From Alistipes sp. Marseille-P5061 (GTDB taxonomy: Bacteria; Bacteroidota; Bacteroidia; Bacteroidales; Rikenellaceae): a stretch of 64,000 bases of DNA. The notes under the pieces were generated by a model. It was not told the DNA's origin. It ran no database searches and saw nothing but the letters and a program-made list of their open reading frames with translations. The stretch is from assembly GCF_900290115.1 (NCBI RefSeq), contig NZ_LT985749.1:362730-426729 (forward strand), read 5' to 3'. Both the position numbers and the translations under genes were made by a program. Shown one piece after another: positions 1 to 64,000 of this stretch (the first letter of the stretch is position 1; every line of letters starts with the position of its first letter).

Positions 1-52
1 TGAATTTTTCGTCAAGTTGCTGTTGTTCCAAACCTTCCATATTGCTTTTCAT
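1..52 (-). CDS. 5' end of an unidentified gene, cut by the window edge
   Basis: Read on the minus strand, position 52 is an ATG followed by an open frame that runs off the window. The readable peptide begins MKSNMEGLEQQQLDEKF, and a second in-frame ATG lies at 40. It sits downstream of the TonB-C gene on the same strand with a 10-bp hairpin between them. Only 17 codons are visible, so the family cannot be named. The call rests on a plausible hydrophilic start and on the gene direction. Confidence 0.4.
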   Translation of the reverse strand, partial: MKSNMEGLEQQQLDEKF

Positions 53-79
53 TCCGTTGCATCAGGGCACATGAACTCC

Positions 80-108
80 CCGCACCGGGGCCCGCGGTCC
101 CGGTGCGG
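80..108 (-). terminator. Hairpin after the TonB-C gene
   Basis: A perfect 10-bp inverted repeat (80-89 with 99-108, arm CCGCACCGGG) lies just past the stop of the minus-strand gene at 130. No clear T tract follows on the minus strand, so it may be a weak or factor-dependent terminator, or only an RNA-stabilising hairpin. Confidence 0.45.
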
Positions 109-129
109 ATTCACGGCGGCAGGTGCGCA

Positions 130-555
130 TCAGATTTCGGCCGTCACCGTTATCAGCAGCCGCACCTTCACCGGCTTGCCGTCCTGCCGGCCCGCACGCC
201 ACTTGGGCGAGCGCTCCATAACCTGCGTCACCGCGTCGGCAAACTCCTGCGACGAGGCGGACTTCACCTCGATGTCGGTCACCTGCCCCTGCGTATCGAC
301 CACGAAGAGGACATTGGCGCTGCAGGTGCCCTTCACCCCCTTGGCGCGGGCCTCGGAACGGGCCTTGAAGGAGACCCACTTCTGGTAGGCCGCCACTGTG
401 CCGCCCTTGAACGAGGGCATCTGCTGGGCCATCATCCTGACCTCGGAGCTTTCGTCCGAAGCGGGCGACTGGACATGGGTTGCTGCCGCGACGGTTCCGG
501 CCGCCATCAGCAGGAGGGTGGCAACCGCGCATCGAAGAATCAACAGGGACTTCAT
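130..555 (-). CDS. TonB C-terminal-domain protein, secreted or membrane-anchored
   Basis: A 141-residue protein with a hydrophobic N-terminal segment (about 5-25) that reads as a signal peptide or anchor. The C-terminal half (about 50-140) resembles the TonB_C fold: a conserved G-T-C-S-A-N-V-L-F-V-V-D strand followed by the S-P-K-W-R-A-G turn typical of short Bacteroidota TonB-like proteins. Full TonB proteins have a proline-rich linker and are longer; this one lacks the linker, so it may be a stand-alone TonB-C accessory protein rather than the main energy transducer. It is divergent from dinB with its own promoter at 649-680. Confidence 0.7.
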   Translation of the reverse strand: MKSLLILRCAVATLLLMAAGTVAAATHVQSPASDESSEVRMMAQQMPSFKGGTVAAYQKWVSFKARSEARAKGVKGTCSANVLFVVDTQGQVTDIEVKSASSQEFADAVTQVMERSPKWRAGRQDGKPVKVRLLITVTAEI

Positions 556-648
556 AAAGGTTACATTTTATTTTAGAGGTACTTCGTCAACAGGGCATAT
601 CCGGGCGGCGGGCTCCGGAGTCCGCTTCGCCCGCCCTATTCTCTAAAA

Positions 649-680
649 CAAATATAGAAAATTTCCGCCGTATGTCCAAA
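649..680 (-). promoter_or_regulatory. Promoter for the TonB-C gene
   Basis: On the minus strand TTTG (680-677) is followed after 20 bp by TATATTTG (656-649), matching the Bacteroidota primary-sigma consensus. The start codon is about 94 nt downstream. Confidence 0.6.
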
Positions 681-733
681 CGCTCCGGCGCGGAAAAGCG
701 GCACCCACGGGTACGCACCACGCCGTTTCTTCC

Positions 734-741
734 TATCTTTG
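734..741 (+). promoter_or_regulatory. -7 element of the dinB promoter
   Basis: TATCTTTG, a canonical TAnnTTTG element, ends 20 bp before the ATG at 762, implying a very short leader. I see no good -33 partner. Confidence 0.5.
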
Positions 742-761
742 CTTCGGAAAACACCGCGATA

Positions 762-1838
762 ATGGCGCAGCGCAAAATCATACACGTCGACATGGACGCC
801 TTCTTCGCCTCGGTCGAACAGCGCGACAACCCCGCCTACCGGGGGCGCCCGATTGCCGTGGGCTACGACGGCCCGCGGGGCGTGGTGGCCACGGCCAGCT
901 ACGAGGCGCGCCCCTACGGCGTACACTCGGCCCTACCCTCTGCCGTGGCGCGGAGACTCTGCCCCTCGCTGATTTTCGTCCCGGCCCGCTTCGAGGTCTA
1001 CAAGGAGGTCTCGCAGCAGATTCGCGCCATCTTCCACCGCTACACCGAACTGGTCGAGCCCCTCTCGCTCGACGAGGCCTTTCTCGACGTCTCGCACCAC
1101 CGCTCGGCGACGCTCGTGGCGCGCGAAATCAAGGCAGCCATCCGCGCCGAGACCGGACTGACCGCCTCGGCGGGCATCTCGGTGAACAAGATGCTGGCGA
1201 AAATCGCCTCGGACTACCGCAAGCCCGACGGGCTCTTCACGATTGCCCCGGCCCAGGTCGAGGAGTTCGTCGCGGCACTCCCCGTCGAGCGCTTCTTCGG
1301 CATCGGCGAGGTCACGGCCGAACGGATGCACCGGCTGGGCATCCGCACGGGGGCCGACCTGCGGCTCTGGAGCGAGGAGGCGCTCGTCCACCACTTCGGC
1401 AAGGCGGGCCACGCCTACTACGGCTATGCGCGCGGCATCGACGAGCGCGAAGTGACCCCCAACCGTATCCGCAAGTCGCTCGGGGCCGAGACCACCTTTG
1501 CCGAGGATACCGGCGACCGCGGGCGGCTCGCGTTCGAACTTGCGGGGGTGCGCGACGAGCTCTGGGCGCGGCTCCAGCGCCACGAATTCGCCGGCCGGAC
1601 CGTCGTGCTGAAGCTCAAGTTCGACGACTTCCGCCAGATTACCCGCTCGCGGACCCTCGCGGCGGCCGTGGCCTCGGCCGAGGAGCTGCGCGTGGTCTCC
1701 GAGGAGCTGCTTGCGGCCACCGACCTGGGCGGCCACCGCGTCCGCCTCATCGGGCTGACGGTGGGCAATTCATCCGAAGCATGCCCGGAGTGCGTGCAGC
1801 TTTGCTTCGACTTCGATTGCGACCAGCGGAAGCCGTAG
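762..1838 (+). CDS. dinB: DNA polymerase IV (Y-family translesion polymerase)
   Basis: A 358-residue Y-family polymerase that copies past damaged template bases. The palm begins at once with the HVDMDAFFASVEQ block (Asp10, steric-gate Phe nearby) and the second catalytic pair is in LSLDEAFLD (Asp104, Glu105). Finger, thumb (helix-hairpin-helix FGIGEVTAERM) and little-finger regions follow in normal order, and length is normal. I chose the ATG at 762 over an in-frame ATG at 672 because the family starts right at this strand and a TAnnTTTG element lies between the two. No LexA-like box was recognised. Confidence 0.95.
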   Translation: MAQRKIIHVDMDAFFASVEQRDNPAYRGRPIAVGYDGPRGVVATASYEARPYGVHSALPSAVARRLCPSLIFVPARFEVYKEVSQQIRAIFHRYTELVEPLSLDEAFLDVSHHRSATLVAREIKAAIRAETGLTASAGISVNKMLAKIASDYRKPDGLFTIAPAQVEEFVAALPVERFFGIGEVTAERMHRLGIRTGADLRLWSEEALVHHFGKAGHAYYGYARGIDEREVTPNRIRKSLGAETTFAEDTGDRGRLAFELAGVRDELWARLQRHEFAGRTVVLKLKFDDFRQITRSRTLAAAVASAEELRVVSEELLAATDLGGHRVRLIGLTVGNSSEACPECVQLCFDFDCDQRKP

Positions 1839-1949
1839 GCGGCCCGGTGCCGGGGCCGAAGGGCCCGTCCCCTCCGCCGGCCGGGACGCACGAAGGGCCC
1901 CGAAGGGCGAAAAATCGGGAAAATGTGAACGTCTGTTGTGAATTTTTCC

Positions 1950-1957
1950 TAAATTTG
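1950..1957 (+). promoter_or_regulatory. -7 element of the aspS promoter
   Basis: TAAATTTG lies 43 bp before the aspS ATG. A TTG at 1936-1938 is too close to be a standard -33, so only the -7 element is supported. Confidence 0.45.
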
Positions 1958-2000
1958 CCCGTTACAAAAGGATTCTAACAAAAACAAACTCAATAGCTCC

Positions 2001-3755
2001 ATGTACAGAACCCATACGTGCGGCTCCCTGAGAGTCGAAAACGTCAACGAGCGCGTCACCCTGGCAGGGTGGGTGCAGAAAGTGAGAAACCTCGGGGCGA
2101 TGACCTTCATCGACCTGCGCGACCGCTACGGCATCACGCAGATTGTCGTCGAGGAGCACTCCCCGGCCCAGGCACGCGAGGCGGCCTCCCGTCTGGGACG
2201 CGAGTTCGTCGTCCAGGTCACGGGCCGCGTCGTCGAGCGTTCGTCGAAGAATCCCAAGATGCCGACGGGCGACATCGAGGTGGCGGCCGAGCAGGTCAAC
2301 ATCCTCAACGAGGCGCTGACCCCGCCCTTCACCATCGAGGAGGTCTCGGACGGCGGTGACGACCTGCGGATGAAGTACCGCTACCTCGACCTGCGCCGTC
2401 CGCCGCTGCAGCGCAACCTCATCCTGCGCCACAAGATGGCCCAGGAGATTCGCCGCTTCCTCGATGCCGAGGGCTTCCTCGAAATCGAGACCCCCTATCT
2501 GGTGGGCTCCACGCCCGAAGGCGCGCGCGACTTCGTCGTGCCGAGCCGCATGAACCCCAACCAGTTCTACGCCCTGCCCCAGTCGCCGCAGACGCTCAAG
2601 CAGCTGCTCATGGTGGCCGGCTACGACAAGTACTTCCAGATTGTGCGCTGCTTCCGCGACGAGGACCTGCGCGCCGACCGTCAGCCCGAGTTCACCCAAA
2701 TCGACTGCGAGATGTCGTTCGTCGAGCAGGAGGACATCCTCGAGGTGTTCGAGCGCTGGGCCAAGCACATGTTCCACGCGGTCATGGGCATCGACTTCAC
2801 GGAGCCCTTCCGCCGCATGCCCTGGATTGAGGCGATGGAGAAGTACGGTTCGGACAAGCCCGACCTGCGCTTCGGAATGGAGTTCTCGGACCTTACGGAG
2901 CTCGCCAAGGGGCACGGCTTCAGCGTCTTCGACAACGCCGAGTATGTGACGGGCTTCGCCGCCACGGGCTGTGCGACCTACACCCGCAAGCAGATTGACG
3001 CCCTGACCGAGTATGTCAAGCGTCCGCAGGTGGGCGCCAAGGGGCTCATCTGGCTCCGCGTCGAGGAGTCGGGCATCAAGTCGTCGATTGACAAGTTCTT
3101 CACGCCGGAGCAGGTGCGCGCACTGGCCGAGCGCTGCGGCGCCAAGGCCGGCGACATGGTCTTCATCCTCAGCGGCCCGAAGTTCAAGACGCTCACGCAG
3201 CTCTGCGCCCTGCGCCTCGAAGTGGCCCAGCAGCTCGGACTGCGCGACCCGAAGAAGTTCGCCCCGCTGTGGGTGGTCGACTTCCCGATGTTCGAGTGGG
3301 ACGAGGAGACGCAGCGCTTCTATGCGATGCACCACCCCTTCACCTCGCCCAAGCCCGAGGATTACGAGTACCTCGAGAGCGACCCCGGCCGCGTACGCGC
3401 CAACGCCTACGACTTCGTCTGCAACGGCACCGAAATCGGCGGCGGCTCGATTCGTATCCACGACGCCAAGCTCCAGGCCCGCATCTTCAAGTGCCTGGGC
3501 TTTACGCCCGAGCGTGCGCAGGAGCAGTTCGGCTTCCTGATGAACGCCTTCAAGTACGGTGCACCCCCTCACGGAGGTCTGGCCTTCGGCTTCGACCGGC
3601 TCTGCTCACTCTTCGGCGGCTCGGACTCCATCCGCGACTACATCGCCTTCCCGAAGAACAACGCCGGCCGCGACGTGATGCTCGACGCACCGTCGTACCT
3701 CGACCAGTCGCAGCTTGACGAACTCTACCTCGAACTGCGCAAGCCGGAAAAATAG
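2001..3755 (+). CDS. aspS: Aspartate--tRNA ligase
   Basis: A 584-residue class II aminoacyl-tRNA synthetase charging tRNA-Asp in the cytoplasm. It has the N-terminal OB-fold anticodon domain (about 1-105), class II motif 2 around [20 protein letters not shown], the bacterial GAD insertion in the middle (about 290-420), and motif 3 with the arginine-bearing GFDRL block near the end. Length fits the bacterial type rather than the shorter archaeal/eukaryotic form. No partner operon gene is evident: dinB precedes by about 160 bp and a strong terminator follows at 3801. Whether it also charges tRNA-Asn cannot be read from this sequence. Confidence 0.97.
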
Positions 3756-3800
3756 GCAACCAGCGTTCCGGAGAGCCGCGCCGCTCTTCCGATGCGACAA

Positions 3801-3838
3801 GCGGGACCTTTCCTCAACGGAAGGGTCCCGCTCTCTTT
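3801..3838 (+). terminator. Rho-independent terminator after aspS
   Basis: Stem of 13 bp with one G-T wobble (3801-3813 with 3819-3831, arm GCGGGACC), loop TCAAC, followed by a T-rich run. Confidence 0.85.
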
Positions 3839-4034
3839 TCCATCCCGGCCCAAATGCGCCCGGGCAACAGGCGGACAAACGGTTTCGAACCGGCCGATGT
3901 CCTCCTCCCCGGCCGGACGCCCACCAGACTTTCCCGGCCGTAGACTCGGCCGGACGCACAGCCAGCTTCTCCCGGTCGGACGCGCAGCCGGCTCTCTCCC
4001 GGTCGAAGCCTCTCCGCACGGCGGAGAGGGGCAC
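3839..4034. other. Gene-free GC-rich spacer with degenerate repeats
   Basis: Between two terminators lies about 195 bp with loosely repeated blocks of the form CCCGGCCGGACGC and CCCGGTCGGACGC at roughly 30-bp intervals (about 3908-4010). No promoter, RNA or credible reading frame was seen. Confidence 0.5.
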
Positions 4035-4080
4035 AAAAAAGCGGACCTCCGCACTGCCGTCCGTACAGTGAGAAGGTCCG
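4035..4080 (-). terminator. Terminator for the minus-strand small membrane protein
   Basis: On the minus strand a long stem (4080-4066 pairing with 4056-4042, arm CGGACCTTCTCACTG with two mismatches) is followed by TTTTTT complementary to 4040-4035. Confidence 0.8.
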
Positions 4081-4135
4081 TTTGACTCGTTTCCGGAGGA
4101 GGCGCCTCACGCACTCCGGAGGTCAGGGGCCGATG

Positions 4136-4438
4136 TCAGAAGGCTGCAGCCACGGCTCCAACCAGGACAATCAGCAGAATCAGTCCCAGGAAGGAGATGA
4201 CCAGACCGGCAATCGACAGGCCGCGCGGCGTACGGAATACGCCCACGAGCGACAGAATCAGACCCAGTACCCAGAGAATCCATCCCAGCACGGGAACCCA
4301 GGAGAAAATCAGGCCCAGCAGTGCGAGCACGAAACCGGCCGTACCTACTCCGTTCGATTTCTTTTCAGCGGGCTGGTTGATGATAATCGTCTGGCCCTGG
4401 TTCTCCTTGCCCTGCGGCTTTTGTACATTTTCTTCCAT
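4136..4438 (-). CDS. Small two-to-three-helix membrane protein (DUF4190-like)
   Basis: A 100-residue protein with a hydrophilic N-terminus (1-32, rich in Q, E and K) and hydrophobic segments at about 33-68 and 74-98 separated by a short FRTPRG turn. The GxAxxLxLLGLI...GWILWVLGLILSLVGV pattern recalls DUF4190-type proteins, whose function is unknown. It has its own promoter-like elements upstream and its own terminator, so it is probably monocistronic. Function is not known; the membrane location is inferred from hydrophobicity alone. Confidence 0.75.
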   Translation of the reverse strand: MEENVQKPQGKENQGQTIIINQPAEKKSNGVGTAGFVLALLGLIFSWVPVLGWILWVLGLILSLVGVFRTPRGLSIAGLVISFLGLILLIVLVGAVAAAF

Positions 4439-4579
4439 AATCGTTCATGTGTTTTTGCCGCCCGCACCTCGGCAGCTGTTCTTGGAAAGGAGACGTGGTG
4501 CAGCAGTCCACTTCCCATCCCGGGAATCTCGCACTTCTCATTCGCAGTCACCTCATCCGGGAAGCCCGGATTCAGGAGG

Positions 4580-4617
4580 CAAACTTACGTCTCCTTCAAC
4601 GTGTTGTTACAAAAGTA
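4580..4617 (-). promoter_or_regulatory. Two -7 elements upstream of the small membrane protein
   Basis: The minus strand has TAAGTTTG (4587-4580) and TACTTTTG (4617-4610), both TAnnTTTG matches, 140-180 bp before the start at 4438. Either would give a long leader. The rest of 4439-4776 shows no gene. Confidence 0.4.
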
Positions 4618-4776
4618 CAAAATTCTGCGAAATATGCAACATTTTCGTCCGAAATCGAACATCTGCATGCACCTTTTTGTTCGAAACGGCCGCCAAGCGG
4701 TCTCCGCCGGGCGCAGACAGCCACGGGCAGCCATGAACAACGTCCTCCAGACGCTCCGTTTTCCGCCGCAAATGGT

Positions 4777-4784
4777 TATCTTTG
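4777..4784 (+). promoter_or_regulatory. -7 element for the alcohol dehydrogenase
   Basis: TATCTTTG ends 23 bp before the ATG at 4808. Confidence 0.5.
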
Positions 4785-4807
4785 TACACGTGAAAACACG
4801 CCGGACC

Positions 4808-5848
4808 ATGAAAGCCTGTACCTATGTCGAACGCGGACGCTTCGAGCTCCGCGAAAAGCCGGAACCCCGGCTCGAAACACCCCGCGACGCCCTGGTGCGC
4901 GTCACGCTGGCAAGCATCTGCACCAGCGACCTGCACATCCTCCACGGCAGCGTGCCGCGCGCCGTCGAGGGCATCACCGTGGGCCACGAGATGGTGGGCG
5001 TCGTCGAGCAGGTGGGCACGGAGGTTGCGACGCTCCGCCCGGGCGACCGCGTGGCGGTCAACGTCGAGACCTTCTGCGGCGAGTGCTACTTCTGCCGCCA
5101 CGGCTATGTCAACAACTGCACCGACCCCGACGGAGGGTGGGCGCTGGGCTGCCGCATCGACGGCGGGCAGGCCCCTCTGGTGCGGGTGCCCCATGCCGAC
5201 CAGGGGCTGACCCCCATCCCGGCGACGGTGAGCGACGAGGCGGCGCTCTTCGCGGGCGACATCCTCGCCACGGGATTCTGGGCCGCCCGCATCGCCGAGA
5301 TTACCGAAGAGGATACGCTCCTCATCATCGGAGCCGGCCCCACGGGCATCTGCACGCTGCTCTGCGCGATGCTCCACCGCCCGCGCCGCATCATCGTCTG
5401 CGAAAAGGAGCCCGGGCGGCGCCGCTTCGTGCGGGAGCACTACCCCGAGGTGCTCGTCACCACGCCCGGGGAGTGCCGCGACTTCGTGCGGCGCCACAGC
5501 GACCACGGCGGCGCGGACCGCGTCTTCGAGGTGGCCGGCAGCGACGAGACGTTCCGTCTGGCGTGGGAGTGCGCCCGCCCCAACGCCGTGGTGGTCATCG
5601 TGGCGCTCTACGACCGGCCGCAGGTGCTGCCGCTGCCCGAGATGTACGGCAAGAACCTCACCTTCAAGACGGGCGGCGTCGACGGCTGCGACTGCGCCGA
5701 GATTCTGCATCTGATAGCCGAGGGGCGCATCGACACCACGCCGCTCATCACCCACCGCTTCCCGCTCAGCCGCATCATGGAGGGCTACCGCCTCTTCGAG
5801 AGCCGCGCCGACGGGGTCATCAAGGTGGCCGTCGAGTGTCAAAAGTAG
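4808..5848 (+). CDS. Zinc-dependent alcohol dehydrogenase, MDR superfamily
   Basis: A 346-residue medium-chain dehydrogenase. The N-terminal GroES-like catalytic domain carries the catalytic-zinc ligands (Cys38 in ICTSD, His60-Glu61 in GHE) and an intact structural-zinc loop with Cys90, Cys93, Cys96 and Cys104. The Rossmann domain follows with GAGPTG (about residue 178). The set resembles NAD(P)-dependent alcohol or threonine/sorbitol dehydrogenases; the substrate cannot be named. The frame is open far upstream, but the ATG at 4808 is where the family begins and a TAnnTTTG element sits 23 bp before it. Likely a single-gene unit. Confidence 0.88.
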   Translation: MKACTYVERGRFELREKPEPRLETPRDALVRVTLASICTSDLHILHGSVPRAVEGITVGHEMVGVVEQVGTEVATLRPGDRVAVNVETFCGECYFCRHGYVNNCTDPDGGWALGCRIDGGQAPLVRVPHADQGLTPIPATVSDEAALFAGDILATGFWAARIAEITEEDTLLIIGAGPTGICTLLCAMLHRPRRIIVCEKEPGRRRFVREHYPEVLVTTPGECRDFVRRHSDHGGADRVFEVAGSDETFRLAWECARPNAVVVIVALYDRPQVLPLPEMYGKNLTFKTGGVDGCDCAEILHLIAEGRIDTTPLITHRFPLSRIMEGYRLFESRADGVIKVAVECQK

Positions 5849-5865
5849 CCGCAGCGGAAAAAATC

Positions 5866-5896
5866 TTTGCCATTCGGCAAAAATTGTCTATTTTTG
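5866..5896 (+). promoter_or_regulatory. Full promoter for the ABM-domain gene
   Basis: TTTG (5866-5869), 19 bp, TATTTTTG (5889-5896): an exact match to the Bacteroidota consensus. The start codon is 42 bp further on. Confidence 0.75.
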
Positions 5897-5938
5897 AAAC
5901 CGACAAAACGAATTACGAACCTCAAAAAGAGAAAGACC

Positions 5939-6214
5939 ATGATACGACTCAATGTGTTCATCCGTACGACGGAATCCAACCGTGAGGAGCTGCTCCGCAC
6001 GGCACGCGAGTTGACGGCCGCATCCGTCAAGGATGCCGGCTGCATTGCCTACGACATCTTCGAGAGCGCCACGCGCCCCGACGTGCTGATGATTTGCGAA
6101 ACGTGGAGCGACGCCAAGGCGCTCACCGCCCACGAGCAGACGCCTCACTTCACGACCCTCGTTCCGAAGCTCCGCCAGCTGGCCGAGATGAAGACCGAGA
6201 AGTTCGTCTTCTGA
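5939..6214 (+). CDS. Antibiotic-biosynthesis-monooxygenase (ABM) domain protein, YgiN-like
   Basis: A 91-residue single-domain protein with the ABM dimeric ferredoxin-like fold: first strand MIRLNVFIRT, helix with REELLRTARELTAASVKDAGCIAYDIF, then the strand VLMICETWSDAKALTAHEQTPHF with the conserved His pattern. Relatives include E. coli YgiN, a quinol monooxygenase; many members have no known substrate. The ATG at 5939 is used because the fold starts there and the promoter is 42 bp upstream. Confidence 0.85.
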   Translation: MIRLNVFIRTTESNREELLRTARELTAASVKDAGCIAYDIFESATRPDVLMICETWSDAKALTAHEQTPHFTTLVPKLRQLAEMKTEKFVF

Positions 6215-6273
6215 GGCCCGTCTCAGTAATAATTAATGTAAAGACAACGCGCATTCCGTGCGCGCGCAGCCGT

Positions 6274-6297
6274 GCGGCAGGTCTCAGGACCTGCCGC
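6274..6297. repeat. Perfect 10-bp inverted repeat before rarA
   Basis: GCGGCAGGTC (6274-6283), loop TCAG, GACCTGCCGC (6288-6297). There is no T tract, so it is not a classical terminator. It lies in the 173-bp gap between the ABM gene and rarA. Confidence 0.6.
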
Positions 6298-6387
6298 TGA
6301 GCTACGCGGCCCGCTCTTTGGGGCTGCGCATGCGGCAGCAGCGCACACCGCCGAATCGCATTTCCGACCCTTCACTTTCCGCATACC

Positions 6388-7662
6388 ATGTCCGCACCTC
6401 TGGCCGAACGACTGCGCCCCCGAACGCTCGACGAATACATCGGGCAGGAGCACCTTGTGGGGCGCAACGGCGTCTTCCGCAAGTTTTTCGAGACGGGCAA
6501 CGTCCCCTCGTTCATCCTGTGGGGCCCTCCGGGCGTGGGCAAGACCACGCTGGCGAAGATTGTCGCCACGCAGCTCGAACGCCCCTTCTTCACCCTCTCG
6601 GCCGTCACGTCGGGGGTCAAGGAGGTGCGCGACGTCATCGAGTCGGCCAAGCGGCAGCGCTTCTTCGACGCCAAGCCCCCCTTCCTGTTCATCGACGAAA
6701 TCCACCGCTTCAACAAGTCGCAGCAGGATTCGCTGCTCGGCGCCGTCGAGCAGGGGGTCGTGACGCTCATCGGCGCCACGACCGAGAACCCCTCCTTCGA
6801 GGTGATTTCGCCGCTGCTGAGCCGGTGCCAGGTCTATACGCTCCACCCCATGGAGGATGCCGACCTGCAGCGGCTGCTCGACCGCGCCCTGACCACCGAC
6901 GCCGAGCTGCGCGCCCGCGACATCGAGGTGCGCGAGACGGCGGCGCTCTTCAAGTTCTCGGGGGGCGACGCCCGCAAGCTGCTCAACATCCTCGAGATTC
7001 TGGTCGGAGCCTCCGAGGGCAAAATCACGCTGACGGACCGCTATGTGACCGAGTGCCTGCAGCAGAACATCGCCCTCTACGACAAGAACGGCGAGCAGCA
7101 CTACGACGTCATCTCGGCCTTCATCAAGTCGGTGCGGGGCAGCGACCCCAACGCCGCCATCTACTACCTGGCGCGGATGCTTGCCGGAGGCGAGGAGCCG
7201 CGCTTCATCGCACGGCGGCTGGTGATTCTCGCCTCGGAGGATATCGGGCTGGCCAACCCCAACGCGCTGCTGCTGGCCAACGCCTGCTTCGATACTGTAC
7301 ATAAAATAGGTATGCCCGAGGCGCGCATCACGCTGGCCGAGACGACCATCTATCTGGCCACCTCGCCCAAGAGCAACTCGGCCTACATGGCCATCAACCG
7401 GGCGCTGGCCCAGGTCGGGCACGACACGAACAACCGCCCCGTACCGCTGCACCTGCGCAACGCCCCGACACGGCTGATGGAGCGCGAAGGCTACGGCAAG
7501 GGATACAAGTACGCCCACGACTACGAGGGCAACTTCGCCGAGCTGGAGTTCATGCCCCAGGGGCTCGAGGGGACGCGTTTCTACGAACCCAATACGGGCA
7601 ACGCCCAGGAGGCGAAAATCGCCGAACGCATCCACGCGTTATGGAAAGAGAAGTACCGATAG
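6388..7662 (+). CDS. rarA: Replication-associated recombination protein A (MgsA/RarA AAA+ ATPase)
   Basis: A 424-residue AAA+ ATPase related to clamp-loader and RuvB subunits that acts at stalled forks and single-strand gaps. The N-terminus carries the family signature LAERLRPRTLDEYIGQEHL; Walker A is GPPGVGKT (46-53), Walker B FLFIDEIHRF (about 99-108), followed by the sensor-1 block GATTENPSF. The C-terminal half has the MgsA tetramerisation region with ASEDIGLANP and the YKYAHDYEGNF block. Length is normal for the family. It may be cotranscribed with the following protease and phosphoesterase genes. Confidence 0.95.
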   Translation: MSAPLAERLRPRTLDEYIGQEHLVGRNGVFRKFFETGNVPSFILWGPPGVGKTTLAKIVATQLERPFFTLSAVTSGVKEVRDVIESAKRQRFFDAKPPFLFIDEIHRFNKSQQDSLLGAVEQGVVTLIGATTENPSFEVISPLLSRCQVYTLHPMEDADLQRLLDRALTTDAELRARDIEVRETAALFKFSGGDARKLLNILEILVGASEGKITLTDRYVTECLQQNIALYDKNGEQHYDVISAFIKSVRGSDPNAAIYYLARMLAGGEEPRFIARRLVILASEDIGLANPNALLLANACFDTVHKIGMPEARITLAETTIYLATSPKSNSAYMAINRALAQVGHDTNNRPVPLHLRNAPTRLMEREGYGKGYKYAHDYEGNFAELEFMPQGLEGTRFYEPNTGNAQEAKIAERIHALWKEKYR

Positions 7663-7754
7663 AGCAGCGGCCGCTGGCGGATCCGATGGCAGCAGGTCCG
7701 GCTTACGACATCTCGCCGCCTGACGACACACAAGCCTTCATTAAACGCCTGATT

Positions 7755-8951
7755 ATGAAAAAAACACTACCACTTCTGCTATTCTCAGTTCTGCTCTCCT
7801 TGAAGAGCGTTGCCGCCGTTCCGGAGGGAGCGATTCCCTTCATCTTCGACAGGCATCTGTACCTGCAGTCTACCCTGAATGATTCGATTCCCGTTACCGT
7901 TGTTTACGATACCGGAGCCGATTTTCTCTATCTTGACAAGGACTTCCTGAAGCTCAACGATCTTCAAGACGCTTTCGGAAGAAGGGGCAAGGCAAAAATG
8001 GGAGGGGCGGGAAATGGAGGACCCCAACTCACGGAGATCTTTATCGACCCGGTCAAAATCCATTGCGGAGCGCTGGAATATCAAAACAGGATTACCCCCA
8101 TAATCGCGTTACGTGATATTCTGGGGAGGCATACGGACGGCTTGTTAGGCAATACGCACCTGTTAAGATCCCCTCTGGAGATCAATTTCAGCGAGGGCTA
8201 CATGCTTCCGCTCAAAGCGCCCGTTCCGACCGAAAGGCTTGCCGATTACGTGAAACTCGAAGCCCGATTCGAAAACAACCGCATCGATATTAGGGCAAGG
8301 CTGCAGATTGACGATAAAAATACGCTGGAGGGATGGTTCAGAATGGATTTGGGATGCGGCTCCACCGTTATTCTCACAAATGAAGCAGCCTCGACACTCA
8401 ATCTGGGAGAGCTACCCAAAGCCTGTTTCCGCACTCAAGCCGGAGGAATCGGAGGAGCTTCGGAGGAGGTTATAATACGGGCGGCACAATTCCGCATGGC
8501 CGACACGCTTGAAAACCTCGTGATGAAATATTCGCTCAATGAAAAGGGAGCCCTGTCGTCCGACAAACCCTACCTCGGTTTGATTGGCAACGAGATATGG
8601 TCGCTATATGATATTATCCTGGATCCGGCAAACGCTTCGGTGTGGGTGAAGCGGAATGCGGACAAAGGGACCTACATGCAGTCGTCCGTAACACACATGG
8701 CAGCTTTTGACCGTACAGACATCTGCGACGGCTGGGTTGTCAATGGACTCTACAGAGACGGCATAGCCGAAAAGGCGGGCATCGAAATCGGGGATATCAT
8801 CATCGCCATAAACGGCCGCCCGGTGAAAGATATACCTTGGGAAGAGCAGCGGAAAGGGCTGGACCTTCAGGGAGAAACCATATATACCGTAAAAAAAGCC
8901 GATGGCAGGACCGTTGTCTATACATTGTTCATCGACCTGCCGATAATCTAA
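7755..8951 (+). CDS. Secreted aspartyl protease-like protein with C-terminal PDZ domain
   Basis: A 398-residue protein with a signal peptide (about 1-21). Two retropepsin-like halves follow: VVYDTGADFLYL with Asp52-Thr53-Gly54, and FRMDLGCGSTV with Asp198-Leu199-Gly200 in the second lobe. A PDZ domain fills about 315-398 (GLYRDGIAEKAGIEIGDIII). Two-lobed aspartyl proteases with PDZ are common in Bacteroidota envelopes. The second lobe has DLG, not DTG or DSG, so activity should not be assumed. I use the ATG at 7755, just before the signal peptide. Base composition is clearly poorer in G+C than rarA before it and the gene after it, suggesting acquisition. Confidence 0.75.
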   Translation: MKKTLPLLLFSVLLSLKSVAAVPEGAIPFIFDRHLYLQSTLNDSIPVTVVYDTGADFLYLDKDFLKLNDLQDAFGRRGKAKMGGAGNGGPQLTEIFIDPVKIHCGALEYQNRITPIIALRDILGRHTDGLLGNTHLLRSPLEINFSEGYMLPLKAPVPTERLADYVKLEARFENNRIDIRARLQIDDKNTLEGWFRMDLGCGSTVILTNEAASTLNLGELPKACFRTQAGGIGGASEEVIIRAAQFRMADTLENLVMKYSLNEKGALSSDKPYLGLIGNEIWSLYDIILDPANASVWVKRNADKGTYMQSSVTHMAAFDRTDICDGWVVNGLYRDGIAEKAGIEIGDIIIAINGRPVKDIPWEEQRKGLDLQGETIYTVKKADGRTVVYTLFIDLPII

Positions 8952-8962
8952 TCGAAGCAAGA

Positions 8963-9463
8963 TTGAAAAGGATAGGAATCATCTCCGATACGCACGGGAC
9001 CTTCGACGAACCGTTGCGCGACTTCCTGCGCGACGTCGACGAAATCTGGCATGCCGGCGATATCGGCTCGCTCGAGACGGCCGACCTCATCGCCGCCTTC
9101 AAACCGCTGCGGGCCGTCACGGGCAACGTCGACGGAGGGCTCATCCGCCGCGCCTACACCGACTTCCTGGCCTTCGACTGCGAAGGGGTCCGCGTGCTGA
9201 TGACCCACATCGGCGGCTACCCCCGTCACTACGACCCGCGGGCGCTCGCCCGCATCCATCAGGTGGAGCCCCGGCTCTTCGTCTGCGGCCACTCGCACAT
9301 CCTGCGCGTGATGTACGACCCCATCTACTCGCTGCTGGCCGTCAATCCGGGAGCTGCCGGCAACTACGGCATCCACAAGGTGCGCACGGCCATCCGTCTG
9401 GTCATCGACGGCGAAGAGATGCGCGACATGGAGGTCGGCGAGTGGCCGCGCAGCTCGCTGTGA
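8963..9463 (+). CDS. YfcE-type metallophosphoesterase
   Basis: A 166-residue calcineurin-like phosphodiesterase. Metal-binding motifs appear in order: GIISDTHG at the N-terminus, EIWHAGDIG, AVTGNVDG, LMTHIG and FVCGHSHI. Family members (MJ0936, YfcE) hydrolyse phosphodiesters with Mn2+ or Ni2+; the cellular substrate is unknown. The fold begins right at a TTG codon (8963), 11 bp after the stop of the protease gene. An upstream TTG at 8837 would lengthen the protein inside the protease gene and is unlikely. Translation is probably coupled. A strong terminator follows. Confidence 0.85.
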   Translation: MKRIGIISDTHGTFDEPLRDFLRDVDEIWHAGDIGSLETADLIAAFKPLRAVTGNVDGGLIRRAYTDFLAFDCEGVRVLMTHIGGYPRHYDPRALARIHQVEPRLFVCGHSHILRVMYDPIYSLLAVNPGAAGNYGIHKVRTAIRLVIDGEEMRDMEVGEWPRSSL

Positions 9464-9510
9464 CCGGACACCGGCCCAACGAGGCTCCGCCCCGACGCAG
9501 CGCCACCGAA

Positions 9511-9542
9511 GGCGGCAGACGAAATCCGTCTGCCGCCTTTTT
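9511..9542 (+). terminator. Rho-independent terminator after the phosphoesterase gene
   Basis: Perfect 11-bp stem (9511-9521 with 9527-9537, arm GGCGGCAGACG), loop AAATC, then TTTTT. Confidence 0.9.
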
Positions 9543-9972
9543 CGGCCGGGAGCGGGGCTGAGGCCCCCCCATTTGAGGCCGCAGCAGCCCCCGCCGCCAC
9601 GCTGCCAAAGGGGCGAACGGCCAGCCAGGGTAAACAGAACGGCCCAAAAAAACCATTCACGCTACGGAAGCGTCCAAACGGAACAATCGGAGGAGATAAT
9701 CCACACATGGATATTTTGCATTGATTACCAACAGTTTCAGATACATTCGGAAAATTTTTCCGCAAAAAAATCGACCTTTTTCGTTCACCTGCATCCAGGC
9801 AGGGAACAAAACGAGGCAACATGCTGTCACTCAAACAGTACGCATCGGCAAAGAGGCGGAAAGGGCCTCGCTCCGCACCGAGAACACACGCTGAATATCA
9901 GCGAAATAACCACCTAAATATACAATTCAGCCCGTATACTATACCGTAATGGTCTGCCGTTATCCATGCGAA
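9543..9972. other. Spacer upstream of the Clp ATPase gene
   Basis: About 430 bp without a credible gene. The second half is noticeably AT-richer and probably holds the promoter of the Clp gene, but no TAnnTTTG element could be placed with confidence. Confidence 0.5.
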
Positions 9973-10006
9973 ATTCAAAAGGACGCAACATTCAAAAGGA
10001 CGCAAC
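9973..10006 (+). repeat. Tandem 17-bp duplication at the Clp gene start
   Basis: ATTCAAAAGGACGCAAC occurs at 9973-9989 and again at 9990-10006, directly before the ATG at 10008. Each copy contains an AAAAGGA ribosome-binding-site-like core; the second is correctly spaced for the start. Confidence 0.85.
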
Positions 10007-10007
10007 C

Positions 10008-12479
10008 ATGAAGATTAGAATCTCGAAACAGCTCGAAGGCATCATCGCCCGCACGGCCTTCGACACGACCAAGACCGGCGTAACCCGCTCGCTGAAGGAT
10101 TTCCTCATGCTGGAGATGCTGCGCGAGGAGGGGTCGCTCGCCTGCCAGCTCCTCACGGCCCGCCTCAAGGAGTGGGAACTGCACCAGGTGCGGCTCCGCA
10201 TCGAACACGACATACTCTCCGTCACGGAGACGGAGCACCACGCGCCCGAAGAGTTCTTCCACACCTTCGTCGACGAGCTGCGCGCCTCGGCCGGACGGAC
10301 GACCCGGTACATCACGACGGCCCATGCGCTGCAGGCCATCGCCGCCGACCGGACCACCGTCACGGCACACGTGCTGGAGCTCTATGGCATCACGGCCGAA
10401 CGGCTCGCCGTCGAGCTGCAGCTGCTGCCCGACGAGAGCGAGCCCGGGGAGATGCGGCTCCGCCTGCCCGACTTCGACACCTCCGCTTCGCCGGCCGACA
10501 ACGCATCGGCAAAAGGTCCGCACACCACGTCGCTGCTCGAAAAGTTCGGCATCGACCTCACGCAGCTGGCCCGCAACGGCGAAATCGACCCCGTGGTGGG
10601 ACGCGAGCAGGAGATTGAACGCGTCGTGCAGATTCTCTCGCGCCGCAAGAAGAACAATCCGGTGCTCATCGGCGAGGCGGGCGTGGGCAAGAGCGCCATC
10701 GTCGAGGGGCTGGCCCTGCGCATCGTCGCGGGCGAGGTGCCCCACACGCTGGCGGGCAAGCGCCTCTTCGCGCTCGACGTCTCCTCGCTGGTGGCCGGGA
10801 CGAAGTTCCGGGGCGAGTTCGAGGAGCGGATGCAGCAGCTGCTCGAGGAGCTGCGCCGCTCGAAGCAGACGCTGCTCTTCATCGACGAGGTCCACACCAT
10901 CGTCGGGGCCGGCTCGACCCAGGGGAGCCTCGACACGGCCAACATCCTCAAACCGGCGCTGGCACGGGGCGAGCTGCAGATTATCGGCGCCACCACCTTC
11001 GACGAATACCGCACCGACATCGAGTCGGACGCCGCCCTCGAACGCCGCTTCCAGCGGGTGGTCGTCGAGCCGACCACCCCCGAGCAGACGCTGCGCATCC
11101 TGCGCAACATCGCCCCCGGCTACGAGGCGCACCACCACGTACGCTACACGGAGGAGGCGCTGCAGGCCTGCGTCGAGCTGACGGGCCGCTACATCACCGA
11201 CCGCTACTTCCCCGACAAGGCCATCGACGTACTCGACGAGGCGGGGGCCCGCGCCCACCTGCAGGCCGCCCGCGAGCCCGAATCACTGCGGCGTCTGGAG
11301 GCCGAGTTGACGACCGCCCGGCGCGAGCACCTGAAGGCCGTCGGGCAGTTCGCCTACGAAGAGGCCGCCGCGGCCCGCAACCGCGAGCTGACGCTCCGCA
11401 CGCGGCTCGGCGAGCGCCGTGACGCATGGCAGCGCACGCTCGAACGCCGCCCGGTGGAGCTCACCGCACGCCACATCCGCGAGGTCATCACCGCCATGAC
11501 GGGCATCCCCGCCGAGCGGGTTTCGGACGACGAGCGGCTCCGCCTGCAGCAGCTCGGGGAGTACCTCTCGAAGCGGGTCATCGGCCAGCAGGAGGCCGTC
11601 GAGCGCATCGTCCGCACCATCCGCCGCTCGCGCAGCGGTCTGAAGGAGGAGCAGCGCCCCCTGGGCATCTTCCTCTTCGTGGGGCCGACCGGCGTGGGCA
11701 AGACCCTGCTGGCCAAGGAGGTGTCCAGATGGCTCTTCGACGAGCGCCGCGGGCTGATTCGCATCGACATGAGCGAATATACCGAGAAGCACAACGTCGC
11801 CCGCCTCATCGGCTCGCCGCCGGGGTATGTCGGCTACGGCGAGGGCGGGCAGCTCACCGAGGCGGTCCGCCGCCAGCCCCATGCGGTGGTGCTCTTCGAC
11901 GAAATCGAGAAGGCGCACCCCGAGGTCTTCCACACGATGCTCCAGCTCTTCGACGAGGGGTGGCTCACCGACGGCGCGGGGCGCAGCGTCGACTTCCGCA
12001 ATACGATTGTCATCATGACCTCGAACATCGGTTCGCGCGAGGCCGCCCGCAAGGCCGTGCAGGTGGGCTACGCCACCGGTTCGAAGGAGGCGGGCGAGGC
12101 GCTCACGCCGCAGCTGGAGTACCGCAAGGCGCTCGAGCAGCGCTTCGCGCCGGAGTTCCTCAACCGCATCGACGACATCGTCGTCTTCCGCCCGCTCGAA
12201 CGGGAGGACGTAGAGCGCATCGTCGAACTCGAGCTGCAGGCGCTGCGCGAGCGGGCCCGGAAGCTGGGGTACCGCATGCGCGTCACCGAGGGGGCGCGGC
12301 AGCGGCTGGCCGCCATGGGCTACGAGCGTCGCTACGGCGCGCGGGCGCTCCGCCGCACGCTGCTCGACCAGGTCGAGGAGCCCTTCTCGTCACTCATCAT
12401 CGAGGGGCGGCTGCGCGAGGGCGACACGGTGGTGGTCGAGTCGGACCGCGCCCGGGGCGTACGGCTGCGCGTGGCTTGA
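10008..12479 (+). CDS. Clp-family AAA+ unfoldase (ClpC/ClpA-like)
   Basis: An 823-residue two-ring AAA+ ATPase. The N-terminal ~145 residues look like a diverged Clp_N repeat domain. NBD1 has Walker A GEAGVGKS (222-229) and FIDEVH (Asp293-Glu294); a short middle segment (about 430-480) is much smaller than the ClpB coiled coil; NBD2 has GPTGVGKT (559-566) and [11 protein letters not shown], then the C-terminal D2-small domain. A VGY tripeptide follows the NBD2 sensor strand where ClpA/ClpC carry the ClpP-contact loop (VGF or IGL), so it may feed ClpP; no clpP is nearby. An ATG at 9966 would add 14 residues encoded by the duplication, with no ribosome site; 10008 is preferred. Confidence 0.88.
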
Positions 12480-12535
12480 ATACAGTGGTGACCTGCGGCC
12501 GGGAACCGACCGTGAGCCGCAAGGAGCCGTCCGAG

Positions 12536-12574
12536 GGTCCGGTCGACCGTTTTTACGGTCGGCCGGACCTTTTT
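12536..12574 (+). terminator. Rho-independent terminator after the Clp gene
   Basis: A 14-bp stem with one wobble (12536-12549 with 12556-12569, arm GGTCCGGTCGACCG), loop TTTTTA, then TTTTT. Confidence 0.85.
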
Positions 12575-12693
12575 GTCGATTTTCCGGGCAACTTCGGCCG
12601 CATCACGGGCAAGGAAATCCGCGCCGGAACCGCTTCCTTTGCATCGAAACGAAAGATACGAACAACACACCCGACCGATTAACCCGCAAAGTC

Positions 12694-13533
12694 ATGAAAC
12701 TCCGCATCAATCCGCGCTACCATGCACTTGAACCCTTTGTCCGGCACCTTGCCGAGCCCGGATACTTCGACGCACACGGCCAGACGCTGCACGACGGGCG
12801 CAACACGCTCAAGCTCTTCGAGGTGGAGGGCATCCGCGTCGTGGTCAAGTGCTACGGCCATCTGTCGCTGCTCAACCGCCTTGTCTACGGGGTTCTGCGC
12901 CGGAGCAAGGCCGAACGGGCCTACCTCCACGCGGCGCAGCTGCGCGAGCGGGGCATCGATTCGCCCGAGGAGGTTGCCTTCCTCGAAATCCGCCGCCGCG
13001 GAGTGCTCGCCGAGAGCTACTTCGTCTCGCTCTGCTCCGAGTTCGACTCCCTGCTGCCGGTCATGGAACTCGACCGTCCGATGGCCCGGCGGCGGGAGAT
13101 TCTCGATGCACTGGCCGCCTTTCTGCTCCGCCTGCACGATGCCGGCGTCGAACACCTCGACCTCAACATCGGCAACATCCTCTACCGCCGGGAGGGAGAG
13201 ACGGGATACGCCTTCCAGCTCATCGACACCAACCGCATGCGCTTCCGCCGCCACCTCACGACCCGCCTCCGGCTGGACAACCTGAGAAGGCTCACCTGCC
13301 CGGCCCCGGTCTACCTCTACCTGCTCGACCGCTACGCCCGGCTGATTCACACCGATGCCGACACCGTACAGTTCAAGGGGGTGCTCATGCGGCTCTTCTT
13401 CGAGAACCGGCAGCGGCTCAAGCGGCGGATGAAGAGCCGCATCCGCCGGGAGCGCTCCCGCTCCGGCGCAGTCGGCAGAGGCACGGCACCCGGGCAGACC
13501 GACACGCCCGGGAACGCTCCGGCAGAGCAATAG
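12694..13533 (+). CDS. LPS-core kinase-like protein (RfaY/WaaP/InaA family)
   Basis: A 279-residue protein-kinase-fold protein. The nucleotide-binding lysine is probably Lys52 (RVVVKCYG); the catalytic loop is HLDLNIGNIL (His154, Asp156, Asn161) and the metal-binding Asp is Asp178 in LIDTNRMRF. This set matches kinases that phosphorylate lipid A-core sugars or Kdo in Gram-negative envelopes, acting on the cytoplasmic side of the inner membrane. The C-terminal ~45 residues are basic, then low-complexity (G, P, T). The substrate is not known. It has no obvious partner: a terminator precedes it and the next gene has its own promoter. Confidence 0.8.
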   Translation: MKLRINPRYHALEPFVRHLAEPGYFDAHGQTLHDGRNTLKLFEVEGIRVVVKCYGHLSLLNRLVYGVLRRSKAERAYLHAAQLRERGIDSPEEVAFLEIRRRGVLAESYFVSLCSEFDSLLPVMELDRPMARRREILDALAAFLLRLHDAGVEHLDLNIGNILYRREGETGYAFQLIDTNRMRFRRHLTTRLRLDNLRRLTCPAPVYLYLLDRYARLIHTDADTVQFKGVLMRLFFENRQRLKRRMKSRIRRERSRSGAVGRGTAPGQTDTPGNAPAEQ

Positions 13534-13583
13534 AGCCCTGCGAAGGCCTCTTAGCAACGGTCCGCAACAAAAAGCGCCGGGAA

Positions 13584-13615
13584 TTTGCCCGCCTCACGGG
13601 GATTTGCTACCTTTG
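13584..13615 (+). promoter_or_regulatory. Promoter of the TPR/HTH regulator
   Basis: TTTG (13584-13587), 20 bp, TACCTTTG (13608-13615), 25 bp before the ATG. Confidence 0.7.
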
Positions 13616-13640
13616 GCCGCATACCAACCCATCCCGACCC

Positions 13641-15326
13641 ATGAAAAGGACCTTTTGCGGCTGGCTGCTGATGATGGTTACCCTCATCGGATGCACCTCC
13701 GACAACACGACGAACGAAACCCTTGCCCGCTGCGAACGGCGCGTTGCCGCAGCTCCGGACAGCGTCCTGCAGATTCTGCAGGAGATTCCCGCCGAACGGC
13801 TCCGCAGCCGTGCGCTGCGGGCCCGCTATGCGCTGCTCGCGGCCGAAGCGCACGACCGCACCGAAACGACGCCCGACAACGACTCGCTGCTCAAGGTGGC
13901 GTGGAGCTACTACGGAGAACGGCCTCAGGAGCTCTACGGACAGTGCAAGACGCTCTACTACCGCGGACGCGAACACCTGCGCCGGGGCGACAAACCCGGA
14001 GCGCTGCGGCTCTTTCTCGAGGTCGAGGAGCGGCTGCGCTCCATCGACGAGCCCTACTACACGGGGCTGCTCTACCTGCGCATCGGCGAGGTCTACCGCT
14101 CGGAGCTCAACTTCGTGCGGGCCTACCGCTACTTCCGCGACGCACGCGACCTCTTCATGCGTTCGGAACACCCCCGCGAGACAACCGAGGCGCTGCTGGG
14201 CATGACCGCCTCGGCGCTGCGCATGCGCGACCTGCAGCGTGCCCGGCGCGACTGCACCATGGCGCTCGAGCTGGCCGACGACCTGGGCGACGACACGCTG
14301 CGCCGGCGCAGCCTCGCCTTCTTCGCCACGCTGCACATCTTCTCGGAGGGGGACCCCATCGCCACCGACCTGCTGCGCCGCATCGAGCGCTCGGTCCGCC
14401 GCGACACCACCCCCGAAGGCTTCTGCACGCTGGCCCAGACGCAGCTGCTGCGCGGACGGCCCGACAGCGCACTGCTCTACCTGCAACTGGCCAAGGAGAA
14501 GGGCCCCGACGGCGAGGAGCTTCCGCTGCTGGCCTACACCGCCTTCCGCGCGCAGGCGGCCGCCCGCCGCTACCCCGAGGCCACACGGGAAATCCACCGC
14601 TTCATCTACCTCAACGACTCGCTCACGCGCACCGCGCTGCAGACTTCGGCCGGGATGATTGAAAAGGACTACTTCCGCGAGCAGGCCGCCTTCGCCGACT
14701 ACCGCATGCAGAGCCGCCGCACGGGCGAACGGGTCGCCGTCGCCGCACTGCTCGTGCTGCTCATACTCATCGGAATGGTCATCCGCCAGCGGATGCGCCT
14801 CCAGCGCGAACGGAACGGACGCTCGCTCCAGCTGCTGCGCGAGGCCCGCGAGGAGTACCGCCAGATAGCCGAGAGCATGGTCGAGCGGAACGACACCGAG
14901 TCGCGGCTGCGCAGCATGATTGCCTCGCGCTTCGAGATTGTCGACCGGCTGGGCAAGAGCTACTACGAGCGCGAGAACACCGCCTCGGGACAGGCCGCCA
15001 TGGCCCGCCAGGTCAAGCAGCTCATCGACGGCTTTGCCGAGAACGGCGAGATGCTCGCCGAGCTCGAACAGATGGTCGACGAGGCGCACGACGGCGCCAT
15101 GCAGAAGCTGCGGGCCGACTTCCCCCGCATGAAGGAGGCCGACGCACGGCTGCTCTGCTACATCTTCGGCGGCTTCTCGCCCCAGGTCATCAGCCTCTTC
15201 ATGGAGGAGAGCGTGGCCAACATCTACGCCCGCAAGTCGCGGCTCAAGTCACGCATCAAGGCCTCGGATTCGCCCCACAAGGGGCTCTTTACGGCCCTTT
15301 TGGAGCAGCCGTCAGGCGGGTGTTAG
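13641..15326 (+). CDS. Membrane-spanning TPR protein with C-terminal LuxR-like HTH
   Basis: A 561-residue protein. The N-terminus is a lipoprotein-type or uncleaved signal (LIGC, Cys18). Residues about 30-345 are tetratricopeptide-like helices, then a transmembrane segment at 365-381, a coiled-coil linker (382-480) and a C-terminal helical region (about 495-545, ADARLLCYIFGGFSPQVISL) that resembles the degenerate LuxR/GerE-type HTH of Bacteroidota TPR regulators. The topology suggests a periplasmic sensor and cytoplasmic DNA-binding end in one chain. Ligand and targets are unknown; the lipoprotein of 15521 downstream is an obvious candidate target because its promoter carries an inverted repeat. 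Confidence 0.75.
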   Translation: MKRTFCGWLLMMVTLIGCTSDNTTNETLARCERRVAAAPDSVLQILQEIPAERLRSRALRARYALLAAEAHDRTETTPDNDSLLKVAWSYYGERPQELYGQCKTLYYRGREHLRRGDKPGALRLFLEVEERLRSIDEPYYTGLLYLRIGEVYRSELNFVRAYRYFRDARDLFMRSEHPRETTEALLGMTASALRMRDLQRARRDCTMALELADDLGDDTLRRRSLAFFATLHIFSEGDPIATDLLRRIERSVRRDTTPEGFCTLAQTQLLRGRPDSALLYLQLAKEKGPDGEELPLLAYTAFRAQAAARRYPEATREIHRFIYLNDSLTRTALQTSAGMIEKDYFREQAAFADYRMQSRRTGERVAVAALLVLLILIGMVIRQRMRLQRERNGRSLQLLREAREEYRQIAESMVERNDTESRLRSMIASRFEIVDRLGKSYYERENTASGQAAMARQVKQLIDGFAENGEMLAELEQMVDEAHDGAMQKLRADFPRMKEADARLLCYIFGGFSPQVISLFMEESVANIYARKSRLKSRIKASDSPHKGLFTALLEQPSGGC

Positions 15327-15393
15327 ATTCCCGCGCGGAAAATTCGCGCAAAACGCTGATTTACAGCACCGATTTTTGAAAAGTGTTAGATTG

Positions 15394-15432
15394 GGGCGTC
15401 CGTATCGCAACTGGTTTTCGGTACGGACGCCC
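15394..15432. promoter_or_regulatory. Candidate operator: 11-bp inverted repeat abutting a promoter
   Basis: GGGCGTCCGTA (15394-15404) and its exact complement TACGGACGCCC (15422-15432) are separated by 17 bp. The right arm ends exactly where the -7 element TACTTTTG begins, so a bound protein would block or replace -33 recognition. It could instead be a hairpin ending the upstream transcript, but there is no matching T run. Confidence 0.55.
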
Positions 15433-15440
15433 TACTTTTG
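15433..15440 (+). promoter_or_regulatory. -7 element for the lipoprotein gene
   Basis: TACTTTTG, immediately downstream of the inverted repeat and 80 bp before the ATG at 15521. No TTTG is at the usual distance. Confidence 0.5.
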
Positions 15441-15520
15441 CATTCGGAAACGCCCCAGTCCCGGACCGTCCGGGAGCGTTCGCAAAACGAACGTCCGACA
15501 CATTCCAAAAATTTACACAC

Positions 15521-16603
15521 ATGAAACCGAATCAGATTCTTATCACAATATTGGCAGGCGCGGCACTCATGACCGCCTGCAAGAAGGATGATGTTCCACC
15601 CTCGGAGAAGGATGCCGTCGTGCAAATCTCCGTACGCGACCAGAAGGGTACGCCCATCAACGGAACGCCCGTACTGATATACGACGAGGAGGGTTATGCC
15701 AAGTTCCAGAAGGAGCACAACACGCCGCCGCTCGATGTGGCCGTAACCCGGGCCGACGGCAACGTGGAGTACCGCTTCGCCTACGACAAATGGCTGACGA
15801 GCGGCAAGCGCACCGTCACCTTCGTGGTCTACAAGGAGCAGGACGAGAAGAACTACGACATCTGGGCCGAGACGCGGACCCTCATGCCTTCGAAGAGCGA
15901 GCGGGTCGAAATCCGCATCGAGCTCGGGGAGAAGGAGGAGCCCAAACCCGGCACCGACCCCAAGCCCGAGCCCGGCGCGGGTGAGGAGCGGCAGCTCGAG
16001 ATGTATGACGCCGACAACGGACGCACGCTCCTCGACGGAACCCTCTTCCTCGACACGAAGCACTACTTCGACGGCGGCGACACCCATATGATAGCCGATG
16101 CGGGCGAGGTGGCAGACCTCAAGGCGCTGGGCGAGCCCGTCTTCACGGAAATTGAGGACCTTGTTGCAGCTACACCCGGTCACGGATACTTCATCTGCAG
16201 GAATATGACTTTCAAGACCTTCCCGTCGGGGGCGCACGCCCTCGCCATCGGAGCCGAATACACGAAGGTCTACGTGGCCGGGTGGCTGCAGCAGGGCGAC
16301 AAGAAGGTAGGCGTACGCCTCCACTACCAGACCGCGCAGGCCGGCACCGGAACACTGCCCGAACGGGGCCACACCTACGAAATGTCGCTCAAGGGCGAAC
16401 ACACGCTCGACGTCGAGCTGCCCGAGGCACCCGAGCTCTACGAGTTCGTGGCCCACGACAAGACGCAGCTCGAACTCGCGGGGACCCGCAACCGCATCAC
16501 GGTGCGCGTGACCGACACAGACATTGCCGAGGGACGGGAGTATCTCTTCCACGTACGCTCGGGAGTGCTCTACACCGACCTCAAGGTCAAGATTGTAGCC
16601 TGA
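15521..16603 (+). CDS. Lipoprotein of unknown function (possible DUF5036-like C-terminal part)
   Basis: A 360-residue protein with a lipoprotein signal ending MTACKKDD. Residues about 28-135 look like an Ig or carboxypeptidase-regulatory-like beta domain (short alternating strands; residues PSEKDAVVQIS onward). A proline/glutamate-rich linker (about 142-155, EEPKPGTDPKPEPG) separates it from a second beta-rich domain beginning MYDADNGRTLLDGTLFLDT, a pattern I associate with DUF5036 proteins, though not firmly. Surface-exposed in Bacteroidota if the linker export signal works. No pathway can be assigned. Start chosen at the ATG before the signal peptide. Confidence 0.7.
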   Translation: MKPNQILITILAGAALMTACKKDDVPPSEKDAVVQISVRDQKGTPINGTPVLIYDEEGYAKFQKEHNTPPLDVAVTRADGNVEYRFAYDKWLTSGKRTVTFVVYKEQDEKNYDIWAETRTLMPSKSERVEIRIELGEKEEPKPGTDPKPEPGAGEERQLEMYDADNGRTLLDGTLFLDTKHYFDGGDTHMIADAGEVADLKALGEPVFTEIEDLVAATPGHGYFICRNMTFKTFPSGAHALAIGAEYTKVYVAGWLQQGDKKVGVRLHYQTAQAGTGTLPERGHTYEMSLKGEHTLDVELPEAPELYEFVAHDKTQLELAGTRNRITVRVTDTDIAEGREYLFHVRSGVLYTDLKVKIVA

Positions 16604-16760
16604 ACAGAAAATCGTTTCAGCCGCCGGGAACCGGCCGTTCGAGGTCCCCTCGCCAAAGGGACAAGGGGGTATTTAATCGAGTATTTGAAAACGGCAGGGA
16701 CTTCAGGGCCGGAACCGGCGGCATGAACGATTTATTCCAGGAAGCCTCACGGCTTCACCG

Positions 16761-16799
16761 ACACCCGCCCGAGCAATCCGCCCCCCAGGCGGGTGTTTT
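16761..16799 (+). terminator. Terminator-like hairpin after the lipoprotein gene
   Basis: A 9-bp stem ACACCCGCC (16761-16769) with GGCGGGTGT (16788-16796), long loop, then TTTT. It lies 158 bp after the stop. The rest of 16604-17160 has no convincing gene. Confidence 0.6.
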
Positions 16800-17047
16800 C
16801 TATTCCGAGACCGGCTCCCGCAGCTCACGCCCGGCAGATTGCCCCCGCCGGGTCCGGCAGGGATGCCGTATCCCGACCGAGCCGGTCCGACCACCCTTCC
16901 GTCTTAAGAAACAACCGACCCGACCATGCTTTTGCTTCTCTCGCTGCTCCTGCTGCGCGCCGGAGTAATCCTTCGCAACCGATTGCGCGATTCGGAATCG
17001 GGCCGACAGTAAGGCCGGCCCACCCGGCGCTCCGACGTCCCGGTACC

Positions 17048-17079
17048 CCAACGCCCCAACGCTCCAACGCTCCAACGCT
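17048..17079. repeat. Four tandem 8-bp repeats
   Basis: CCAACGCY repeated four times without interruption (first copy CCAACGCC, then three CCAACGCT) in non-coding DNA upstream of the TetR gene promoter. Confidence 0.8.
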
Positions 17080-17160
17080 CCGGCAGAGTGTGAGGGGGCG
17101 ACCCTCCGGAAACCGCGCAGAAAAATCGTACGGATTTTCGTTTTTCCCCGAATTAGCTTG

Positions 17161-17168
17161 TATCTTTG
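17161..17168 (+). promoter_or_regulatory. -7 element of the TetR gene promoter
   Basis: TATCTTTG, 22 bp before the ATG at 17191. None of the TGACC half-sites seen downstream of this gene occur here, which argues against simple autoregulation. Confidence 0.5.
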
Positions 17169-17190
17169 GAATCACAAACGCCAGACAAGC

Positions 17191-17805
17191 ATGAAAACCA
17201 ATCGGGAAGAGATTCTGCAACATGCCCTGCGACTCTTCATGTCAATGAACTACGAGGGTGTCAGCCTGCAGATGATTGCCCACAGCGTCGGACTGACCAA
17301 AACCGGAATCTTCAACTACTACCCCACGAAGCTCGACCTCTTCATCGCCGTGGCCGACCGCTACCTCTTCCACCTCCAGGACCCCGGGAACAAATTCGCC
17401 CCCTCGGACGGGTCGCTGCGCGACTTCATCGACAAATACATCGAAGGCGTCGAGCGCACCATGGACGAGATTGTACGTCTGGGCAATATCCGCCGCGAGG
17501 AGATGCCCGGACAGCTGGCCAACGCCGGATATTTCCACCTCTTCCAGCAGGTGCTCTTCTACTATCCCGACGGCAAGCGCAAACTTCACGAATGGATGGA
17601 AAAGGAGTTCCGGCTCTGGTGCGGCGTCATCGCCCGGAGTGTCGAACGGGGCGAACTGCGGGCCGACACAGATATTGAAGAGGCCGCCGCTCTGTTCCGA
17701 CAGGTCTTTATCGGTCTCTCATACCAGATGTCCTTCGACAAAGGGCTCGATGTCGGGATTCTCCGCCGGCGATTCCTCTATATATACGGGCTGCTGAAGC
17801 GCTGA
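17191..17805 (+). CDS. TetR/AcrR-family transcriptional regulator
   Basis: A 204-residue regulator. The N-terminal HTH (about 8-52: REEILQHALRLFMSM, then GVSLQMIAHSVGLTKTGIFNYYPTK) is a clear TetR DNA-binding domain; the rest is the helical ligand and dimer domain with a TetR_C pattern. A 36-bp palindrome lies 31 bp after its stop, over the promoter of the next gene, so it most likely represses the ten-gene operon that follows (inference). The inducer is unknown. The ATG at 17191 is preferred to an in-frame start at 17158 because the promoter element would lie inside the longer frame. Confidence 0.9.
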   Translation: MKTNREEILQHALRLFMSMNYEGVSLQMIAHSVGLTKTGIFNYYPTKLDLFIAVADRYLFHLQDPGNKFAPSDGSLRDFIDKYIEGVERTMDEIVRLGNIRREEMPGQLANAGYFHLFQQVLFYYPDGKRKLHEWMEKEFRLWCGVIARSVERGELRADTDIEEAAALFRQVFIGLSYQMSFDKGLDVGILRRRFLYIYGLLKR

Positions 17806-17836
17806 GCAGGCTCCCGGCGGCTTTTTTCACGAATTG

Positions 17837-17872
17837 AAGCAAAAATATGACCGTGTGGTCATATTTTTGCTT
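17837..17872. promoter_or_regulatory. TetR-type operator 1: 36-bp perfect palindrome
   Basis: Arms of 16 bp (17837-17852 and 17857-17872) around GTGT; the core is TGACC-GTGT-GGTCA, flanked by AT-rich arms. It covers the region just upstream of the -7 element at 17881. As RNA it would also form a hairpin followed by T residues, so it may terminate the TetR transcript too. Confidence 0.8.
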
Positions 17873-17880
17873 TTTTATGC

Positions 17881-17888
17881 TATCTTTG
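17881..17888 (+). promoter_or_regulatory. -7 element of the ten-gene operon
   Basis: TATCTTTG, 8 bp after operator 1 and 32 bp before the first ATG. Confidence 0.6.
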
Positions 17889-17901
17889 TCTCCGTAAAAA
17901 A

Positions 17902-17915
17902 TGACCAATCGGTAA
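17902..17915. promoter_or_regulatory. TetR-type operator 2, imperfect
   Basis: TGACC-AATC-GGTAA matches the core of operator 1 at nine of ten half-site bases with the same 4-bp spacer. It lies between the -7 element and the start codon, so the two sites bracket the transcription start. Confidence 0.55.
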
Positions 17916-17920
17916 CTTTT

Positions 17921-18400
17921 ATGGAAAACAAACCCTTCGAACGCATCCAGCGGAGCTTCAACTACACGCCTGCGAGCATCTTTACGAACCAATGGTCGAA
18001 CCTGGCCTTCGGCGCAGGAATGATTGTCATTCCCGCCATCTTCCCCTTCGGCCTCCGCATCCGCCACCTGCGGATTCTCTCGCCGGCGGTCTTCTCGACC
18101 ATTCTGATTGCGGGCGGCGTGCTGCTGCTCTTCTTCACCTGGCGGGGCATGCGCAATGCCCGGGCGCTGAAGGCCGCGGGAGGAAAAATCACCGTCGACG
18201 GCACGCGCGTAACCTATCCCGAGGTCGAGAAGGGAAAGGTCGAATACCGCTCGTTCCTTACGACCGATATCGAGTATGTGAAGGACGACGAAGAGGAGCA
18301 CCAGTGCAAGGTCAAGACGCCGGACAACTACATCGTCTTCGAGACACGCTACTTCGACTCCGAGGAGGAGTTCGAAGCCTTCCGCTCGCTGCTGGGATAA
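17921..18400 (+). CDS. Two-helix inner-membrane protein, first gene of the TetR-controlled operon
   Basis: A 159-residue protein with transmembrane segments at about 27-43 and 56-73 joined by a short basic loop (RIRHLR), and a cytoplasmic C-terminal domain (about 85-159) that alternates short strands and ends in an acidic helix (SEEEFEAFRSLL). The arrangement resembles bacterial PH-like (YcxB or bPH) membrane proteins, but that is a weak structural guess. It has a good promoter with two operator-like sites. The next gene starts 27 bp after its stop. Function is unknown. Confidence 0.75.
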   Translation: MENKPFERIQRSFNYTPASIFTNQWSNLAFGAGMIVIPAIFPFGLRIRHLRILSPAVFSTILIAGGVLLLFFTWRGMRNARALKAAGGKITVDGTRVTYPEVEKGKVEYRSFLTTDIEYVKDDEEEHQCKVKTPDNYIVFETRYFDSEEEFEAFRSLLG

Positions 18401-18427
18401 AACAAACCAACCAAAAACCATAACCCC

Positions 18428-19114
18428 ATGAAAGCAATCATCACCCAATGGCTCTATGCCGCAGGTGCGGCCATGCTGGCACTGACCTCCTGCGGGTCGG
18501 GCGAAACCTATCCGATGGCCTCCGCCGAGGGACTTGCCAAAATCCGTGAACTCGTTGCAGCGAACGTCGACACCTCGCAGTACAAGATTTACACGGTGGA
18601 GTGGCGCGAGGACAACCGCGACCGCCAGCTGGAGAACATTCTCACATATATCGACGTCTACTACCTCGACGCCGACAACAACGACTACCACCTCTCGTTC
18701 CAACTCACCAACGGGAAGTTCACGACCGACGGTCCGGAGCTGAACGACCGCCGGAGCTACTCCTATGCATGCACGACGCCGCTCGACATCGCGGCCATCG
18801 ACTTTGACTACCTCCAGAAAATCGGCGAACGGGCAGACTCTCTGGTTATGTCCGACGAGGAGGGCAAACACCTGACCCTGAAGTCGGCCGGGATGTTCCG
18901 TTTCCGGATGTGGCCGGTGGGGCTGAGCAGCGTCGACCGCTGGAACCGCAGCGATGAGTACCGTGCGGAGTCGAAGCAAATGCAGGTGCAGTTCGAACTG
19001 AACTACGTCGACGAAAGCGAATCGCCCGAATACCAGGGACGCTTCACCGTGACGAACTACTACACGGTCGCCTTCACGGCCAATGCCTCGGGAGAGGTCT
19101 CCATCGACAATTAA
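18428..19114 (+). CDS. Lipoprotein of unknown function, operon gene 2
   Basis: A 228-residue protein with a lipoprotein signal ending ALTSCGSG (Cys22). The mature part mixes helices and strands: a helical stretch near 35-50, a strand-rich middle (YTVEWRED, YIDVYYLDAD) and a basic/aromatic block (FRFRMWPVGLSSVDRW). Its length and spacing suit a small single-domain envelope protein. No known family recognised. The following gene may start within its 3' end or just after it. Confidence 0.75.
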   Translation: MKAIITQWLYAAGAAMLALTSCGSGETYPMASAEGLAKIRELVAANVDTSQYKIYTVEWREDNRDRQLENILTYIDVYYLDADNNDYHLSFQLTNGKFTTDGPELNDRRSYSYACTTPLDIAAIDFDYLQKIGERADSLVMSDEEGKHLTLKSAGMFRFRMWPVGLSSVDRWNRSDEYRAESKQMQVQFELNYVDESESPEYQGRFTVTNYYTVAFTANASGEVSIDN

Positions 19115-19124
19115 CCGCACGGAA

Positions 19125-19628
19125 ATGGGACTGATGGGCAACGCCCAGCCGATGGCGGGAGCGGACTCCGAACGGCTTTTTGCGGCCGGAGTTGCCTGCA
19201 TCTGCTGCGAAGCGTGGCCTATGGCCTACGTCTGCTTCGAGCGCTCCGCACGCGAGGACGCCCCGACACGCTACAACCAGGCTCTGTGCTGCTTCCATGT
19301 AGAGTGGTACGAAGAGAGCTACCGGCTGCTCGCAGAGTCCGAACGGTTGCTCGACATCCAGTCTGCCGGAATCTCCGGGCCGGGTGTTACGTCCGCTCCG
19401 CGCCGGCAACTTCCAGAAGCTTTCCGCCGCTGGGATACCGACGGTGAATTGCCCCGCTGTCCGCTGCTGCCCGAGACACCGCGCGACGATGCCCTCACGC
19501 TAATCCTCCGCCTGCGGGCCGAGGCGGCCTTCCGACTGGGCCGCTGCGAGGAGGTTCGGACGATTGCCGCCCGCCTCGGGCACCGATACAAACACCTTGA
19601 AAACCTGCTCAAAACGATTGACCGATGA
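19125..19628 (+). CDS. Small TPR-like protein, operon gene 3
   Basis: A 167-residue, mostly helical protein with no signal. It contains TPR-like pairs (LFAAGVACICCEAWPMAYVCFERSA then TRYNQALCCFHVEWYEESYRLLAES) and a C-terminal helix pair (LRAEAAFRLGRCEEVRTIAARLG), split by a low-complexity loop. Its stop overlaps the ATG of the next gene by 4 bp (ATGA), so translation is coupled to the ankyrin protein. I start at 19125; ATGs at 19083 and 19134 are alternatives. It may be a cytoplasmic scaffold. Confidence 0.65.
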   Translation: MGLMGNAQPMAGADSERLFAAGVACICCEAWPMAYVCFERSAREDAPTRYNQALCCFHVEWYEESYRLLAESERLLDIQSAGISGPGVTSAPRRQLPEAFRRWDTDGELPRCPLLPETPRDDALTLILRLRAEAAFRLGRCEEVRTIAARLGHRYKHLENLLKTIDR

Positions 19629-21154
19629 CACCGCTCCGGGAACTCTACGACCTTTATTACTATCCGAACCCTGCAAAGGAGGAGCGCCGGCGACAACTCC
19701 TTGCCGAGATTCCGACCGACGCACGCGACGAGGAGAACTACGGCCGCACGTCGCTGCATATTGCAGCGGAGTTCGCCGACTGCGAGGCCATTGCTTCGCT
19801 GCTCGACCGCGGGGCCGGAGTGAACGACCGCGACACGGAGGGACACACGCCCCTCTTCCGTCTGGCCTCGCGCCGCAGCAGGGTGGCTACACAGGAAGAA
19901 CAGATTGCCGCGGCGGCACGGCTGCTGCTGGATTGCGGCGCGAACCTTCCGCGTTCGGCTCGCGGCACGACGGCGCTGCTCGAGGCCGTGCAAAACCGTC
20001 ACCACGCGATGGCCGCTGTGCTGATCGACTCCGGACAGCGGCTCGACTCCGCGAACAGCTACGGCGACAATGCCCTGCACAACCTCTGCCGGCGCGCCGC
20101 CGATACCGCACGGGAGATCGCCGGCAAGGAGCGTTTTATCGCCAGCTTCGGCGAACGGTGGGTCTCGGAGAAACAGCAGCGGGAAGCCCGCGAGGAGTTG
20201 GAGGAGCTCCGGGCGGAACAGATGCGCTGTTATGCAACGGCGGCACTGCTGCTCCACAGCGGGCAGATCGACCCCGACGAGAAAAATTCGGCCGGCCGAC
20301 GTCCGTTTGACTTCGCCATGGAGGGCGGAGCCCAATGGGTGGGCGCCCTGCTCTCGGGCGGGGACCCGTTCGATGAACTCACCATGGAGACCGGCGGGAT
20401 GAGCCTCTTCCAGACGCTGCGCAAAAAGGACCGGAAAGCGCTGGAGGCCCTGCTGCAGGCAGGTGTCGATCTCAATGCGGAGTGCGACGACCGCGGAATG
20501 AGCGACTGGACGGGCAAAACGCCGTTGGCCTGCGCGCTGGAGTGGGGCGAGACTGAAATCGCGGCAATGCTGCTCCGGGCCGGTGCCGACCCCGACCGGC
20601 GGACCTCGAAAGGGGTGGCTCCCTTTGCCGTCTGGATCGGGCAGGGATGCCGTGTCTCGGACGGCATGGAGCGGTTTGCGCCGCTCATGGAGCTCTTCGA
20701 AGAGCGGGGATGGCACCCCGATGCCCCACAGACGGAGAAAGACGAACGGGCCCTTATGCTGGTGTGCCAGCACGATGATTACGAACTGGCCATCTGGACC
20801 TTGCGGCGACTGCTGAAACAAAAGGTCGAGGTGAATGCCCGCGATGCGATGGGCCGCACGGCCTTGATGCATCTGCTGGGCCCGCACAGCGCCGGGCCGT
20901 ATCAGCCGGAGATGCTGGAACGGCTGCTGGAAGCCGGCGCCGACCCCTGTGCCACGGACAACGAAGGACGTACCGTGCTGCACTATGCGGCCGAGGGCTA
21001 CACGCATGCGGCGGCACGGCAGGCAGCCGAACTGCTCTTCGACTTCGGGCGGCCCGATGTCTCGGCCGCCGACAATGAGGGGCGCACGCCGCTCGACATT
21101 GCCCAGCGCAGCAACAACGAGTCGCTTGTGAAATTTTTGCTGAAACACGTCTGA
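19625..21154 (+). CDS. Ankyrin-repeat protein, operon gene 4
   Basis: A 509-residue cytoplasmic-looking protein (no signal). At least eight ankyrin-like repeats are visible: around 40-70 (YGRTSLHIAAEFADCEAIASLL), 71-110, 118-150, then after a charged helical insertion (about 165-205) repeats near 218-245, 297-330, 395-430 and a strong C-terminal pair (EGRTVLHYAAEGY and EGRTPLDIAQRSN). Several central repeats are degenerate. Overlaps the preceding gene by 4 bp and precedes another ankyrin gene by 10 bp. Ankyrin repeats bind proteins; in bacteria they are often part of immunity, effector or stress modules. The partner is unknown. Confidence 0.85.
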   Translation: MTPLRELYDLYYYPNPAKEERRRQLLAEIPTDARDEENYGRTSLHIAAEFADCEAIASLLDRGAGVNDRDTEGHTPLFRLASRRSRVATQEEQIAAAARLLLDCGANLPRSARGTTALLEAVQNRHHAMAAVLIDSGQRLDSANSYGDNALHNLCRRAADTAREIAGKERFIASFGERWVSEKQQREAREELEELRAEQMRCYATAALLLHSGQIDPDEKNSAGRRPFDFAMEGGAQWVGALLSGGDPFDELTMETGGMSLFQTLRKKDRKALEALLQAGVDLNAECDDRGMSDWTGKTPLACALEWGETEIAAMLLRAGADPDRRTSKGVAPFAVWIGQGCRVSDGMERFAPLMELFEERGWHPDAPQTEKDERALMLVCQHDDYELAIWTLRRLLKQKVEVNARDAMGRTALMHLLGPHSAGPYQPEMLERLLEAGADPCATDNEGRTVLHYAAEGYTHAAARQAAELLFDFGRPDVSAADNEGRTPLDIAQRSNNESLVKFLLKHV

Positions 21155-21164
21155 AATCAACGCT

Positions 21165-22154
21165 ATGGATACCTTCCAGACCTTTCTGAACGCCTGCCGC
21201 AACGGGCAGAAAAACATCGTAAAAATCCTCCTCGAACGGGGCGGCATCGACCTCAACCGGCGCGATGCCGAGGGCAATACGGCGCTCCATTACGTCTGCC
21301 GCGAAGGATACCGGGATTTGGCGGTGCTGCTGCTGGATAAGGGAGCCGATGCCTCGTTGGTAAACAACCGGGGCGAAACGCCGCTCCACGCCGCCGCCCG
21401 AAAGGGCAATCGCGAGATTCTGGCCCTTCTCCTCGATGCCGGGGCCGAACCGGATGCCGCCGACCGGGAGGGCTGCACGCCGCTGATGCGGCTCGTGGAG
21501 AACCGACGCACGGGTGCCGCGCTGTGGTTGATTGACCGCGGTGCCGATACCGAGGCTACGGACCAGACGGGACACCGCGCTCTGGACTACGCCACGGTAC
21601 ACGGGCTGACGGAGGTGGTGGCACGGCTGAGCCAAAACGGATCCGACGCGACGGACAGCCGTGATGCCGAAGGCAACACGCCGCTGCACCAGGCGGTCTA
21701 CAACGATCAGGCCGAGGTCGTGCGTACACTGCTCGCGGACTCGAAAGCGCAACTCGATGCGCCGAACGATGCGGGCGAAACACCGTTGCTGGTGGCGTGC
21801 GGACGCGGTAATCTGCACATTGCCCGGATGCTCCTCGACGCCGGAGCCGATGCCAACCGTCCGCTGCCCGACGGGACAACGCCGCTGCATTGGGCGGCAC
21901 AAGCGGGCAATCGCTTCCTCGTGGAGAGACTGCTCGGGGCTGGAGCGTCGATCGATGCCCGCAACGGGGTGGGCGAGACGCCCCTGCTCGTGGCATCACG
22001 TGCCGGGAACAACGAAATAGTGCGCCTGCTTGTGAAGCGTCATGCCGAAGTCAATGCGGCAGACAACCTCCAGCACACTGCGCTCTACTATGCCGGAGAA
22101 CGCGGCTTTTCGGAGATTGTCGAACTGTTGCTCACGGCCGGCGCCGAAGGATAA
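21165..22154 (+). CDS. Ankyrin-repeat protein, operon gene 5
   Basis: A 329-residue protein made almost entirely of about nine well-conserved ankyrin repeats of 33 residues (for example EGNTALHYVCREGYRDLAVLL, RGETPLHAAARKGNREILALL, DGTTPLHWAAQAGNRFLVERL). No signal peptide or membrane segment. The repeats are much cleaner than those of the neighbour, so the two genes are not a recent simple duplication. It is probably a curved binding surface for another protein of the operon. Regulated with the operon. Confidence 0.9.
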   Translation: MDTFQTFLNACRNGQKNIVKILLERGGIDLNRRDAEGNTALHYVCREGYRDLAVLLLDKGADASLVNNRGETPLHAAARKGNREILALLLDAGAEPDAADREGCTPLMRLVENRRTGAALWLIDRGADTEATDQTGHRALDYATVHGLTEVVARLSQNGSDATDSRDAEGNTPLHQAVYNDQAEVVRTLLADSKAQLDAPNDAGETPLLVACGRGNLHIARMLLDAGADANRPLPDGTTPLHWAAQAGNRFLVERLLGAGASIDARNGVGETPLLVASRAGNNEIVRLLVKRHAEVNAADNLQHTALYYAGERGFSEIVELLLTAGAEG

Positions 22155-22185
22155 AATGGATCGAAAACCTTAAAACATACCGAAC

Positions 22186-23190
22186 ATGGCAAACGAGAAG
22201 ATGAAACCCCAATGCCCGGAGGAGATTGCCCGGGCGGCGCAGGAGGTGGCCTTGGAGCAGATGCGCGCAATGATGGGCTCGATTCCGGGGATGCCCGACA
22301 TGGGCGACATGCAGGCACAAATCATGGCCCAGATGCAGGCTGCCATGCCCAATCTGGCGGAGATTCAGGCGCAGCAGGCCGCCATGGGAACGCTCGGAGG
22401 TGTGGATGCCGCCGCCGTAGCCGAGGCCGCACGACACAATATGGCGCAGGCCACCGCAACCATGCAGGCGATGCAGGACGGGAGTCTCGAAAAGGAGTTG
22501 CGCGAAGCAAATGCCGCGGCGCTCGACTGGCTGGGCGAGGACGACGGCTGGGAGATCAGGCACGCCGCGACGTGCCGGCTGACTGCGGAGCAGCGCCGAC
22601 TGATGGCTTTTGCCGCACCGCTGCTGGTCTATAACGATGAGGCGGTGGATGCCGTCGAGAGCGAGGTCCTGCCCGAAACCTACCGCGCGCAACTTCAGAG
22701 CTGGTGGAACATTACGGACCGCGAATCGACGCTCGAAATCGTCCGGTGGCTGCTCCACGAAGGACACCATGCGGATGCCGACGCGGCGCTGGCGCTCATG
22801 CGTGGCGACCAGCCCGAAGCGGGCGATCCCGAAGAGAAGGCCGAGGATGTGCAGGCCATCGCGGAGTTTATGGTCGAAAACGGGTATTGCACAGCTGAAA
22901 TGCTTCCGCGGACGGTCATCGCGTGGGATCTGGTGCGCATTGCCAACCTCGGACGCTGGGCCCTTCACGCCGGTTATCTCTCCGAGGAGGAGATGTGGCA
23001 GGTGATGCAAGTGGCGGCCGATGCCGCCCGCGAGCACTTCTCGTCATGGGAGGAGTACGGACGCAGCTTTGCCATGGGTCGCGGCGTCTGGCACGGCGAC
23101 GAGGAGGATTGCCAGACCGCCTGGGAGATTGTCACCGCGCTGCTCGAAGAGGAACAGTCGCTCTGGCGGCAGATTCCATGGAACGCATAG
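22186..23190 (+). CDS. DUF1266 protein, soluble, operon gene 6
   Basis: A 334-residue protein. The N-terminal ~100 residues are methionine- and glutamine-rich with a GSIPGMPDMGDMQAQI stretch and helical low complexity. The C-terminal part (about 230-334) matches DUF1266: AWDLVRIANLGRWALHAGY, then a glutamate-rich helix, FSSWEEYGRSFAMGRGVW, and the closing LWRQIPW. DUF1266 (PF06889; E. coli YbeR and YbeU) has no established function. No signal sequence. A second, membrane-anchored DUF1266 gene follows after 21 bp. Confidence 0.8.
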   Translation: MANEKMKPQCPEEIARAAQEVALEQMRAMMGSIPGMPDMGDMQAQIMAQMQAAMPNLAEIQAQQAAMGTLGGVDAAAVAEAARHNMAQATATMQAMQDGSLEKELREANAAALDWLGEDDGWEIRHAATCRLTAEQRRLMAFAAPLLVYNDEAVDAVESEVLPETYRAQLQSWWNITDRESTLEIVRWLLHEGHHADADAALALMRGDQPEAGDPEEKAEDVQAIAEFMVENGYCTAEMLPRTVIAWDLVRIANLGRWALHAGYLSEEEMWQVMQVAADAAREHFSSWEEYGRSFAMGRGVWHGDEEDCQTAWEIVTALLEEEQSLWRQIPWNA

Positions 23191-23211
23191 CACCCCGACA
23201 ACGCCGAAACG

Positions 23212-24045
23212 ATGGAACGGGGACCTGAATTCTACGTGATGCTGGCCGCCGTGGCGGTCGGTGCCCTGACGTGGCTCTACCGCAAGGGCAGCCGGGTCTG
23301 GCGAACGGTGCGCAAGCTGCGCCGGTCGTTTCAGGAAATTTGCCTGAATCCGAAATCGACGCTCGATGACGAACACGGCCGCCAACTGGCCATCGGGGCG
23401 ATGTACGCCTCGCAGCAGGGGGCCTGGCAGAATTCGCTGGAGACAGGGATTTTCGACGCGCTGCCCGAGATTGTGGGCGGCTGGTGGGGCATCGACTCCG
23501 CCGCCGAGGCCCGCAAGCAACTGGACTACCTTTGTGAAAAGGGATTCCGCTACTACTGGCCCACGGTGCTCGAAGCCTTTCGGCTCGACGGCCGCGAACG
23601 GCAGGACGAACTCCTCCAGCAGCGGATGACCTCGCAGGAGGATTACGACAAGGCCTCGTCGCAACTCGAAAACCTGCGGGAGACCTTTGACGAACTCCTC
23701 TCGTGCGGCGTGGTCGCCTCGAAGGAGGAGCTCGGCCGCTGCAACGTGACGGGCTGGGATGCCGGGCGCATGGTCTTTCTGGCGCGCGCCTGCTGCGAAA
23801 TGGGCTATCTCACCGAAGAGGAGGCATGGGCGTACATCGGCCGGGCCGATGCGCTGGCGCACAAGGCGTGCGGATCGTGGCGCGAACTGGCCATGAGCTA
23901 CATCCTCGGGCGTTCGCTGTGGGGTGGCAAACGGGCCTATAACTCGGTGATGAAGACGATGGCCGACGTGCTGCTGAGCAACCCCAAGAGCCCGTGGGTG
24001 AGCTGCCCGTGGCAACAGAATGAATCAAAATCAGACCAATCATGA
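23212..24045 (+). CDS. DUF1266 protein with N-terminal membrane anchor, operon gene 7
   Basis: A 277-residue protein with a transmembrane segment at about 7-23, then a helical domain. The DUF1266 block is at about 180-275: GWDAGRMVFLARACCEMGYL, TEEEAWAYIGRAD, GSWRELAMSYILGRSLW and the closing SPWVSCPW. It also has a short conserved region around IFDALPEIVGGWWGIDSA. Paralogue of the gene before it, but anchored and lacking the methionine-rich head. Its last codon overlaps the ATG of the next gene by 4 bp. Confidence 0.8.
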   Translation: MERGPEFYVMLAAVAVGALTWLYRKGSRVWRTVRKLRRSFQEICLNPKSTLDDEHGRQLAIGAMYASQQGAWQNSLETGIFDALPEIVGGWWGIDSAAEARKQLDYLCEKGFRYYWPTVLEAFRLDGRERQDELLQQRMTSQEDYDKASSQLENLRETFDELLSCGVVASKEELGRCNVTGWDAGRMVFLARACCEMGYLTEEEAWAYIGRADALAHKACGSWRELAMSYILGRSLWGGKRAYNSVMKTMADVLLSNPKSPWVSCPWQQNESKSDQS

Positions 24046-24674
24046 AATTCCGACTCTGGATTGCATCCATCCTTCTACTCGCCGCCACAGGCTGCGCAAG
24101 CACCCGTAAATCCAAGGAAATCAACCCACCTTTCGTGGCCTCCGAATCGACCTGGTTGTATCGGGATGCCGAGGTGGTAAACCGCCGTCTGAAACCCCTC
24201 GAACGTCCGCAGGTGCGCTTTGAGGTCGAGCACGCCATCCTGCACGGGGATTCGGTCTGGGTGGTGGTTCGCGCGACCATTCCCCACCGCTCGATCCGCC
24301 GCGGGGAGTGTTTCAAGGCCATAAGTGTTCTTCAAGCCTCCGAGGGCATCATGGAGCTGGGTGAGCTGTCGCTCGACTCGGGCCATTTCATGCCCGATGA
24401 AGAGGGAGACGTGGATGTGACAACCCGTCCCGGACGGATGCAGAACCTCTATCTCTCGTGGCGCTTTGCCTGGGACGAGCGCATGCGAATGAATACCTTC
24501 ATCGTGGTCTTCGCCAGTTTGACCGACGGTCGCCACCTGTTCCAGTATCTGCCCCTGATGCTGCCGCTCTTCTGGATTGATGATACGAAGGATGAGCTTT
24601 ACTGGCCCCGGTCGGCCGGGATTCCCGAGGAGGTCCTGCTCGACCGTTCACCCTTCGAAACTGCCGTCGAGTGA
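24042..24674 (+). CDS. Lipoprotein of unknown function, operon gene 8
   Basis: A 210-residue protein with a lipoprotein signal ending LLAATGCAST. The mature domain is strand-rich (QVRFEVEHAILHGDSVWVVVRATI; LYLSWRFAWDERMRMNTFIVVFASL) and may be a beta-sandwich. Start overlaps the preceding DUF1266 gene (ATGA), and the next gene begins one base after its stop, so all three are translationally linked. Family not recognised. Confidence 0.75.
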   Translation: MKFRLWIASILLLAATGCASTRKSKEINPPFVASESTWLYRDAEVVNRRLKPLERPQVRFEVEHAILHGDSVWVVVRATIPHRSIRRGECFKAISVLQASEGIMELGELSLDSGHFMPDEEGDVDVTTRPGRMQNLYLSWRFAWDERMRMNTFIVVFASLTDGRHLFQYLPLMLPLFWIDDTKDELYWPRSAGIPEEVLLDRSPFETAVE

Positions 24675-24675
24675 T

Positions 24676-25794
24676 ATGGAAAAAGTTATTCGGCGCAGAT
24701 TCGGACTGCTGCTCGCACTGACACTTCCAATCTGGAGTGTACAAGGCGAACAGGCTCCGACAGACGACCTTCCCGACTTCAATGTTGTACCGGAAAACGC
24801 CGCCCGGGCGGTCCTGCTCCACGCCGCCACCCCGGAATGCGACACCGTGCGCAGCTGTCTCTCGATTGGGGCCGTTCAGCCGCGGGCTCGGGGTGACTAC
24901 GAGATTTTGCTCTCCAGCAACCAATACGCCGACCAAACTCCGACCATCATCACGGAGGAGGGGACACCGTTGACATGGCTTCGCAGTTCCTCTTCCGCAT
25001 CCTGGAGCAACGGCACCATGACACGTATCTGCCGGCACTTCTATCGCTTCGCTCCCGCCAAAAAGGGCGAGTACCGGTTTCGCTGCCGGGACCTCTCGTT
25101 CGACGGGGTGGCCTACGACGGCGTACTGACGATCCAGGTCGGAGCACCGGAGCTAAATGCCGTTCCCACCTTTCTTTTATGGGTGGCGGGAATCGGATGT
25201 CTGCTCCTCGTTGAAGTATTCATTCGGATTGGATGCCGCAACGAAGCCCGGGTCGATACGGCCGGCTTCATTCGGCGACACCGCAGGCTGCCGCTCAACG
25301 CCGAGGGGGTCTGGGCCCATTACCTGCTTCCAATCATGCTCCTCTATCTTCCGCTCTTCCTGGCTCTCATCACACTCACAGGGATGGCGTCCATTTCGAC
25401 AAATGTGTTTCTCTGGACCTCGGGTGTCTGCGTCCCGGTGGCTTTCGTCCTCTTCCGCCTCCAATACCGCAGGCTTTTCTTCCTCTGGAGAAAAACGGTG
25501 CTGCCGCCAGAGCGGATCGACGCTTTGCTTCGGGAGCTGGCCGAGCAGTACGACTGGACGATCGACCACATGGACCGGGATTTTTTTGTCGCACACACCC
25601 ATCCCGCATGGTGGAGCGCCACGTGGGGTGAACAGATCTTCGTCGCGCACGACCGCGGCGGCATCTGGATCAACAGCATCAATGACCTCGGCAAGCGCAG
25701 TTCGATCGTCTCGTTTGGATATACCCGCCGGAACATCCGCAGGGTGACAGAGGCAATCACTGCACAGGAAAAAGATATCCATTCACCAATATAA
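24676..25794 (+). CDS. Multi-pass membrane protein with extracytoplasmic beta domain, operon gene 9
   Basis: A 372-residue protein. A signal-like N-terminus (about 9-24) leads into a domain of about 150 residues outside the cytoplasm that looks beta-rich (residues about 40-150). Membrane segments lie near 160-178, 216-240 and 247-266. The C-terminal ~95 residues are cytoplasmic, with QYDWTIDHMDRDFFVAHTHPAWWS and a strand WGEQIFVAHDRGGIWINS. No family recognised. Likely spans the inner membrane and links the lipoproteins outside to the soluble proteins inside (inference from operon context). Its ATG follows the previous stop by one base. Confidence 0.7.
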   Translation: MEKVIRRRFGLLLALTLPIWSVQGEQAPTDDLPDFNVVPENAARAVLLHAATPECDTVRSCLSIGAVQPRARGDYEILLSSNQYADQTPTIITEEGTPLTWLRSSSSASWSNGTMTRICRHFYRFAPAKKGEYRFRCRDLSFDGVAYDGVLTIQVGAPELNAVPTFLLWVAGIGCLLLVEVFIRIGCRNEARVDTAGFIRRHRRLPLNAEGVWAHYLLPIMLLYLPLFLALITLTGMASISTNVFLWTSGVCVPVAFVLFRLQYRRLFFLWRKTVLPPERIDALLRELAEQYDWTIDHMDRDFFVAHTHPAWWSATWGEQIFVAHDRGGIWINSINDLGKRSSIVSFGYTRRNIRRVTEAITAQEKDIHSPI

Positions 25795-25804
25795 GCCCGA
25801 TACC

Positions 25805-28291
25805 ATGACACCGTTGAAAATCGCCCCGCTGCCCGGATGCACTCCCGGGACGGTCGAAAAAATCGATGCACTCAACCGCAAACTCGGATTGTTCATCCAC
25901 GCTCCTCTCAATCTCAAGGAGGTGCTGCGCATGGAGCCGTTCGCCGCCGACGCGGAGGTGGTACGGGCCGTTGCGGCGACACTCGACAACTACGCCATCC
26001 TCCCGACCTCGCCCACGGAGCGCGAACGCCAACGCACGACGGGCCTTCCGAAGGATTACGACATCGTGGGGTTCTGGTACTGTGTGGCGCTTCTCGCCCT
26101 TTCGGCAGAGCCGGAGGCCGTGCGGTATCTGCTCGTGCTGGCGCGCATACTGATGGTCGAGGATCCCGCGAAGCTGTTCCTGCTGCGGCGCATCGTCCGT
26201 CTGCTGGAGGGATTTCCATTTCCCCACCTGCAGGAACTCAGAAGTCGGATTGAAGGCTTCTACGACACCGTTACGCACCAATTGGAGGCCTTCCGATGGC
26301 TGGAGGCCGCCGGGATTCCGTGGCCCGAGTCATACGAATGGGAGGTCATCACGCAATTCTCCTCCGACGGCGAGCCCTATGCCGACCCGGCGGCTCCGAA
26401 GAAAGAGTGGCGCAGGCGCGTGGTGCTGACACTCCAGCTGAACAGTCCCCGCAGCCTCTACGGCAGCTGTCGCCAGCACAACAGCTTCGAGATTTCGCTC
26501 CGCAACGACGACAACACGACGCGCGGCCTATGGAACGAAGGCCACGGCGATCTCTTCATCGAAGACCGCCCCGTGATGCAGCACCGGATGTTCACGCCGC
26601 TGCAGCTTCCGGAACTGTTCGACGTGCTCGAAGGGTTCGGTATCCGGCTGGTGCGCAAACCCGTGATGGTCTACACGAGTCAGGGAATCCGAAAGGCCCA
26701 CGTGAAGGTGTTTCAGATGCTCGAGAATCAGCTCGGGCACAAGCCTTCGGAGATCGGACAAGCCGAAGAAGAGGCCCAGACGAAAGCAGAGGACGATGCG
26801 GGCGGCATGTCGGCAGGAAAAGCAGGGAAAGGCCAATTCCCGGAGGTCGAGCGGGCCGTAGAGGAGGCGCTGGACCTGCTCAAATACGACGGGGATGTGA
26901 ACGACTCGCTGGCTGAGATGCGTAAAAAATGGGGCGAAGGGATTTCGGTGCTGCATGAAGCCCGATTCGACGAGATTGGGGTGCAATATGCCTGCCGCTC
27001 GCACGAAGAGGGACTTGCTGCTCTCGGGCAGGAGCTGACCTGCCACGGATACCGGCTCTACGACCTCGACGGCGACGATATCTACCTCCTCACGTTGCAA
27101 CCGGAGGCTCACGTTGCGGATTTCGAAAAGGCTTGCGGAAAGGCGGGTCAATATTGTCGGCAGTTGAAGCAGCCAGGGCGTGCACCGGGCACTCCGGCCC
27201 GAGCACTCGATCCTAGGCGTACGATGCCCTGCGAAGAGGTGCCATGGCCCGATGATGCCGACTACATGCTCGACGCGCTGGCCGGCGACTTCTGCAGCGG
27301 GAGGTGGAAAAGCCGCGATGCGGAGGAGTGGCAGGGAAATTTCGTCGCCGACCTCCGCCAGCGGCCGCTGCAACCGGTCAAGGTGCGCTGGAACCGGTTT
27401 TGCTGCCTGACCTACTCCCCGGAGATGGATTTCTATGCGGCGTTTTACTACATTCCGCCCATGCAGTGCTGGATGCTTCTCGGGGGCAAGAATCCCCTGG
27501 AAGCGAACAGTTGGAAGCGGCTGTGCGACCTGCCAAAACAGGAATCGCCCTTTCTTTTCTTCGACCAGCGGCCCCGATGGTTCGGCCGCTACCTCTGCTT
27601 CGGCGACCGGCAGAGCGCCACGATCCTCACGATGAATCCGCAGGGAGTGGAGCGCGTCCAGCGTTTTCCCCTGCCCAAGGCGCAGCACCCTTGCAGGTTC
27701 GCCTGCGACGGACTCGGACGCATCCTCCTTGCACACGGCGAAGAGACCTATCGCTACGACAACGGCACGCTCACTCCGCTGGGCTTCCACATATTGAGCG
27801 GCGACGGGTTCAACGGCTCCATCCCTGTACCCGGAACCGGCCGACTGGTAATGTGCGGCTTCTCGAACCGGGAGGTGGTTGCCCGGCTGCTGGAACTCGA
27901 CATCGACACGCGCCGCTGCCGGGCCACCCGTATGCAGAATGTGGATCCCTGGTCGAACCTACTCCCGTTTGGAGACGACTGGACGCTAATCAAAGGAGCT
28001 TGTGATTCGATGCGCCTGGATTTCGCCCGACTCTGGAATCGCCCGACGGGCGAAGTGCTACGCATCCGTCCCGGGATGTTCGGCAGCGAAAAACTCGAAC
28101 ATATCGGACGGCTGAGCGATGGCCGTGTGGTGTTGACCACACTTCGCTCCCATGTGGGACAAGTCGTGCACTTTCCCGCGGATTTCTGGAATTTTCTCCG
28201 CTCGGCCAGTCGTCCGCAAACTCTGGAGCCGATGCAACCCTACGAAACACTCTATCCAGATATTCCGCTGACACTACCCGAAAGATCATAA
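25805..28291 (+). CDS. Large orphan protein, last gene of the operon (gene 10)
   Basis: An 828-residue protein without signal or membrane segment. Apparent layout: a helical domain (1-165), a mixed alpha/beta domain (about 185-310, with a RRVVLTLQLNSPRSLYGS strand), a charged linker (about 320-348), a small domain (about 350-450, with GVQYACRSHEEGLAALGQ and YRLYDLDGDDIYLLTL) that may relate to DUF6630, and a C-terminal region (about 500-828) with recurrent short strand pairs such as GRYLCFGDRQSATILTM and GRLVMCGFSNREVVARLLEL, suggesting a beta-propeller. No catalytic motif recognised. It ends 90 bp before the terminator. Confidence 0.65.
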   Translation: MTPLKIAPLPGCTPGTVEKIDALNRKLGLFIHAPLNLKEVLRMEPFAADAEVVRAVAATLDNYAILPTSPTERERQRTTGLPKDYDIVGFWYCVALLALSAEPEAVRYLLVLARILMVEDPAKLFLLRRIVRLLEGFPFPHLQELRSRIEGFYDTVTHQLEAFRWLEAAGIPWPESYEWEVITQFSSDGEPYADPAAPKKEWRRRVVLTLQLNSPRSLYGSCRQHNSFEISLRNDDNTTRGLWNEGHGDLFIEDRPVMQHRMFTPLQLPELFDVLEGFGIRLVRKPVMVYTSQGIRKAHVKVFQMLENQLGHKPSEIGQAEEEAQTKAEDDAGGMSAGKAGKGQFPEVERAVEEALDLLKYDGDVNDSLAEMRKKWGEGISVLHEARFDEIGVQYACRSHEEGLAALGQELTCHGYRLYDLDGDDIYLLTLQPEAHVADFEKACGKAGQYCRQLKQPGRAPGTPARALDPRRTMPCEEVPWPDDADYMLDALAGDFCSGRWKSRDAEEWQGNFVADLRQRPLQPVKVRWNRFCCLTYSPEMDFYAAFYYIPPMQCWMLLGGKNPLEANSWKRLCDLPKQESPFLFFDQRPRWFGRYLCFGDRQSATILTMNPQGVERVQRFPLPKAQHPCRFACDGLGRILLAHGEETYRYDNGTLTPLGFHILSGDGFNGSIPVPGTGRLVMCGFSNREVVARLLELDIDTRRCRATRMQNVDPWSNLLPFGDDWTLIKGACDSMRLDFARLWNRPTGEVLRIRPGMFGSEKLEHIGRLSDGRVVLTTLRSHVGQVVHFPADFWNFLRSASRPQTLEPMQPYETLYPDIPLTLPERS

Positions 28292-28347
28292 CAAAACATG
28301 CGCATGATTGGGTAAAAGAGGTGGATTAAAACATCTTTCACAGCACG

Positions 28348-28369
28348 TGTGGGGAAAATGTGGGGAAAA
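28348..28369. repeat. Two tandem copies of an 11-bp repeat
   Basis: TGTGGGGAAAA at 28348-28358 and 28359-28369, in the non-coding gap between the operon and tRNA-Leu. It could be a remnant of a recombinase arm site, but no integrase gene is nearby. Confidence 0.6.
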
Positions 28370-28380
28370 TCCAGAAAATA

Positions 28381-28422
28381 AAAATCGCTTAATCCGTATA
28401 TATCAACAGATTAAGCGATTTT
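28381..28422. terminator. Bidirectional terminator between the operon and tRNA-Leu
   Basis: A perfect 14-bp stem (28381-28394 with 28409-28422) with AAAA on one side and TTTT on the other, loop of 14 nt. It can end the plus-strand operon and the minus-strand tRNA transcript. Confidence 0.85.
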
Positions 28423-28424
28423 CA

Positions 28425-28511
28425 TGGTACCCGGAGCCGGGGTCGAACCGGCACGACATTGCTGTCATTGGTGTTTGAGACCAACGCGTCTACCGATTCC
28501 GCCATCCGGGC
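28425..28511 (-). tRNA. tRNA-Leu (anticodon CAA)
   Basis: 87 nt including encoded CCA. Acceptor GCCCGGA pairs with TCCGGGT (G1-U72 wobble), the D arm has the class II GGCGGAATCGGTAGAC form, the anticodon loop is CTCAAAC with CAA, a long variable arm follows (about 14 nt), and the T arm is CCGG-TTCGACC-CCGG. Discriminator A is normal for leucine. Confidence 0.95.
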
Positions 28512-28655
28512 AGACTCTCTCACGGTCGAGCGAATCGGGACAGCAAAGGTATAAAAAATTCACCAATTCAAAAACTTTGGTCCGAATTTATTCGGTGTCA
28601 GCGACAAAAAGCGGTCGATTCCGCTCCTCCATCCGCCCCTACTGACCGACAGGAG

Positions 28656-30485
28656 TCACTGCTCGGGATGGAAGAAGGAGTAGATTCGCTGCGCCCGGGC
28701 GCTGCCCACCAGCGCCGACAACTCGCCGATGTTGGCCGCGCGGACCTTGGCCACCGAGCGGAAGTGGGCCAACAGCGTTGAGACGGTCTTGGCCCCCACC
28801 CCTTCGATTTGTTCCAGTTCGCTGTGAATGAATTCCTTGCTGCGTTTCTGGCGATGGAACGTGATGGCGAAGCGGTGCACCTCGTCCTGGATGCTCGCCA
28901 GGAAGTGGAACAGCGGCGAGGTAGGGCGCAGTCCGACCAGCAGCGGCGGATAGCCGCAGTAGAGTTCGGCCGTGCGGTGGCGGTCGTCCTTAGCCAGACC
29001 GGCAATCGGGATGTCGAGCCCCAGCGCCTCCAGCACCTCGTGGATGATGCCCATCTGCCCCTTGCCGCCATCGGCGATAATCAGGTCGGGGAGCTCGGCC
29101 CCCTCGGCCTGCAGGCGGCTGTAGCGGCGGTAGACCACCTCGCGCATCGAAGCGTAGTCGTCGGGCCCCTCCACCGTCTTGATGTTGAAGTGGCGGTACT
29201 CCTTCCGCGAGGGCTTGCCGTCGCGGAAGACGACACACGAGGCCACGGGGTTGGAGCCCTGAAGGTTGGAGTTGTCGAAGCACTCGATGTGGCGCGGCTG
29301 GCGGTCGAGGTGCAGCTCCTTCTGCAGGGCGTTCATCAGCCGCTCGGTATGGCGCTCGGGATTCTTGATTTCGAGGTTCTTGAGCTGCTCGGCCCGGTAG
29401 ATGCGGGCGCTCTTCTGCGAGAATTCGAGCAGTTCGAGCTTCTCGCCGCGCTTGGGAATCGTGAAGGTCACCCCGTCGAAGAGCAGCGTCGTCGAGGGGA
29501 GGAAGGGGACAATCACCTCGCGCGCCAGCTCGCCGCCGCCAATCTGCTCGACGATGTGCTGGATGGCCAGCGTCAGCATGTCGCGCTCGTCGGCGCCGAC
29601 ACCCGTTGTCAGACGCACGGTCGAGACGCCGATGATGGAGCCGTGGCGGATGCGCACGAAGTTGCAGTAGGCCACATCGTCGTCGGGCAGCAGCGAGAAG
29701 ACGTCGACGTCGCGAATCCGCGCGCTGACAATCACCGACCGCCCGGCGTAGTTGTCCAGCGCATCGAGGCGCTGCTTGTAGCGCTGCGCCACCTCGAAGC
29801 GGAGCGCCTCGGCCGCCCGCTGCATCTCCCCCTCGAGGTAGGTGCGCACGGGGCGCAGGTCGCCCTTGAGCACCGAGACGACCATGTCGACCAGCCGGTC
29901 GTACTCCTCCTCGCTCTGGGCCCCGATGCAGGGCCCCTTGCAGTTGCCCAGATGGTACTGCAGGCAGACCGTATAGCGTCCCCGGGCGATGGCCTCGGGC
30001 GAGAGGTTGAGCTTGCAGGTGCGCAGCGGCACCACCTCGCGGATGAAGTCCAGCACGCTGTGCTGCATCATCACCGAGCCGTAGGGGCCGAAGTACTGCG
30101 AACCGTCGCGCACGAGCGTACGCGTCGACTGCACGCGGGGGAAGGGCTCGCGCCGCACGACAATCCACGGATAGGTCTTGTCGTCCTTGAGCAGGATGTT
30201 GTAGCGGGGCTGGAGCGTCTTGATGAGCGAGTTTTCGAGCAGCAGGGCGTCGGTCTCGCTCCCCACGACGATGTGGCGGATTTCGACAATCTGCTTCACC
30301 ATCACACGCACCTTGGCGCTGTGCTCACGGCTCTGTACGAAGTAGGAGGAGACCCGCTTGCGCAGGCTCTTGGCCTTACCCACATAGATGATGGTCCCCG
30401 TCCGGTCCACGAACTGGTAGACGCCGGGCGAGAGGGGGAGCCGGGAGACCTGCTCCTTCAGCGAATCGCGGACCGTTTCACTCAT
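28656..30485 (-). CDS. uvrC: UvrABC system protein C
   Basis: A 609-residue excision-repair nuclease that makes both incisions around bulky DNA damage after UvrAB recognition. The GIY-YIG domain is at the N-terminus (GVYQFVDRTGTIIYVGKAKSL), a UvrB-binding UVR motif near 205-240, the RNase H-like C-terminal nuclease around LIIADGGKGQMG, and tandem helix-hairpin-helix motifs at the end (IEGVGAKTVSTLL). Length is normal. Monocistronic, with a TAnnTTTG element 8 bp before its start, and followed by tRNA-Leu in the same direction with about 145 bp between. Confidence 0.97.
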   Translation of the reverse strand: MSETVRDSLKEQVSRLPLSPGVYQFVDRTGTIIYVGKAKSLRKRVSSYFVQSREHSAKVRVMVKQIVEIRHIVVGSETDALLLENSLIKTLQPRYNILLKDDKTYPWIVVRREPFPRVQSTRTLVRDGSQYFGPYGSVMMQHSVLDFIREVVPLRTCKLNLSPEAIARGRYTVCLQYHLGNCKGPCIGAQSEEEYDRLVDMVVSVLKGDLRPVRTYLEGEMQRAAEALRFEVAQRYKQRLDALDNYAGRSVIVSARIRDVDVFSLLPDDDVAYCNFVRIRHGSIIGVSTVRLTTGVGADERDMLTLAIQHIVEQIGGGELAREVIVPFLPSTTLLFDGVTFTIPKRGEKLELLEFSQKSARIYRAEQLKNLEIKNPERHTERLMNALQKELHLDRQPRHIECFDNSNLQGSNPVASCVVFRDGKPSRKEYRHFNIKTVEGPDDYASMREVVYRRYSRLQAEGAELPDLIIADGGKGQMGIIHEVLEALGLDIPIAGLAKDDRHRTAELYCGYPPLLVGLRPTSPLFHFLASIQDEVHRFAITFHRQKRSKEFIHSELEQIEGVGAKTVSTLLAHFRSVAKVRAANIGELSALVGSARAQRIYSFFHPEQ

Positions 30486-30493
30486 ACGTGGTG

Positions 30494-30501
30494 CAAATGT
30501 A
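30494..30501 (-). promoter_or_regulatory. -7 element of the uvrC promoter
   Basis: On the minus strand TACATTTG (30501-30494), only 8 bp before the start codon, implying an almost leaderless mRNA. No clear -33. Confidence 0.5.
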
Positions 30502-30545
30502 ACAAATATATCACGAAATTTAAATTGATAAAAACCTCCTTTTTA

Positions 30546-30575
30546 TTGTTTGTTTTTCCCCTTGTGCTATTTTTG
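30546..30575 (+). promoter_or_regulatory. Promoter of the lipoprotein/DUF5723 pair
   Basis: TTG (30546-30548), 19 bp, TATTTTTG (30568-30575), 21 bp before the ATG at 30597. Confidence 0.65.
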
Positions 30576-30596
30576 TGCGACATTTTAAGAAAGGTT

Positions 30597-31562
30597 ATGA
30601 AGAAACTCTCTATTTTCATGCTTTTCGTCCTTCTTGCGACGGCCTGCGTCGACAACGACTACGACCTGCGAAACGTCGACGCCGACAACATCACCATCGG
30701 CGACGAGACATCGACCTTCGAGGCGCCGCTGGCCAGGGTCCGCATCACGATGGACGACATCAACAACAACGACGGAACACGCATCGACCGGATTTTCGAG
30801 GAGGCCGACATCTGGCTTCCGACCCGACTGCCCGATGAGGATGCGAACGGCTATTATGCCGACGTGCAGCGGCTGCTCCACGATGCGGCCTACGTCGACG
30901 ACGAAGTGCTGCCGGAGCTGCTCGCGCAGATGACCACCGACGCCGCGAAGCTCGACGCCGTGGTCACGCTGCTGCAGCAGAAGTACTACGACTCCTTCGT
31001 GGAGCTGCTGCCGGGCGTATCGCGCGATGAATTCAAGAGTGCATTCGTCACCGCCTACACCGACGACCCCACGATGCGCGAACGGCTCGGCGTCGAGGTC
31101 AAGGCGCTGGCGACGGGGTATCTGACGGGGCTCGACGTCAACATGGAGAATCTGAGCTACCGCGTCGACCGCATCGACATCAGCGACGAGGTGGTCGACA
31201 TGCTGGCCGACAACCTCGACCCCCGCGAGACGGCCAACCCGACCAATACGCTCCACCTCCGCGGAACGATTGACAACCGGCTCCCCGTCACGCTGAGCAT
31301 CTCGCCCCTCTTCCGCCCCACTGCGGTGACCTTCACCTCGACCATCGAAGCCAACTGCGCCACGAACGAGCTCCCCGCCACGCGCCTCTTCGCCGACGAC
31401 ATCCGCACGATTGTCCGCGGCATCGACCTCGACATCCCCATGATTGTGGAGCGCTACTACCCGGGCAAGGGCTTCGGCCCCGACGCCCAGGAGGGCAACC
31501 CGACGCAGGTGGACATCAGCCTCCATCTGGTCAAGCACGGCGCACTGAAGTTCGACCTCTAA
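30597..31562 (+). CDS. Lipoprotein, partner of a DUF5723 protein
   Basis: A 321-residue protein with a lipoprotein signal (LLATACVDND, Cys17). Residues about 85-165 are helical, the remainder strand-rich (FTSTIEANCATNEL; TQVDISLHLVKHGALKF). It is followed after 13 bp by a DUF5723 outer-membrane-type protein, and the two form an operon ended by a hairpin at 32973. It probably works with that protein at the outer membrane (inference from position only). No named family recognised. The ATG at 30597 begins the signal peptide. Confidence 0.75.
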   Translation: MKKLSIFMLFVLLATACVDNDYDLRNVDADNITIGDETSTFEAPLARVRITMDDINNNDGTRIDRIFEEADIWLPTRLPDEDANGYYADVQRLLHDAAYVDDEVLPELLAQMTTDAAKLDAVVTLLQQKYYDSFVELLPGVSRDEFKSAFVTAYTDDPTMRERLGVEVKALATGYLTGLDVNMENLSYRVDRIDISDEVVDMLADNLDPRETANPTNTLHLRGTIDNRLPVTLSISPLFRPTAVTFTSTIEANCATNELPATRLFADDIRTIVRGIDLDIPMIVERYYPGKGFGPDAQEGNPTQVDISLHLVKHGALKFDL

Positions 31563-31575
31563 ACCGACTCCCGCA

Positions 31576-32949
31576 ATGAAAAAAGCAACCCTTTTGCTGG
31601 CGGCGCTGCTCCTCGCAACCGGACTTGCCGCCCAGAATCCCACCTTGTACTTCATGGAGGGGTCGACCTACCGTTCGCAGCTCAACCCCGCCTTCGCCCC
31701 GCAGCGCGGCTACGTCAACCTGCCCGGAATCGGCGGCATGGAGGTCGGAATCAACGGCAACGTCGCCCTCGACAACATACTCTACCCGCGCAACGGGCGG
31801 CTCGTCACGCTGCTCGACAGCTCCGTGCCGGCCGACGTGGCGCTGAGCGGCCTGAGCGCACAAAACCGAATCGGTGCCGAAACCCGCATCAACCTCTTCG
31901 GCATCGGCATGTTCACCGCCAACCACAAGAACTTCTGGTCGTTCGACCTCGCGCTGCGCACCTCCGAGGAGACCACCCTGCCCCGCTCGCTCTTCGAGTT
32001 TCTCAAACGCGGCGAGGAGGGGCACATCAGCGACATCGGACTGATGGCCGAGAGCTACCTCGAGGCGGGCTTCAACTACTCGATGCCGCTGCTCGACGAC
32101 CGTCTCTACATCGGTTTCCGCGGCAAGCTGCTGGTCGGACTGGCCCGCATGCAGATGGACTACGACCGCTTCGACGTCACGCTGCAGAACGACCGCTGGG
32201 CCGTCGCCACCCACGGCACCATCGACATCACGGCCGACGGCACGAAGGCCAACCCCGACACCGAGAGCGGACTCTTCGGGCTGGGCGACCTCGAGACGAG
32301 CCCCAAGGGGCCCTCGGGCTACGGACTTGCCGTCGACCTGGGCGCCACGTACGACATCCTGCCCCAGCTGCAGGCTTCGCTGGCGGTCACCGACCTGGGC
32401 TTCATCAGCTGGAGCGACCGGAAGAGCGTCACGGGCGTCTCCTCGCGCGAGACCGAGTTCACGGGCGTCGACGTTCCCGACAACGGCACCCCCGCCCCGG
32501 ACTTCGACCTCGAGCTGCTGCGATTCACCCCCGTGGAGAGCTCCGCACCTACGCGGATGCTGCGCGCCTCGGTCAACGCCGCACTGGAGTACAAGCTCTG
32601 GAAGCGCCGTATCGGCATCGGACTGCTCTACACGCTCCGCTTCCTGAACTACTCGACGGTGCACAACATCACCGCCTCGGTCAACATCCAGCCCACGCGA
32701 TGGCTCACCTTCACGGGCAGCTACTCGGCGCTCGACAACCGCAGCGGCGCCGTGGGGCTGGGTCTGAGCATCCACCCGCGGTGGCTGCACTTCTTCATCG
32801 CCACCGACCTGCTCACCTCGCGCCATACGCCGCAGTGGATTCCCGTCCGGCAGAGCACGGCCCACGTCACGGCCGGCATCGGCATCCCCATCGGCCGGGA
32901 CAGCCACCGCAAGACGGCCGAGTTTGCACCGCGCAGCCGCAAGAAATAG
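31576..32949 (+). CDS. DUF5723 outer-membrane beta-barrel-like protein
   Basis: A 457-residue protein with a signal peptide (about 1-19) and a long run of amphipathic beta strands. The opening NPTLYFMEGSTYRSQLNPA and the central ...FSFDLALRTSEETTLPRSLFEFL region are typical of DUF5723 proteins, which are Bacteroidota outer-membrane proteins of unknown role, related in shape to PorV or FadL-type barrels. It closes with alternating strands and an RKK tail, not the usual terminal aromatic residue. Second gene of a two-gene unit. Confidence 0.82.
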   Translation: MKKATLLLAALLLATGLAAQNPTLYFMEGSTYRSQLNPAFAPQRGYVNLPGIGGMEVGINGNVALDNILYPRNGRLVTLLDSSVPADVALSGLSAQNRIGAETRINLFGIGMFTANHKNFWSFDLALRTSEETTLPRSLFEFLKRGEEGHISDIGLMAESYLEAGFNYSMPLLDDRLYIGFRGKLLVGLARMQMDYDRFDVTLQNDRWAVATHGTIDITADGTKANPDTESGLFGLGDLETSPKGPSGYGLAVDLGATYDILPQLQASLAVTDLGFISWSDRKSVTGVSSRETEFTGVDVPDNGTPAPDFDLELLRFTPVESSAPTRMLRASVNAALEYKLWKRRIGIGLLYTLRFLNYSTVHNITASVNIQPTRWLTFTGSYSALDNRSGAVGLGLSIHPRWLHFFIATDLLTSRHTPQWIPVRQSTAHVTAGIGIPIGRDSHRKTAEFAPRSRKK

Positions 32950-32972
32950 GGCCCGGCTGGCAGACAAACAGA

Positions 32973-33020
32973 GAGCGGAGCTTCGGAAACCACAACGGTC
33001 TCCGGAGCTCCGCTCCCTTT
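32973..33020 (+). terminator. Terminator after the DUF5723 gene
   Basis: A 19-bp stem with two mismatches (32973-32991 with 32997-33015, arm GAGCGGAGCTTCGG), then CCCTTTGTTT. Confidence 0.65.
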
Positions 33021-33191
33021 GTTTCCCCTCTTCCCGGCCGCGGCAGGACGCACGATGCTCGTCCGCGGCAGGACGCCCGCGTCGCGGCTCCGCAGACGGA
33101 GACCGATGGTGCGAAAGGTCCGACCTCTTGGCCTTTTGGACACTCCCGGCCCTTTTCCGGAGAAAGAGGCCCCAAGTATGGGAACTTTCGT

Positions 33192-33199
33192 TATCTTTG
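33192..33199 (+). promoter_or_regulatory. Orphan plus-strand -7 element
   Basis: TATCTTTG with no plus-strand gene after it; the next coding sequence is the convergent patatin gene ending at 33400. Confidence 0.4.
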
Positions 33200-33205
33200 T
33201 GAGTC

Positions 33206-33330
33206 GTACGGAATCCGGCCGCTCACGCCGAATATCCGGATGCCCGGACGACCTTGCGACGGCCCAAGAAAAGTGTAAAGTTGCGTCACCGAATTTACGG
33301 AATTCTTCGATTGCGGACCGTCGCTTTTTC
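33206..33330 (+). ncRNA. Candidate small non-coding RNA
   Basis: The segment from the orphan -7 element to a hairpin with a T tract: GCGACGG (33256-33262) can pair with CCGTCGC (33318-33324), which is followed by TTTTTCTTTT. No reading frame fits. Known RNA families were not recognised; the hairpin has a long loop, so this is tentative. Confidence 0.3.
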
Positions 33331-33399
33331 TTTTGCATCCAATACGTACCGCCCGCTGTATCCGGTGGTCGCAAATACCGTGCCGAAGCAGCCGGCGGC

Positions 33400-34362
33400 T
33401 CACAATCTTAGCCCCTCGTCACGCTGCACGGAGTCCTCGTCGCCCCGGGCGTCGGCACCCGCCTCCCAGCGGTCCAGCACCCGGCACGCCGCCTCGGCGC
33501 CCGCCTCGACAATCTCCTGCGCACGGTAGAACTCGAACAGGCCGAAACGGTCGGCCGGCAGTTCGAAGAGCATGTCGGGCTCATAGAGCCGGCACATCAG
33601 CCGCGTGAGGTGCTGCGTCATGATTTCGGTCGCCGCCGTGATGAGCTTGTAGTAGTTCAGCGACGGCAGCTTGCCTACGGCCGCACCGATGCTGCGGGCC
33701 CGGCGTCCGGCCCCGTGCCACAGCCCCTCGCGGGTGTCGCCCGCAGCCGCCTCCGACGCCTCCGCATCCGCGGCGGCACTCCCCGCACCCGCAAAGGGGG
33801 CGCAGACGTCGACCCCCACCAGCAGGTCGCCCGCACAGCGACGAACGCGGTTGAGCGGCAGCGGGTTGACGATTCCGCCGTCGGTCAGCACCATGCCGTC
33901 GCGGTGGACCGGACGGAAGACCGACGGGATGGCAATCGAGGCCCGAATCGCATCGTAGAGCCCGCCCCGCTCGATGACCACCTCACTGCCGCTCAGCAGG
34001 TCGGCCGAGACGGCCGTGAAGGGGATGCGCATCTGCTCGATGCGCATGTCGGGAATCAGCTCCTTCATCGCCTCGATGACGCGGCTGCCCTTGACCAGCC
34101 CCTCGGTGCTGAAGGTGAAGTCGACCAGACTGAAGACCCGGTAGCGGTCGAGCGCACACATCCACTCCTTGAACTCCTCGAGGTGGCCCGAGGCGTACAT
34201 GCCGCCCACGAGCGCCCCCATCGACGTTCCGGCGACGGCTCCAATCTCATAGCCGCGCCGCTCCAACTCCTCAATGGCCCCGATGTGGGCCACGCCCCGG
34301 GCTCCGCCGCCGGCAAGCACCAGCGCGACCCTCCGCCGCTTCACTCCGTTGTTCTGCTCCAT
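33400..34362 (-). CDS. Patatin-like phospholipase
   Basis: A 320-residue serine hydrolase of the patatin (NTE/RssA) family, cytoplasmic or membrane-associated. The oxyanion hole is GGGARG (18-23), the nucleophile Ser47 lies in GTSMG, and the catalytic Asp161 is in DGG. A Gly/Ala-rich insertion follows (about 186-215). Family members cleave acyl chains from phospholipids or lysophospholipids. I start at the ATG at 34362, where the fold begins. It lies 20 bp after the stop of the MTHFS-DUF169 gene on the same strand, so they form an operon. Confidence 0.88.
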   Translation of the reverse strand: MEQNNGVKRRRVALVLAGGGARGVAHIGAIEELERRGYEIGAVAGTSMGALVGGMYASGHLEEFKEWMCALDRYRVFSLVDFTFSTEGLVKGSRVIEAMKELIPDMRIEQMRIPFTAVSADLLSGSEVVIERGGLYDAIRASIAIPSVFRPVHRDGMVLTDGGIVNPLPLNRVRRCAGDLLVGVDVCAPFAGAGSAAADAEASEAAAGDTREGLWHGAGRRARSIGAAVGKLPSLNYYKLITAATEIMTQHLTRLMCRLYEPDMLFELPADRFGLFEFYRAQEIVEAGAEAACRVLDRWEAGADARGDEDSVQRDEGLRL

Positions 34363-34382
34363 ATTCTTTACATTACATAGAA

Positions 34383-35657
34383 TCACTCCGCACCGTTCGC
34401 CTCCATCCGTTCGCGCACGCGCAGCCAACCGTCCGTACCGCTCAGAGCCGTTGCCGGCAGCGATGCGCACATCGACGCCAGACGCGACACGGGCACCGCA
34501 AAGCCCAGCTCATGCGCCCCGACCCACGGCCGCACCGAGGGGTCGAAGAGCCCCAGGAAGCAGCGCTGCCCGCCCCGCCGGTTCTCCTCGACGACCCGGG
34601 CAATCATCACGCCGCACCCCGAGCCGAAGGGGGCCGCAACGGCATCTTCGGCATCGTTGTCGTAGGAGGCCCAGGCAAAGAGCCCCGCCAGCATGTCGGG
34701 CCCGGCGAAGAAGAGCAGCCCCTCGGCCCCCTCGAAACTCGCGGCCGCATCGAGCCGCTCGAAGCGGAGCCACGGACGGGGTGCCGGCCGCACGTCGAGC
34801 CGCCGCACATGCTCCGCCACCGATTCGGGGCTCTGCTTGTAACGCTCGCGGCAGGCCACGAAATCGGGCACGCGCGCCGGCAGCGGAGCGAATCCCGTAT
34901 AGAAACGGCCTCCGCCGCAACCGATGTTCGAGGCGTTGAAGGCACACGCGCCGCCCTCGCTGCGCAGCTCGGCAAGTTCGCGGAAGAGGCAGCCGGCCCG
35001 CAGCGGTGCCACGCGCCCGGGCTCCTCCGCATAGCCGAAGAGCAGCGGCAGCGGAGCCTCCCAGCCGAAGGCGCCGCGCAAGGCGGCCACAAGCTCCGCT
35101 GGAGCCATCGGCCCCGGCGGCGTGACCACGCAGTCGAGCAGCACGTCGTGCGGCTCGAGGGGCAGCTCGGCCACCACCTGGTGGGCGTAGCAGACCCCGA
35201 CCTTCACGCCCCGGAACCGGGGGTCCGAGAGGTAGCGGTCGTAGTATCCGCGGCCGCGCCCCATGCGCCCGCCCGCCAGGGTGAAGGCCGTACCGGGGAC
35301 CACCACCAGGTCTATCTCTCCGGGAGGACAGGGCACGGCGTCGGGGCCGGCCTCGAGGATGCCGAAGGCCCCCTCGCGGAGCGTCGCGGGGTCGTACGCC
35401 ACGAACGACATCCGCTCCCCCTCGACGCGCGGCAGCACCACCCGCTTCGTGCGGCTCCAGCGCTCCAGCGCGGCATCGGTGGCCGGCTCGTCGGGCAGCG
35501 CCGCAAAGAGCGCCACCGTCCGCGCCGACGCAAAAAACGGCAGCCGCTCGACCGCCGCAAAGAGCCGCTCCGAAACCTCGGCGCGCACCTCGCCCCGCAA
35601 CGAACGGTTGAGCCGTTTCATCGCGGCGCGTATCTCCTTCTTGCTTCGTCTCTCCAT
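34383..35657 (-). CDS. 5-formyltetrahydrofolate cyclo-ligase fused to a DUF169 domain
   Basis: A 424-residue protein joining two families in one frame. Residues 1-180 are 5-formyl-THF cyclo-ligase (MTHFS): early KKEIRAAMKRLNRSL helix, VVVPGTAF strand, and the GRGRGYYDRYL motif (133-143); this enzyme makes 5,10-methenyl-THF from 5-formyl-THF with ATP. Residues about 186-400 match DUF169 (ArCR): NIGCGGGRFYTGF, CRERYKQSPESV, EGLLFFAGPDMLAGL, AAPFGSGCGVM and LGLFDPSVRPWV. DUF169 normally stands alone. The junction near 180-186 falls at the usual MTHFS end, so this is a clean end-to-end fusion. Confidence 0.88.
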   Translation of the reverse strand: MERRSKKEIRAAMKRLNRSLRGEVRAEVSERLFAAVERLPFFASARTVALFAALPDEPATDAALERWSRTKRVVLPRVEGERMSFVAYDPATLREGAFGILEAGPDAVPCPPGEIDLVVVPGTAFTLAGGRMGRGRGYYDRYLSDPRFRGVKVGVCYAHQVVAELPLEPHDVLLDCVVTPPGPMAPAELVAALRGAFGWEAPLPLLFGYAEEPGRVAPLRAGCLFRELAELRSEGGACAFNASNIGCGGGRFYTGFAPLPARVPDFVACRERYKQSPESVAEHVRRLDVRPAPRPWLRFERLDAAASFEGAEGLLFFAGPDMLAGLFAWASYDNDAEDAVAAPFGSGCGVMIARVVEENRRGGQRCFLGLFDPSVRPWVGAHELGFAVPVSRLASMCASLPATALSGTDGWLRVRERMEANGAE

Positions 35658-35702
35658 GTTCAGTTTCAGTACAAAATTCCCGTCAAATTCCCGGCTCCGA
35701 GC

Positions 35703-35733
35703 TTTGTTATTCCGCAAACAATGGCTATATTTG
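35703..35733 (+). promoter_or_regulatory. Promoter of frdCAB
   Basis: TTTG (35703-35706), 19 bp, TATATTTG (35726-35733): an exact consensus match, 50 bp before the frdC start. Confidence 0.8.
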
Positions 35734-35756
35734 CGCTCGGGAACACAAATCACAAA

Positions 35757-35764
35757 CAAATATA
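35757..35764 (-). promoter_or_regulatory. Possible -7 element for the MTHFS-DUF169 gene
   Basis: Minus-strand TATATTTG (35764-35757), about 100 bp before the start at 35657. It lies downstream of the frd transcription start, so the two promoters face away from each other and overlap in leader sequence. No -33 was found. Confidence 0.4.
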
Positions 35765-35783
35765 AACAAATTTTTCAATTATT

Positions 35784-36482
35784 ATGAGCTGCTTTTTAAC
35801 CAATTCATCTCTTGGCAAGAAGTTAGTAATGAGCGTGACAGGCTGTTTCCTCGTGCTCTTTATCCTCTTCCACATGTCCATGAACGTCGTGGCGATTGTC
35901 TCGCCCGAGGGTTACAACTCGATTTGCGCGTTCCTGGGCGCCAACTGGTATGCACTGGCCGGCACCGTCGTTCTGGCCGCAGGCGTACTGATTCACTTCA
36001 TCTACGCCCTCGTCCTCACGGTGAACAACTACCGTGCACGAGGCAACGAGCGTTACGCCGTCACGGTCAAGGAGAAGGGCGTACAGTGGGCTTCGAAGAA
36101 CATGCTGCTGCTGGGATGGATTATCCTGGGCGGACTGCTGCTCCACCTGTTCAACTTCTGGTCGAAGATGCAGCTCGTGGAAATCATGGGCCAGCACCAG
36201 AACTCGCTGGGCTTCGGCCCCGCCGACGGTGCTTCGCTCATCGCCTACACCTTCTCGCAGTGGTACTACGTGATTATCTATCTGCTGTGGTTTGCCGCCC
36301 TGTGGTTCCACCTCACGCACGGCGTGTGGTCGATGTTCCAGACCGTGGGCTGGGCCAACAACACGTGGTATCCCCGTCTGAAGTGCATCGCCAACATCGT
36401 CGCCACGATTGTATTCCTGGGCTTCGCGCTGGTGGTTGTCATCTTCTTCCTCAAGAGCATCTGCTGCTGCGGCGCATGCTAA
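35784..36482 (+). CDS. frdC: Fumarate reductase/succinate dehydrogenase cytochrome b subunit
   Basis: A 232-residue, five-helix membrane anchor carrying heme b and passing electrons from menaquinol to the flavoprotein. Transmembrane helices lie at about 14-36, 57-80, 107-126, 153-174 and 197-222. Likely heme ligands are among His30, His71, His121, His176 and His179; the Wolinella/Bacteroides diheme type uses four. A CCCGAC tail ends the protein. Together with FrdA and FrdB it makes the terminal reductase of anaerobic Bacteroidota that converts fumarate to succinate. Promoter 50 bp upstream. Confidence 0.93.
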   Translation: MSCFLTNSSLGKKLVMSVTGCFLVLFILFHMSMNVVAIVSPEGYNSICAFLGANWYALAGTVVLAAGVLIHFIYALVLTVNNYRARGNERYAVTVKEKGVQWASKNMLLLGWIILGGLLLHLFNFWSKMQLVEIMGQHQNSLGFGPADGASLIAYTFSQWYYVIIYLLWFAALWFHLTHGVWSMFQTVGWANNTWYPRLKCIANIVATIVFLGFALVVVIFFLKSICCCGAC

Positions 36483-36599
36483 TTCCGGTCCGGCTCCGCA
36501 TGCCGGCTTCCGCGCGGCTCTCCGGCCCGCGGTGCAATCCCTGAGGGAAGGCATGCGACACGGCTAAGTGATTCAACAAAAAATAAACACACAACAGAT

Positions 36600-38546
36600 A
36601 TGGCTTTCAAATTAGATGCAAAAATTCCTGCCGGCGAACTCGCACAGAAGTGGAGCAACCACAAGGCAGCTATCAAGGTCGTAAGCCCCGCAAACAAGCG
36701 CAAGCTCGACATCATCATCGTCGGAACGGGTCTGGGCGGTGCCTCCGCAGCCGCTTCGCTCGGTGAACTGGGATACAACGTCAAGGTATTCTGCATCCAG
36801 GACTCGCCCCGCCGCGCACACTCGATTGCGGCTCAGGGCGGTATCAACGCAGCCAAGAACTACCAGAACGACAACGACTCGGTATATCGTCTCTTCTACG
36901 ACACCATCAAGGGCGGCGACTACCGCGCCCGCGAGGCCAACGTCTACCGTCTGGCCGAGGTTTCGAACCTCATCATCGACCAGTGCGTGGCTCAGGGCGT
37001 CCCCTTCGCACGCGAATACGGCGGCCTGCTGGCCAACCGTTCGTTCGGCGGCGCGCAGGTATCGCGTACGTTCTACGCCCGCGGCCAGACCGGACAGCAG
37101 CTGCTGCTGGGCGCCTATGCGGCCCTCAACAAGGAGATTGCCGCCGGCACGGTGAAGAGCTACCCGCGTCACGAGATGCTCGACATCGTCATCGAGGACG
37201 GTGAGGCCCGCGGTATCATCGCCCGCAACCTCGTTACGGGTGAAATCGAGCGCTTCGGCGCCCACGCCGTCGTGCTGGCCACGGGCGGCTACGGCAACGT
37301 CTTCTTCCTCTCGACCAACGCCATGGCTTCGAACGGCTCGGCCGCATTCCAGTGCTACCGCAAGGGTGCCGGCTTCGCCAACCCCTGCTTCACGCAGATT
37401 CACCCCACCTGCATCCCCGTACACGGCGACCAGCAGTCGAAACTGACCCTCATGTCGGAGTCGCTGCGTAACGACGGCCGCATCTGGGTTCCCAAGAAGC
37501 TTGAGGACGTGAAGGCCATCCGCTCGGGCGCCAAGAAGCCCTCGGACATTCCCGAAGAGGACCGCGACTACTATCTGGAGCGCCGCTACCCGGCCTTCGG
37601 CAACCTCGTGCCGCGTGACGTCGCTTCGCGTGCCGCCAAGGAGCGCTGCGATGCCGGCTACGGTGTCAACGAGACGGGTCTGGCCGTATTCCTCGACTTC
37701 AAGACTGCCATCGAGCGTCTGGGCAAGGAGCGCATCAAGCAGCGCTACGGCAACCTCTTCGACATGTACGAGGAGATTACCGACGTGAACCCCTACGAGC
37801 AGCCGATGCAGATTTTCCCGGCCGTGCACTACACGATGGGCGGTCTGTGGGTTGACTACAACCTAATGACCACCATCCCGGGCCTCTACGCCATCGGCGA
37901 GTGCAACTTCTCGGACCACGGGGCCAACCGTCTGGGTGCCTCGGCCCTGATGCAGGGTCTGGCCGACGGTTACTTCGTGCTGCCCTACACCATCGGCGAC
38001 TACCTCTCGCACAAGATTCAGGCTCCGAAGGTGAAGACCGACACCAAGGCATTCGACGAGGCCGAGAAGAACGTCAAGGCTCGCATCGAGAAGCTCCTCT
38101 CCATCAACGGCAAGCAGTCGGTGGACGACATCCACAAGAAGCTGGGCCACATCATGTGGGAGAACGTCGGCATGGCCCGTACGAAGGAGTCGCTCGAGAA
38201 GGCCATCACCGAAATCCAGGCCCTGCGCAAGGAGTTCTGGAAGGATGTCAAGGTCGTAGGCCGCGCCGACGACTTCAACGTCGAGCTGGAGAAGGCGCTC
38301 CGTGTGGCCGACTTCCTCGAACTGGGCGAGCTGATGGCCCGTGACGCCCTCCTCCGCGAGGAGTCGTGCGGCGGTCACTTCCGCGTCGAGCACCAGACCG
38401 AAGAGGGCGAGGCAAAGCGCGACGACGAGAACTTCGTATACGCCGCCGTCTGGGAGTACAAGGGTATGGACGAGGCTCCCGAGATGACCAAGGAGCCGCT
38501 GAACTTCGAGTTCGTACACCCGGCACAGCGCAACTACAAGGACTAA
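36600..38546 (+). CDS. frdA: Fumarate reductase flavoprotein subunit
   Basis: A 648-residue flavoprotein that reduces fumarate to succinate at the inner membrane's cytoplasmic face. The FAD-binding Rossmann motif is GTGLGGASA (42-50); the covalent FAD histidine is His74 in [11 protein letters not shown]. The dicarboxylate-binding region follows with [16 protein letters not shown] and [10 protein letters not shown], and the C-terminal helical domain ends normally. Length suits the Bacteroides-type enzyme. Second gene of the frdCAB operon, 117 bp after frdC. Confidence 0.96.
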
Positions 38547-38585
38547 TGCCATTTTGACGTTGAACTTTAATAACAATTTGAAACT

Positions 38586-39329
38586 ATGAATTTTACATTA
38601 AAGATATGGCGTCAAAAGGACGCTAAGAGCAAAGGCGCGTTCGAGACCTACAAGGTCGAGAACATCTCGGAGGACACCTCGTTCCTCGAAATGCTCGATA
38701 TCCTGAACAACGACCTCGTACATGCGGGCAAGGAGCCCGTGGCATTCGACCACGACTGCCGCGAGGGTATCTGCGGCATGTGCTCGCTGCACATCGACGG
38801 CCGTGCACACGGTCCGGGCGACGGTGCCACGACCTGCCAGATTTACATGCGCCGCTTCAAGGATGGTGCGACCATCACCATCGAGCCGTGGCGTTCGGCC
38901 GCCTTCCCGATTATCAAGGACCTGGTGGTCAACCGCAGCGCCTACGACCAGATTCTCCAGGCCGGCGGCTTCATCTCGGTACGCACCAACTCGGTGCCCG
39001 ACGGCAACGCCATTCCCATTCCGAAGGAGGATGCCGACGAGTCGATGGATGCAGCAGCCTGCATCGGCTGCGGTGCCTGCGCCGCAACCTGCAAGAACGG
39101 CTCGGCGATGCTCTTCGTGGCTGCCCGCGTATCGTCGCTGGCCAAGCTGCCGCAGGGCCGCATCGAGGGTGCCCGCCGTGCCAAGGCGATGGTAGCCAAG
39201 ATGGACGAGCTGGGCTTCGGCAACTGCACCAACACGGGTGCCTGCCAGGCCGAGTGCCCCAAGCAGATTTCGATTGCCCACATCGCGCGTCTGAACCGCG
39301 AGTTCCTCTCGGCAAAGTTCGAGGACTAA
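38586..39329 (+). CDS. frdB: Fumarate reductase iron-sulfur subunit
   Basis: A 247-residue subunit relaying electrons between FrdC and FrdA. The plant-ferredoxin [2Fe-2S] ligands are Cys58, Cys63, Cys66 and Cys84. The C-terminal domain carries the [4Fe-4S] motif [11 protein letters not shown] and the [3Fe-4S] motif in the [12 protein letters not shown] region. Starts 39 bp after frdA. A strong terminator follows 29 bp past the stop. Confidence 0.96.
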
Positions 39330-39358
39330 GCCCCCGACGCCGAAAGGCATACGACAAC

Positions 39359-39391
39359 GCCCTGCAACCGTCGGGTTGCAGGGCATTTTTT
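39359..39391 (+). terminator. Rho-independent terminator of the frd operon
   Basis: Perfect 11-bp stem (39359-39369 with 39374-39384, arm GCCCTGCAACC), loop GTCG, then ATTTTTT. Confidence 0.9.
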
Positions 39392-39416
39392 ATAAAGGTG
39401 GCACAGAAGCAAGCCG

Positions 39417-39743
39417 GACAGCGGGCAAAAGCATCCGAATAGAGACAGCGAAATTCCGGCAAGGGCGGCAGAAGACCCCGGCGAAGAGGCAGCGACTCGG
39501 CGAGGACTGCGGAGGCCGGCAAAGGAGACAGAGACCGGCAAAAGAGTCAGAAGCCCCGGCGAGAACGGCAGAGGTCCCGGCAAGGGCGGCAGAAGCCACA
39601 AGGACAGCGCAGCTCCGGCGAAAGGGACGAAGACCCGGCGGGGGCGGCAGAAACTACAAGGCAGTGCACCCTCCAGCGAAGACGACACTGCCCCGGCAAA
39701 GACGGCACAGCGCGACCGGCAAAGACGGCGCAGCACCACCAAC
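39417..39743. repeat. Degenerate ~20-bp tandem repeats in a gene-free spacer
   Basis: About a dozen imperfect copies of a unit like CCGGCAAAGACGGCAGAAG, some separated by short spacers, lie between the frd terminator and the terminator of the transaldolase gene. The plus strand is strongly purine-rich. Both strands are open over parts of it, but the coded peptides are low-complexity, so I treat it as non-coding. Confidence 0.7.
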
Positions 39744-39781
39744 AAAAAAGAGGCAGACCCGCCAACCGGCAGGTCTGCCTC
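39744..39781 (-). terminator. Terminator for the transaldolase-like gene
   Basis: Minus-strand stem of 14 bp with one mismatch (39781-39768 with 39763-39750, arm GAGGCAGACC), followed by TTTTTT (39749-39744). Confidence 0.85.
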
Positions 39782-39801
39782 AACCGTTCCGCGCGGCGGA
39801 G

Positions 39802-40458
39802 CTATCCATTCACCCGCGCATGGTCGGCCAGGAACTGGGCAAGACCGCTGTCGGTAAGCGGATGCTTGAGCAGCCCCTTGATGGCGGCCAGCGGGCAGGT
39901 TGCCACGTCGGCCCCCGCATCGAGGCAGCGGATGATGTGGTTCGTATGGCGAATCGAGGCAGCCAGCACCTGCGTCTGATAGCCGTAGGTGCGATAGACG
40001 CGCACGATGTGAGCCACGAGCCCCACGCCGTCCTCCGAGATGTCGTCCAGACGTCCGACAAAGGGCGAGACGTAGGTCGCACCCGCCTTGGCCGCCAGCA
40101 GCGCCTGTCCCACCGAGAAGACCAGCGTGCAGTTGGTGCGGATGCCGCGCCCGGCAAAGTACTTCACGGCGCGGATGCCGTCGGCCGTGCAGGGGAGCTT
40201 CACTACGATGTGGGGGTGTAGCGCCGCCAGCTGCTCGCCTTCGCGCACCATGCCCTCGAAGTCGGTGGCAATCACCTCGGCGCTCACGTCGCCGTCGACG
40301 ATGTTGCAGATTTCGACGTAGTGGCGGTGGCACGCCTCCTCGCCGCGGATGTTCTCCTTCGCCATGAGCGAGGGATTGGTGGTCACGCCGTCGAGCACGC
40401 CCATCGCGTTGGCCTCGCGAATCTGGTCGAGATTCGCCGTATCGATGAAGAATTTCAT
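39802..40458 (-). CDS. Transaldolase / fructose-6-phosphate aldolase-type enzyme
   Basis: A 218-residue small transaldolase (TalC/MipB class). It opens MKFFIDTANLDQIREA and has the Schiff-base lysine Lys87 in IVVKLPCT, plus GVTTNPSL and CTLVFSVGQALLAAKAGATYVSPF. Enzymes of this length are transaldolases or fructose-6-phosphate aldolases; sequence alone does not separate the two here. In Bacteroidota it usually supplies transaldolase for the non-oxidative pentose phosphate pathway. Single gene with its own terminator. Confidence 0.9.
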   Translation of the reverse strand: MKFFIDTANLDQIREANAMGVLDGVTTNPSLMAKENIRGEEACHRHYVEICNIVDGDVSAEVIATDFEGMVREGEQLAALHPHIVVKLPCTADGIRAVKYFAGRGIRTNCTLVFSVGQALLAAKAGATYVSPFVGRLDDISEDGVGLVAHIVRVYRTYGYQTQVLAASIRHTNHIIRCLDAGADVATCPLAAIKGLLKHPLTDSGLAQFLADHARVNG

Positions 40459-40490
40459 GGTTGAAAGGTTAATTTGGGTTTTAGGTTTTC

Positions 40491-40498
40491 TAAAGGTA
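40491..40498 (-). promoter_or_regulatory. Possible -7 element for the transaldolase gene
   Basis: Minus-strand TACCTTTA, one mismatch from TAnnTTTG, 33 bp before the start. Confidence 0.35.
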
Positions 40499-40628
40499 CG
40501 AAAAAAAGCGGCTCCTGCTCCACACCGCTCCGCTTTTCGACGATTTTCCGGCCGCACGCCCCCGCCCCACCCCGCCTCGGACCGTGGGAAAGGGAGAAAT
40601 CACATTTTTTCGAGAAAAATTAGTACTT

Positions 40629-40644
40629 TGTATTGCATAATACA
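40629..40644. promoter_or_regulatory. Candidate PadR operator
   Basis: TGTATT-GCAT-AATACA, a palindrome with 6-bp arms and 4-bp spacer, 12 bp upstream of the -7 element of the operon that encodes PadR. PadR proteins often bind this kind of AT-rich inverted repeat and repress their own operon. Confidence 0.5.
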
Positions 40645-40655
40645 TTTCCGCGCAT

Positions 40656-40663
40656 TATATTTG
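40656..40663 (+). promoter_or_regulatory. -7 element of the PspC/PadR operon
   Basis: TATATTTG, with TTG at 40633-40635, a 20-bp spacer. The palindrome at 40629-40644 overlaps this spacer and the -33. Confidence 0.6.
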
Positions 40664-40719
40664 CAGTACGAAAATAACCTATATCAAAAAATAACCTTAC
40701 AAATTTACAACCTGCGACC

Positions 40720-41223
40720 ATGAAAGAGACCATCAACGCCAACATCGGCTCGCTGGCATTCACACTCGACCGCGACGCGTACGAAAAGCTCAAGGCCTAC
40801 TTCGCCGACATCCGCAGGCGGCTGCCCGAGGGGGATACCGAGACGCTCGACGACATCGAGCGCCGCATGGCCGAAATCTTCCGCGAAAAGGTGAACACAC
40901 CGATGCGGGTGGTCACCCTCGACATCGTCCAGGCGGCCATCGCACAGATGGGTGCTCCCGACGACTTCGGAGCTCCGCGCAGCGGAGGCGAGGAGGCCGA
41001 ATGCGAAGAGCAGCCCCGCGAAGTGCTCCGCCGCCAGCTGCGCCGCTCGCGCAAGGACCGCTCGATAGCCGGCATCTGCGGCGGCATCGCCGAGTTCTTC
41101 GATACGGACCCGACCCCCATCCGGCTCGCAACGCTGCTGCTGATTCTCTTCGGCGGACTCTCGCTCTGGGTCTACATCCTGCTCTGGATTGTCATCCCGA
41201 ACGCCCCCGAAACCGACAACTAA
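40720..41223 (+). CDS. PspC-domain protein with N-terminal charged domain, operon gene 1
   Basis: A 167-residue protein. The N-terminal ~85 residues (INANIGSLAFTLDRDAYEKLKAYF, then DIERRMAEIF) recur at the start of the fifth gene of this operon. The C-terminal PspC domain (about 108-165) begins KDRSIAGICGGIAEFFDTDP and includes one strong transmembrane segment (about 137-160). PspC proteins sense or respond to inner-membrane stress and anchor regulators; the exact role here is unknown. First gene of a five-gene unit with PadR. Confidence 0.85.
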   Translation: MKETINANIGSLAFTLDRDAYEKLKAYFADIRRRLPEGDTETLDDIERRMAEIFREKVNTPMRVVTLDIVQAAIAQMGAPDDFGAPRSGGEEAECEEQPREVLRRQLRRSRKDRSIAGICGGIAEFFDTDPTPIRLATLLLILFGGLSLWVYILLWIVIPNAPETDN

Positions 41224-41235
41224 AAAGACCTGACC

Positions 41236-41451
41236 ATGAATACGAACACACGACCGAAACTCTACCGTTCGACGGACCGCGTCATAGGCGGCGTCTGTGG
41301 CGGAATTGCCGAATACTTCGGACTCGACATCTCGACGATTCGCATCGTCACCCTGATTCTGATTCTCTTCGGCGGGCTCTCGCTCTGGGTCTACATCCTG
41401 CTCTGGATTATCATCCCGAACGCTCCCGACCGTTACACCCTAAACCGATAA
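41236..41451 (+). CDS. Small stand-alone PspC protein, operon gene 2
   Basis: A 71-residue protein that is almost only a PspC domain: RSTDRVIGGVCGGIAEYFGLD followed by a single hydrophobic segment (about 38-62). The stretch from the PspC core onward is nearly the same as the C-terminus of the preceding gene (ILILFGGLSLWVYILLWI), suggesting tandem duplication. Starts 12 bp after gene 1 and ends 4 bp before padR. Confidence 0.88.
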   Translation: MNTNTRPKLYRSTDRVIGGVCGGIAEYFGLDISTIRIVTLILILFGGLSLWVYILLWIIIPNAPDRYTLNR

Positions 41452-41455
41452 CGTC

Positions 41456-41794
41456 ATGGCTGAAGACAATGTAAAGGTACAGATGCGCAAGGGCATCCTT
41501 GAATACTGCATTCTCGCCATTCTTTCGCGGGAGGATTCCTACGCGCCGAAAATCATCGCCGAGCTCAAGGAGGCCCGGATGATTGTGGTCGAGGGTACGC
41601 TCTACCCGATTCTCACCCGGCAGAAAAACGCCGGACTGCTCACCTACCGCTGGGAGGAGTCCCCGCAGGGACCTCCCCGCAAGTACTACTCGCTCACCGA
41701 GAAGGGACGCGAAAGCCTCGCACAGCTCGACGAGGCGTGGGACGAACTCGTCCGACAGATTCAAGTCATCCGTCACGGAAAACCACAGGAATAA
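41456..41794 (+). CDS. PadR-family transcriptional regulator, operon gene 3
   Basis: A 112-residue PadR protein with the typical winged HTH: MRKGILEYCILAILS, YAPKIIAEL, GTLYPILTRQKNAGLL and a PPRKYYSLTEKGRE wing. Dimeric repressors of this family act on membrane-stress and drug-response genes. It is encoded inside the operon whose promoter carries a palindrome, so autoregulation is likely (inference). Starts 4 bp after the stop of the small PspC gene. Confidence 0.92.
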   Translation: MAEDNVKVQMRKGILEYCILAILSREDSYAPKIIAELKEARMIVVEGTLYPILTRQKNAGLLTYRWEESPQGPPRKYYSLTEKGRESLAQLDEAWDELVRQIQVIRHGKPQE

Positions 41795-41816
41795 CCATCA
41801 AAAAAAGACCAATACC

Positions 41817-42665
41817 ATGAAAACACGATTCATCACCGCCATTCTGCTCCTCGCCGCTCTGGTCGGCTCGTCGCTCAACGCCCAGGCCGCATGGCCCGGC
41901 AAACGCTGCAAGGGGAGCGGCAAACTCATCACCCGCGAAATTGCGGTGGCTCCCTTCACGGCCCTTGAGGTCAGCAACGGCGCCAACGTAACCCTCACCA
42001 CGGGCTCGGGTCCGGCCGTGGTCGAGACCGACGACAACATGATGGAGTATGTCGAGGTCAAGGTGGAGGACGGAACGCTTACCATCGGCTTCGAAGGCGA
42101 GTGCACGAGCCTGACCAACGTCACGCTGCGCGTCACCGTCCCGACCGACGGCCGGTTGAACCGGCTGCGCGCCTCGGGCGCCTCGAAGATTGTCGCCGAA
42201 CCCGTACTGCAGAGCAAGAACCTCAAGCTGCGCCTCTCGGGGGCCTCGAAGCTGGTTGCCGTCGTCAAGTGCGGCACCTGCGCCCTGGACATCTCGGGAG
42301 CCTCGAAGGCCGAAGTGGGCGGCGACATGGATGTCTGCGAGGCCGAGGTCTCGGGCGCCTCGAACCTCAACCTGGTGGCCAAGGCCGACCGCTGCCTGCT
42401 CGATGCCTCGGGCGCCTCGAAAATCAACGCCTCGGGCTCGGCCAACTTCGCCAGCATCGAGGTCTCGGGCGCCTCGAACTTCAACGCCGAGGACTTCGTC
42501 ACCACGACCTGCGTCGTCAGCGCCTCGGGCGCCTCGAACGCCCGCGTCAACTGCTCGAGCAAGCTGACGGCCGAGGCCAGCAGCGCCTCGAAAATCACCT
42601 ACTCGGGCAACTGCACGAACAACACGATTGAGAGCTCGGGCGCCTCGACCGTAAAGCGCAAGTAA
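41817..42665 (+). CDS. DUF2807 (head GIN domain) secreted protein, operon gene 4
   Basis: A 282-residue protein with a signal peptide (about 1-24) and a long beta-helical GIN/DUF2807 domain. The motif SGASK or SGASN recurs about eight times at roughly 20-residue spacing (for example LRASGASKIVAEP, LRLSGASKLVAV, ALDISGASKAEVG), typical of the stacked turns of this family. At the DNA level the repeat CTCGGGCGCCTCGAA recurs. GIN proteins are periplasmic or surface proteins of unknown ligand. I start at the ATG at 41817, just before the signal. Confidence 0.88.
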   Translation: MKTRFITAILLLAALVGSSLNAQAAWPGKRCKGSGKLITREIAVAPFTALEVSNGANVTLTTGSGPAVVETDDNMMEYVEVKVEDGTLTIGFEGECTSLTNVTLRVTVPTDGRLNRLRASGASKIVAEPVLQSKNLKLRLSGASKLVAVVKCGTCALDISGASKAEVGGDMDVCEAEVSGASNLNLVAKADRCLLDASGASKINASGSANFASIEVSGASNFNAEDFVTTTCVVSASGASNARVNCSSKLTAEASSASKITYSGNCTNNTIESSGASTVKRK

Positions 42666-42710
42666 AACCGGCAGCACACGCATCGAACAACCCTCGAAAC
42701 AGACAACGCC

Positions 42711-44009
42711 ATGAACAACATAAAGAAATGCAGCATCTCGGGCGTCGCCTTCACGCTCGACGAAGAGGCCTACAAGACCCTGGAAGCCTATCTCGACTCG
42801 CTCCGTGCATCCTACGGTGAGACGGCCGACGGGAAGGAGATTGTCGCCGACATCGAGGCCCGCATCGCCGAACTGATTCTCTCGACGCAGGAGGGCGACC
42901 GCGTAGTCCAGAAACCCCTCATCGACAACATCATCGCCCAGATGGGCTCGGCCCGCGACATCTCGGAGGAGAGCTCCGAGGAGGGCAGCGCCGGGGAGTC
43001 CTCCCCCAAGGAGCCCCGCATTCCGCGCCGCCTCTACCGCGACACGGCCAACGCCAAGCTGGGCGGCGTATGCGCCGGCATCGGCAAATACTTCGACATC
43101 GACCCCGTATGGGTGCGTCTGGCGATGTTCCTGCCGCTGATATTCACCTGCATGGGGGGCATTACCTTCCTCGGATGGATGTCGCAGATTTTCGGAAACC
43201 TCTTCGGCATCTTCATCATCTGCTACCTGATTATGTGGTTCGTCGTGCCGGTGGCACGCACGGCCCGCCAGAAGCTGGAGATGAAAGGTGAACGCATTAC
43301 CGCCGAGTCCATCCGCGAGACGACCGAAGCGGCCGGCAACGACCCCGACCGCCGCGCACGGCCTATCGTCGCCGAGACGGTCTCCGTATTCGGCAAGGTG
43401 GTGCTCATCCTGCTCAAGCTCATCGCCGGAGTGATTGTCTTCTCGCTCATCGTGCTGGCCATCGTGCTGGTAGTCGGCCTTCTGGGCGTCATCATCAGCG
43501 GTCCGGGCAGCATCTTCCCGAGCCAGCTCGACAACGATATCTGGGTAAGCATTTTCGGCATCACCTCGTTACTGATTCCCGTCATCCTGCTCATCTACGT
43601 GCTGATGTGCCTCATCGCCTCGCGCAAACCGGGAGGCAAACCCGTGCTGGGCTTCTTCCTCGTATGGCTGGCCAGCATCGCCGCCTGCATCGGAGCGGCG
43701 CTCTACGAGGGCCACGACGAGGGTATCTTCTCGCGCCACGACTCGAAGGAGCAGCTGATGAAGACCGACATCGTCATCGACGGCGATTCGACCACCGTGG
43801 GACGGCTGCTCCACGAGAGCGACGACGTCGAGAGCGTCGTCGACGCCGACAACCGGACGCTGCGCCTCAACCTGAAGAACGGGGACCGGAACATCGAAAT
43901 CACGGTCGACGCCAACACCAAGACGCTGCAGGTGCGCGAGGCGGAGCCGAAGGCCGACTCCACCCCGGAGGCCGGAATTCCGAAGACCGAGGCCTCGAAA
44001 GCCAAATAA
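42711..44009 (+). CDS. Large PspC-domain membrane protein, operon gene 5
   Basis: A 432-residue protein. The N-terminal ~80 residues match the head of operon gene 1 (SGVAFTLDEEAYKTLEAYL then DIEARIAELI). The PspC domain follows (about 108-170, LYRDTANAKLGGVCAGIGKYFDID), then further membrane segments near 225-255, 275-297 and 308-327, and a C-terminal soluble region (about 335-432). It resembles the PspC-DUF multi-domain proteins that act with PadR and GIN proteins in Bacteroidota. Ends with a strong terminator at 44082. Confidence 0.85.
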   Translation: MNNIKKCSISGVAFTLDEEAYKTLEAYLDSLRASYGETADGKEIVADIEARIAELILSTQEGDRVVQKPLIDNIIAQMGSARDISEESSEEGSAGESSPKEPRIPRRLYRDTANAKLGGVCAGIGKYFDIDPVWVRLAMFLPLIFTCMGGITFLGWMSQIFGNLFGIFIICYLIMWFVVPVARTARQKLEMKGERITAESIRETTEAAGNDPDRRARPIVAETVSVFGKVVLILLKLIAGVIVFSLIVLAIVLVVGLLGVIISGPGSIFPSQLDNDIWVSIFGITSLLIPVILLIYVLMCLIASRKPGGKPVLGFFLVWLASIAACIGAALYEGHDEGIFSRHDSKEQLMKTDIVIDGDSTTVGRLLHESDDVESVVDADNRTLRLNLKNGDRNIEITVDANTKTLQVREAEPKADSTPEAGIPKTEASKAK

Positions 44010-44081
44010 CACGGCGGCTCGCAGCTGCCGGGGCGGAAGAGCGGCTGGACACTTTGGTACACCGGCGCCGCTTCGTTTCAC

Positions 44082-44118
44082 AAAAAAGGCCTTCCCGACC
44101 ATCGGGAGGGCTTTTTTC
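44082..44118 (+). terminator. Terminator of the PspC/PadR operon
   Basis: A long stem (core TCCCGA, 44093-44098, with TCGGGA, 44102-44107, extended to A and T runs on each side), closing in TTTTTT. Also usable from the minus strand. Confidence 0.8.
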
Positions 44119-44148
44119 GCTGCCAAAGGTCGGCACAAGGGCCCCGTT

Positions 44149-44181
44149 TTTGAGAATATTGAGAAAATATCGCTATCTTTG
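44149..44181 (+). promoter_or_regulatory. Promoter of pfkA
   Basis: TTTG (44149-44152), 21 bp, TATCTTTG (44174-44181), 29 bp before the ATG. Confidence 0.6.
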
Positions 44182-44210
44182 GGCGGTTTTACAATCCAAC
44201 TACGACAATT

Positions 44211-45191
44211 ATGGCTGGCATCAATTGTATCGGCATTCTCACCTCGGGAGGCGACGCCCCCGGCATGAATGCAGCAATCCGCGCGGTCACCCGCACGGCC
44301 ATCTTCAAGGGCTTCTCGGTCAAGGGCATTATGCGTGGCTACAAGGGCCTTGTGTTCAATGAAATCGTCGAATTCAAATCCCGCAGCGTCAGCAACATCA
44401 TCCAGCAGGGCGGCACAATCCTCAAGACGGCCCGCTGCAAGGAGTTCATGACGGCAGAGGGACGCAAGTCTGCCTATGAGAACATGGTGGCGGCCGGCAT
44501 CGACGCTCTGGTGGTCATCGGCGGCGACGGCTCGCTGACCGGTGCCAACATCTTCGCACAGGAGTACAACGTCCCGATTGTGGGGCTGCCGGGCACCATC
44601 GACAACGACCTGGGCGGCACCGACTCGACCATCGGCTACGACACGGCGCTGAACACCATCATGGAGGCGGTCGACAAGCTGCGCGACACGGCCTCGAGCC
44701 ACGAGCGGCTCTTCTTCGTCGAGGTGATGGGCAACACGGCCGGCTATCTGGCGCTCAACAGCGCCATCGCTACCGGCTCCGAGGCGGCCATCATCCCGGA
44801 GATGGAGACCGAGGTCGACCAGCTGGGCGAACTCATCAACCACGGCTTCCGCAAGAGCAAGAATTCGGCCATCGTCATCGTCGCCGAGAACCCCAAGACG
44901 GGCGGTGCGACGGCTCTGGCCGAGCGCGTCAAGCAGGAGTTCCCGCAGTACGACGCCCGCGTCACCATCCTGGGCCACATCCAGCGCGGCGGCTCGCCCT
45001 CGGCCATCGACCGCATCCTAGCCTCGCGCATGGGCGAAGCGGCCATCGAGGCCCTCATCGAGGGGCAGCGCAACGTGATGATTGGCATGCACAACGGCGA
45101 AATCGTCTACGTCCCCTTCTCGAAGGCCATCCAGCACAACAAGGGAATCAACCGCAACGACATCGAGCTGGTCAAGATTCTCTCGATTTGA
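44211..45191 (+). CDS. pfkA: ATP-dependent 6-phosphofructokinase
   Basis: A 326-residue glycolytic kinase making fructose-1,6-bisphosphate. The N-terminal nucleotide motif is [12 protein letters not shown] (9-20); GGDGS at 104-108 is the ATP-type signature (PPi enzymes carry Asp at this position); PGTIDND (127-133) holds the catalytic Asp131; the substrate-binding [10 protein letters not shown] region follows. Length fits the short, ATP-dependent bacterial form. A PfkB-type kinase gene follows 31 bp later, probably in the same transcript. Confidence 0.96.
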
Positions 45192-45222
45192 TTTTTCACC
45201 CGGAAACCTCTCACGCGACCCA

Positions 45223-46230
45223 ATGACTATCAAAAGCGTAATCGGCATCGGCAACGCCCTGACGGACATGCTCGTCAACCTGAAGACCGACTCGGTCCTC
45301 GGACGGTTCAAACTGGCCAAAGGCTCGATGAGCCTGGTGGATACCTACCTGCAGACCGAAATCTCGAAATCGGTGGCGGGACTCCCCTACTCGCTCTCGC
45401 TCGGCGGCTCGGCCGGCAACACCATCCGTGCCATGGCCCGTCTGGGCTGCAAGGTGGGCTTCATCGGCAAGGTGGGCCCCGACACCACGGGTGACTTCTT
45501 CGAGCAGGCGCTCGAGAACCTGGGCGTCGAGCCCATCGTCTTCCGCGGCCTCGAGCGTTCGGGCAAGTGCGTATCGCTCATCTCGGCCGACGGCGAGCGG
45601 ACGATGGTCACCCATCTGGGCGCCGCCCTCGAGCTGCAGGCCGAGGAGATTGTCCCCACCATCTTCGACGGCTACGACTGCCTCTACGTCGAGGGCTACC
45701 TGGTCCAGGACCACAAGCTCATCGAGGGGGCCATCCGCACGGCCAAGCAGTGCGGGCTGAAGGTGGCCATCGACCTGGCGAGCTTCAACATCGTGCAGGA
45801 GAACCGCGAATTCCTGCGCCGTCTGGTCTCGGAGCAGGTCGACATCGTCTTTGCCAACGAGGACGAGGCGCGGGTCTTCACCGAGGAGGCCGAGCCGCTC
45901 AATGCGCTGCAGGCCATCTCGCAGATGTGCGAACTGGCGGTGGTGAAAATCGGCACCAAGGGAGCCCTCATCAAGCACGGCGACGAGGTGGTCCACGTCG
46001 GCATCATGGCCGCCGCCAAGCGGGTCGACACCACAGGCGCCGGTGACTTCTACGCCGCGGGATTCCTCGCAGGGCTCTGCGACGGGCTCTCGCTGCGCCA
46101 GTGCGGCACCATCGGCGCCATCACGGCCGGCAAGGTCATCGAGGTGGTGGGCACGACCTTCGGCGAGGAGGCGTGGGAGGAGATTTTCCGACTGGTCAAC
46201 AAGGTCAAGCACGAGAAGTATCTCTTCTGA
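45223..46230 (+). CDS. PfkB-family carbohydrate/nucleoside kinase (probable adenosine kinase)
   Basis: A 335-residue ribokinase-fold kinase. The family start IGIGNALTDMLVNL, the lid-region GGSAGNTIRAMARLG, and the catalytic C-terminal motif DTTGAGDFYAAGFLAGL are all present; DTTGAGD contains the base Asp. Bacteroidota proteins of this kind are annotated as adenosine kinase, but substrate is not proven. It follows pfkA after 31 bp; both end at a strong terminator, so they may share a transcript. I start at the ATG at 45223. Confidence 0.85.
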   Translation: MTIKSVIGIGNALTDMLVNLKTDSVLGRFKLAKGSMSLVDTYLQTEISKSVAGLPYSLSLGGSAGNTIRAMARLGCKVGFIGKVGPDTTGDFFEQALENLGVEPIVFRGLERSGKCVSLISADGERTMVTHLGAALELQAEEIVPTIFDGYDCLYVEGYLVQDHKLIEGAIRTAKQCGLKVAIDLASFNIVQENREFLRRLVSEQVDIVFANEDEARVFTEEAEPLNALQAISQMCELAVVKIGTKGALIKHGDEVVHVGIMAAAKRVDTTGAGDFYAAGFLAGLCDGLSLRQCGTIGAITAGKVIEVVGTTFGEEAWEEIFRLVNKVKHEKYLF

Positions 46231-46284
46231 TAACAACAGTCGTGCACCGCGGGGCTGAGCTTCCGACCGGGCGCGAAGGAGAAC

Positions 46285-46322
46285 AAAGCGGGGCGGTACC
46301 TGATGGGTACCGCCCCGCTTTT
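46285..46322 (+). terminator. Rho-independent terminator after the PfkB kinase gene
   Basis: Perfect 16-bp stem (46285-46300 with 46306-46321, outer AAAGCGGGGCGGTACC), loop TGATG, T run at the end. Confidence 0.92.
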
Positions 46323-46545
46323 ATCTTCATCCGGACCGATAGGACCGTCGCCGGCGCCGCTTCCCGTCGGACCGCCCGCACCGCCGCTTCCCATGGGCTG
46401 ACCGCCCGGACCGGTTTTCCCGGTCGCTCCCCCGCCCCGGGCTGGCCGTACCGCTCGATTTTTTCCGTCCCCCGGGCCGCTCGATTTTTTCCGCCCCCCG
46501 GACCGGCCGTGCACCTCAACACCGCAGGCCCCGGCAGCAGCCGGA
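46323..46545. repeat. GC-rich spacer with a 26-bp tandem duplication
   Basis: The spacer after the terminator contains CCGCTCGATTTTTTCCG at 46451 and again at 46477 within a 26-bp unit repeated twice (46451-46502, two mismatches), preceded by loosely repeated CCGGACCG-type words. No gene seen. Confidence 0.6.
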
Positions 46546-47439
46546 TCAGTCGCGCGCCAGAAGCCCCCGCGTGATGCCCCATCGCATGCGCAGCAGCCAC
46601 AGCGAGCGGCGCGGAGTAAGCGTACAGGCAAGCAGCAGCGAGGCGCACCACTTGCCCGCCTCAACCAGGAGCGCCTTCGCATAGCGCCCGTGCATCTTCG
46701 CCCGCTGGCGCTGGCTCTCGCCCACGTGGTAGCTCAGGCGCCGGAAGTAGTCGGACGTCAGCTTCGACGAGGGGATAATGTGCCACATCACCGCTCCTGG
46801 TACGTACCACAGGCGGATGCCGCCCGCGCGCAGCCGCTCGAAGAAATCGCTCTCCTCGCCGCCCACCAGCTTGCCGCCCACGCGGCCCAGCGTGACGTCG
46901 AAGGCGCCGAAGCGCTCGACGATACGGCGGCGGATGGCCATGTTGCCGCCGCCGGGAATCCGCGACGCGGGAAATTCACACACCGCATCGCCCAGGTCGA
47001 GCGGATTGGCAATCGGCCGCTCGGTGAGCGGCGAGAGCCAGTCGGGCCGTCCCGAAGGGTATTCGGGAATGATTTTCCCGCCGGCCGCCTCGGCCCCGGG
47101 CCATGCGTCGAAGAAGGCGATGTAGGCCCGCACGAAGCCCGCATTGATACGCTCGTCGTCGTCGATGACGGCAATCAGTTCGCCCGTCGACTCGGCGATG
47201 CCGCGGTTGCGGGCATGCGAAAGGCCCTGATTGCGTTCGGTAACCATGCGCAGGTTGAACTCCGCGTGGCGCGCCGCAAATTCGGCAAAGCGCGCCTCGG
47301 TGTCGTCCGTCGAGTTGTTGTTGACCACCACGCACTCCCATTCCCCGGCCGGCGCATCCTGCGCAACGACCGACTCGAGTGCCCGCAGCATCTGTCCCGC
47401 GCGGTTGTAGGTGGCAATTATGAGGGAAAGTCGAATCAT
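46546..47439 (-). CDS. Family 2 glycosyltransferase
   Basis: A 297-residue GT-A-fold glycosyltransferase. The N-terminal strand SLIIATYNRAGQMLRALESV and the nucleotide-sugar region with VVVNNNSTDD and the metal-binding DDD in AVIDDDERIN are clear; the acceptor region has PGGGNMAIRR and GEESDFFERLR. The C-terminal ~45 residues are hydrophobic and basic, as in membrane-attached enzymes. It probably adds a sugar to a surface glycan or LPS; donor and acceptor are unknown. Alone on its strand, facing away from the dsbD promoter region. I start at the ATG at 47439. Confidence 0.9.
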   Translation of the reverse strand: MIRLSLIIATYNRAGQMLRALESVVAQDAPAGEWECVVVNNNSTDDTEARFAEFAARHAEFNLRMVTERNQGLSHARNRGIAESTGELIAVIDDDERINAGFVRAYIAFFDAWPGAEAAGGKIIPEYPSGRPDWLSPLTERPIANPLDLGDAVCEFPASRIPGGGNMAIRRRIVERFGAFDVTLGRVGGKLVGGEESDFFERLRAGGIRLWYVPGAVMWHIIPSSKLTSDYFRRLSYHVGESQRQRAKMHGRYAKALLVEAGKWCASLLLACTLTPRRSLWLLRMRWGITRGLLARD

Positions 47440-47473
47440 CGCGTAAATGTACGCAAAATCCGGCAAAATAGGT

Positions 47474-47491
47474 TATCTTTGCACAAAAGTA
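47474..47491. promoter_or_regulatory. Overlapping divergent -7 elements split from dsbD by an IS
   Basis: Plus strand TATCTTTG (47474-47481) points to dsbD; minus strand TACTTTTG (47491-47484) points to the glycosyltransferase. The IS30 element begins 11 bp beyond, so it separates the first from dsbD and occupies the -33 region of the second. Confidence 0.5.
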
Positions 47492-47502
47492 TTATTTTGA
47501 GC

Positions 47503-47525
47503 TGAATTCAACTTGCAAATGCAAC
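47503..47525 (+). repeat. Left inverted repeat of the IS30 element
   Basis: 23-bp terminal repeat that includes the transposase stop codon; pairs with 48631-48653. Confidence 0.8.
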
Positions 47526-48488
47526 AGAATTCTGATTAATAATTTGTTTAAATTTTTCGTTTGGCGTGAGGTATCCAAGTCTTTTACGAGGTCGATTATT
47601 GAGTTTATTTTCAATCCACTTAATCTGTTTGTTGGTTACTTCACTAAAGTCCTTACCCTTTGGGATATACTGCCTGATAAGCCCGTTGGTGTTTTCATTG
47701 GCACCACGTTCCCATGAGTGGTATGGTTTGCAAAAATAGAATTTTATTTCCAATTTTTGCGCAATTTCCTCGTGCTTTGCAAACTCCTTTCCATTGTCAG
47801 CCGTAATTGTGTGTATTAAGTTTTTCACTTTCCGCAGTGCCCATACTGCAATCTTAGCTACCGGGATGGCTTCTTTTCCCGACAACTTGCGTATCCAGAC
47901 CCTGCTTGTTGCTCTGTCGTTAATGGTAAGAATGGCACCTTTGTGGTTCTTACCAATAATTGTATCTATCTCTAAATCACCAAATCTCTCCTTCAGTTCC
48001 ACTATCTCGGGACGCTCATCAATATCCACCCTGCCTGGGATAAATCCTCGCCCTGCATTTTTAGAACCACGTTTGGCATACCTGCGACCTTGTCTGCGAA
48101 GATATTTGTGCAGTTTGCCACCCCGCCGCTTATCCTCCCAAATCCAGCGATATATCGTTTCGTGAGATACCATCGCAATTCCCTCCAAGCGGCTCCTGCC
48201 GACAATCTGCTCCGGGCTGAATCCTTTCTTCAACAGCTTTATTATCCGTTTTCTCATTGCCGGTGTAAGCACTTCCTTGCGATGTTTTTGCTGCTTGCGC
48301 CTGTCTGCTTTTCGCTGGGCAAGCTCCATGCTATAGCTACCACTTCGGGCGTCGCAATTGCGCTTTATCTCCCTGTAAACAGTGCTTTTATCTACTCCGA
48401 TAGCTTCCGCTATTGCTTTTTTGCTCATCGGTATTTGCAACATCATAGAAATTGCATACCTTTGTTCCTCGGTTATATGTTTGCTCAT
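47508..48488 (-). CDS. IS30-family transposase
   Basis: A 326-residue DDE transposase. An N-terminal HTH (MSKHITEEQRYAISMML, then KKAIAEAIGVDKSTVYREI) binds the repeats; the RNase H-like core has Asp175 (LEIDTIIGKNHKG), Asp231 (ITADNGKEF) and Glu265 (RGANENTNGLIRQY), all intact, so it is probably active. An ATG at 48488 gives exactly the size of the IS4351 enzyme; the frame is open further upstream but has no family sequence there. Its base composition is far richer in A+T than the surrounding genes, as expected for an acquired element. Confidence 0.95.
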   Translation of the reverse strand: MSKHITEEQRYAISMMLQIPMSKKAIAEAIGVDKSTVYREIKRNCDARSGSYSMELAQRKADRRKQQKHRKEVLTPAMRKRIIKLLKKGFSPEQIVGRSRLEGIAMVSHETIYRWIWEDKRRGGKLHKYLRRQGRRYAKRGSKNAGRGFIPGRVDIDERPEIVELKERFGDLEIDTIIGKNHKGAILTINDRATSRVWIRKLSGKEAIPVAKIAVWALRKVKNLIHTITADNGKEFAKHEEIAQKLEIKFYFCKPYHSWERGANENTNGLIRQYIPKGKDFSEVTNKQIKWIENKLNNRPRKRLGYLTPNEKFKQIINQNSVAFAS

Positions 48489-48523
48489 CTGCAACTTTTT
48501 TTTCTTTGGACGGACAATTAAAG

Positions 48524-48531
48524 CAAAGATA
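48524..48531 (-). promoter_or_regulatory. -7 element of the transposase
   Basis: Minus-strand TATCTTTG (48531-48524), 35 bp before the ATG at 48488. Confidence 0.5.
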
Positions 48532-48630
48532 GCAAACTTTATCCATTCAGAGTGAGAGAAAGGGGGACATTGTCTCTCTTTCCTCTCTGAAAAATAAATG
48601 TTTTTATTGCTTATTATCCGCACCCAAAAA

Positions 48631-48653
48631 GTTGCATTTATAAGTTGAACTCA
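48631..48653 (-). repeat. Right inverted repeat of the IS30 element
   Basis: 23-bp terminal repeat matching the left end at 20 positions; the dsbD ATG is 15 bp outside it. Confidence 0.8.
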
Positions 48654-48668
48654 AGTGAAACTCATACC

Positions 48669-50801
48669 ATGCAGAAACTCATCCAACGCATCCTTTTGCC
48701 GCTTCTTGCGCTGACGCTCGGCGTCACGACGCTCCACGCCCAGGAGGTAGGCTGGACGGGCTCGGTCGAGCCGCTCGGCGGAGCGGAGTACGAGCTCCGC
48801 TTCGAGGCCGCCATCCCCTCGGGCTTCCACATGTACGATATGGGTCCCTACGAAAGGGGCCCCAACCCCACGGTCATCACGCTGAGCCCCGAGGCAGGGG
48901 TCGAGCTGGTCGGCAGCGTCGAGCAGCGCACGAAACCCCACCGCTACTTCGACCAGATGTTCGGCATGGAAATCGGCACCTTCTCGGGCAAGGCCCTCTT
49001 CACGCAGCGCGTGCGCCTCACCGCAGCGCAGGCCAAGGTGCGGGCCGCCATCGAGTGGATGATTTGCGACGACAAGAGCTGCATGCCCCCCTCGGATACG
49101 GAGCTGACGCTCGTGGTCGGCGCGGCCGCCGCTCAGGGTGGGGCAGCCGAGGCGACGGCCGCCCCGGCAGGCGGTGAAAGCGTCGCAACCCCGGCCGCCG
49201 CAACGGAGCGCGTGAGCGACACGGCCGCAACCTCCGGAAGTGTCGCAGCAGCCGAGACCTCAACCACCGCCGGAACCGCCGCCGAAGCCGCTCCGGCCAA
49301 GGATGCCGCCGGCAGCGGCTCGCTCTGGTCGCTCATCATCGAAGCGATTCTCTGGGGCTTTGCCGCACTGCTCACCCCCTGTGTCTTCCCCATGGTGCCG
49401 ATGACCGTCTCGTTCTTCATGAAGAGCTCCGGGAAGCCGGCACTCGGACGCTTCCGCGCCGGCATGTACGGCTTCTTCATCGTAGCGCTCTACACGCTGC
49501 CCATCGCCGCCATCATCGTCATCACGCGCCTGGTGGGCGGCGACGCCGTCACGGCCGACATCTTCAACTGGCTGGCCACGCACTGGCTGCCCAACCTCAT
49601 CTTCTTCGCCGTCTTCATGCTCTTCGCCGCCTCGTTCTTCGGAGCCTTCGAAATCACGATGCCCTCGTGGATGGTCAACAAGAGCGACTCGAAGGCCGAC
49701 TCGAAGGGGCTGGCAGGCATCTTCTTCATGGCGCTGACGCTCGTGCTGGTCTCCTTCTCGTGCACGGGCCCCATCGTCGGCTCGGTACTCATCAAATCGA
49801 CCGCCGGCGAGTTCTGGAGCCCGATTGTCACCATGCTGGCCTTCTCGCTCGCCTTTGCACTCCCCTTCACCCTCTTCGCCTTCTTCCCCTCGATGCTCAA
49901 GAAGCTCCCCAAGAGCGGCGGCTGGCTCAACTCGGTGAAGGTCGTGCTGGGATTCGTCGAGGTGGCGCTCGGCTTCAAGTTCCTCTCCGTGGCCGACCAG
50001 ACCTACCACTGGGGACTGCTCGACCGTGAGGTCTACCTGGCCATCTGGATTGTGGTCTTCGCCATGCTAGGCTTCTACCTGCTGGGCAAGCTGCGCTTCG
50101 CCCACGACGACGAAGTGCAGCACGTCGGCGTGGGACGGCTGGCGCTCGCCATCGCCGTCTTCACGTTCGTCGTCTACCTCATCCCCGGCATGTGGGGCGC
50201 CCCGCTCAAGGCGCTCTCGGGCTACCTGCCGCCGCTGACAACCCAGGACTTCGTCCTCGGACAGACGACCTCGGCAGGAGCTTCCGTATCGGCAACGGCG
50301 CCCCTCAGGACCGTCGACGGCAAGGCGCCCAAGTACAGCGACGTGCTCTATCTGCCCCACGGGCTCGAGGGATTCTTCGACCTGAAGGAGGCCGAGGCCT
50401 ACGCCGCCCGCGCCGGCAAGCCGCTCTTCATCGACTTCACGGGCCACGGCTGCGTCAACTGCCGCGAGATGGAGGCCCGCGTCTGGTCCGACCCCCGCGT
50501 GCTGGAGCTGCTGCGCAACGACTACGTCATCTGCGCCCTCTACTCCGACGACAAGGTGGAGCTTCCCGAGAGCGAGTGGGTCACCACCGAATCGGGCAAG
50601 GTGCTGCGCAGCCTGGGCAAAATCAATGCGCACTATGCGCTGAAGACCTTCGGGGTCAACGCGCAGCCCTACTACGTGCTGCAGGGTCGCGACGGACGCA
50701 TGCTGGTCGAGCCGCGCGGTTATGACCTCGATGTCGAGGCCTTCGTCGACTTCCTCCGCCGCGGCGTCGAAGCCTACCGGGCCGAGGAGCAGGGCCGATA
50801 G
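48669..50801 (+). CDS. dsbD: Thiol:disulfide interchange protein DsbD
   Basis: A 710-residue inner-membrane electron transporter. After a signal peptide (about 1-24), the N-terminal periplasmic domain follows, with a low-complexity A/T-rich linker (about 155-215). The eight-helix domain has the redox cysteines in LTPCVFPMVPM and SFSCTGP. The C-terminal thioredoxin-like domain carries CVNC (595-598). It passes cytoplasmic reducing power to periplasmic TlpA/DsbC-like proteins and cytochrome maturation. Start is the ATG at 48669, directly after the IS. The IS separates it from its putative promoter. A strong terminator follows. Confidence 0.95.
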   Translation: MQKLIQRILLPLLALTLGVTTLHAQEVGWTGSVEPLGGAEYELRFEAAIPSGFHMYDMGPYERGPNPTVITLSPEAGVELVGSVEQRTKPHRYFDQMFGMEIGTFSGKALFTQRVRLTAAQAKVRAAIEWMICDDKSCMPPSDTELTLVVGAAAAQGGAAEATAAPAGGESVATPAAATERVSDTAATSGSVAAAETSTTAGTAAEAAPAKDAAGSGSLWSLIIEAILWGFAALLTPCVFPMVPMTVSFFMKSSGKPALGRFRAGMYGFFIVALYTLPIAAIIVITRLVGGDAVTADIFNWLATHWLPNLIFFAVFMLFAASFFGAFEITMPSWMVNKSDSKADSKGLAGIFFMALTLVLVSFSCTGPIVGSVLIKSTAGEFWSPIVTMLAFSLAFALPFTLFAFFPSMLKKLPKSGGWLNSVKVVLGFVEVALGFKFLSVADQTYHWGLLDREVYLAIWIVVFAMLGFYLLGKLRFAHDDEVQHVGVGRLALAIAVFTFVVYLIPGMWGAPLKALSGYLPPLTTQDFVLGQTTSAGASVSATAPLRTVDGKAPKYSDVLYLPHGLEGFFDLKEAEAYAARAGKPLFIDFTGHGCVNCREMEARVWSDPRVLELLRNDYVICALYSDDKVELPESEWVTTESGKVLRSLGKINAHYALKTFGVNAQPYYVLQGRDGRMLVEPRGYDLDVEAFVDFLRRGVEAYRAEEQGR

Positions 50802-50850
50802 CATCCACAACGCCCCGCACCCGCTCCATACTTCACCCAACGCCACCACA

Positions 50851-50880
50851 AGAGCCTCTGCCTCAAGGCAGAGGCTCTTT
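50851..50880 (+). terminator. Rho-independent terminator after dsbD
   Basis: Perfect 12-bp stem (50851-50862 with 50867-50878, arm AGAGCCTCTGCC), loop TCAA, then T-rich sequence. Confidence 0.88.
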
Positions 50881-50945
50881 CTCTTGTACCTTTTCCCGGA
50901 GTGCGGATTATCCTCAAGGAGCTCCTCGTTTTCGGGTCAAAACTA

Positions 50946-50975
50946 TTGTTATTCAAAAAACAATTTCTATATTTG
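50946..50975 (+). promoter_or_regulatory. Promoter of the lipoprotein gene at 51072
   Basis: TTG (50946-50948), 19 bp, TATATTTG (50968-50975). A long leader of about 90 nt follows. Confidence 0.6.
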
Positions 50976-51071
50976 TGAAAGGAGCTCCGAAAAGGACCAA
51001 CCGGACGGCCCTCCGGAGCATCCATGAACCCAACCCTTTCACCCATCATCTAACCCTTAAAACCCCATCAC

Positions 51072-51878
51072 ATGAAAAGCATCTGGTTCCGGACGCTTGC
51101 GGCAACGGCTCTTCTGACGCTGTCGCTCGGCTGTTCGTCGGAGCAGGAGACTCCGCCCCCGCAGCCCGAATTTCCCGAAGTCAAGGTCGACATCACCGAA
51201 GTGACGGTCGGCTATCTGCGCACGACGGCCGAGCCCAACATCAAGGTCTCGCGCTACGCCCTGATTCTTGCCGCCCAGAACATCTGGGAGATGCAGCTCG
51301 AGACCCACGGCACCGAGGCCGCCACGGTCGAATACCTCATGGAGAACGACCCTGCGTGCATCTACACCGAGACGGTCGAGAGGCTGCTCATCCCGCTCAA
51401 CGGTTCGCTCGACTTCGACTACTGGCTCGTCTGCGCCGTGATGGACGAGAGCGGCGCACTCTACTCCATCGAGAAGCTGCCCGTACGTTCGCCCTCCTAC
51501 ACCGAGAACGCCCCCGAGGCGACGATGACCATCGAGGTTGGCGAGCTCACCCCGACCACCGCCCGGCTGATACATACACCCGACGCCAACACGGTCGGAT
51601 ACTACACCCTCATCTACACCCGGGAGCGCTACGAGGAGATGCTCAACACGGCCCGCACCGACCCCTCCATCGCGGAAATCTACCCCAACCCGGAGGATTA
51701 CGTCGTCTACTTCCTGCGCTGGGAGGGATGGCGCTGGTTCGAGCGTGAGGACAACATCTGGCAGGAGCTCACACCCGGCACGGAGTACATGGCCGTCGGG
51801 GCTCCCTTCAACGTCAACGGCTTCGAGCAGGGTGCCGGCAGACTGGCCACGGCGTCGTTCACCACTCCGCAGCAGTAA
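51072..51878 (+). CDS. Lipoprotein with beta-rich repeats, function unknown
   Basis: A 268-residue protein with a lipoprotein signal ending SLGCSSEQ (Cys21). After a proline-rich spacer, two strand-rich stretches of about 100 residues start similarly (EVKVDITEVTVGYLRTTAEPN at 37 and TMTIEVGELTPTTARLIHTP near 153), suggesting two Ig or fibronectin-III-like domains common in Bacteroidota surface lipoproteins. The family is not recognised. It has its own promoter and is convergent with the next minus-strand gene. Confidence 0.75.
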   Translation: MKSIWFRTLAATALLTLSLGCSSEQETPPPQPEFPEVKVDITEVTVGYLRTTAEPNIKVSRYALILAAQNIWEMQLETHGTEAATVEYLMENDPACIYTETVERLLIPLNGSLDFDYWLVCAVMDESGALYSIEKLPVRSPSYTENAPEATMTIEVGELTPTTARLIHTPDANTVGYYTLIYTRERYEEMLNTARTDPSIAEIYPNPEDYVVYFLRWEGWRWFEREDNIWQELTPGTEYMAVGAPFNVNGFEQGAGRLATASFTTPQQ

Positions 51879-51937
51879 CACCGCACGGCGGCCGGCGGTC
51901 GGAACCTCGACCGGTCGGAACACGGCAAGACGCAAGC

Positions 51938-51967
51938 GGGCGGCCCTCCACGCATGGAGAGCCGCCC
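51938..51967. terminator. Hairpin between convergent genes
   Basis: A 13-bp stem with one mismatch (51938-51950 with 51955-51967, arm GGGCGGCCCTCCA), loop CGCA. There is no good T run, so it may be a factor-assisted terminator for both strands. Confidence 0.5.
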
Positions 51968-51997
51968 GTCAACGTTCCGAAAGGAGACCGGGGAGGG

Positions 51998-52171
51998 TCA
52001 CTTGACCGCCTCGGGATGCTTCTCGCCGAAGGCCTCGCGGAGCTCCTGCTCCTTGCGCTCGCGTTCACGCTCCGTCGGGGCCTCGCCCTCGCGGACGATG
52101 TGGTGGATGTTGCGTTCAAAGTTGCGCTCGCAGGGGTCGCAGGGCTGCTGTTTGTTCTCTTGCTTGTTCAT
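51998..52171 (-). CDS. 57-residue CxxC protein
   Basis: Minus-strand ATG at 52171, 57 codons, TGA at 51998. The peptide begins MNKQENKQQPCDPC and is followed by a charged helix with RERERKEQEL and a K-H-P-E end. CxxC may bind a metal. It looks like a real small gene because codon use and composition fit the region and the stop is followed by a hairpin. No promoter or clear ribosome site recognised. Function unknown. Confidence 0.55.
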   Translation of the reverse strand: MNKQENKQQPCDPCERNFERNIHHIVREGEAPTERERERKEQELREAFGEKHPEAVK

Positions 52172-52346
52172 ACGTTCGCTGTTTTGGTGGTTAACACCGT
52201 AGGCCGTGCAATTTCTGGGCCGAAGAGTTCGGAAGCTCCGCCCTGACCACTAAAACCGCACAACTCCACCCCACAGGGAGCGGCAGGGGCTGCCCTGCGG
52301 CGCCACACGTCCGCCCCTGCTGCCGGTCGGCAGCTCCGCAGCCGGG

Positions 52347-53051
52347 TTATTTCCCGCCTCCGAACATTGCGGCCTCGAGCTCGAGCACCCGCGTCGCATC
52401 GAAATAGATGACCGAGTCGGGGTAGAGCCTGTTGCCCTTTCCGAGCTCGAAGACATTGCAGCAGTCGATGAGCGACTGGCTTCCGAATGCATCCAGCTCG
52501 AGGTAGTGGCCCATGAAGAGATACTCGTCGGCGATTTTGGTCACGTGGAAGGGGTGCTCCTCGCTGCCGTAACCCGTTGCCGCTATCGTATCGAGCAGAC
52601 GGATGGCCCGGGAGTAGTAGCCCTGACCCTCCTCGTGAGCGTGCGACTCGTCGCCCGCCTCACGCATGTTGGCTATGGCATAGGCCGCCCGGATGAGTGC
52701 CTTAATGTTGACGGGATTGACGGCGAGCACCTTCTCGGCCTGCGCCAGCGCTTCGGCATAGTTCTCCTCCGAATAGGCCTGGTCCATCGCATGCACCAGA
52801 CGCTCCTCGCTGTCGTTGGTCAGCAGCGACTGCCCGAAGTAGGCGATGATTTGGTCGGGATAGGTCAGCGTCGTGTCGCGCTGCGGTGTGGAGATTCTCC
52901 GCACCAGTTCACGGACCCGCTCGGGCTCCTCCTTCACCAGGGTCTTGAGCTCTTTCCAGTCCACAGGATGAATCTGATACTGATACTGCGCCGTGGCGCA
53001 CAGGCTGCACAGAAGTGCCAGCACCGACAAGATAGCGGCTTTGATGTTCAT
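52347..53051 (-). CDS. Secreted TPR-like protein of the DUF4919 type
   Basis: A 234-residue protein with a signal peptide (about 1-21). A short strand-helix start (VDWKELKTLVKEEPERVRELVRR) is followed by PDQIIAYFGQSLL, then TPR-like helices (YAEALAQAEKVLAVNPVNIKALIRAAYA) and a C-terminal region (GYYSRAIRLLDTI ... DEYLFMGHY). The order recalls Bacteroidota DUF4919 proteins. Role unknown; acts in the periplasm. The ATG at 53051 precedes the signal; longer in-frame starts run into the tRNA region and are unlikely. Confidence 0.75.
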   Translation of the reverse strand: MNIKAAILSVLALLCSLCATAQYQYQIHPVDWKELKTLVKEEPERVRELVRRISTPQRDTTLTYPDQIIAYFGQSLLTNDSEERLVHAMDQAYSEENYAEALAQAEKVLAVNPVNIKALIRAAYAIANMREAGDESHAHEEGQGYYSRAIRLLDTIAATGYGSEEHPFHVTKIADEYLFMGHYLELDAFGSQSLIDCCNVFELGKGNRLYPDSVIYFDATRVLELEAAMFGGGK

Positions 53052-53326
53052 AAGGGGTATTTTTTGAAGGGAATCATCGTCCATCGGCCCTCTCCGCCGG
53101 ACGGAATGCACCGCCGCAGCGGCTCCGGAGCCGCCTGCTGCCGGCGACGGAGCTCCGCGGAAACGAAGCCGGAAGCCGGACGGCGACATCCGGTTCGGGC
53201 GGGCCGGATGGTTAAATATACGAATAATCGGCTGCAAATGCAACCCGTGCAGACGGCAACCGGGCTTCGGGACGGACCAGCGGGGCAAAAAATCCGGAAA
53301 CGGACGAACAATCCGGAGGAAACGGC

Positions 53327-53361
53327 AAAAAAAGACGGACAACCCGTTTGAGTTGTCCGTC
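53327..53361 (-). terminator. Terminator of the tRNA-Met transcript
   Basis: Minus-strand stem of 10 bp (53361-53352 with 53343-53334, arm GACGGACAAC) followed by TTTTTTT (53333-53327). Confidence 0.85.
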
Positions 53362-53362
53362 G

Positions 53363-53438
53363 TGGTAGCGGGAGGAGGACTCGAACCTCCGGCCTTTGGG
53401 TTATGAGCCCAACGAGCTACCAACTGCTCCATCCCGCG
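53363..53438 (-). tRNA. Initiator tRNA-fMet (anticodon CAT)
   Basis: 76 nt with encoded CCA. Anticodon loop CTCATAA; stem has three G-C pairs before the loop (GGG/CCC), an initiator feature. Acceptor pair 1-72 is C-U, unpaired, another initiator hallmark. The rest of the cloverleaf is normal. Confidence 0.93.
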
Positions 53439-53476
53439 ATATGTCTTTGAGTGTAGAACTATCGCCTTTGCGACTG

Positions 53477-53508
53477 CAAAGATAAGGCAAAAATACGGCT
53501 TTGCCAAA
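53477..53508 (-). promoter_or_regulatory. Promoter of tRNA-fMet
   Basis: Minus-strand TTTG (53508-53505), 20 bp, TATCTTTG (53484-53477), with the mature tRNA 39 bp further on. Confidence 0.75.
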
Positions 53509-53799
53509 TATTTTTTAAATATTTTTCAGAAAAGCTCCGCGCAGCGCTATGAATCAGCCGCTTGCGGGGTGGAACTCCGCCGTCCCCGCACGGATTCTGC
53601 GGGTCCGAAACCAGCCACGAGAGTCCGAACCGCCCCCAAGCACCGAAAATTACATCGCGCTCCGGCACCCAGGGGCCCCGACACCCACGCTCCCCGGCAT
53701 CCCGACGCCTCGGCTCCCTGGCCCCTGGCAGGGCGTCTCCGCCCGGCTAGCTGTCTCAGCACGGTCCCTCCCGGAACCTCGGCCACGCGTCGCCGACGG
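53509..53799. other. Gene-free spacer before the hdr-like operon end
   Basis: About 290 bp; a stretch of degenerate CCGGCATCCCGACGCC-like words near 53690-53740 is the only structure seen. No terminator for the operon was recognised here. Confidence 0.4.
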
Positions 53800-55581
53800 C
53801 TACTGCATGCTGGCAGCCACCACCTCGGCAAGGTCCTTCACCTCGTGACGCGTACCGCGTACCAGCGCCTTCTTGCAGAGCGGACAGGCGGTGACAATCA
53901 CCTCGGCGCCCGTCGCCTCCAACTCGCCCGTGACCGAGCGTGCAATCTGCAGCTGCTGGCCGTCCGAGATGGCCAGATTGGCCACCGAGGAGCCGCAGCA
54001 AAGGGCATTTTCGCGCGTCTGGGCCGGTTCGAGCAGCTCGCCCACCGCCTCGATGACGGCACGCGGCTCGTCGTAGATGCCGCTGCCGCGCCCCAGTTCG
54101 CAGGGGTCGTGGTAGGTATAGCGCGTGGCACCGTGCTTGACCTGCAGGCGTCCGGCGCGCATCAGGCGGAGGATATACTCCGAATGGTGCAGCACCTCGA
54201 TGCCGTCGAGCGCATAATCCTCGCGGAAGACCTTCAGACAAATCGGGCACGAGGTGACCAGCGTCGTAATGCCGTGCTTGCGGAAGAGCTCCGTATTGTA
54301 CTGCATCATCTTGCGCGCCGAGTCGGTCTCGCCCGCCAGCTTGAGCGGACGGCCACAGCAGACGCCTCCCTCGCGGTCGGCCCACCACACCTCCTCGCCC
54401 GCAGCGCGGAAGAGCTGCTCCATGGCCGTGAGCGTACGGGGCGTGAGCAGCGTCATGCAGCCGGCGAAGTAGCCCACCTTGCCCTCGCCCTGCGAGCGGT
54501 CAAGCCCCTTGAGGTAGCCGTAGCGCCGCTCGTCGGGCACGTTGCGCATCTTGTCGCGCGAGTTGAGCCGCAGCGTATTGAGGTCGATGTCCACGGGGCA
54601 CTTCTCGACGCAGCGGCCGCACATGAGGCAGTTGTCGGCCGTGGCCAGCCGCAGCGTGTGGTAGCGGCGGTCACGCAGGAAGTAGACCGACTGCACGTCG
54701 TTGATGCCCAGCACGCTCTGCAGCTGGCAGGGGTCGATGCAGATGCCGCAGCGCGAGCAGGCCTCGACCTGGAAGTGGTCGTAGGAGGACTCCTTCTCGG
54801 TCGAACGGAGGCGGTAGCGGCGCAGGAAGATGAGCGGAATCTCGGTAAAGATGTGCATGTAGCGCGAGAAGGGGAGCGCCACGAAGAAGATGCCGAGGCA
54901 CGAGGAGTAGAACCACCAGGCCACCGATTCGAGCGTCATGAGCGTGAGCATCTCGACGTGGGCGGCCAGCCAGCTGCCCAGACCGCCCGTGAGGAAGCCA
55001 CCGCCGCCGTAGATGGCGCAGGTGACGCTCTCGGCCACCAGCCGGGCCGGGAAGATGAACCACAGCGCCGAGAGGGCCACGCGGTCACCCAGAACATGGT
55101 GCGTCGTGCGGCGCATGCCCATGGCCTTCGAGTAGAAGCGCTTGCCCCAGGCCAGCGCCACACCCGAGAGGACGAAGAGCAGCAGCAGGTCCATCACGAA
55201 GTCGAAGAAGGGCTTGTGCTCGAGCCCCGTGGCGAAGTACTTGAAAAAGACGTGGCCCTGCAGCGGCACCCAGCGCAGCCCGAGGTACGAGAGTGTCTCA
55301 AGCCACCCGACCGCAATGAGGAGGAACCACCCGAAGGCGAGCGACATGTGCATGTAGCCCAGCAGGGGGTTCACCCGGAAGATGCGCCGGTGGAGCAGCG
55401 ACTCGCTCACCACCTCGCCCAGAGCTTCCAGCGTCCGGCGTGTGGGGATTCCCTTCAGAATGAGCATCTTGTCGGCACGCGGCAGTCGGTAGAGCCACGT
55501 ACCCCACTTCCAGAGCAGCACGGCGAACATCAGCGCCGCGCCCACGATGAAGGGGATGCAGAATGGTGCGTAGAATGTCAT
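53800..55581 (-). CDS. Membrane-bound Hdr/DsrK-like iron-sulfur oxidoreductase
   Basis: A 593-residue fusion: an N-terminal cytochrome-b-like (NarI-type) membrane region with five or six helices (about 6-30, 80-100, 128-148, 168-190, 215-243), then a double [4Fe-4S] ferredoxin (CSRCGICIDPC and CLMCGRCVEKCP), then two CCG domains (VCCGRPLKLAG, CPICLKVF; LCCGSSVANLAI, CPLCKKAL). This matches DsrK/HdrD-type subunits that link a membrane quinone pool to soluble thiol or disulfide chemistry. A TTG two codons upstream (55587) is an alternative start, but the ATG at 55581 has a GGAGAG ribosome site at a sensible distance. Last gene of the operon. Confidence 0.85.
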   Translation of the reverse strand: MTFYAPFCIPFIVGAALMFAVLLWKWGTWLYRLPRADKMLILKGIPTRRTLEALGEVVSESLLHRRIFRVNPLLGYMHMSLAFGWFLLIAVGWLETLSYLGLRWVPLQGHVFFKYFATGLEHKPFFDFVMDLLLLFVLSGVALAWGKRFYSKAMGMRRTTHHVLGDRVALSALWFIFPARLVAESVTCAIYGGGGFLTGGLGSWLAAHVEMLTLMTLESVAWWFYSSCLGIFFVALPFSRYMHIFTEIPLIFLRRYRLRSTEKESSYDHFQVEACSRCGICIDPCQLQSVLGINDVQSVYFLRDRRYHTLRLATADNCLMCGRCVEKCPVDIDLNTLRLNSRDKMRNVPDERRYGYLKGLDRSQGEGKVGYFAGCMTLLTPRTLTAMEQLFRAAGEEVWWADREGGVCCGRPLKLAGETDSARKMMQYNTELFRKHGITTLVTSCPICLKVFREDYALDGIEVLHHSEYILRLMRAGRLQVKHGATRYTYHDPCELGRGSGIYDEPRAVIEAVGELLEPAQTRENALCCGSSVANLAISDGQQLQIARSVTGELEATGAEVIVTACPLCKKALVRGTRHEVKDLAEVVAASMQ

Positions 55582-55639
55582 ATCCAAAAACTCTCCATGC
55601 CGCCCCCGCGCCGGGGTGCGGCTCCGTAGGGCGCTCCGC

Positions 55640-55975
55640 TCAGAAGTCGCCCAGTTTGCGTTTAATCAGCAGGACCACGCCCCGCGTATTGATGCCGCGC
55701 GGGCAGACCAGCCGGCATTTGCCGCAGAGCATGCACTTGTTCATCTCCTCGTAGGCGCCCTGGTACTCGCCGCGCCGCACGAGGGTGTGGACCTTGCGGA
55801 AATTGAACTGCGTCAGGTTGCCGGCCGTGCAGATGGCCGTGCAGGCCCCGCAGCCGATGCAGGTCTGCAGCTCGGGCATCTCGCGCAGAATCTCGTCGCT
55901 CTTGCGCAGGTTGTTGCGGTCGAGGTCGATGGCGCGGGGCTTCGAAATCGTATATCCGAAATTGATGGTTGCCAT
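55640..55975 (-). CDS. HdrC-like ferredoxin subunit
   Basis: A 111-residue protein with two [4Fe-4S] motifs: CIGCGACTAIC at about 39-49 and CMLCGKCRLVCP at about 81-92. Its size and layout match HdrC, which joins HdrA and HdrB. Starts 5 bp after the HdrA-like gene, ends 58 bp before the membrane subunit. Probably transfers electrons from the HdrA-like flavoprotein to the CCG-domain protein. Confidence 0.88.
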   Translation of the reverse strand: MATINFGYTISKPRAIDLDRNNLRKSDEILREMPELQTCIGCGACTAICTAGNLTQFNFRKVHTLVRRGEYQGAYEEMNKCMLCGKCRLVCPRGINTRGVVLLIKRKLGDF

Positions 55976-55980
55976 AAGCG

Positions 55981-56988
55981 TCAGGCTCTGAGGTATTCCA
56001 TGGCGGCATCGGCTGCCACCGTGCCTTCGTTGAGGGTCTCGCCGATGTTCTTGGGGGCCGTGATGCAGCCCGCATAGAAGATGCCCTCGACGTTGCTGCG
56101 GGCGTTGCCCAGGAACATGTCGCGGGGCTCCATGAAGCCGCTCGGGGCGCGCTTCAGACCGGCCTGCTCGGCGAAGGGGGCGTTCGAGTCGTTGGCCCGC
56201 ATGCCGATGAGCAGCACCAGCATGTCGACGCTCATGCGCAGCGGACGCCCCGTGAGCGTATCCTCGGCCTTGATTTGAATCCGGTTGTCGATGGTCGGGC
56301 TCGCCTCCGAAATGCGGCCGCGCACGAAGTGGATGTTGTAGCGCTGCTGCGCCTCGCGGTACATCTCCTCGTAGCCGGGGCCGAACATGCGGATATCCAT
56401 GTAGAAGTTGAAGACGTCGGCCTCGGGGAAGAGGCGCTTCATCTCGATGGCCTGCTTGACGCCCGTGATGCAGCAGACGCGCGAGCAGTGCTGCTGGCAC
56501 ACCTTCTCGTCGCGCGAACCGACGCAGTGCAGGAAGGCAATCCGCTTCGGGCGCGAACCGTCGGCGCAGGCCACGCGCCCCTCGGCGAACATCCGCTCGA
56601 GGTCGGCCGAGGTGATGACGTTGTCGTAGATGCCGTAGCCGTACTCCTCCTTGACCGTGGCGTCAAAGAGCGTGAAGCCCGAGGCGACCACCACCGAGTC
56701 GCACGGCAGCGTGCGGCCGTCGGCGAGCGTGACGCTCTGCCGCGTAAAGCCGCTCACCTCGGTCGAGGTCATCACCTCGATGCCGCGCTCCTGAACGCGG
56801 CGGCGCAGCTCGGAGAGCACCTCCGAGGCGGGGGTAAAGGTGGGGAAAAGGACATACCAGCCGCGCAGCTTGCCGCCCAGCTCGGCCTCCTTCTCGATGA
56901 TGAGGGGCTCGGCGCCCTGCTCCGAAAGACGGAGCGCCGCCTGCATGCCGGCCACGCCTCCTCCTATGACGATTACTCTTCTGTTCAT
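55981..56988 (-). CDS. HdrA-like FAD protein, short form
   Basis: A 335-residue flavoprotein. The Rossmann FAD motif is GGGVAGMQAA at the N-terminus; the HdrA signature region CVGSRDEKVCQQHCSRVCC is intact, and a GxF/GIFYAGC block near the C-terminus belongs to the same fold. It lacks the N-terminal ferredoxin and the C-terminal ferredoxin of full-length (about 650-residue) HdrA. It is followed by HdrC-like and preceded, after a repeat-filled gap, by HdrB-like. Likely the electron-bifurcating or transfer flavoprotein of the complex, but bifurcation is not shown. Confidence 0.85.
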   Translation of the reverse strand: MNRRVIVIGGGVAGMQAALRLSEQGAEPLIIEKEAELGGKLRGWYVLFPTFTPASEVLSELRRRVQERGIEVMTSTEVSGFTRQSVTLADGRTLPCDSVVVASGFTLFDATVKEEYGYGIYDNVITSADLERMFAEGRVACADGSRPKRIAFLHCVGSRDEKVCQQHCSRVCCITGVKQAIEMKRLFPEADVFNFYMDIRMFGPGYEEMYREAQQRYNIHFVRGRISEASPTIDNRIQIKAEDTLTGRPLRMSVDMLVLLIGMRANDSNAPFAEQAGLKRAPSGFMEPRDMFLGNARSNVEGIFYAGCITAPKNIGETLNEGTVAADAAMEYLRA

Positions 56989-57091
56989 GTATTGCGTTGT
57001 CGTGTCTTGTCTCTCTGTTCGTCTGCCGCCGACCGCCGGGGCAGCTGTCGCGGCAGTTGCGGTGGCAGTTGCGGCAGTCGCTCATTCCTTA

Positions 57092-57290
57092 CCTGAGCCC
57101 CGGAATCCGCCCGGCGGCCCAGGTTTTCTGCTGACCGGGGCCCGAGAACCATCCGGTCGTCAAGTGCTCCGGTCTCCTGAGCCCCGAAATCCGCCCGGCC
57201 GCCCAGATTTTCTGCCGACCGGGGGCCGAGAACCATCCTGCCGTCAAGATGCTCCGGCCGCCTGAGCCCCGAAATCCGTCCGGCAACCGA
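57092..57290. repeat. 84-bp minisatellite inside the hdr-like operon
   Basis: The unit starting CCTGAGCCCCGGAATCCGCC occurs at 57092, 57176 and 57261 (periods of 84 and 85 bp, 2.3 copies). A separate short GGCAGTTGC repeat lies at about 57040-57080. The whole gap 56989-57346 has no credible gene; two of the three units keep the same reading frame because 84 is a multiple of three. Confidence 0.85.
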
Positions 57291-57346
57291 AGATGCGCCC
57301 CGCTGTGCTCCGTTCGGCACGGAAAGGGCCTGGTCCGCGGCGCGGA

Positions 57347-58441
57347 TTACTCGCGGATGTCGTAGACCGTGTCGCTCGGGCGGCAGTTGACCACCGCCGA
57401 TTCGGGCTTGCCGATGAACTTGCCATTGCGGCCCAGATACTTCGCCGCGGGGTCGTACTCGACCCCCATCTTGTCGAGCAGCGGCTCGACGTCGACCTGG
57501 TGCATCTGCATGCCCAGCTCCCAGGGGTCGTATCCCAGCACCAGACCGGCCATCTCCTCGTAGGTCAGCACAGGGATGCCGTGGCCGTTCTCGCCGTAGG
57601 TCGTGCCCTCCATCTCGGCAATGGCATACTGCCACTTGTCGAGGAACATGGCGCAGCCCGGGCAGTTGGCCACGATGAAGTCGGGCTTGTAGGGGGCCAT
57701 GCTCTCGAGCTTCTTGTGCGAGTTGGCAATCGAGTAGCCGCGATTGGCCTGCACCAGGTAGTTGCGGAAGCCGAAGCCGCAGCAGTGGCGCCGCTCGGGG
57801 TAGTCGACGCACTCGCCGCCCCACGCCTCGACCATGCCGGCCAGCACGTAGGGAAACTCCGAACCGCCGATGCCCGACTTGGGGAAAATCTTGGCATAGT
57901 GGCAGCCGATGTGCTCAACCACGCGCAGCGGCTCGCCCGTCACGGCGTTGACGAGCCGACGCTTGGCACGGGCGGCAATCTCGTTGCGGAAGTGGAAGAC
58001 GATGTCCGACGTGTGGGCCAGGCTCTTCGGCTTGCGGAACTCGCGCCCCGTGGCCTTGAGCAGATACTCGCGCGTGCGCTCCTCGGTTTCGGGAAACTCG
58101 TTCCAGGTGGCCAGCACCTCGGTGTAGACGCCGAAGGAGGTGATGCACGACGAAATGAAGTTCTCGTAGCCCGCCTCGGTCATCAGCGCGAACTGCCGCG
58201 CCACCACCGTCATGATGGTCTCCAGCGGCACGATGTCCGAGTGGTAGCCGATGCCCGTGCACGAGGAGTGCAGCGGGTCGTCGAGCACGTCGCGTCCCAA
58301 ATCGTTGTGCAGGATGTCGAGAAAGGCCTTCTCGCTGCCCGGGAAGAAGTTCTGCCGGATGCAGCTGCGGGCGTAGTAGTAGCGGTCGTCCGCGATTTCC
58401 TTCTGGTACTCGTTCCAGCTTTTGCGTCGTATCGTCGTCAT
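57347..58441 (-). CDS. HdrB-like CCG-domain protein
   Basis: A 364-residue protein with two CCG-type domains. The second is intact: GCHYAKIF, RRHCCGFGFRN and ANCPGCAMF. The first is degenerate, with single cysteines where the family has CC and CxxC (DDPLHSSCTGIGY; SSCITSF). HdrB carries the catalytic iron-sulfur cluster that reduces disulfides in methanogens; here the partner is unknown. It starts 2 bp after the HdrC-like gene on the same strand. Confidence 0.85.
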   Translation of the reverse strand: MTTIRRKSWNEYQKEIADDRYYYARSCIRQNFFPGSEKAFLDILHNDLGRDVLDDPLHSSCTGIGYHSDIVPLETIMTVVARQFALMTEAGYENFISSCITSFGVYTEVLATWNEFPETEERTREYLLKATGREFRKPKSLAHTSDIVFHFRNEIAARAKRRLVNAVTGEPLRVVEHIGCHYAKIFPKSGIGGSEFPYVLAGMVEAWGGECVDYPERRHCCGFGFRNYLVQANRGYSIANSHKKLESMAPYKPDFIVANCPGCAMFLDKWQYAIAEMEGTTYGENGHGIPVLTYEEMAGLVLGYDPWELGMQMHQVDVEPLLDKMGVEYDPAAKYLGRNGKFIGKPESAVVNCRPSDTVYDIRE

Positions 58442-58443
58442 TG

Positions 58444-59142
58444 TCAGTCGTGTTCGTTGCTGTTGTAGCGGAAAACATCCATCATGTAGTTCTGGTCGGC
58501 ACCCTCCTCATAGCCCATCTCTCGGGCCTTGCGGTCCGAGAAGCGCTCGATGCGGTCGAAGAACTCGCTGCCGCCGCTCACCTCGAAGATACGGTGCAGC
58601 TCGTCGAGCGAGCCGGCGTCGAGGCGGCGCAGCGCACCGGCGCCGTGGCGCATGTAGACGGGCGTGAAGCGGCCGAAGACCTCCTTGTCGTTGTCGAAAA
58701 TCCACTTCCAGACGGTGCCCTGCTCGGGGTGCAGCTCGGGCTTGACCATCCGAGGCACTATGCAGTAGCCCGTGCGGAGGATGTTGTCGCCGATGATGCG
58801 TTTGAGCGCCAGCTGCTGGCGCCCCTTCTCGCTCTCGACGAAGAAGCCCAGCTTCTGCGAGAGGCTCCGCAGCGCCTGGATGACATAGCCCGGCGTATTG
58901 CCGCGCGGGCAGCGGGGGCGGCACGACATGCACTCGCCGCAGTACCAGATGGTATCGCTCTTGAGCAGCGCCTCGATGGCCTCGTCGTCGCGCGACTGGA
59001 CGGTGGCGACAATCTGGCGCGGGTCGTAGTTGTAGAACTCGGCCGCCGGGCAGACACCCGTGCAGACGCCGCAGTTCATGCAGGCGTTGAGCCCCTCGCG
59101 GAAGCGCACGTCCTCGCAGAGCATATCGAAGTATTTTCCCAT
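58444..59142 (-). CDS. HdrC-like iron-sulfur protein, first gene of the hdr-like operon
   Basis: A 232-residue protein with two [4Fe-4S] motifs: CMNCGVCTGVCPA near the N-terminus (about 21-33) and CGECMSCRPRCPRG at about 70-83. The second half is mixed helix-strand. It matches the HdrC-type electron-transfer subunits. The promoter TACCTTTG lies about 130 bp upstream. The operon order is HdrC, HdrB, repeat gap, HdrA, HdrC, membrane subunit. Confidence 0.85.
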   Translation of the reverse strand: MGKYFDMLCEDVRFREGLNACMNCGVCTGVCPAAEFYNYDPRQIVATVQSRDDEAIEALLKSDTIWYCGECMSCRPRCPRGNTPGYVIQALRSLSQKLGFFVESEKGRQQLALKRIIGDNILRTGYCIVPRMVKPELHPEQGTVWKWIFDNDKEVFGRFTPVYMRHGAGALRRLDAGSLDELHRIFEVSGGSEFFDRIERFSDRKAREMGYEEGADQNYMMDVFRYNSNEHD

Positions 59143-59272
59143 AATTGCGTTGGTTCGACTCCCTGCACCGCCCGACTGGCCGGGATTTCCGGCGCCGCAC
59201 CGTCCGGGGGAGCGCCATGCACGGCGTTGACCGGAGCGGAAAGGGGGATGCAGGGGGAGATGTTTCCGAATG

Positions 59273-59280
59273 CAAAGGTA
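59273..59280 (-). promoter_or_regulatory. -7 element of the hdr-like operon
   Basis: Minus-strand TACCTTTG (59280-59273), 130 bp before the first start codon. No -33 recognised. Confidence 0.45.
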
Positions 59281-59540
59281 GGGATTCGCCCCCGGACGTG
59301 CGGTAGTATAAATACCTAATTTCGAAGCGGGGCGCGGGCCGTTCCGGAGGGCGCAGCCGGAGTTGTTCCGGAAGGGGCGCAGCTGCGGTCGGGACAAAAG
59401 AAGGCGGAGGGAGAGGCGGAAGGCAGAGGACGGGAGACGGGAAACGAGAAACGAGAAACGGGGAAGCAGGAGACGGGGAGCGGGAAAACAGGAAAACGGT
59501 TCCGGAGAGTCGGGCCGGAACGGATGGGACCGTCGGAGCC
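59281..59540. other. Purine-rich low-complexity spacer
   Basis: The plus strand is dominated by GGAGACGGG, GAAACGAGAAACGAG and similar words (about 59397-59510). No gene and no clear signal. The terminator of folA lies at its right side. Confidence 0.5.
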
Positions 59541-59574
59541 GGAACAACAAACCCCGAAGCGAAGAGCTTCGGGG
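59541..59574 (-). terminator. Terminator for folA/thyA transcripts
   Basis: Minus-strand 9-bp stem (59574-59566 with 59560-59552, arm CCCCGAAGC), loop TCTTC, then TTTGTTGTT. It lies about 150 bp past the folA stop. Confidence 0.6.
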
Positions 59575-59726
59575 AGAAAGTTGGATGGAGTGCCGCAGAG
59601 GGCCGCTGCACCCCTTGGAACGGATGCACCAGAGGCGGTCGGGAGAGCGGGTCGGGGAAGTCGGTCGGAAGAGTTGGCCGGGAGAGCCACCTCAGCCTCT
59701 ACCGCCCTGCTGAACATACCGCCCCC

Positions 59727-60221
59727 CTACTGCCGTCCGGGGCGGCGGCGCTCCCAGCGTTCGAAGACGAAGGGATGGGGATACTCCCGCCCCGAGGGGT
59801 GGGCCTCCGACGAGGCGAGGTGCCACTCCGACGCATCCCACTCCGGGAAGGAGGTGTCGCCCTCGTAGGGGTGGCAGACCCGCGTCAGGTAGAGGCGGTC
59901 GGCCAGCGGCAGGGCCTGCTCGTAAATCTGGGCGCCGCCGATGATGAAGAGCTCCTCGTCGTCGGGAAAGAGGGCCAGCGCCTCGTCGAGCGAGCGGGCG
60001 ACGCGGCAGCCGGGGAACTCCCCGCCGCTGCGCGAGAGCACCACGTTGGTACGGTTGGGCAGCGGACGCCCGAGCGACTCGTAGGTCTTGCGTCCCATGA
60101 TGACGGGATGTCCCGTCGTGAGGGCCTTGAAGCGCTTCAGGTCCTCGGATATGTGCCACAGCAGGGCATTGCGGTCGCCGATGGTGCCGTTTTCGGCCAC
60201 GGCCACGATGATTGATACCAT
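59727..60221 (-). CDS. folA: Dihydrofolate reductase
   Basis: A 164-residue DHFR reducing dihydrofolate to tetrahydrofolate with NADPH, needed after each ThyA cycle. Starts MVSIIVAVAENGTIGDRNALLWHISEDL; VIMGRKTYESL and GGAQIYEQALP are the NADPH and substrate motifs. The catalytic acid is in the LLWHISEDLKRFK region. A longer in-frame start is ruled out by sequence divergence. It lies 107 bp after thyA on the same strand. Confidence 0.95.
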   Translation of the reverse strand: MVSIIVAVAENGTIGDRNALLWHISEDLKRFKALTTGHPVIMGRKTYESLGRPLPNRTNVVLSRSGGEFPGCRVARSLDEALALFPDDEELFIIGGAQIYEQALPLADRLYLTRVCHPYEGDTSFPEWDASEWHLASSEAHPSGREYPHPFVFERWERRRPGRQ

Positions 60222-60328
60222 CCTTTTCTTCGAATTGGGTTTCTGTTCCGCATTTCGGGTTCGGCACCGGGCCGAACCGCCTCCTTCGCCGGGGGTGCGC
60301 CGCGGAATGCGCCCCGGGGCCACTCCGC

Positions 60329-61222
60329 TCAGAACGACATCGGCGCCTTGATGGCGGGCCAGGGGTCGTAGCCCTCGAGCGTGAAGTCCTCGTAGCGGAA
60401 GTCGAAGAGCGACTTCACGGCGGGGTTGAGCCGCATGGTCGGCAGCGGCCGCGGCGTGCGCGAGAGCTGCTCCTCGACCTGCTCCATGTGGTTCAGATAG
60501 AGGTGCGTGTCGCCCAGCGTATGGATGAACTCACCGGGCTGCAGGCCGCACACCTGCGCCGTCATCATCGTCAGCAGGGCGTACGATGCGATGTTGAAGG
60601 GGACGCCGAGGAAGGTATCGGCGCTGCGCTGGTAGAGCTGGCACGAAAGCCGTCCCTCGGCCACGTAGAACTGGAAGAGAACGTGGCAGGGCGGCAGGGC
60701 CATCTGCTCGACCTCGGCCACGTTCCAGGCCGAGACCACGATGCGCCGCGATTCGGGATTGCGGCGTATCAGCTCCACGGCGCCGGCAATCTGGTCAATC
60801 ACCCCGCCGTCGGGCCGGGGCCAGCTGCGCCACTGGTAGCCGTAGACGTGGTTCAGGTCGCCGTAGCGGTACCCTTCGAGGGGCGACGGCTCGCCCGCCG
60901 CCGCAAGGAACTCCTCGCGGCCGAGCGGCTCGGCACCCTGCCGGGCGCACAGCTCGCCATAGTAGCGGTAGGCGTCGTTGTCCCAGATATGGACGCCGTT
61001 GCGGACCAGATAGCGGATGTTCGTGTCGCCCGAGAGGAACCAGAGCAGTTCGTGGATGACCCCCTTGAGGAAGACCCTCTTGGTGGTCAGCAGCGGAAAG
61101 CCCTCCGCAAGGTCGAAACGCATCTGGTGCCCGAAGACGCTCTGCGTCCCCGTGCCCGTACGGTCGCCCCGCACGACACCCTCCGTGCGGATGCGGCGCA
61201 GCAAATCGAGGTATTGTTTCAT
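60329..61222 (-). CDS. thyA: Thymidylate synthase
   Basis: A 297-residue ThyA making dTMP from dUMP and methylene-THF. The N-terminal [12 protein letters not shown] (phosphate-binding Arg), FPLLTTKRV and the catalytic Cys179 in [12 protein letters not shown] are all present. A short insertion (about 92-115) replaces part of the usual long loop. The ATG at 61222 overlaps the stop of the LpxH-like gene by 4 bp, so the two are translationally coupled. With folA it forms the thymidylate cycle. Confidence 0.96.
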
Positions 61223-61971
61223 AGGTCGGGTGTGAAGTGTTCCAATCGAAGGTTGCCCGCCTCGTCGAGCCGGGCGTAGACCGGGCCGCGCTCCCAGCAC
61301 CCCAGGTGCACCGTATGGAGCGACCCTTCGCGGTAGTCGCGCGCCACGTGCATGTGGCCGAAGACGAAGTGGTCGACCGCGTCCCGATTGCGGGCGGCGT
61401 AGCGGCGGGCGTACTCCACCAGCGGGTCGGTCAGCGAGACGGGGGGCGGTCCCTGACGGATGTGCTTGCGGCGCGAATGGGCGCTCCAGGCGTGGCCGAA
61501 GCGCATCGCCCAGTCGGGATGCACGCCCCACGAGAAGAGCCACCGCAGCAGACGCGAGCGGAAGACGGCGTTGAGCAGCCGGAGTGCGGGACGCTCGCCG
61601 ATGTTCATGTTGTCGCCGTGGGCCAGGAAGAGGCGCTGCCCGCAGAGCGTCACGACGCGGGGCGCGGTGTAGACCTCCACGCCGCATTCGCGCGCAAGGT
61701 AGTCGCGCATCCACTGGTCGTGGTTGCCCGTGAAGAAGAGGACCCGGATGCCGCGGTCGGTCATCGCCGCCAACCGTCCGAGCGTACGGACGAAGCCCCG
61801 GGGCACCACCTCGCGGTACTCGAACCAGAAGTCGAAGATGTCGCCCAGCAGCACCACCGCCTCGGCATCGGCCGAAACGGCGTCGAGCCAGGCGACGAAC
61901 TGCCGCTCGACCCGGCGGGCGACCTCGGGGCCGCCTCCGCCCAGATGGACATCGGATGTGAAGTAGACCAT
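61219..61971 (-). CDS. UDP-2,3-diacylglucosamine diphosphatase-like phosphoesterase
   Basis: A 250-residue LpxH-type calcineurin-like hydrolase. Metal motifs in order: [35 protein letters not shown] and [10 protein letters not shown]. LpxH cleaves UDP-diacylglucosamine in lipid A synthesis; Bacteroidota members of this group are usually assigned this role. Overlaps thyA by 4 bp. Confidence 0.88.
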
Positions 61972-62042
61972 GCGAAGAGGTAGGTGTTGCGGCCTGACTG
62001 CGGCCGGAGCGGCAGCGCCCCGGCTGACCGGGGCGCAGGCTC

Positions 62043-63182
62043 TTACTGGAGAAGCTCGTCGATTTTCCGGGCCAGCGCCTCGCCGTCGAGGTCGCGGGCC
62101 ACGATTTCGCCTTCACGGCTGATGAGGTAGCTCGACGGCAGACGCTGCACGTTGTAGAGCTTGAGCGCCGACGAGGCGCCGCCCTGCAGGTCGCTCACCG
62201 AAATCCACGGGAGCTGCTGCTCCTGCACGGCCGTAATCCAAAGCGGCTTCGAGGTGTCGATGGCCACCTGGTAGATTTCAAACGGAGCCTTCTGCCGGGC
62301 ATACTTCGCGTAGAGCTCCTTCAGTTCAGCATTGCGCGCATTGGCGTTGCCCAGTTCGGCCGACCAGAAGTCGACGAGCACCACCTTGCCCTCGAGCGAC
62401 GAGAGGCGCACCTTCTTGCCGTAGATGTCGCTCAGCTCCAGGTCGGGATAGCCCGTGACGGTAATCTGCGAGGCGAGGTTGAGCCGCGCATCCATCCGGC
62501 CGATTTCGGCCAGCAGCACCGGCAGGTAGGGCGAATCGGGATAGCTCTTCTCGAGCGCCTCGGCCACCGTGCGGTAGTAGACCACGTCGCTGTCACCGTT
62601 GAAGAGGTTGGCGTCGCCCGGCAGACGCTGGTAGAGCGCAAAGAGGGCCGCCAGCGACGACTTGTGCTCGATGATGAAGCGCAGCTGCTCGCGGCGGATG
62701 CGGTAATACTCCTCGGTGTAGGCCTTCACCAGCTCGTCGTGGCGCTCGCCCGCGGGCTGCTGGGCCACCTGCTGGGCAATGTCGTCGAGCCGCTGCACGC
62801 CGGCCACGTAGCTCTGGTAGAACTGGCGCAGCAGCTCCGATTCGGCCGAGCCCTCGACCGTATAGTTGCGGGCCACGCTGCCCACCGAGCTGAGCGTCAG
62901 GCGGTCGCCTGCGGCCAGCAGCAGCGGGATGCGCTCGCCGTCGTAGACCACGTTGTAGAGCGACGGCGTGGCAGTCGCCTCGCGGACCTCGAAACGGTAG
63001 TTGCCCTCCTTGTCGAGCTGGGCCGAGTCGATGATGCGCTCCGAAAGCGGCGTCACCTGTTCGAGGTAGATGTTGCGGGCTTCGTTGCCCACGATGCGTC
63101 CCGAAATCCGCACCTTCGACGACTGGCAGGCGCAGAGCGTCGATGCTGCGGCCAGCGCCGCGAAAATAACTTTTCCGTTCAT
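62043..63182 (-). CDS. TlpA-like thioredoxin-fold lipoprotein without redox cysteines
   Basis: A 379-residue lipoprotein (signal ends LCACQ, Cys19). The N-terminal DUF4369-like domain (about 25-125) and a helical middle (125-235) precede a thioredoxin fold (about 240-379) starting [26 protein letters not shown]. The active-site position after DFW (271-273), where the family has CxxC, reads [14 protein letters not shown]; no cysteine remains. The C-terminal cis-proline strand ([10 protein letters not shown]) is kept. So it keeps the fold but cannot do disulfide exchange. Its role may be protein binding or chaperoning. Confidence 0.85.
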
Positions 63183-63273
63183 CTATTTTTTGCTTCTTGT
63201 TTACGAACCGTACCGCACGCCCGACGTACGACCGCAGCGGGTCGTCCGACGCGGACGCAGTCGGATATGTTTA

Positions 63274-63281
63274 CAAAGATA
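63274..63281 (-). promoter_or_regulatory. -7 element of the TlpA-like gene
   Basis: Minus-strand TATCTTTG (63281-63274), about 90 bp before the start at 63182. Confidence 0.5.
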
Positions 63282-63307
63282 GGCAATTCCGGATAAAAAA
63301 CGACGAA

Positions 63308-63985
63308 TCACTTCTGGAAATTGTGCCGCGCGCCGTTGTTTTTCGAGAAATTGCGCGCATGCTGCTGATTGCGGTTTTTCTGCTGCCGCTGCTGCGGACC
63401 GCCCTTCTGGGGACGTGCCGTAAAGTGCTGTTTGTAGTCGCTTCGGAGATTGTTCAGTGCAACTTCGTCGATTTCGATGCCACCGCCGGACATCTGCTTG
63501 ATGTCCTTTACAATCACCTCGTTGTTGGGGTGCTCCTGGTTGTATTCGAAGCTCTTGGCACGCATGTAGCGGGCCAGGTTGTCCACCGTGCGGGCCACGC
63601 TCTGACGGTCCTCGACCCCCTCCAGGCTCTGCAGCATCCGCTCGACATACTTGCCGTAGTGCTTATAGGCGATGCGGCTCTGCGTGTAGGGCATGCGGTG
63701 CGGCATGACCGTGAGCTCCTGGCGTGAGGGACGCGGATAGGGAGAGTCCACATCCAGCTGAAAATCAGACATGATGAACAGGTGGTCCCAGAGCTTGTGC
63801 GTGAAATCGGCCGTATCGCGCAGCAGCGGGTTCAGATTGCCCATCACGGCGATGACGGCCCGCGCCTGGCGGTTGCGCTCGTAGCGGTCCTCAATCTCCA
63901 TCAGGGAGTCTATCATTTCGTGGATGTGGCGGCCGTACTCGGGCAGAAAGAGCTTGCGCCGCATGTAGTTGTAGTTCTTTTTCAT
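63308..63985 (-). CDS. DUF4290 protein
   Basis: A 225-residue protein opening MKKNYNYMRRKLFLPEYGRH, the hallmark of DUF4290, a family essentially confined to Bacteroidota. Helices follow (MIDSLMEIEDRYERNRQARAVIAVMGNL; YGKYVERMLQSLEGVEDRQSV). The C-terminal ~35 residues are a charged tail rich in Q, N and K. No function is established. The upstream part of the window edge shows no further gene. Confidence 0.9.
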   Translation of the reverse strand: MKKNYNYMRRKLFLPEYGRHIHEMIDSLMEIEDRYERNRQARAVIAVMGNLNPLLRDTADFTHKLWDHLFIMSDFQLDVDSPYPRPSRQELTVMPHRMPYTQSRIAYKHYGKYVERMLQSLEGVEDRQSVARTVDNLARYMRAKSFEYNQEHPNNEVIVKDIKQMSGGGIEIDEVALNNLRSDYKQHFTARPQKGGPQQRQQKNRNQQHARNFSKNNGARHNFQK

Positions 63986-64000
63986 AACGTAATGGTCGCC

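Follow-up and report, generated by a model that had tools for sequence, protein, structure and literature searches.

Two putative TetR operators at the promoter of a ten-gene operon in Alistipes sp. Marseille-P5061, one of them within a palindrome that may also terminate tetR

Main finding

Our analysis of a 64,000-nucleotide stretch of Alistipes sp. Marseille-P5061 DNA (the window) revealed two putative TetR operators at the promoter of a ten-gene operon that lies directly downstream of a tetR gene on the same strand. The product of this gene (17191-17805) very probably acts as a local repressor through these paired sites. A TetR dimer bound to site 1 (17848-17861) would cover the operon promoter's -33 region, and TetR would also bind site 2 (17902-17915), presumably at lower affinity. 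With both sites bound, RNA polymerase would be excluded from the promoter of the membrane/ankyrin/DUF1266 operon, and a ligand would release TetR and free the operon; we infer the binder, the repression, the order of affinities and the ligand from the observed sequence, geometry and conservation of the sites. The features on which this scheme is built are as follows.

17161-17168, plus strand: -7 element TATCTTTG of the tetR promoter (sequence, motif enrichment), operator-free nearby
17191-17805, plus strand: tetR, encoding a TetR-family regulator of 204 aa (Pfam, AlphaFold model, PDB matches)
17837-17872, no strand: 36-bp perfect palindrome, an operator core with terminator-like outer arms (inverted-repeat, terminator, fold and alignment analyses)
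17848-17861, no strand: core of putative operator site 1, TGACCGTGTGGTCA (kept in relatives; right half at the expected -33 position)
17881-17888, plus strand: -7 element TATCTTTG of the operon promoter (sequence, motif enrichment, chosen loci)
17902-17915, no strand: putative operator site 2, TGACCAATCGGTAA, imperfect, just past the expected transcription start (21 of 22 chosen loci)
17921-18400, plus strand: first operon gene, encoding a 159-aa membrane-like protein (structure model, Pfam)
18428-28291, plus strand: rest of the putative operon, with lipoprotein-like, two ankyrin-repeat, two DUF1266 and further uncharacterised genes

The regulator and its putative operon

The tetR product matched the Pfam family PF00440 (TetR_N; E 1.6e-08, 34.6 bits against a cut-off of 24), and its match to TetR_C_11, at 25.5 bits, fell under the cut-off of 32 for that family. 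Its AlphaFold model is all-helical (pLDDT 87.9), and the best 50 Foldseek matches of this model were mostly TetR-family or known TetR-type regulators, with TM values of about 0.5-0.7.

The putative operon comprises ten codirectional genes up to 28291 and is followed at about 28381-28423 by a hairpin with a T-run, a site that we recognised by our own reading and that the scan, with its loop limit of 8, does not list. The model of the 159-aa protein shows two long predicted helices and a small beta domain (pLDDT 78.2), and no Pfam family scored above cut-off for this protein; the label lipoprotein-like reflects our own reading of N-termini. A scan for the exact form of TATCTTTG located none inside the operon. 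With tetR and nine of the ten operon proteins as input (all but the first ankyrin protein), PADLOC returned no defence system, ankyrin cross-matches aside, and NCBIfam returned no named function, its DUF1266 and TetR matches lying under the curated cut-offs; the Pfam input was tetR and nine of the ten operon proteins, all but that of 24676-25794. At gathering thresholds, the sole Rfam match was a minus-strand tRNA at 28428-28511. Relatives from several genera carry different genes downstream.

The palindrome, the promoter and the two sites

The palindrome at 17837-17872 reads AAGCAAAAATATGACC-GTGT-GGTCATATTTTTGCTT, that is, two perfect 16-bp arms around a 4-nt spacer. These arms are, jointly with those of one other repeat, the longest of any perfect inverted repeat in the 64-kb window (loop up to 8), and the longest arm reached in 20 single-base shuffles of the window was 12. 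Other long perfect palindromes, at 46285-46321, 50850-50879 and 9509-9539, have GC-rich stems with A/T ends and are probably ordinary terminators.

Bacteroidota promoters differ from sigma-70-type promoters, and a scan for the latter type returned none near the palindrome. The Bacteroides promoter consensus, as given in the accessible part of the source, has TAnnTTTG at -7 and TTTG near -33 (PMC7366714). Within the 64-kb window TATCTTTG was found 10 times against 0.39 expected, which marks it as a real -7 motif here. Between the end of the site 1 core and the -7 box lie 19 bp, so that the right half of the core falls at the expected -33 element; the presumed transcription start would place site 2 at about +9 to +24, ending 5 bp before the ATG at 17921. 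A sequence-only reading of this DNA had described a perfect 36-bp palindrome ending 8 bp before the -7 element, which is exact to the base (17872 against 17881), and a second site between the -7 element and the start codon that shares nine of ten half-site bases with the first, both of which were confirmed (17902-17915; 9/10). It had also held that the tetR promoter lacks the sites, and the operator scan of the 64-kb window, allowing one mismatch, agreed: no TGACCN4GGTCA-type site occurs at that promoter, the nearest operator-like match, with one mismatch, being at 16576 within the preceding open frame. Classical autorepression is therefore not expected.

By itself, the operator motif is weakly enriched in the window. 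TGACCN4GGTCA with at most one mismatch occurs five times against 1.94 expected, a count that 3 of 100 shuffles also reached, and two of the five matches sit within one 79-bp stretch. The exact motif is found at two places in the whole genome, namely in this palindrome and inside a long open frame that we take to be uvrB, and so the genome showed no extra perfect promoter site that would point to a wider regulon. Compared with its reversed control, the motif was not clearly enriched in several of eight whole genomes. The form TGACCN4GGTAA likewise occurs at two places in the genome, site 2 being one of them.

Conservation of the paired sites in relatives

A scan of named genomes yielded 24 tetR loci, to which further genome searches added more. 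The first operon gene adjoins tetR in 13 of the 24, and all 13 of these carry the two sites, neither of which deviates by more than one mismatch. Judging from this 13/13 count, the paired sites are not due to chance, although locus counts are not independent because of shared ancestry and possibly transfer. Across the 24 loci, both sites were found in 14, site 1 only in two (L048, where the contig ends, and L056, where the first gene is missing) and no adjacent site in eight; five of these eight lie at a contig edge (L049, L062, L064, L066, L067) and the others are L051, L052 and L053. L052 and L053 carry an intact tetR with no adjacent site. The tetR at L051:6001-6612, which contains a single internal stop and lacks a nearby operator, is a decayed copy. 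The intact tetR of L052 lies about 22 kb from the operon on the same contig (L097; G573 contig 13), and the operon promoter there keeps both sites; in this genome, regulator and operon have been separated.

For closer comparison, we used a set of 22 rows, namely the window, the 14 two-site loci and L056, L033, L042, L069, L071, L097 and L099. In L099 only the last tetR codons are left; since the metagenome bin from which it comes has a tetR of its own (69% identical), L099 may be a contaminant. The rows were picked for having site 1, and a loose pattern applied 15-34 bp downstream served to place the -7 box; counts of 22/22 for site 1 and the -7 box therefore hold partly by construction. At this place the box reads TATCTTTG, TATATTTG, TACCTTTG or TATCTTTA (matches to the loose pattern). 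Of the 22 chosen loci, 18 have perfect TGACC/GGTCA half-sites at site 1, and the half-sites hold while the spacer takes 20 different forms, its first base being A or G in 22/22 and its last C or T in 21/22. From the end of the site 1 core to the -7 box the distance is 19 bp in 14 of the chosen loci, 20 in six, 18 in one and 21 in one. Site 2 is present in 21 of the 22 chosen promoters, starting 55 bp after the start of site 1 in 12 of these 21, 54 in four, 57 in two, 53 in two and 49 in one; it ends 4-6 bp before the ATG in 20/21 and 17 bp before it in L058, a locus with no first-gene match. Only in L056, again with no first-gene match, is site 2 absent. Aligning the palindrome in related species, the check named beforehand, thus showed the half-sites, the -7 distance and site 2 to be kept. 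A dependence on helical phasing of the two sites (53-57 bp, about five turns) is unneeded, given the 49 bp in L065 and the sufficiency of promoter geometry.

These patterns bear on the simplest alternative, in which the palindrome is only a tetR terminator and site 2 is coincidental. The terminator scan does list the palindrome, which folds strongly, but invariant half-sites with free spacers, a fixed -7 distance and the presence of site 2 in 13/13 first-gene loci would all be left unexplained, and we regard this alternative as highly improbable.

The distribution of the system is sporadic. Among 180 genomes of the genus, that of the window included, 15 had a tetR match (E up to 1e-10) and 17 a first-gene match; among 393 genomes of the order, again with that of the window, tetR was matched at 1e-30 in eight and the first gene at 1e-10 in five. 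Going by record titles, the system occurs in Alistipes, Barnesiella and Millionella, and in metagenome bins that bear the names Bacteroides, Paraprevotella and others. At seven loci with more distant homologues of the first gene (34-39% identical), the examined stretch gave no tetR match, and we saw no operator-promoter arrangement by eye. Viral contigs contained no exact double-site pattern, and a comparison of the promoter region with plasmids gave no match.

Site 2 is consistently imperfect

Site 1 is a perfect palindrome in most chosen loci (the 18 of 22 above), against 0/21 for site 2; the scans behind this zero were able to match perfect sites and covered the window, the 14 loci and L033, L042, L069, L071, L097 and L099. 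Of the 21 forms, 18 read TGACC..GGTAA, and AGACC..GGTAA, TGACC..GGTTA and the inverted TTACC..GGTCA account for one each. The inverted case suggests that it is the imperfection itself that is kept, rather than one particular sequence beside the ATG. Such imperfection would fit a lower-affinity site and equally avoidance of a start-codon hairpin.

Recognition helix and a sister lineage

All 14 aligned TetRs share residues K37 to Y44 of the recognition helix. A sister lineage, L110, has a TetR that is 39-40% identical and a first gene that is 49% identical; its helix stretch reads SRMGIHHYF, against TKTGIFNYY in the main lineage, and instead of the TGACC type it has a GTATA-type palindrome, 20 bp upstream of its -7 box (counted by eye). 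L109 resembles L110 in helix and palindrome position, but its tetR changes frame part-way, with matches in two frames, which leaves L110 as the only clean sister case. No second copy of the GTATA palindrome was seen by eye in L109 or L110. Kept half-sites with free spacers, the fixed -7 geometry, a published motif and the joint change of helix and palindrome together support the sites as putative TetR operators.

At another locus, L072, a TGAACGATTGTTCA palindrome precedes a -7-like box 3' of a TetR homologue (48% identical to that of L063), and the next gene in L072 and L073 is integrase-like by reading.

A possible tetR terminator in the outer arms

The sequence-only reading had proposed that a pair of TetR dimers could clamp the promoter. 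Comparison supports its paired putative operators, but it gives only part of the picture: it treats all 36 bp as an operator, whereas just about 14 bp and A/T flanks are common to site 2, and it had overlooked the consistent imperfection of that site. The A/T pairs 10-12 bp from the centre are common at both sites and may be operator flanks. What lies beyond them comprises two features.

17837-17842, no strand: left outer arm, -18 to -13 from the centre (compensatory changes with the right arm)
17867-17876, plus strand: right outer arm (17867-17872) and T-run (17871-17876) of a putative tetR terminator (terminator scan, fold, alignment)

The terminator scan listed a terminator-like site at 17836-17873 (four sites in total against 2.5 expected), and the palindrome folds at -22.8 kcal/mol (z -6.5). 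A stable stem followed by a T-run thus lies 3' of tetR, as in an intrinsic terminator. In the 22-row alignment, 98.0% of 352 palindrome cells are paired and T at 17871-17875 is invariant in 22/22 rows; the stem is kept by compensatory change, although constraint on a DNA palindrome would look alike. We give about an even chance to the reading that the palindrome is at once operator site 1, as DNA, and the intrinsic terminator of tetR, as RNA, which would add to the repressor explanation rather than compete with it.

Several observations point toward such a fusion. The outer arms at positions 13 to 17 on either side of the centre are Watson-Crick paired in 98/110 cells at site 1 and in 25/105 at site 2; TetR binding at site 2 would thus not need the outer arms, and arm pairing together with the T-run is consistent with an intrinsic terminator of tetR that has merged with the operator. 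Two-sided changes occupy 21 cells against 6.1 in shuffles that do not keep relatedness (0/500 as high), and 19 of the 21 fall at columns 14-16. On the TetR tree, in which 10 of 19 inner branches are open, pair 15 changed at least three times, once to a wobble, and the arms shortened symmetrically three times. Between the tetR stop and the palindrome, L054, L055, L060, L061, L065 and L071 have no other hairpin more stable than -0.5 kcal/mol. In L097, where 14 kb contain no adjacent tetR, the arms are mismatched at 15 and 17 and an additional GC-rich hairpin with a T-run lies upstream, and L109 has a separate hairpin with a T-run and no T-run after its palindrome. Against the fusion, the window's other long palindromes look GC-rich, and L057 combines fully paired arms with an additional GC-rich hairpin that has a T-run (-8.8); small hairpins (-2.9 to -9.0) occur at this place in several other Alistipes loci and in L056 and L059 as well. 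L097, moreover, is a single case in which the T-run is kept and a 12-bp stem still folds.

Matched arms could also be kept by quasi-palindrome correction. Imperfect palindromes are known to become perfect through template switching, and the outer arms might be matched by such mutation with no function at all; this is unlikely, as one-sided G-T cells persist in L046, L033 and L047, the T-run is invariant in 22 rows, and site 2 has been left imperfect in 21 loci. Long operators bound by pairs of dimers are known in the TetR family, as with QacR, and the arm symmetry could instead reflect two TetR dimers on one long operator, with no terminator. The accessible part of the SbtR report describes a second, slower complex attributed to a 4:1 stoichiometry (PMC4948773), which would suit this arrangement. 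However, site 2 has no symmetry beyond 12 bp, and the arms change sequence yet stay paired, unlike base-specific contacts, which makes the two-dimer operator a distinctly unlikely account.

Implications and comparison with known systems

If operator and terminator are indeed fused, one palindrome would serve in two molecules, as a TetR operator over the -33 of the operon in DNA and as the tetR terminator in RNA. A bound TetR, standing in the path of the polymerase that is finishing tetR, could affect the 3' end of the tetR transcript. It could tune this end or sharpen termination and so feed back on tetR in spite of the operator-free tetR promoter, and the imperfect site 2 would avoid a start-codon hairpin or set a weaker second binding step. 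We give somewhat less than an even chance to this reading as a whole. A literature search by title and start of abstract, most subscription papers lying outside its scope, located no such operator/terminator fusion.

For gut Bacteroidales, the analysis provides a concrete candidate TetR-operator pair that could serve as a regulatory part and whose natural variants include a re-specified sister system. Should the fusion be true, the terminator of the repressor would be the operator of the repressed promoter, a compact arrangement missed by gene-by-gene annotation. Two points merit testing, the fusion of operator with terminator and the persistent imperfection of site 2.

TetR double-operator repression is a known kind of system. 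In Tn10, tetR and tetA are divergent and autoregulated, and TetR dimers on a double operator repress by occlusion. The arrangement here resembles Tn10 in its two operators, in TetR dimers and in the occlusion that we propose, and differs in that tetR is codirectional with the operon and its own promoter has no site. Site 1 is a TGACYRNNYRGTCA-type palindrome, as in SbtR/PfmR-type operators. For SbtR, a TetR-family protein of Thermus thermophilus, the accessible part of the report gives the operator consensus TGACYRNNYRGTCA (PMC4948773); site 1 fits this 14-bp operator with equal spacing, a likeness known from the operator alone. PfmR (TTHB023) of Thermus thermophilus (3vpr) was the top PDB sequence match of the TetR profile, and the similarity, among the best 60 of 88 PDB matches, lies mainly in the HTH (residues 2-51). 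In the accessible part of its report, an earlier proposed PfmR site reads TACCGACCGNTNGGTN, with a later consensus and the probe m8 of related form, and two target promoters have two sites each (PMC7022988). The operator motif found here is related to that of PfmR as described there, and, unlike the TetR studied here, PfmR has sites at its own gene and controls other genes.
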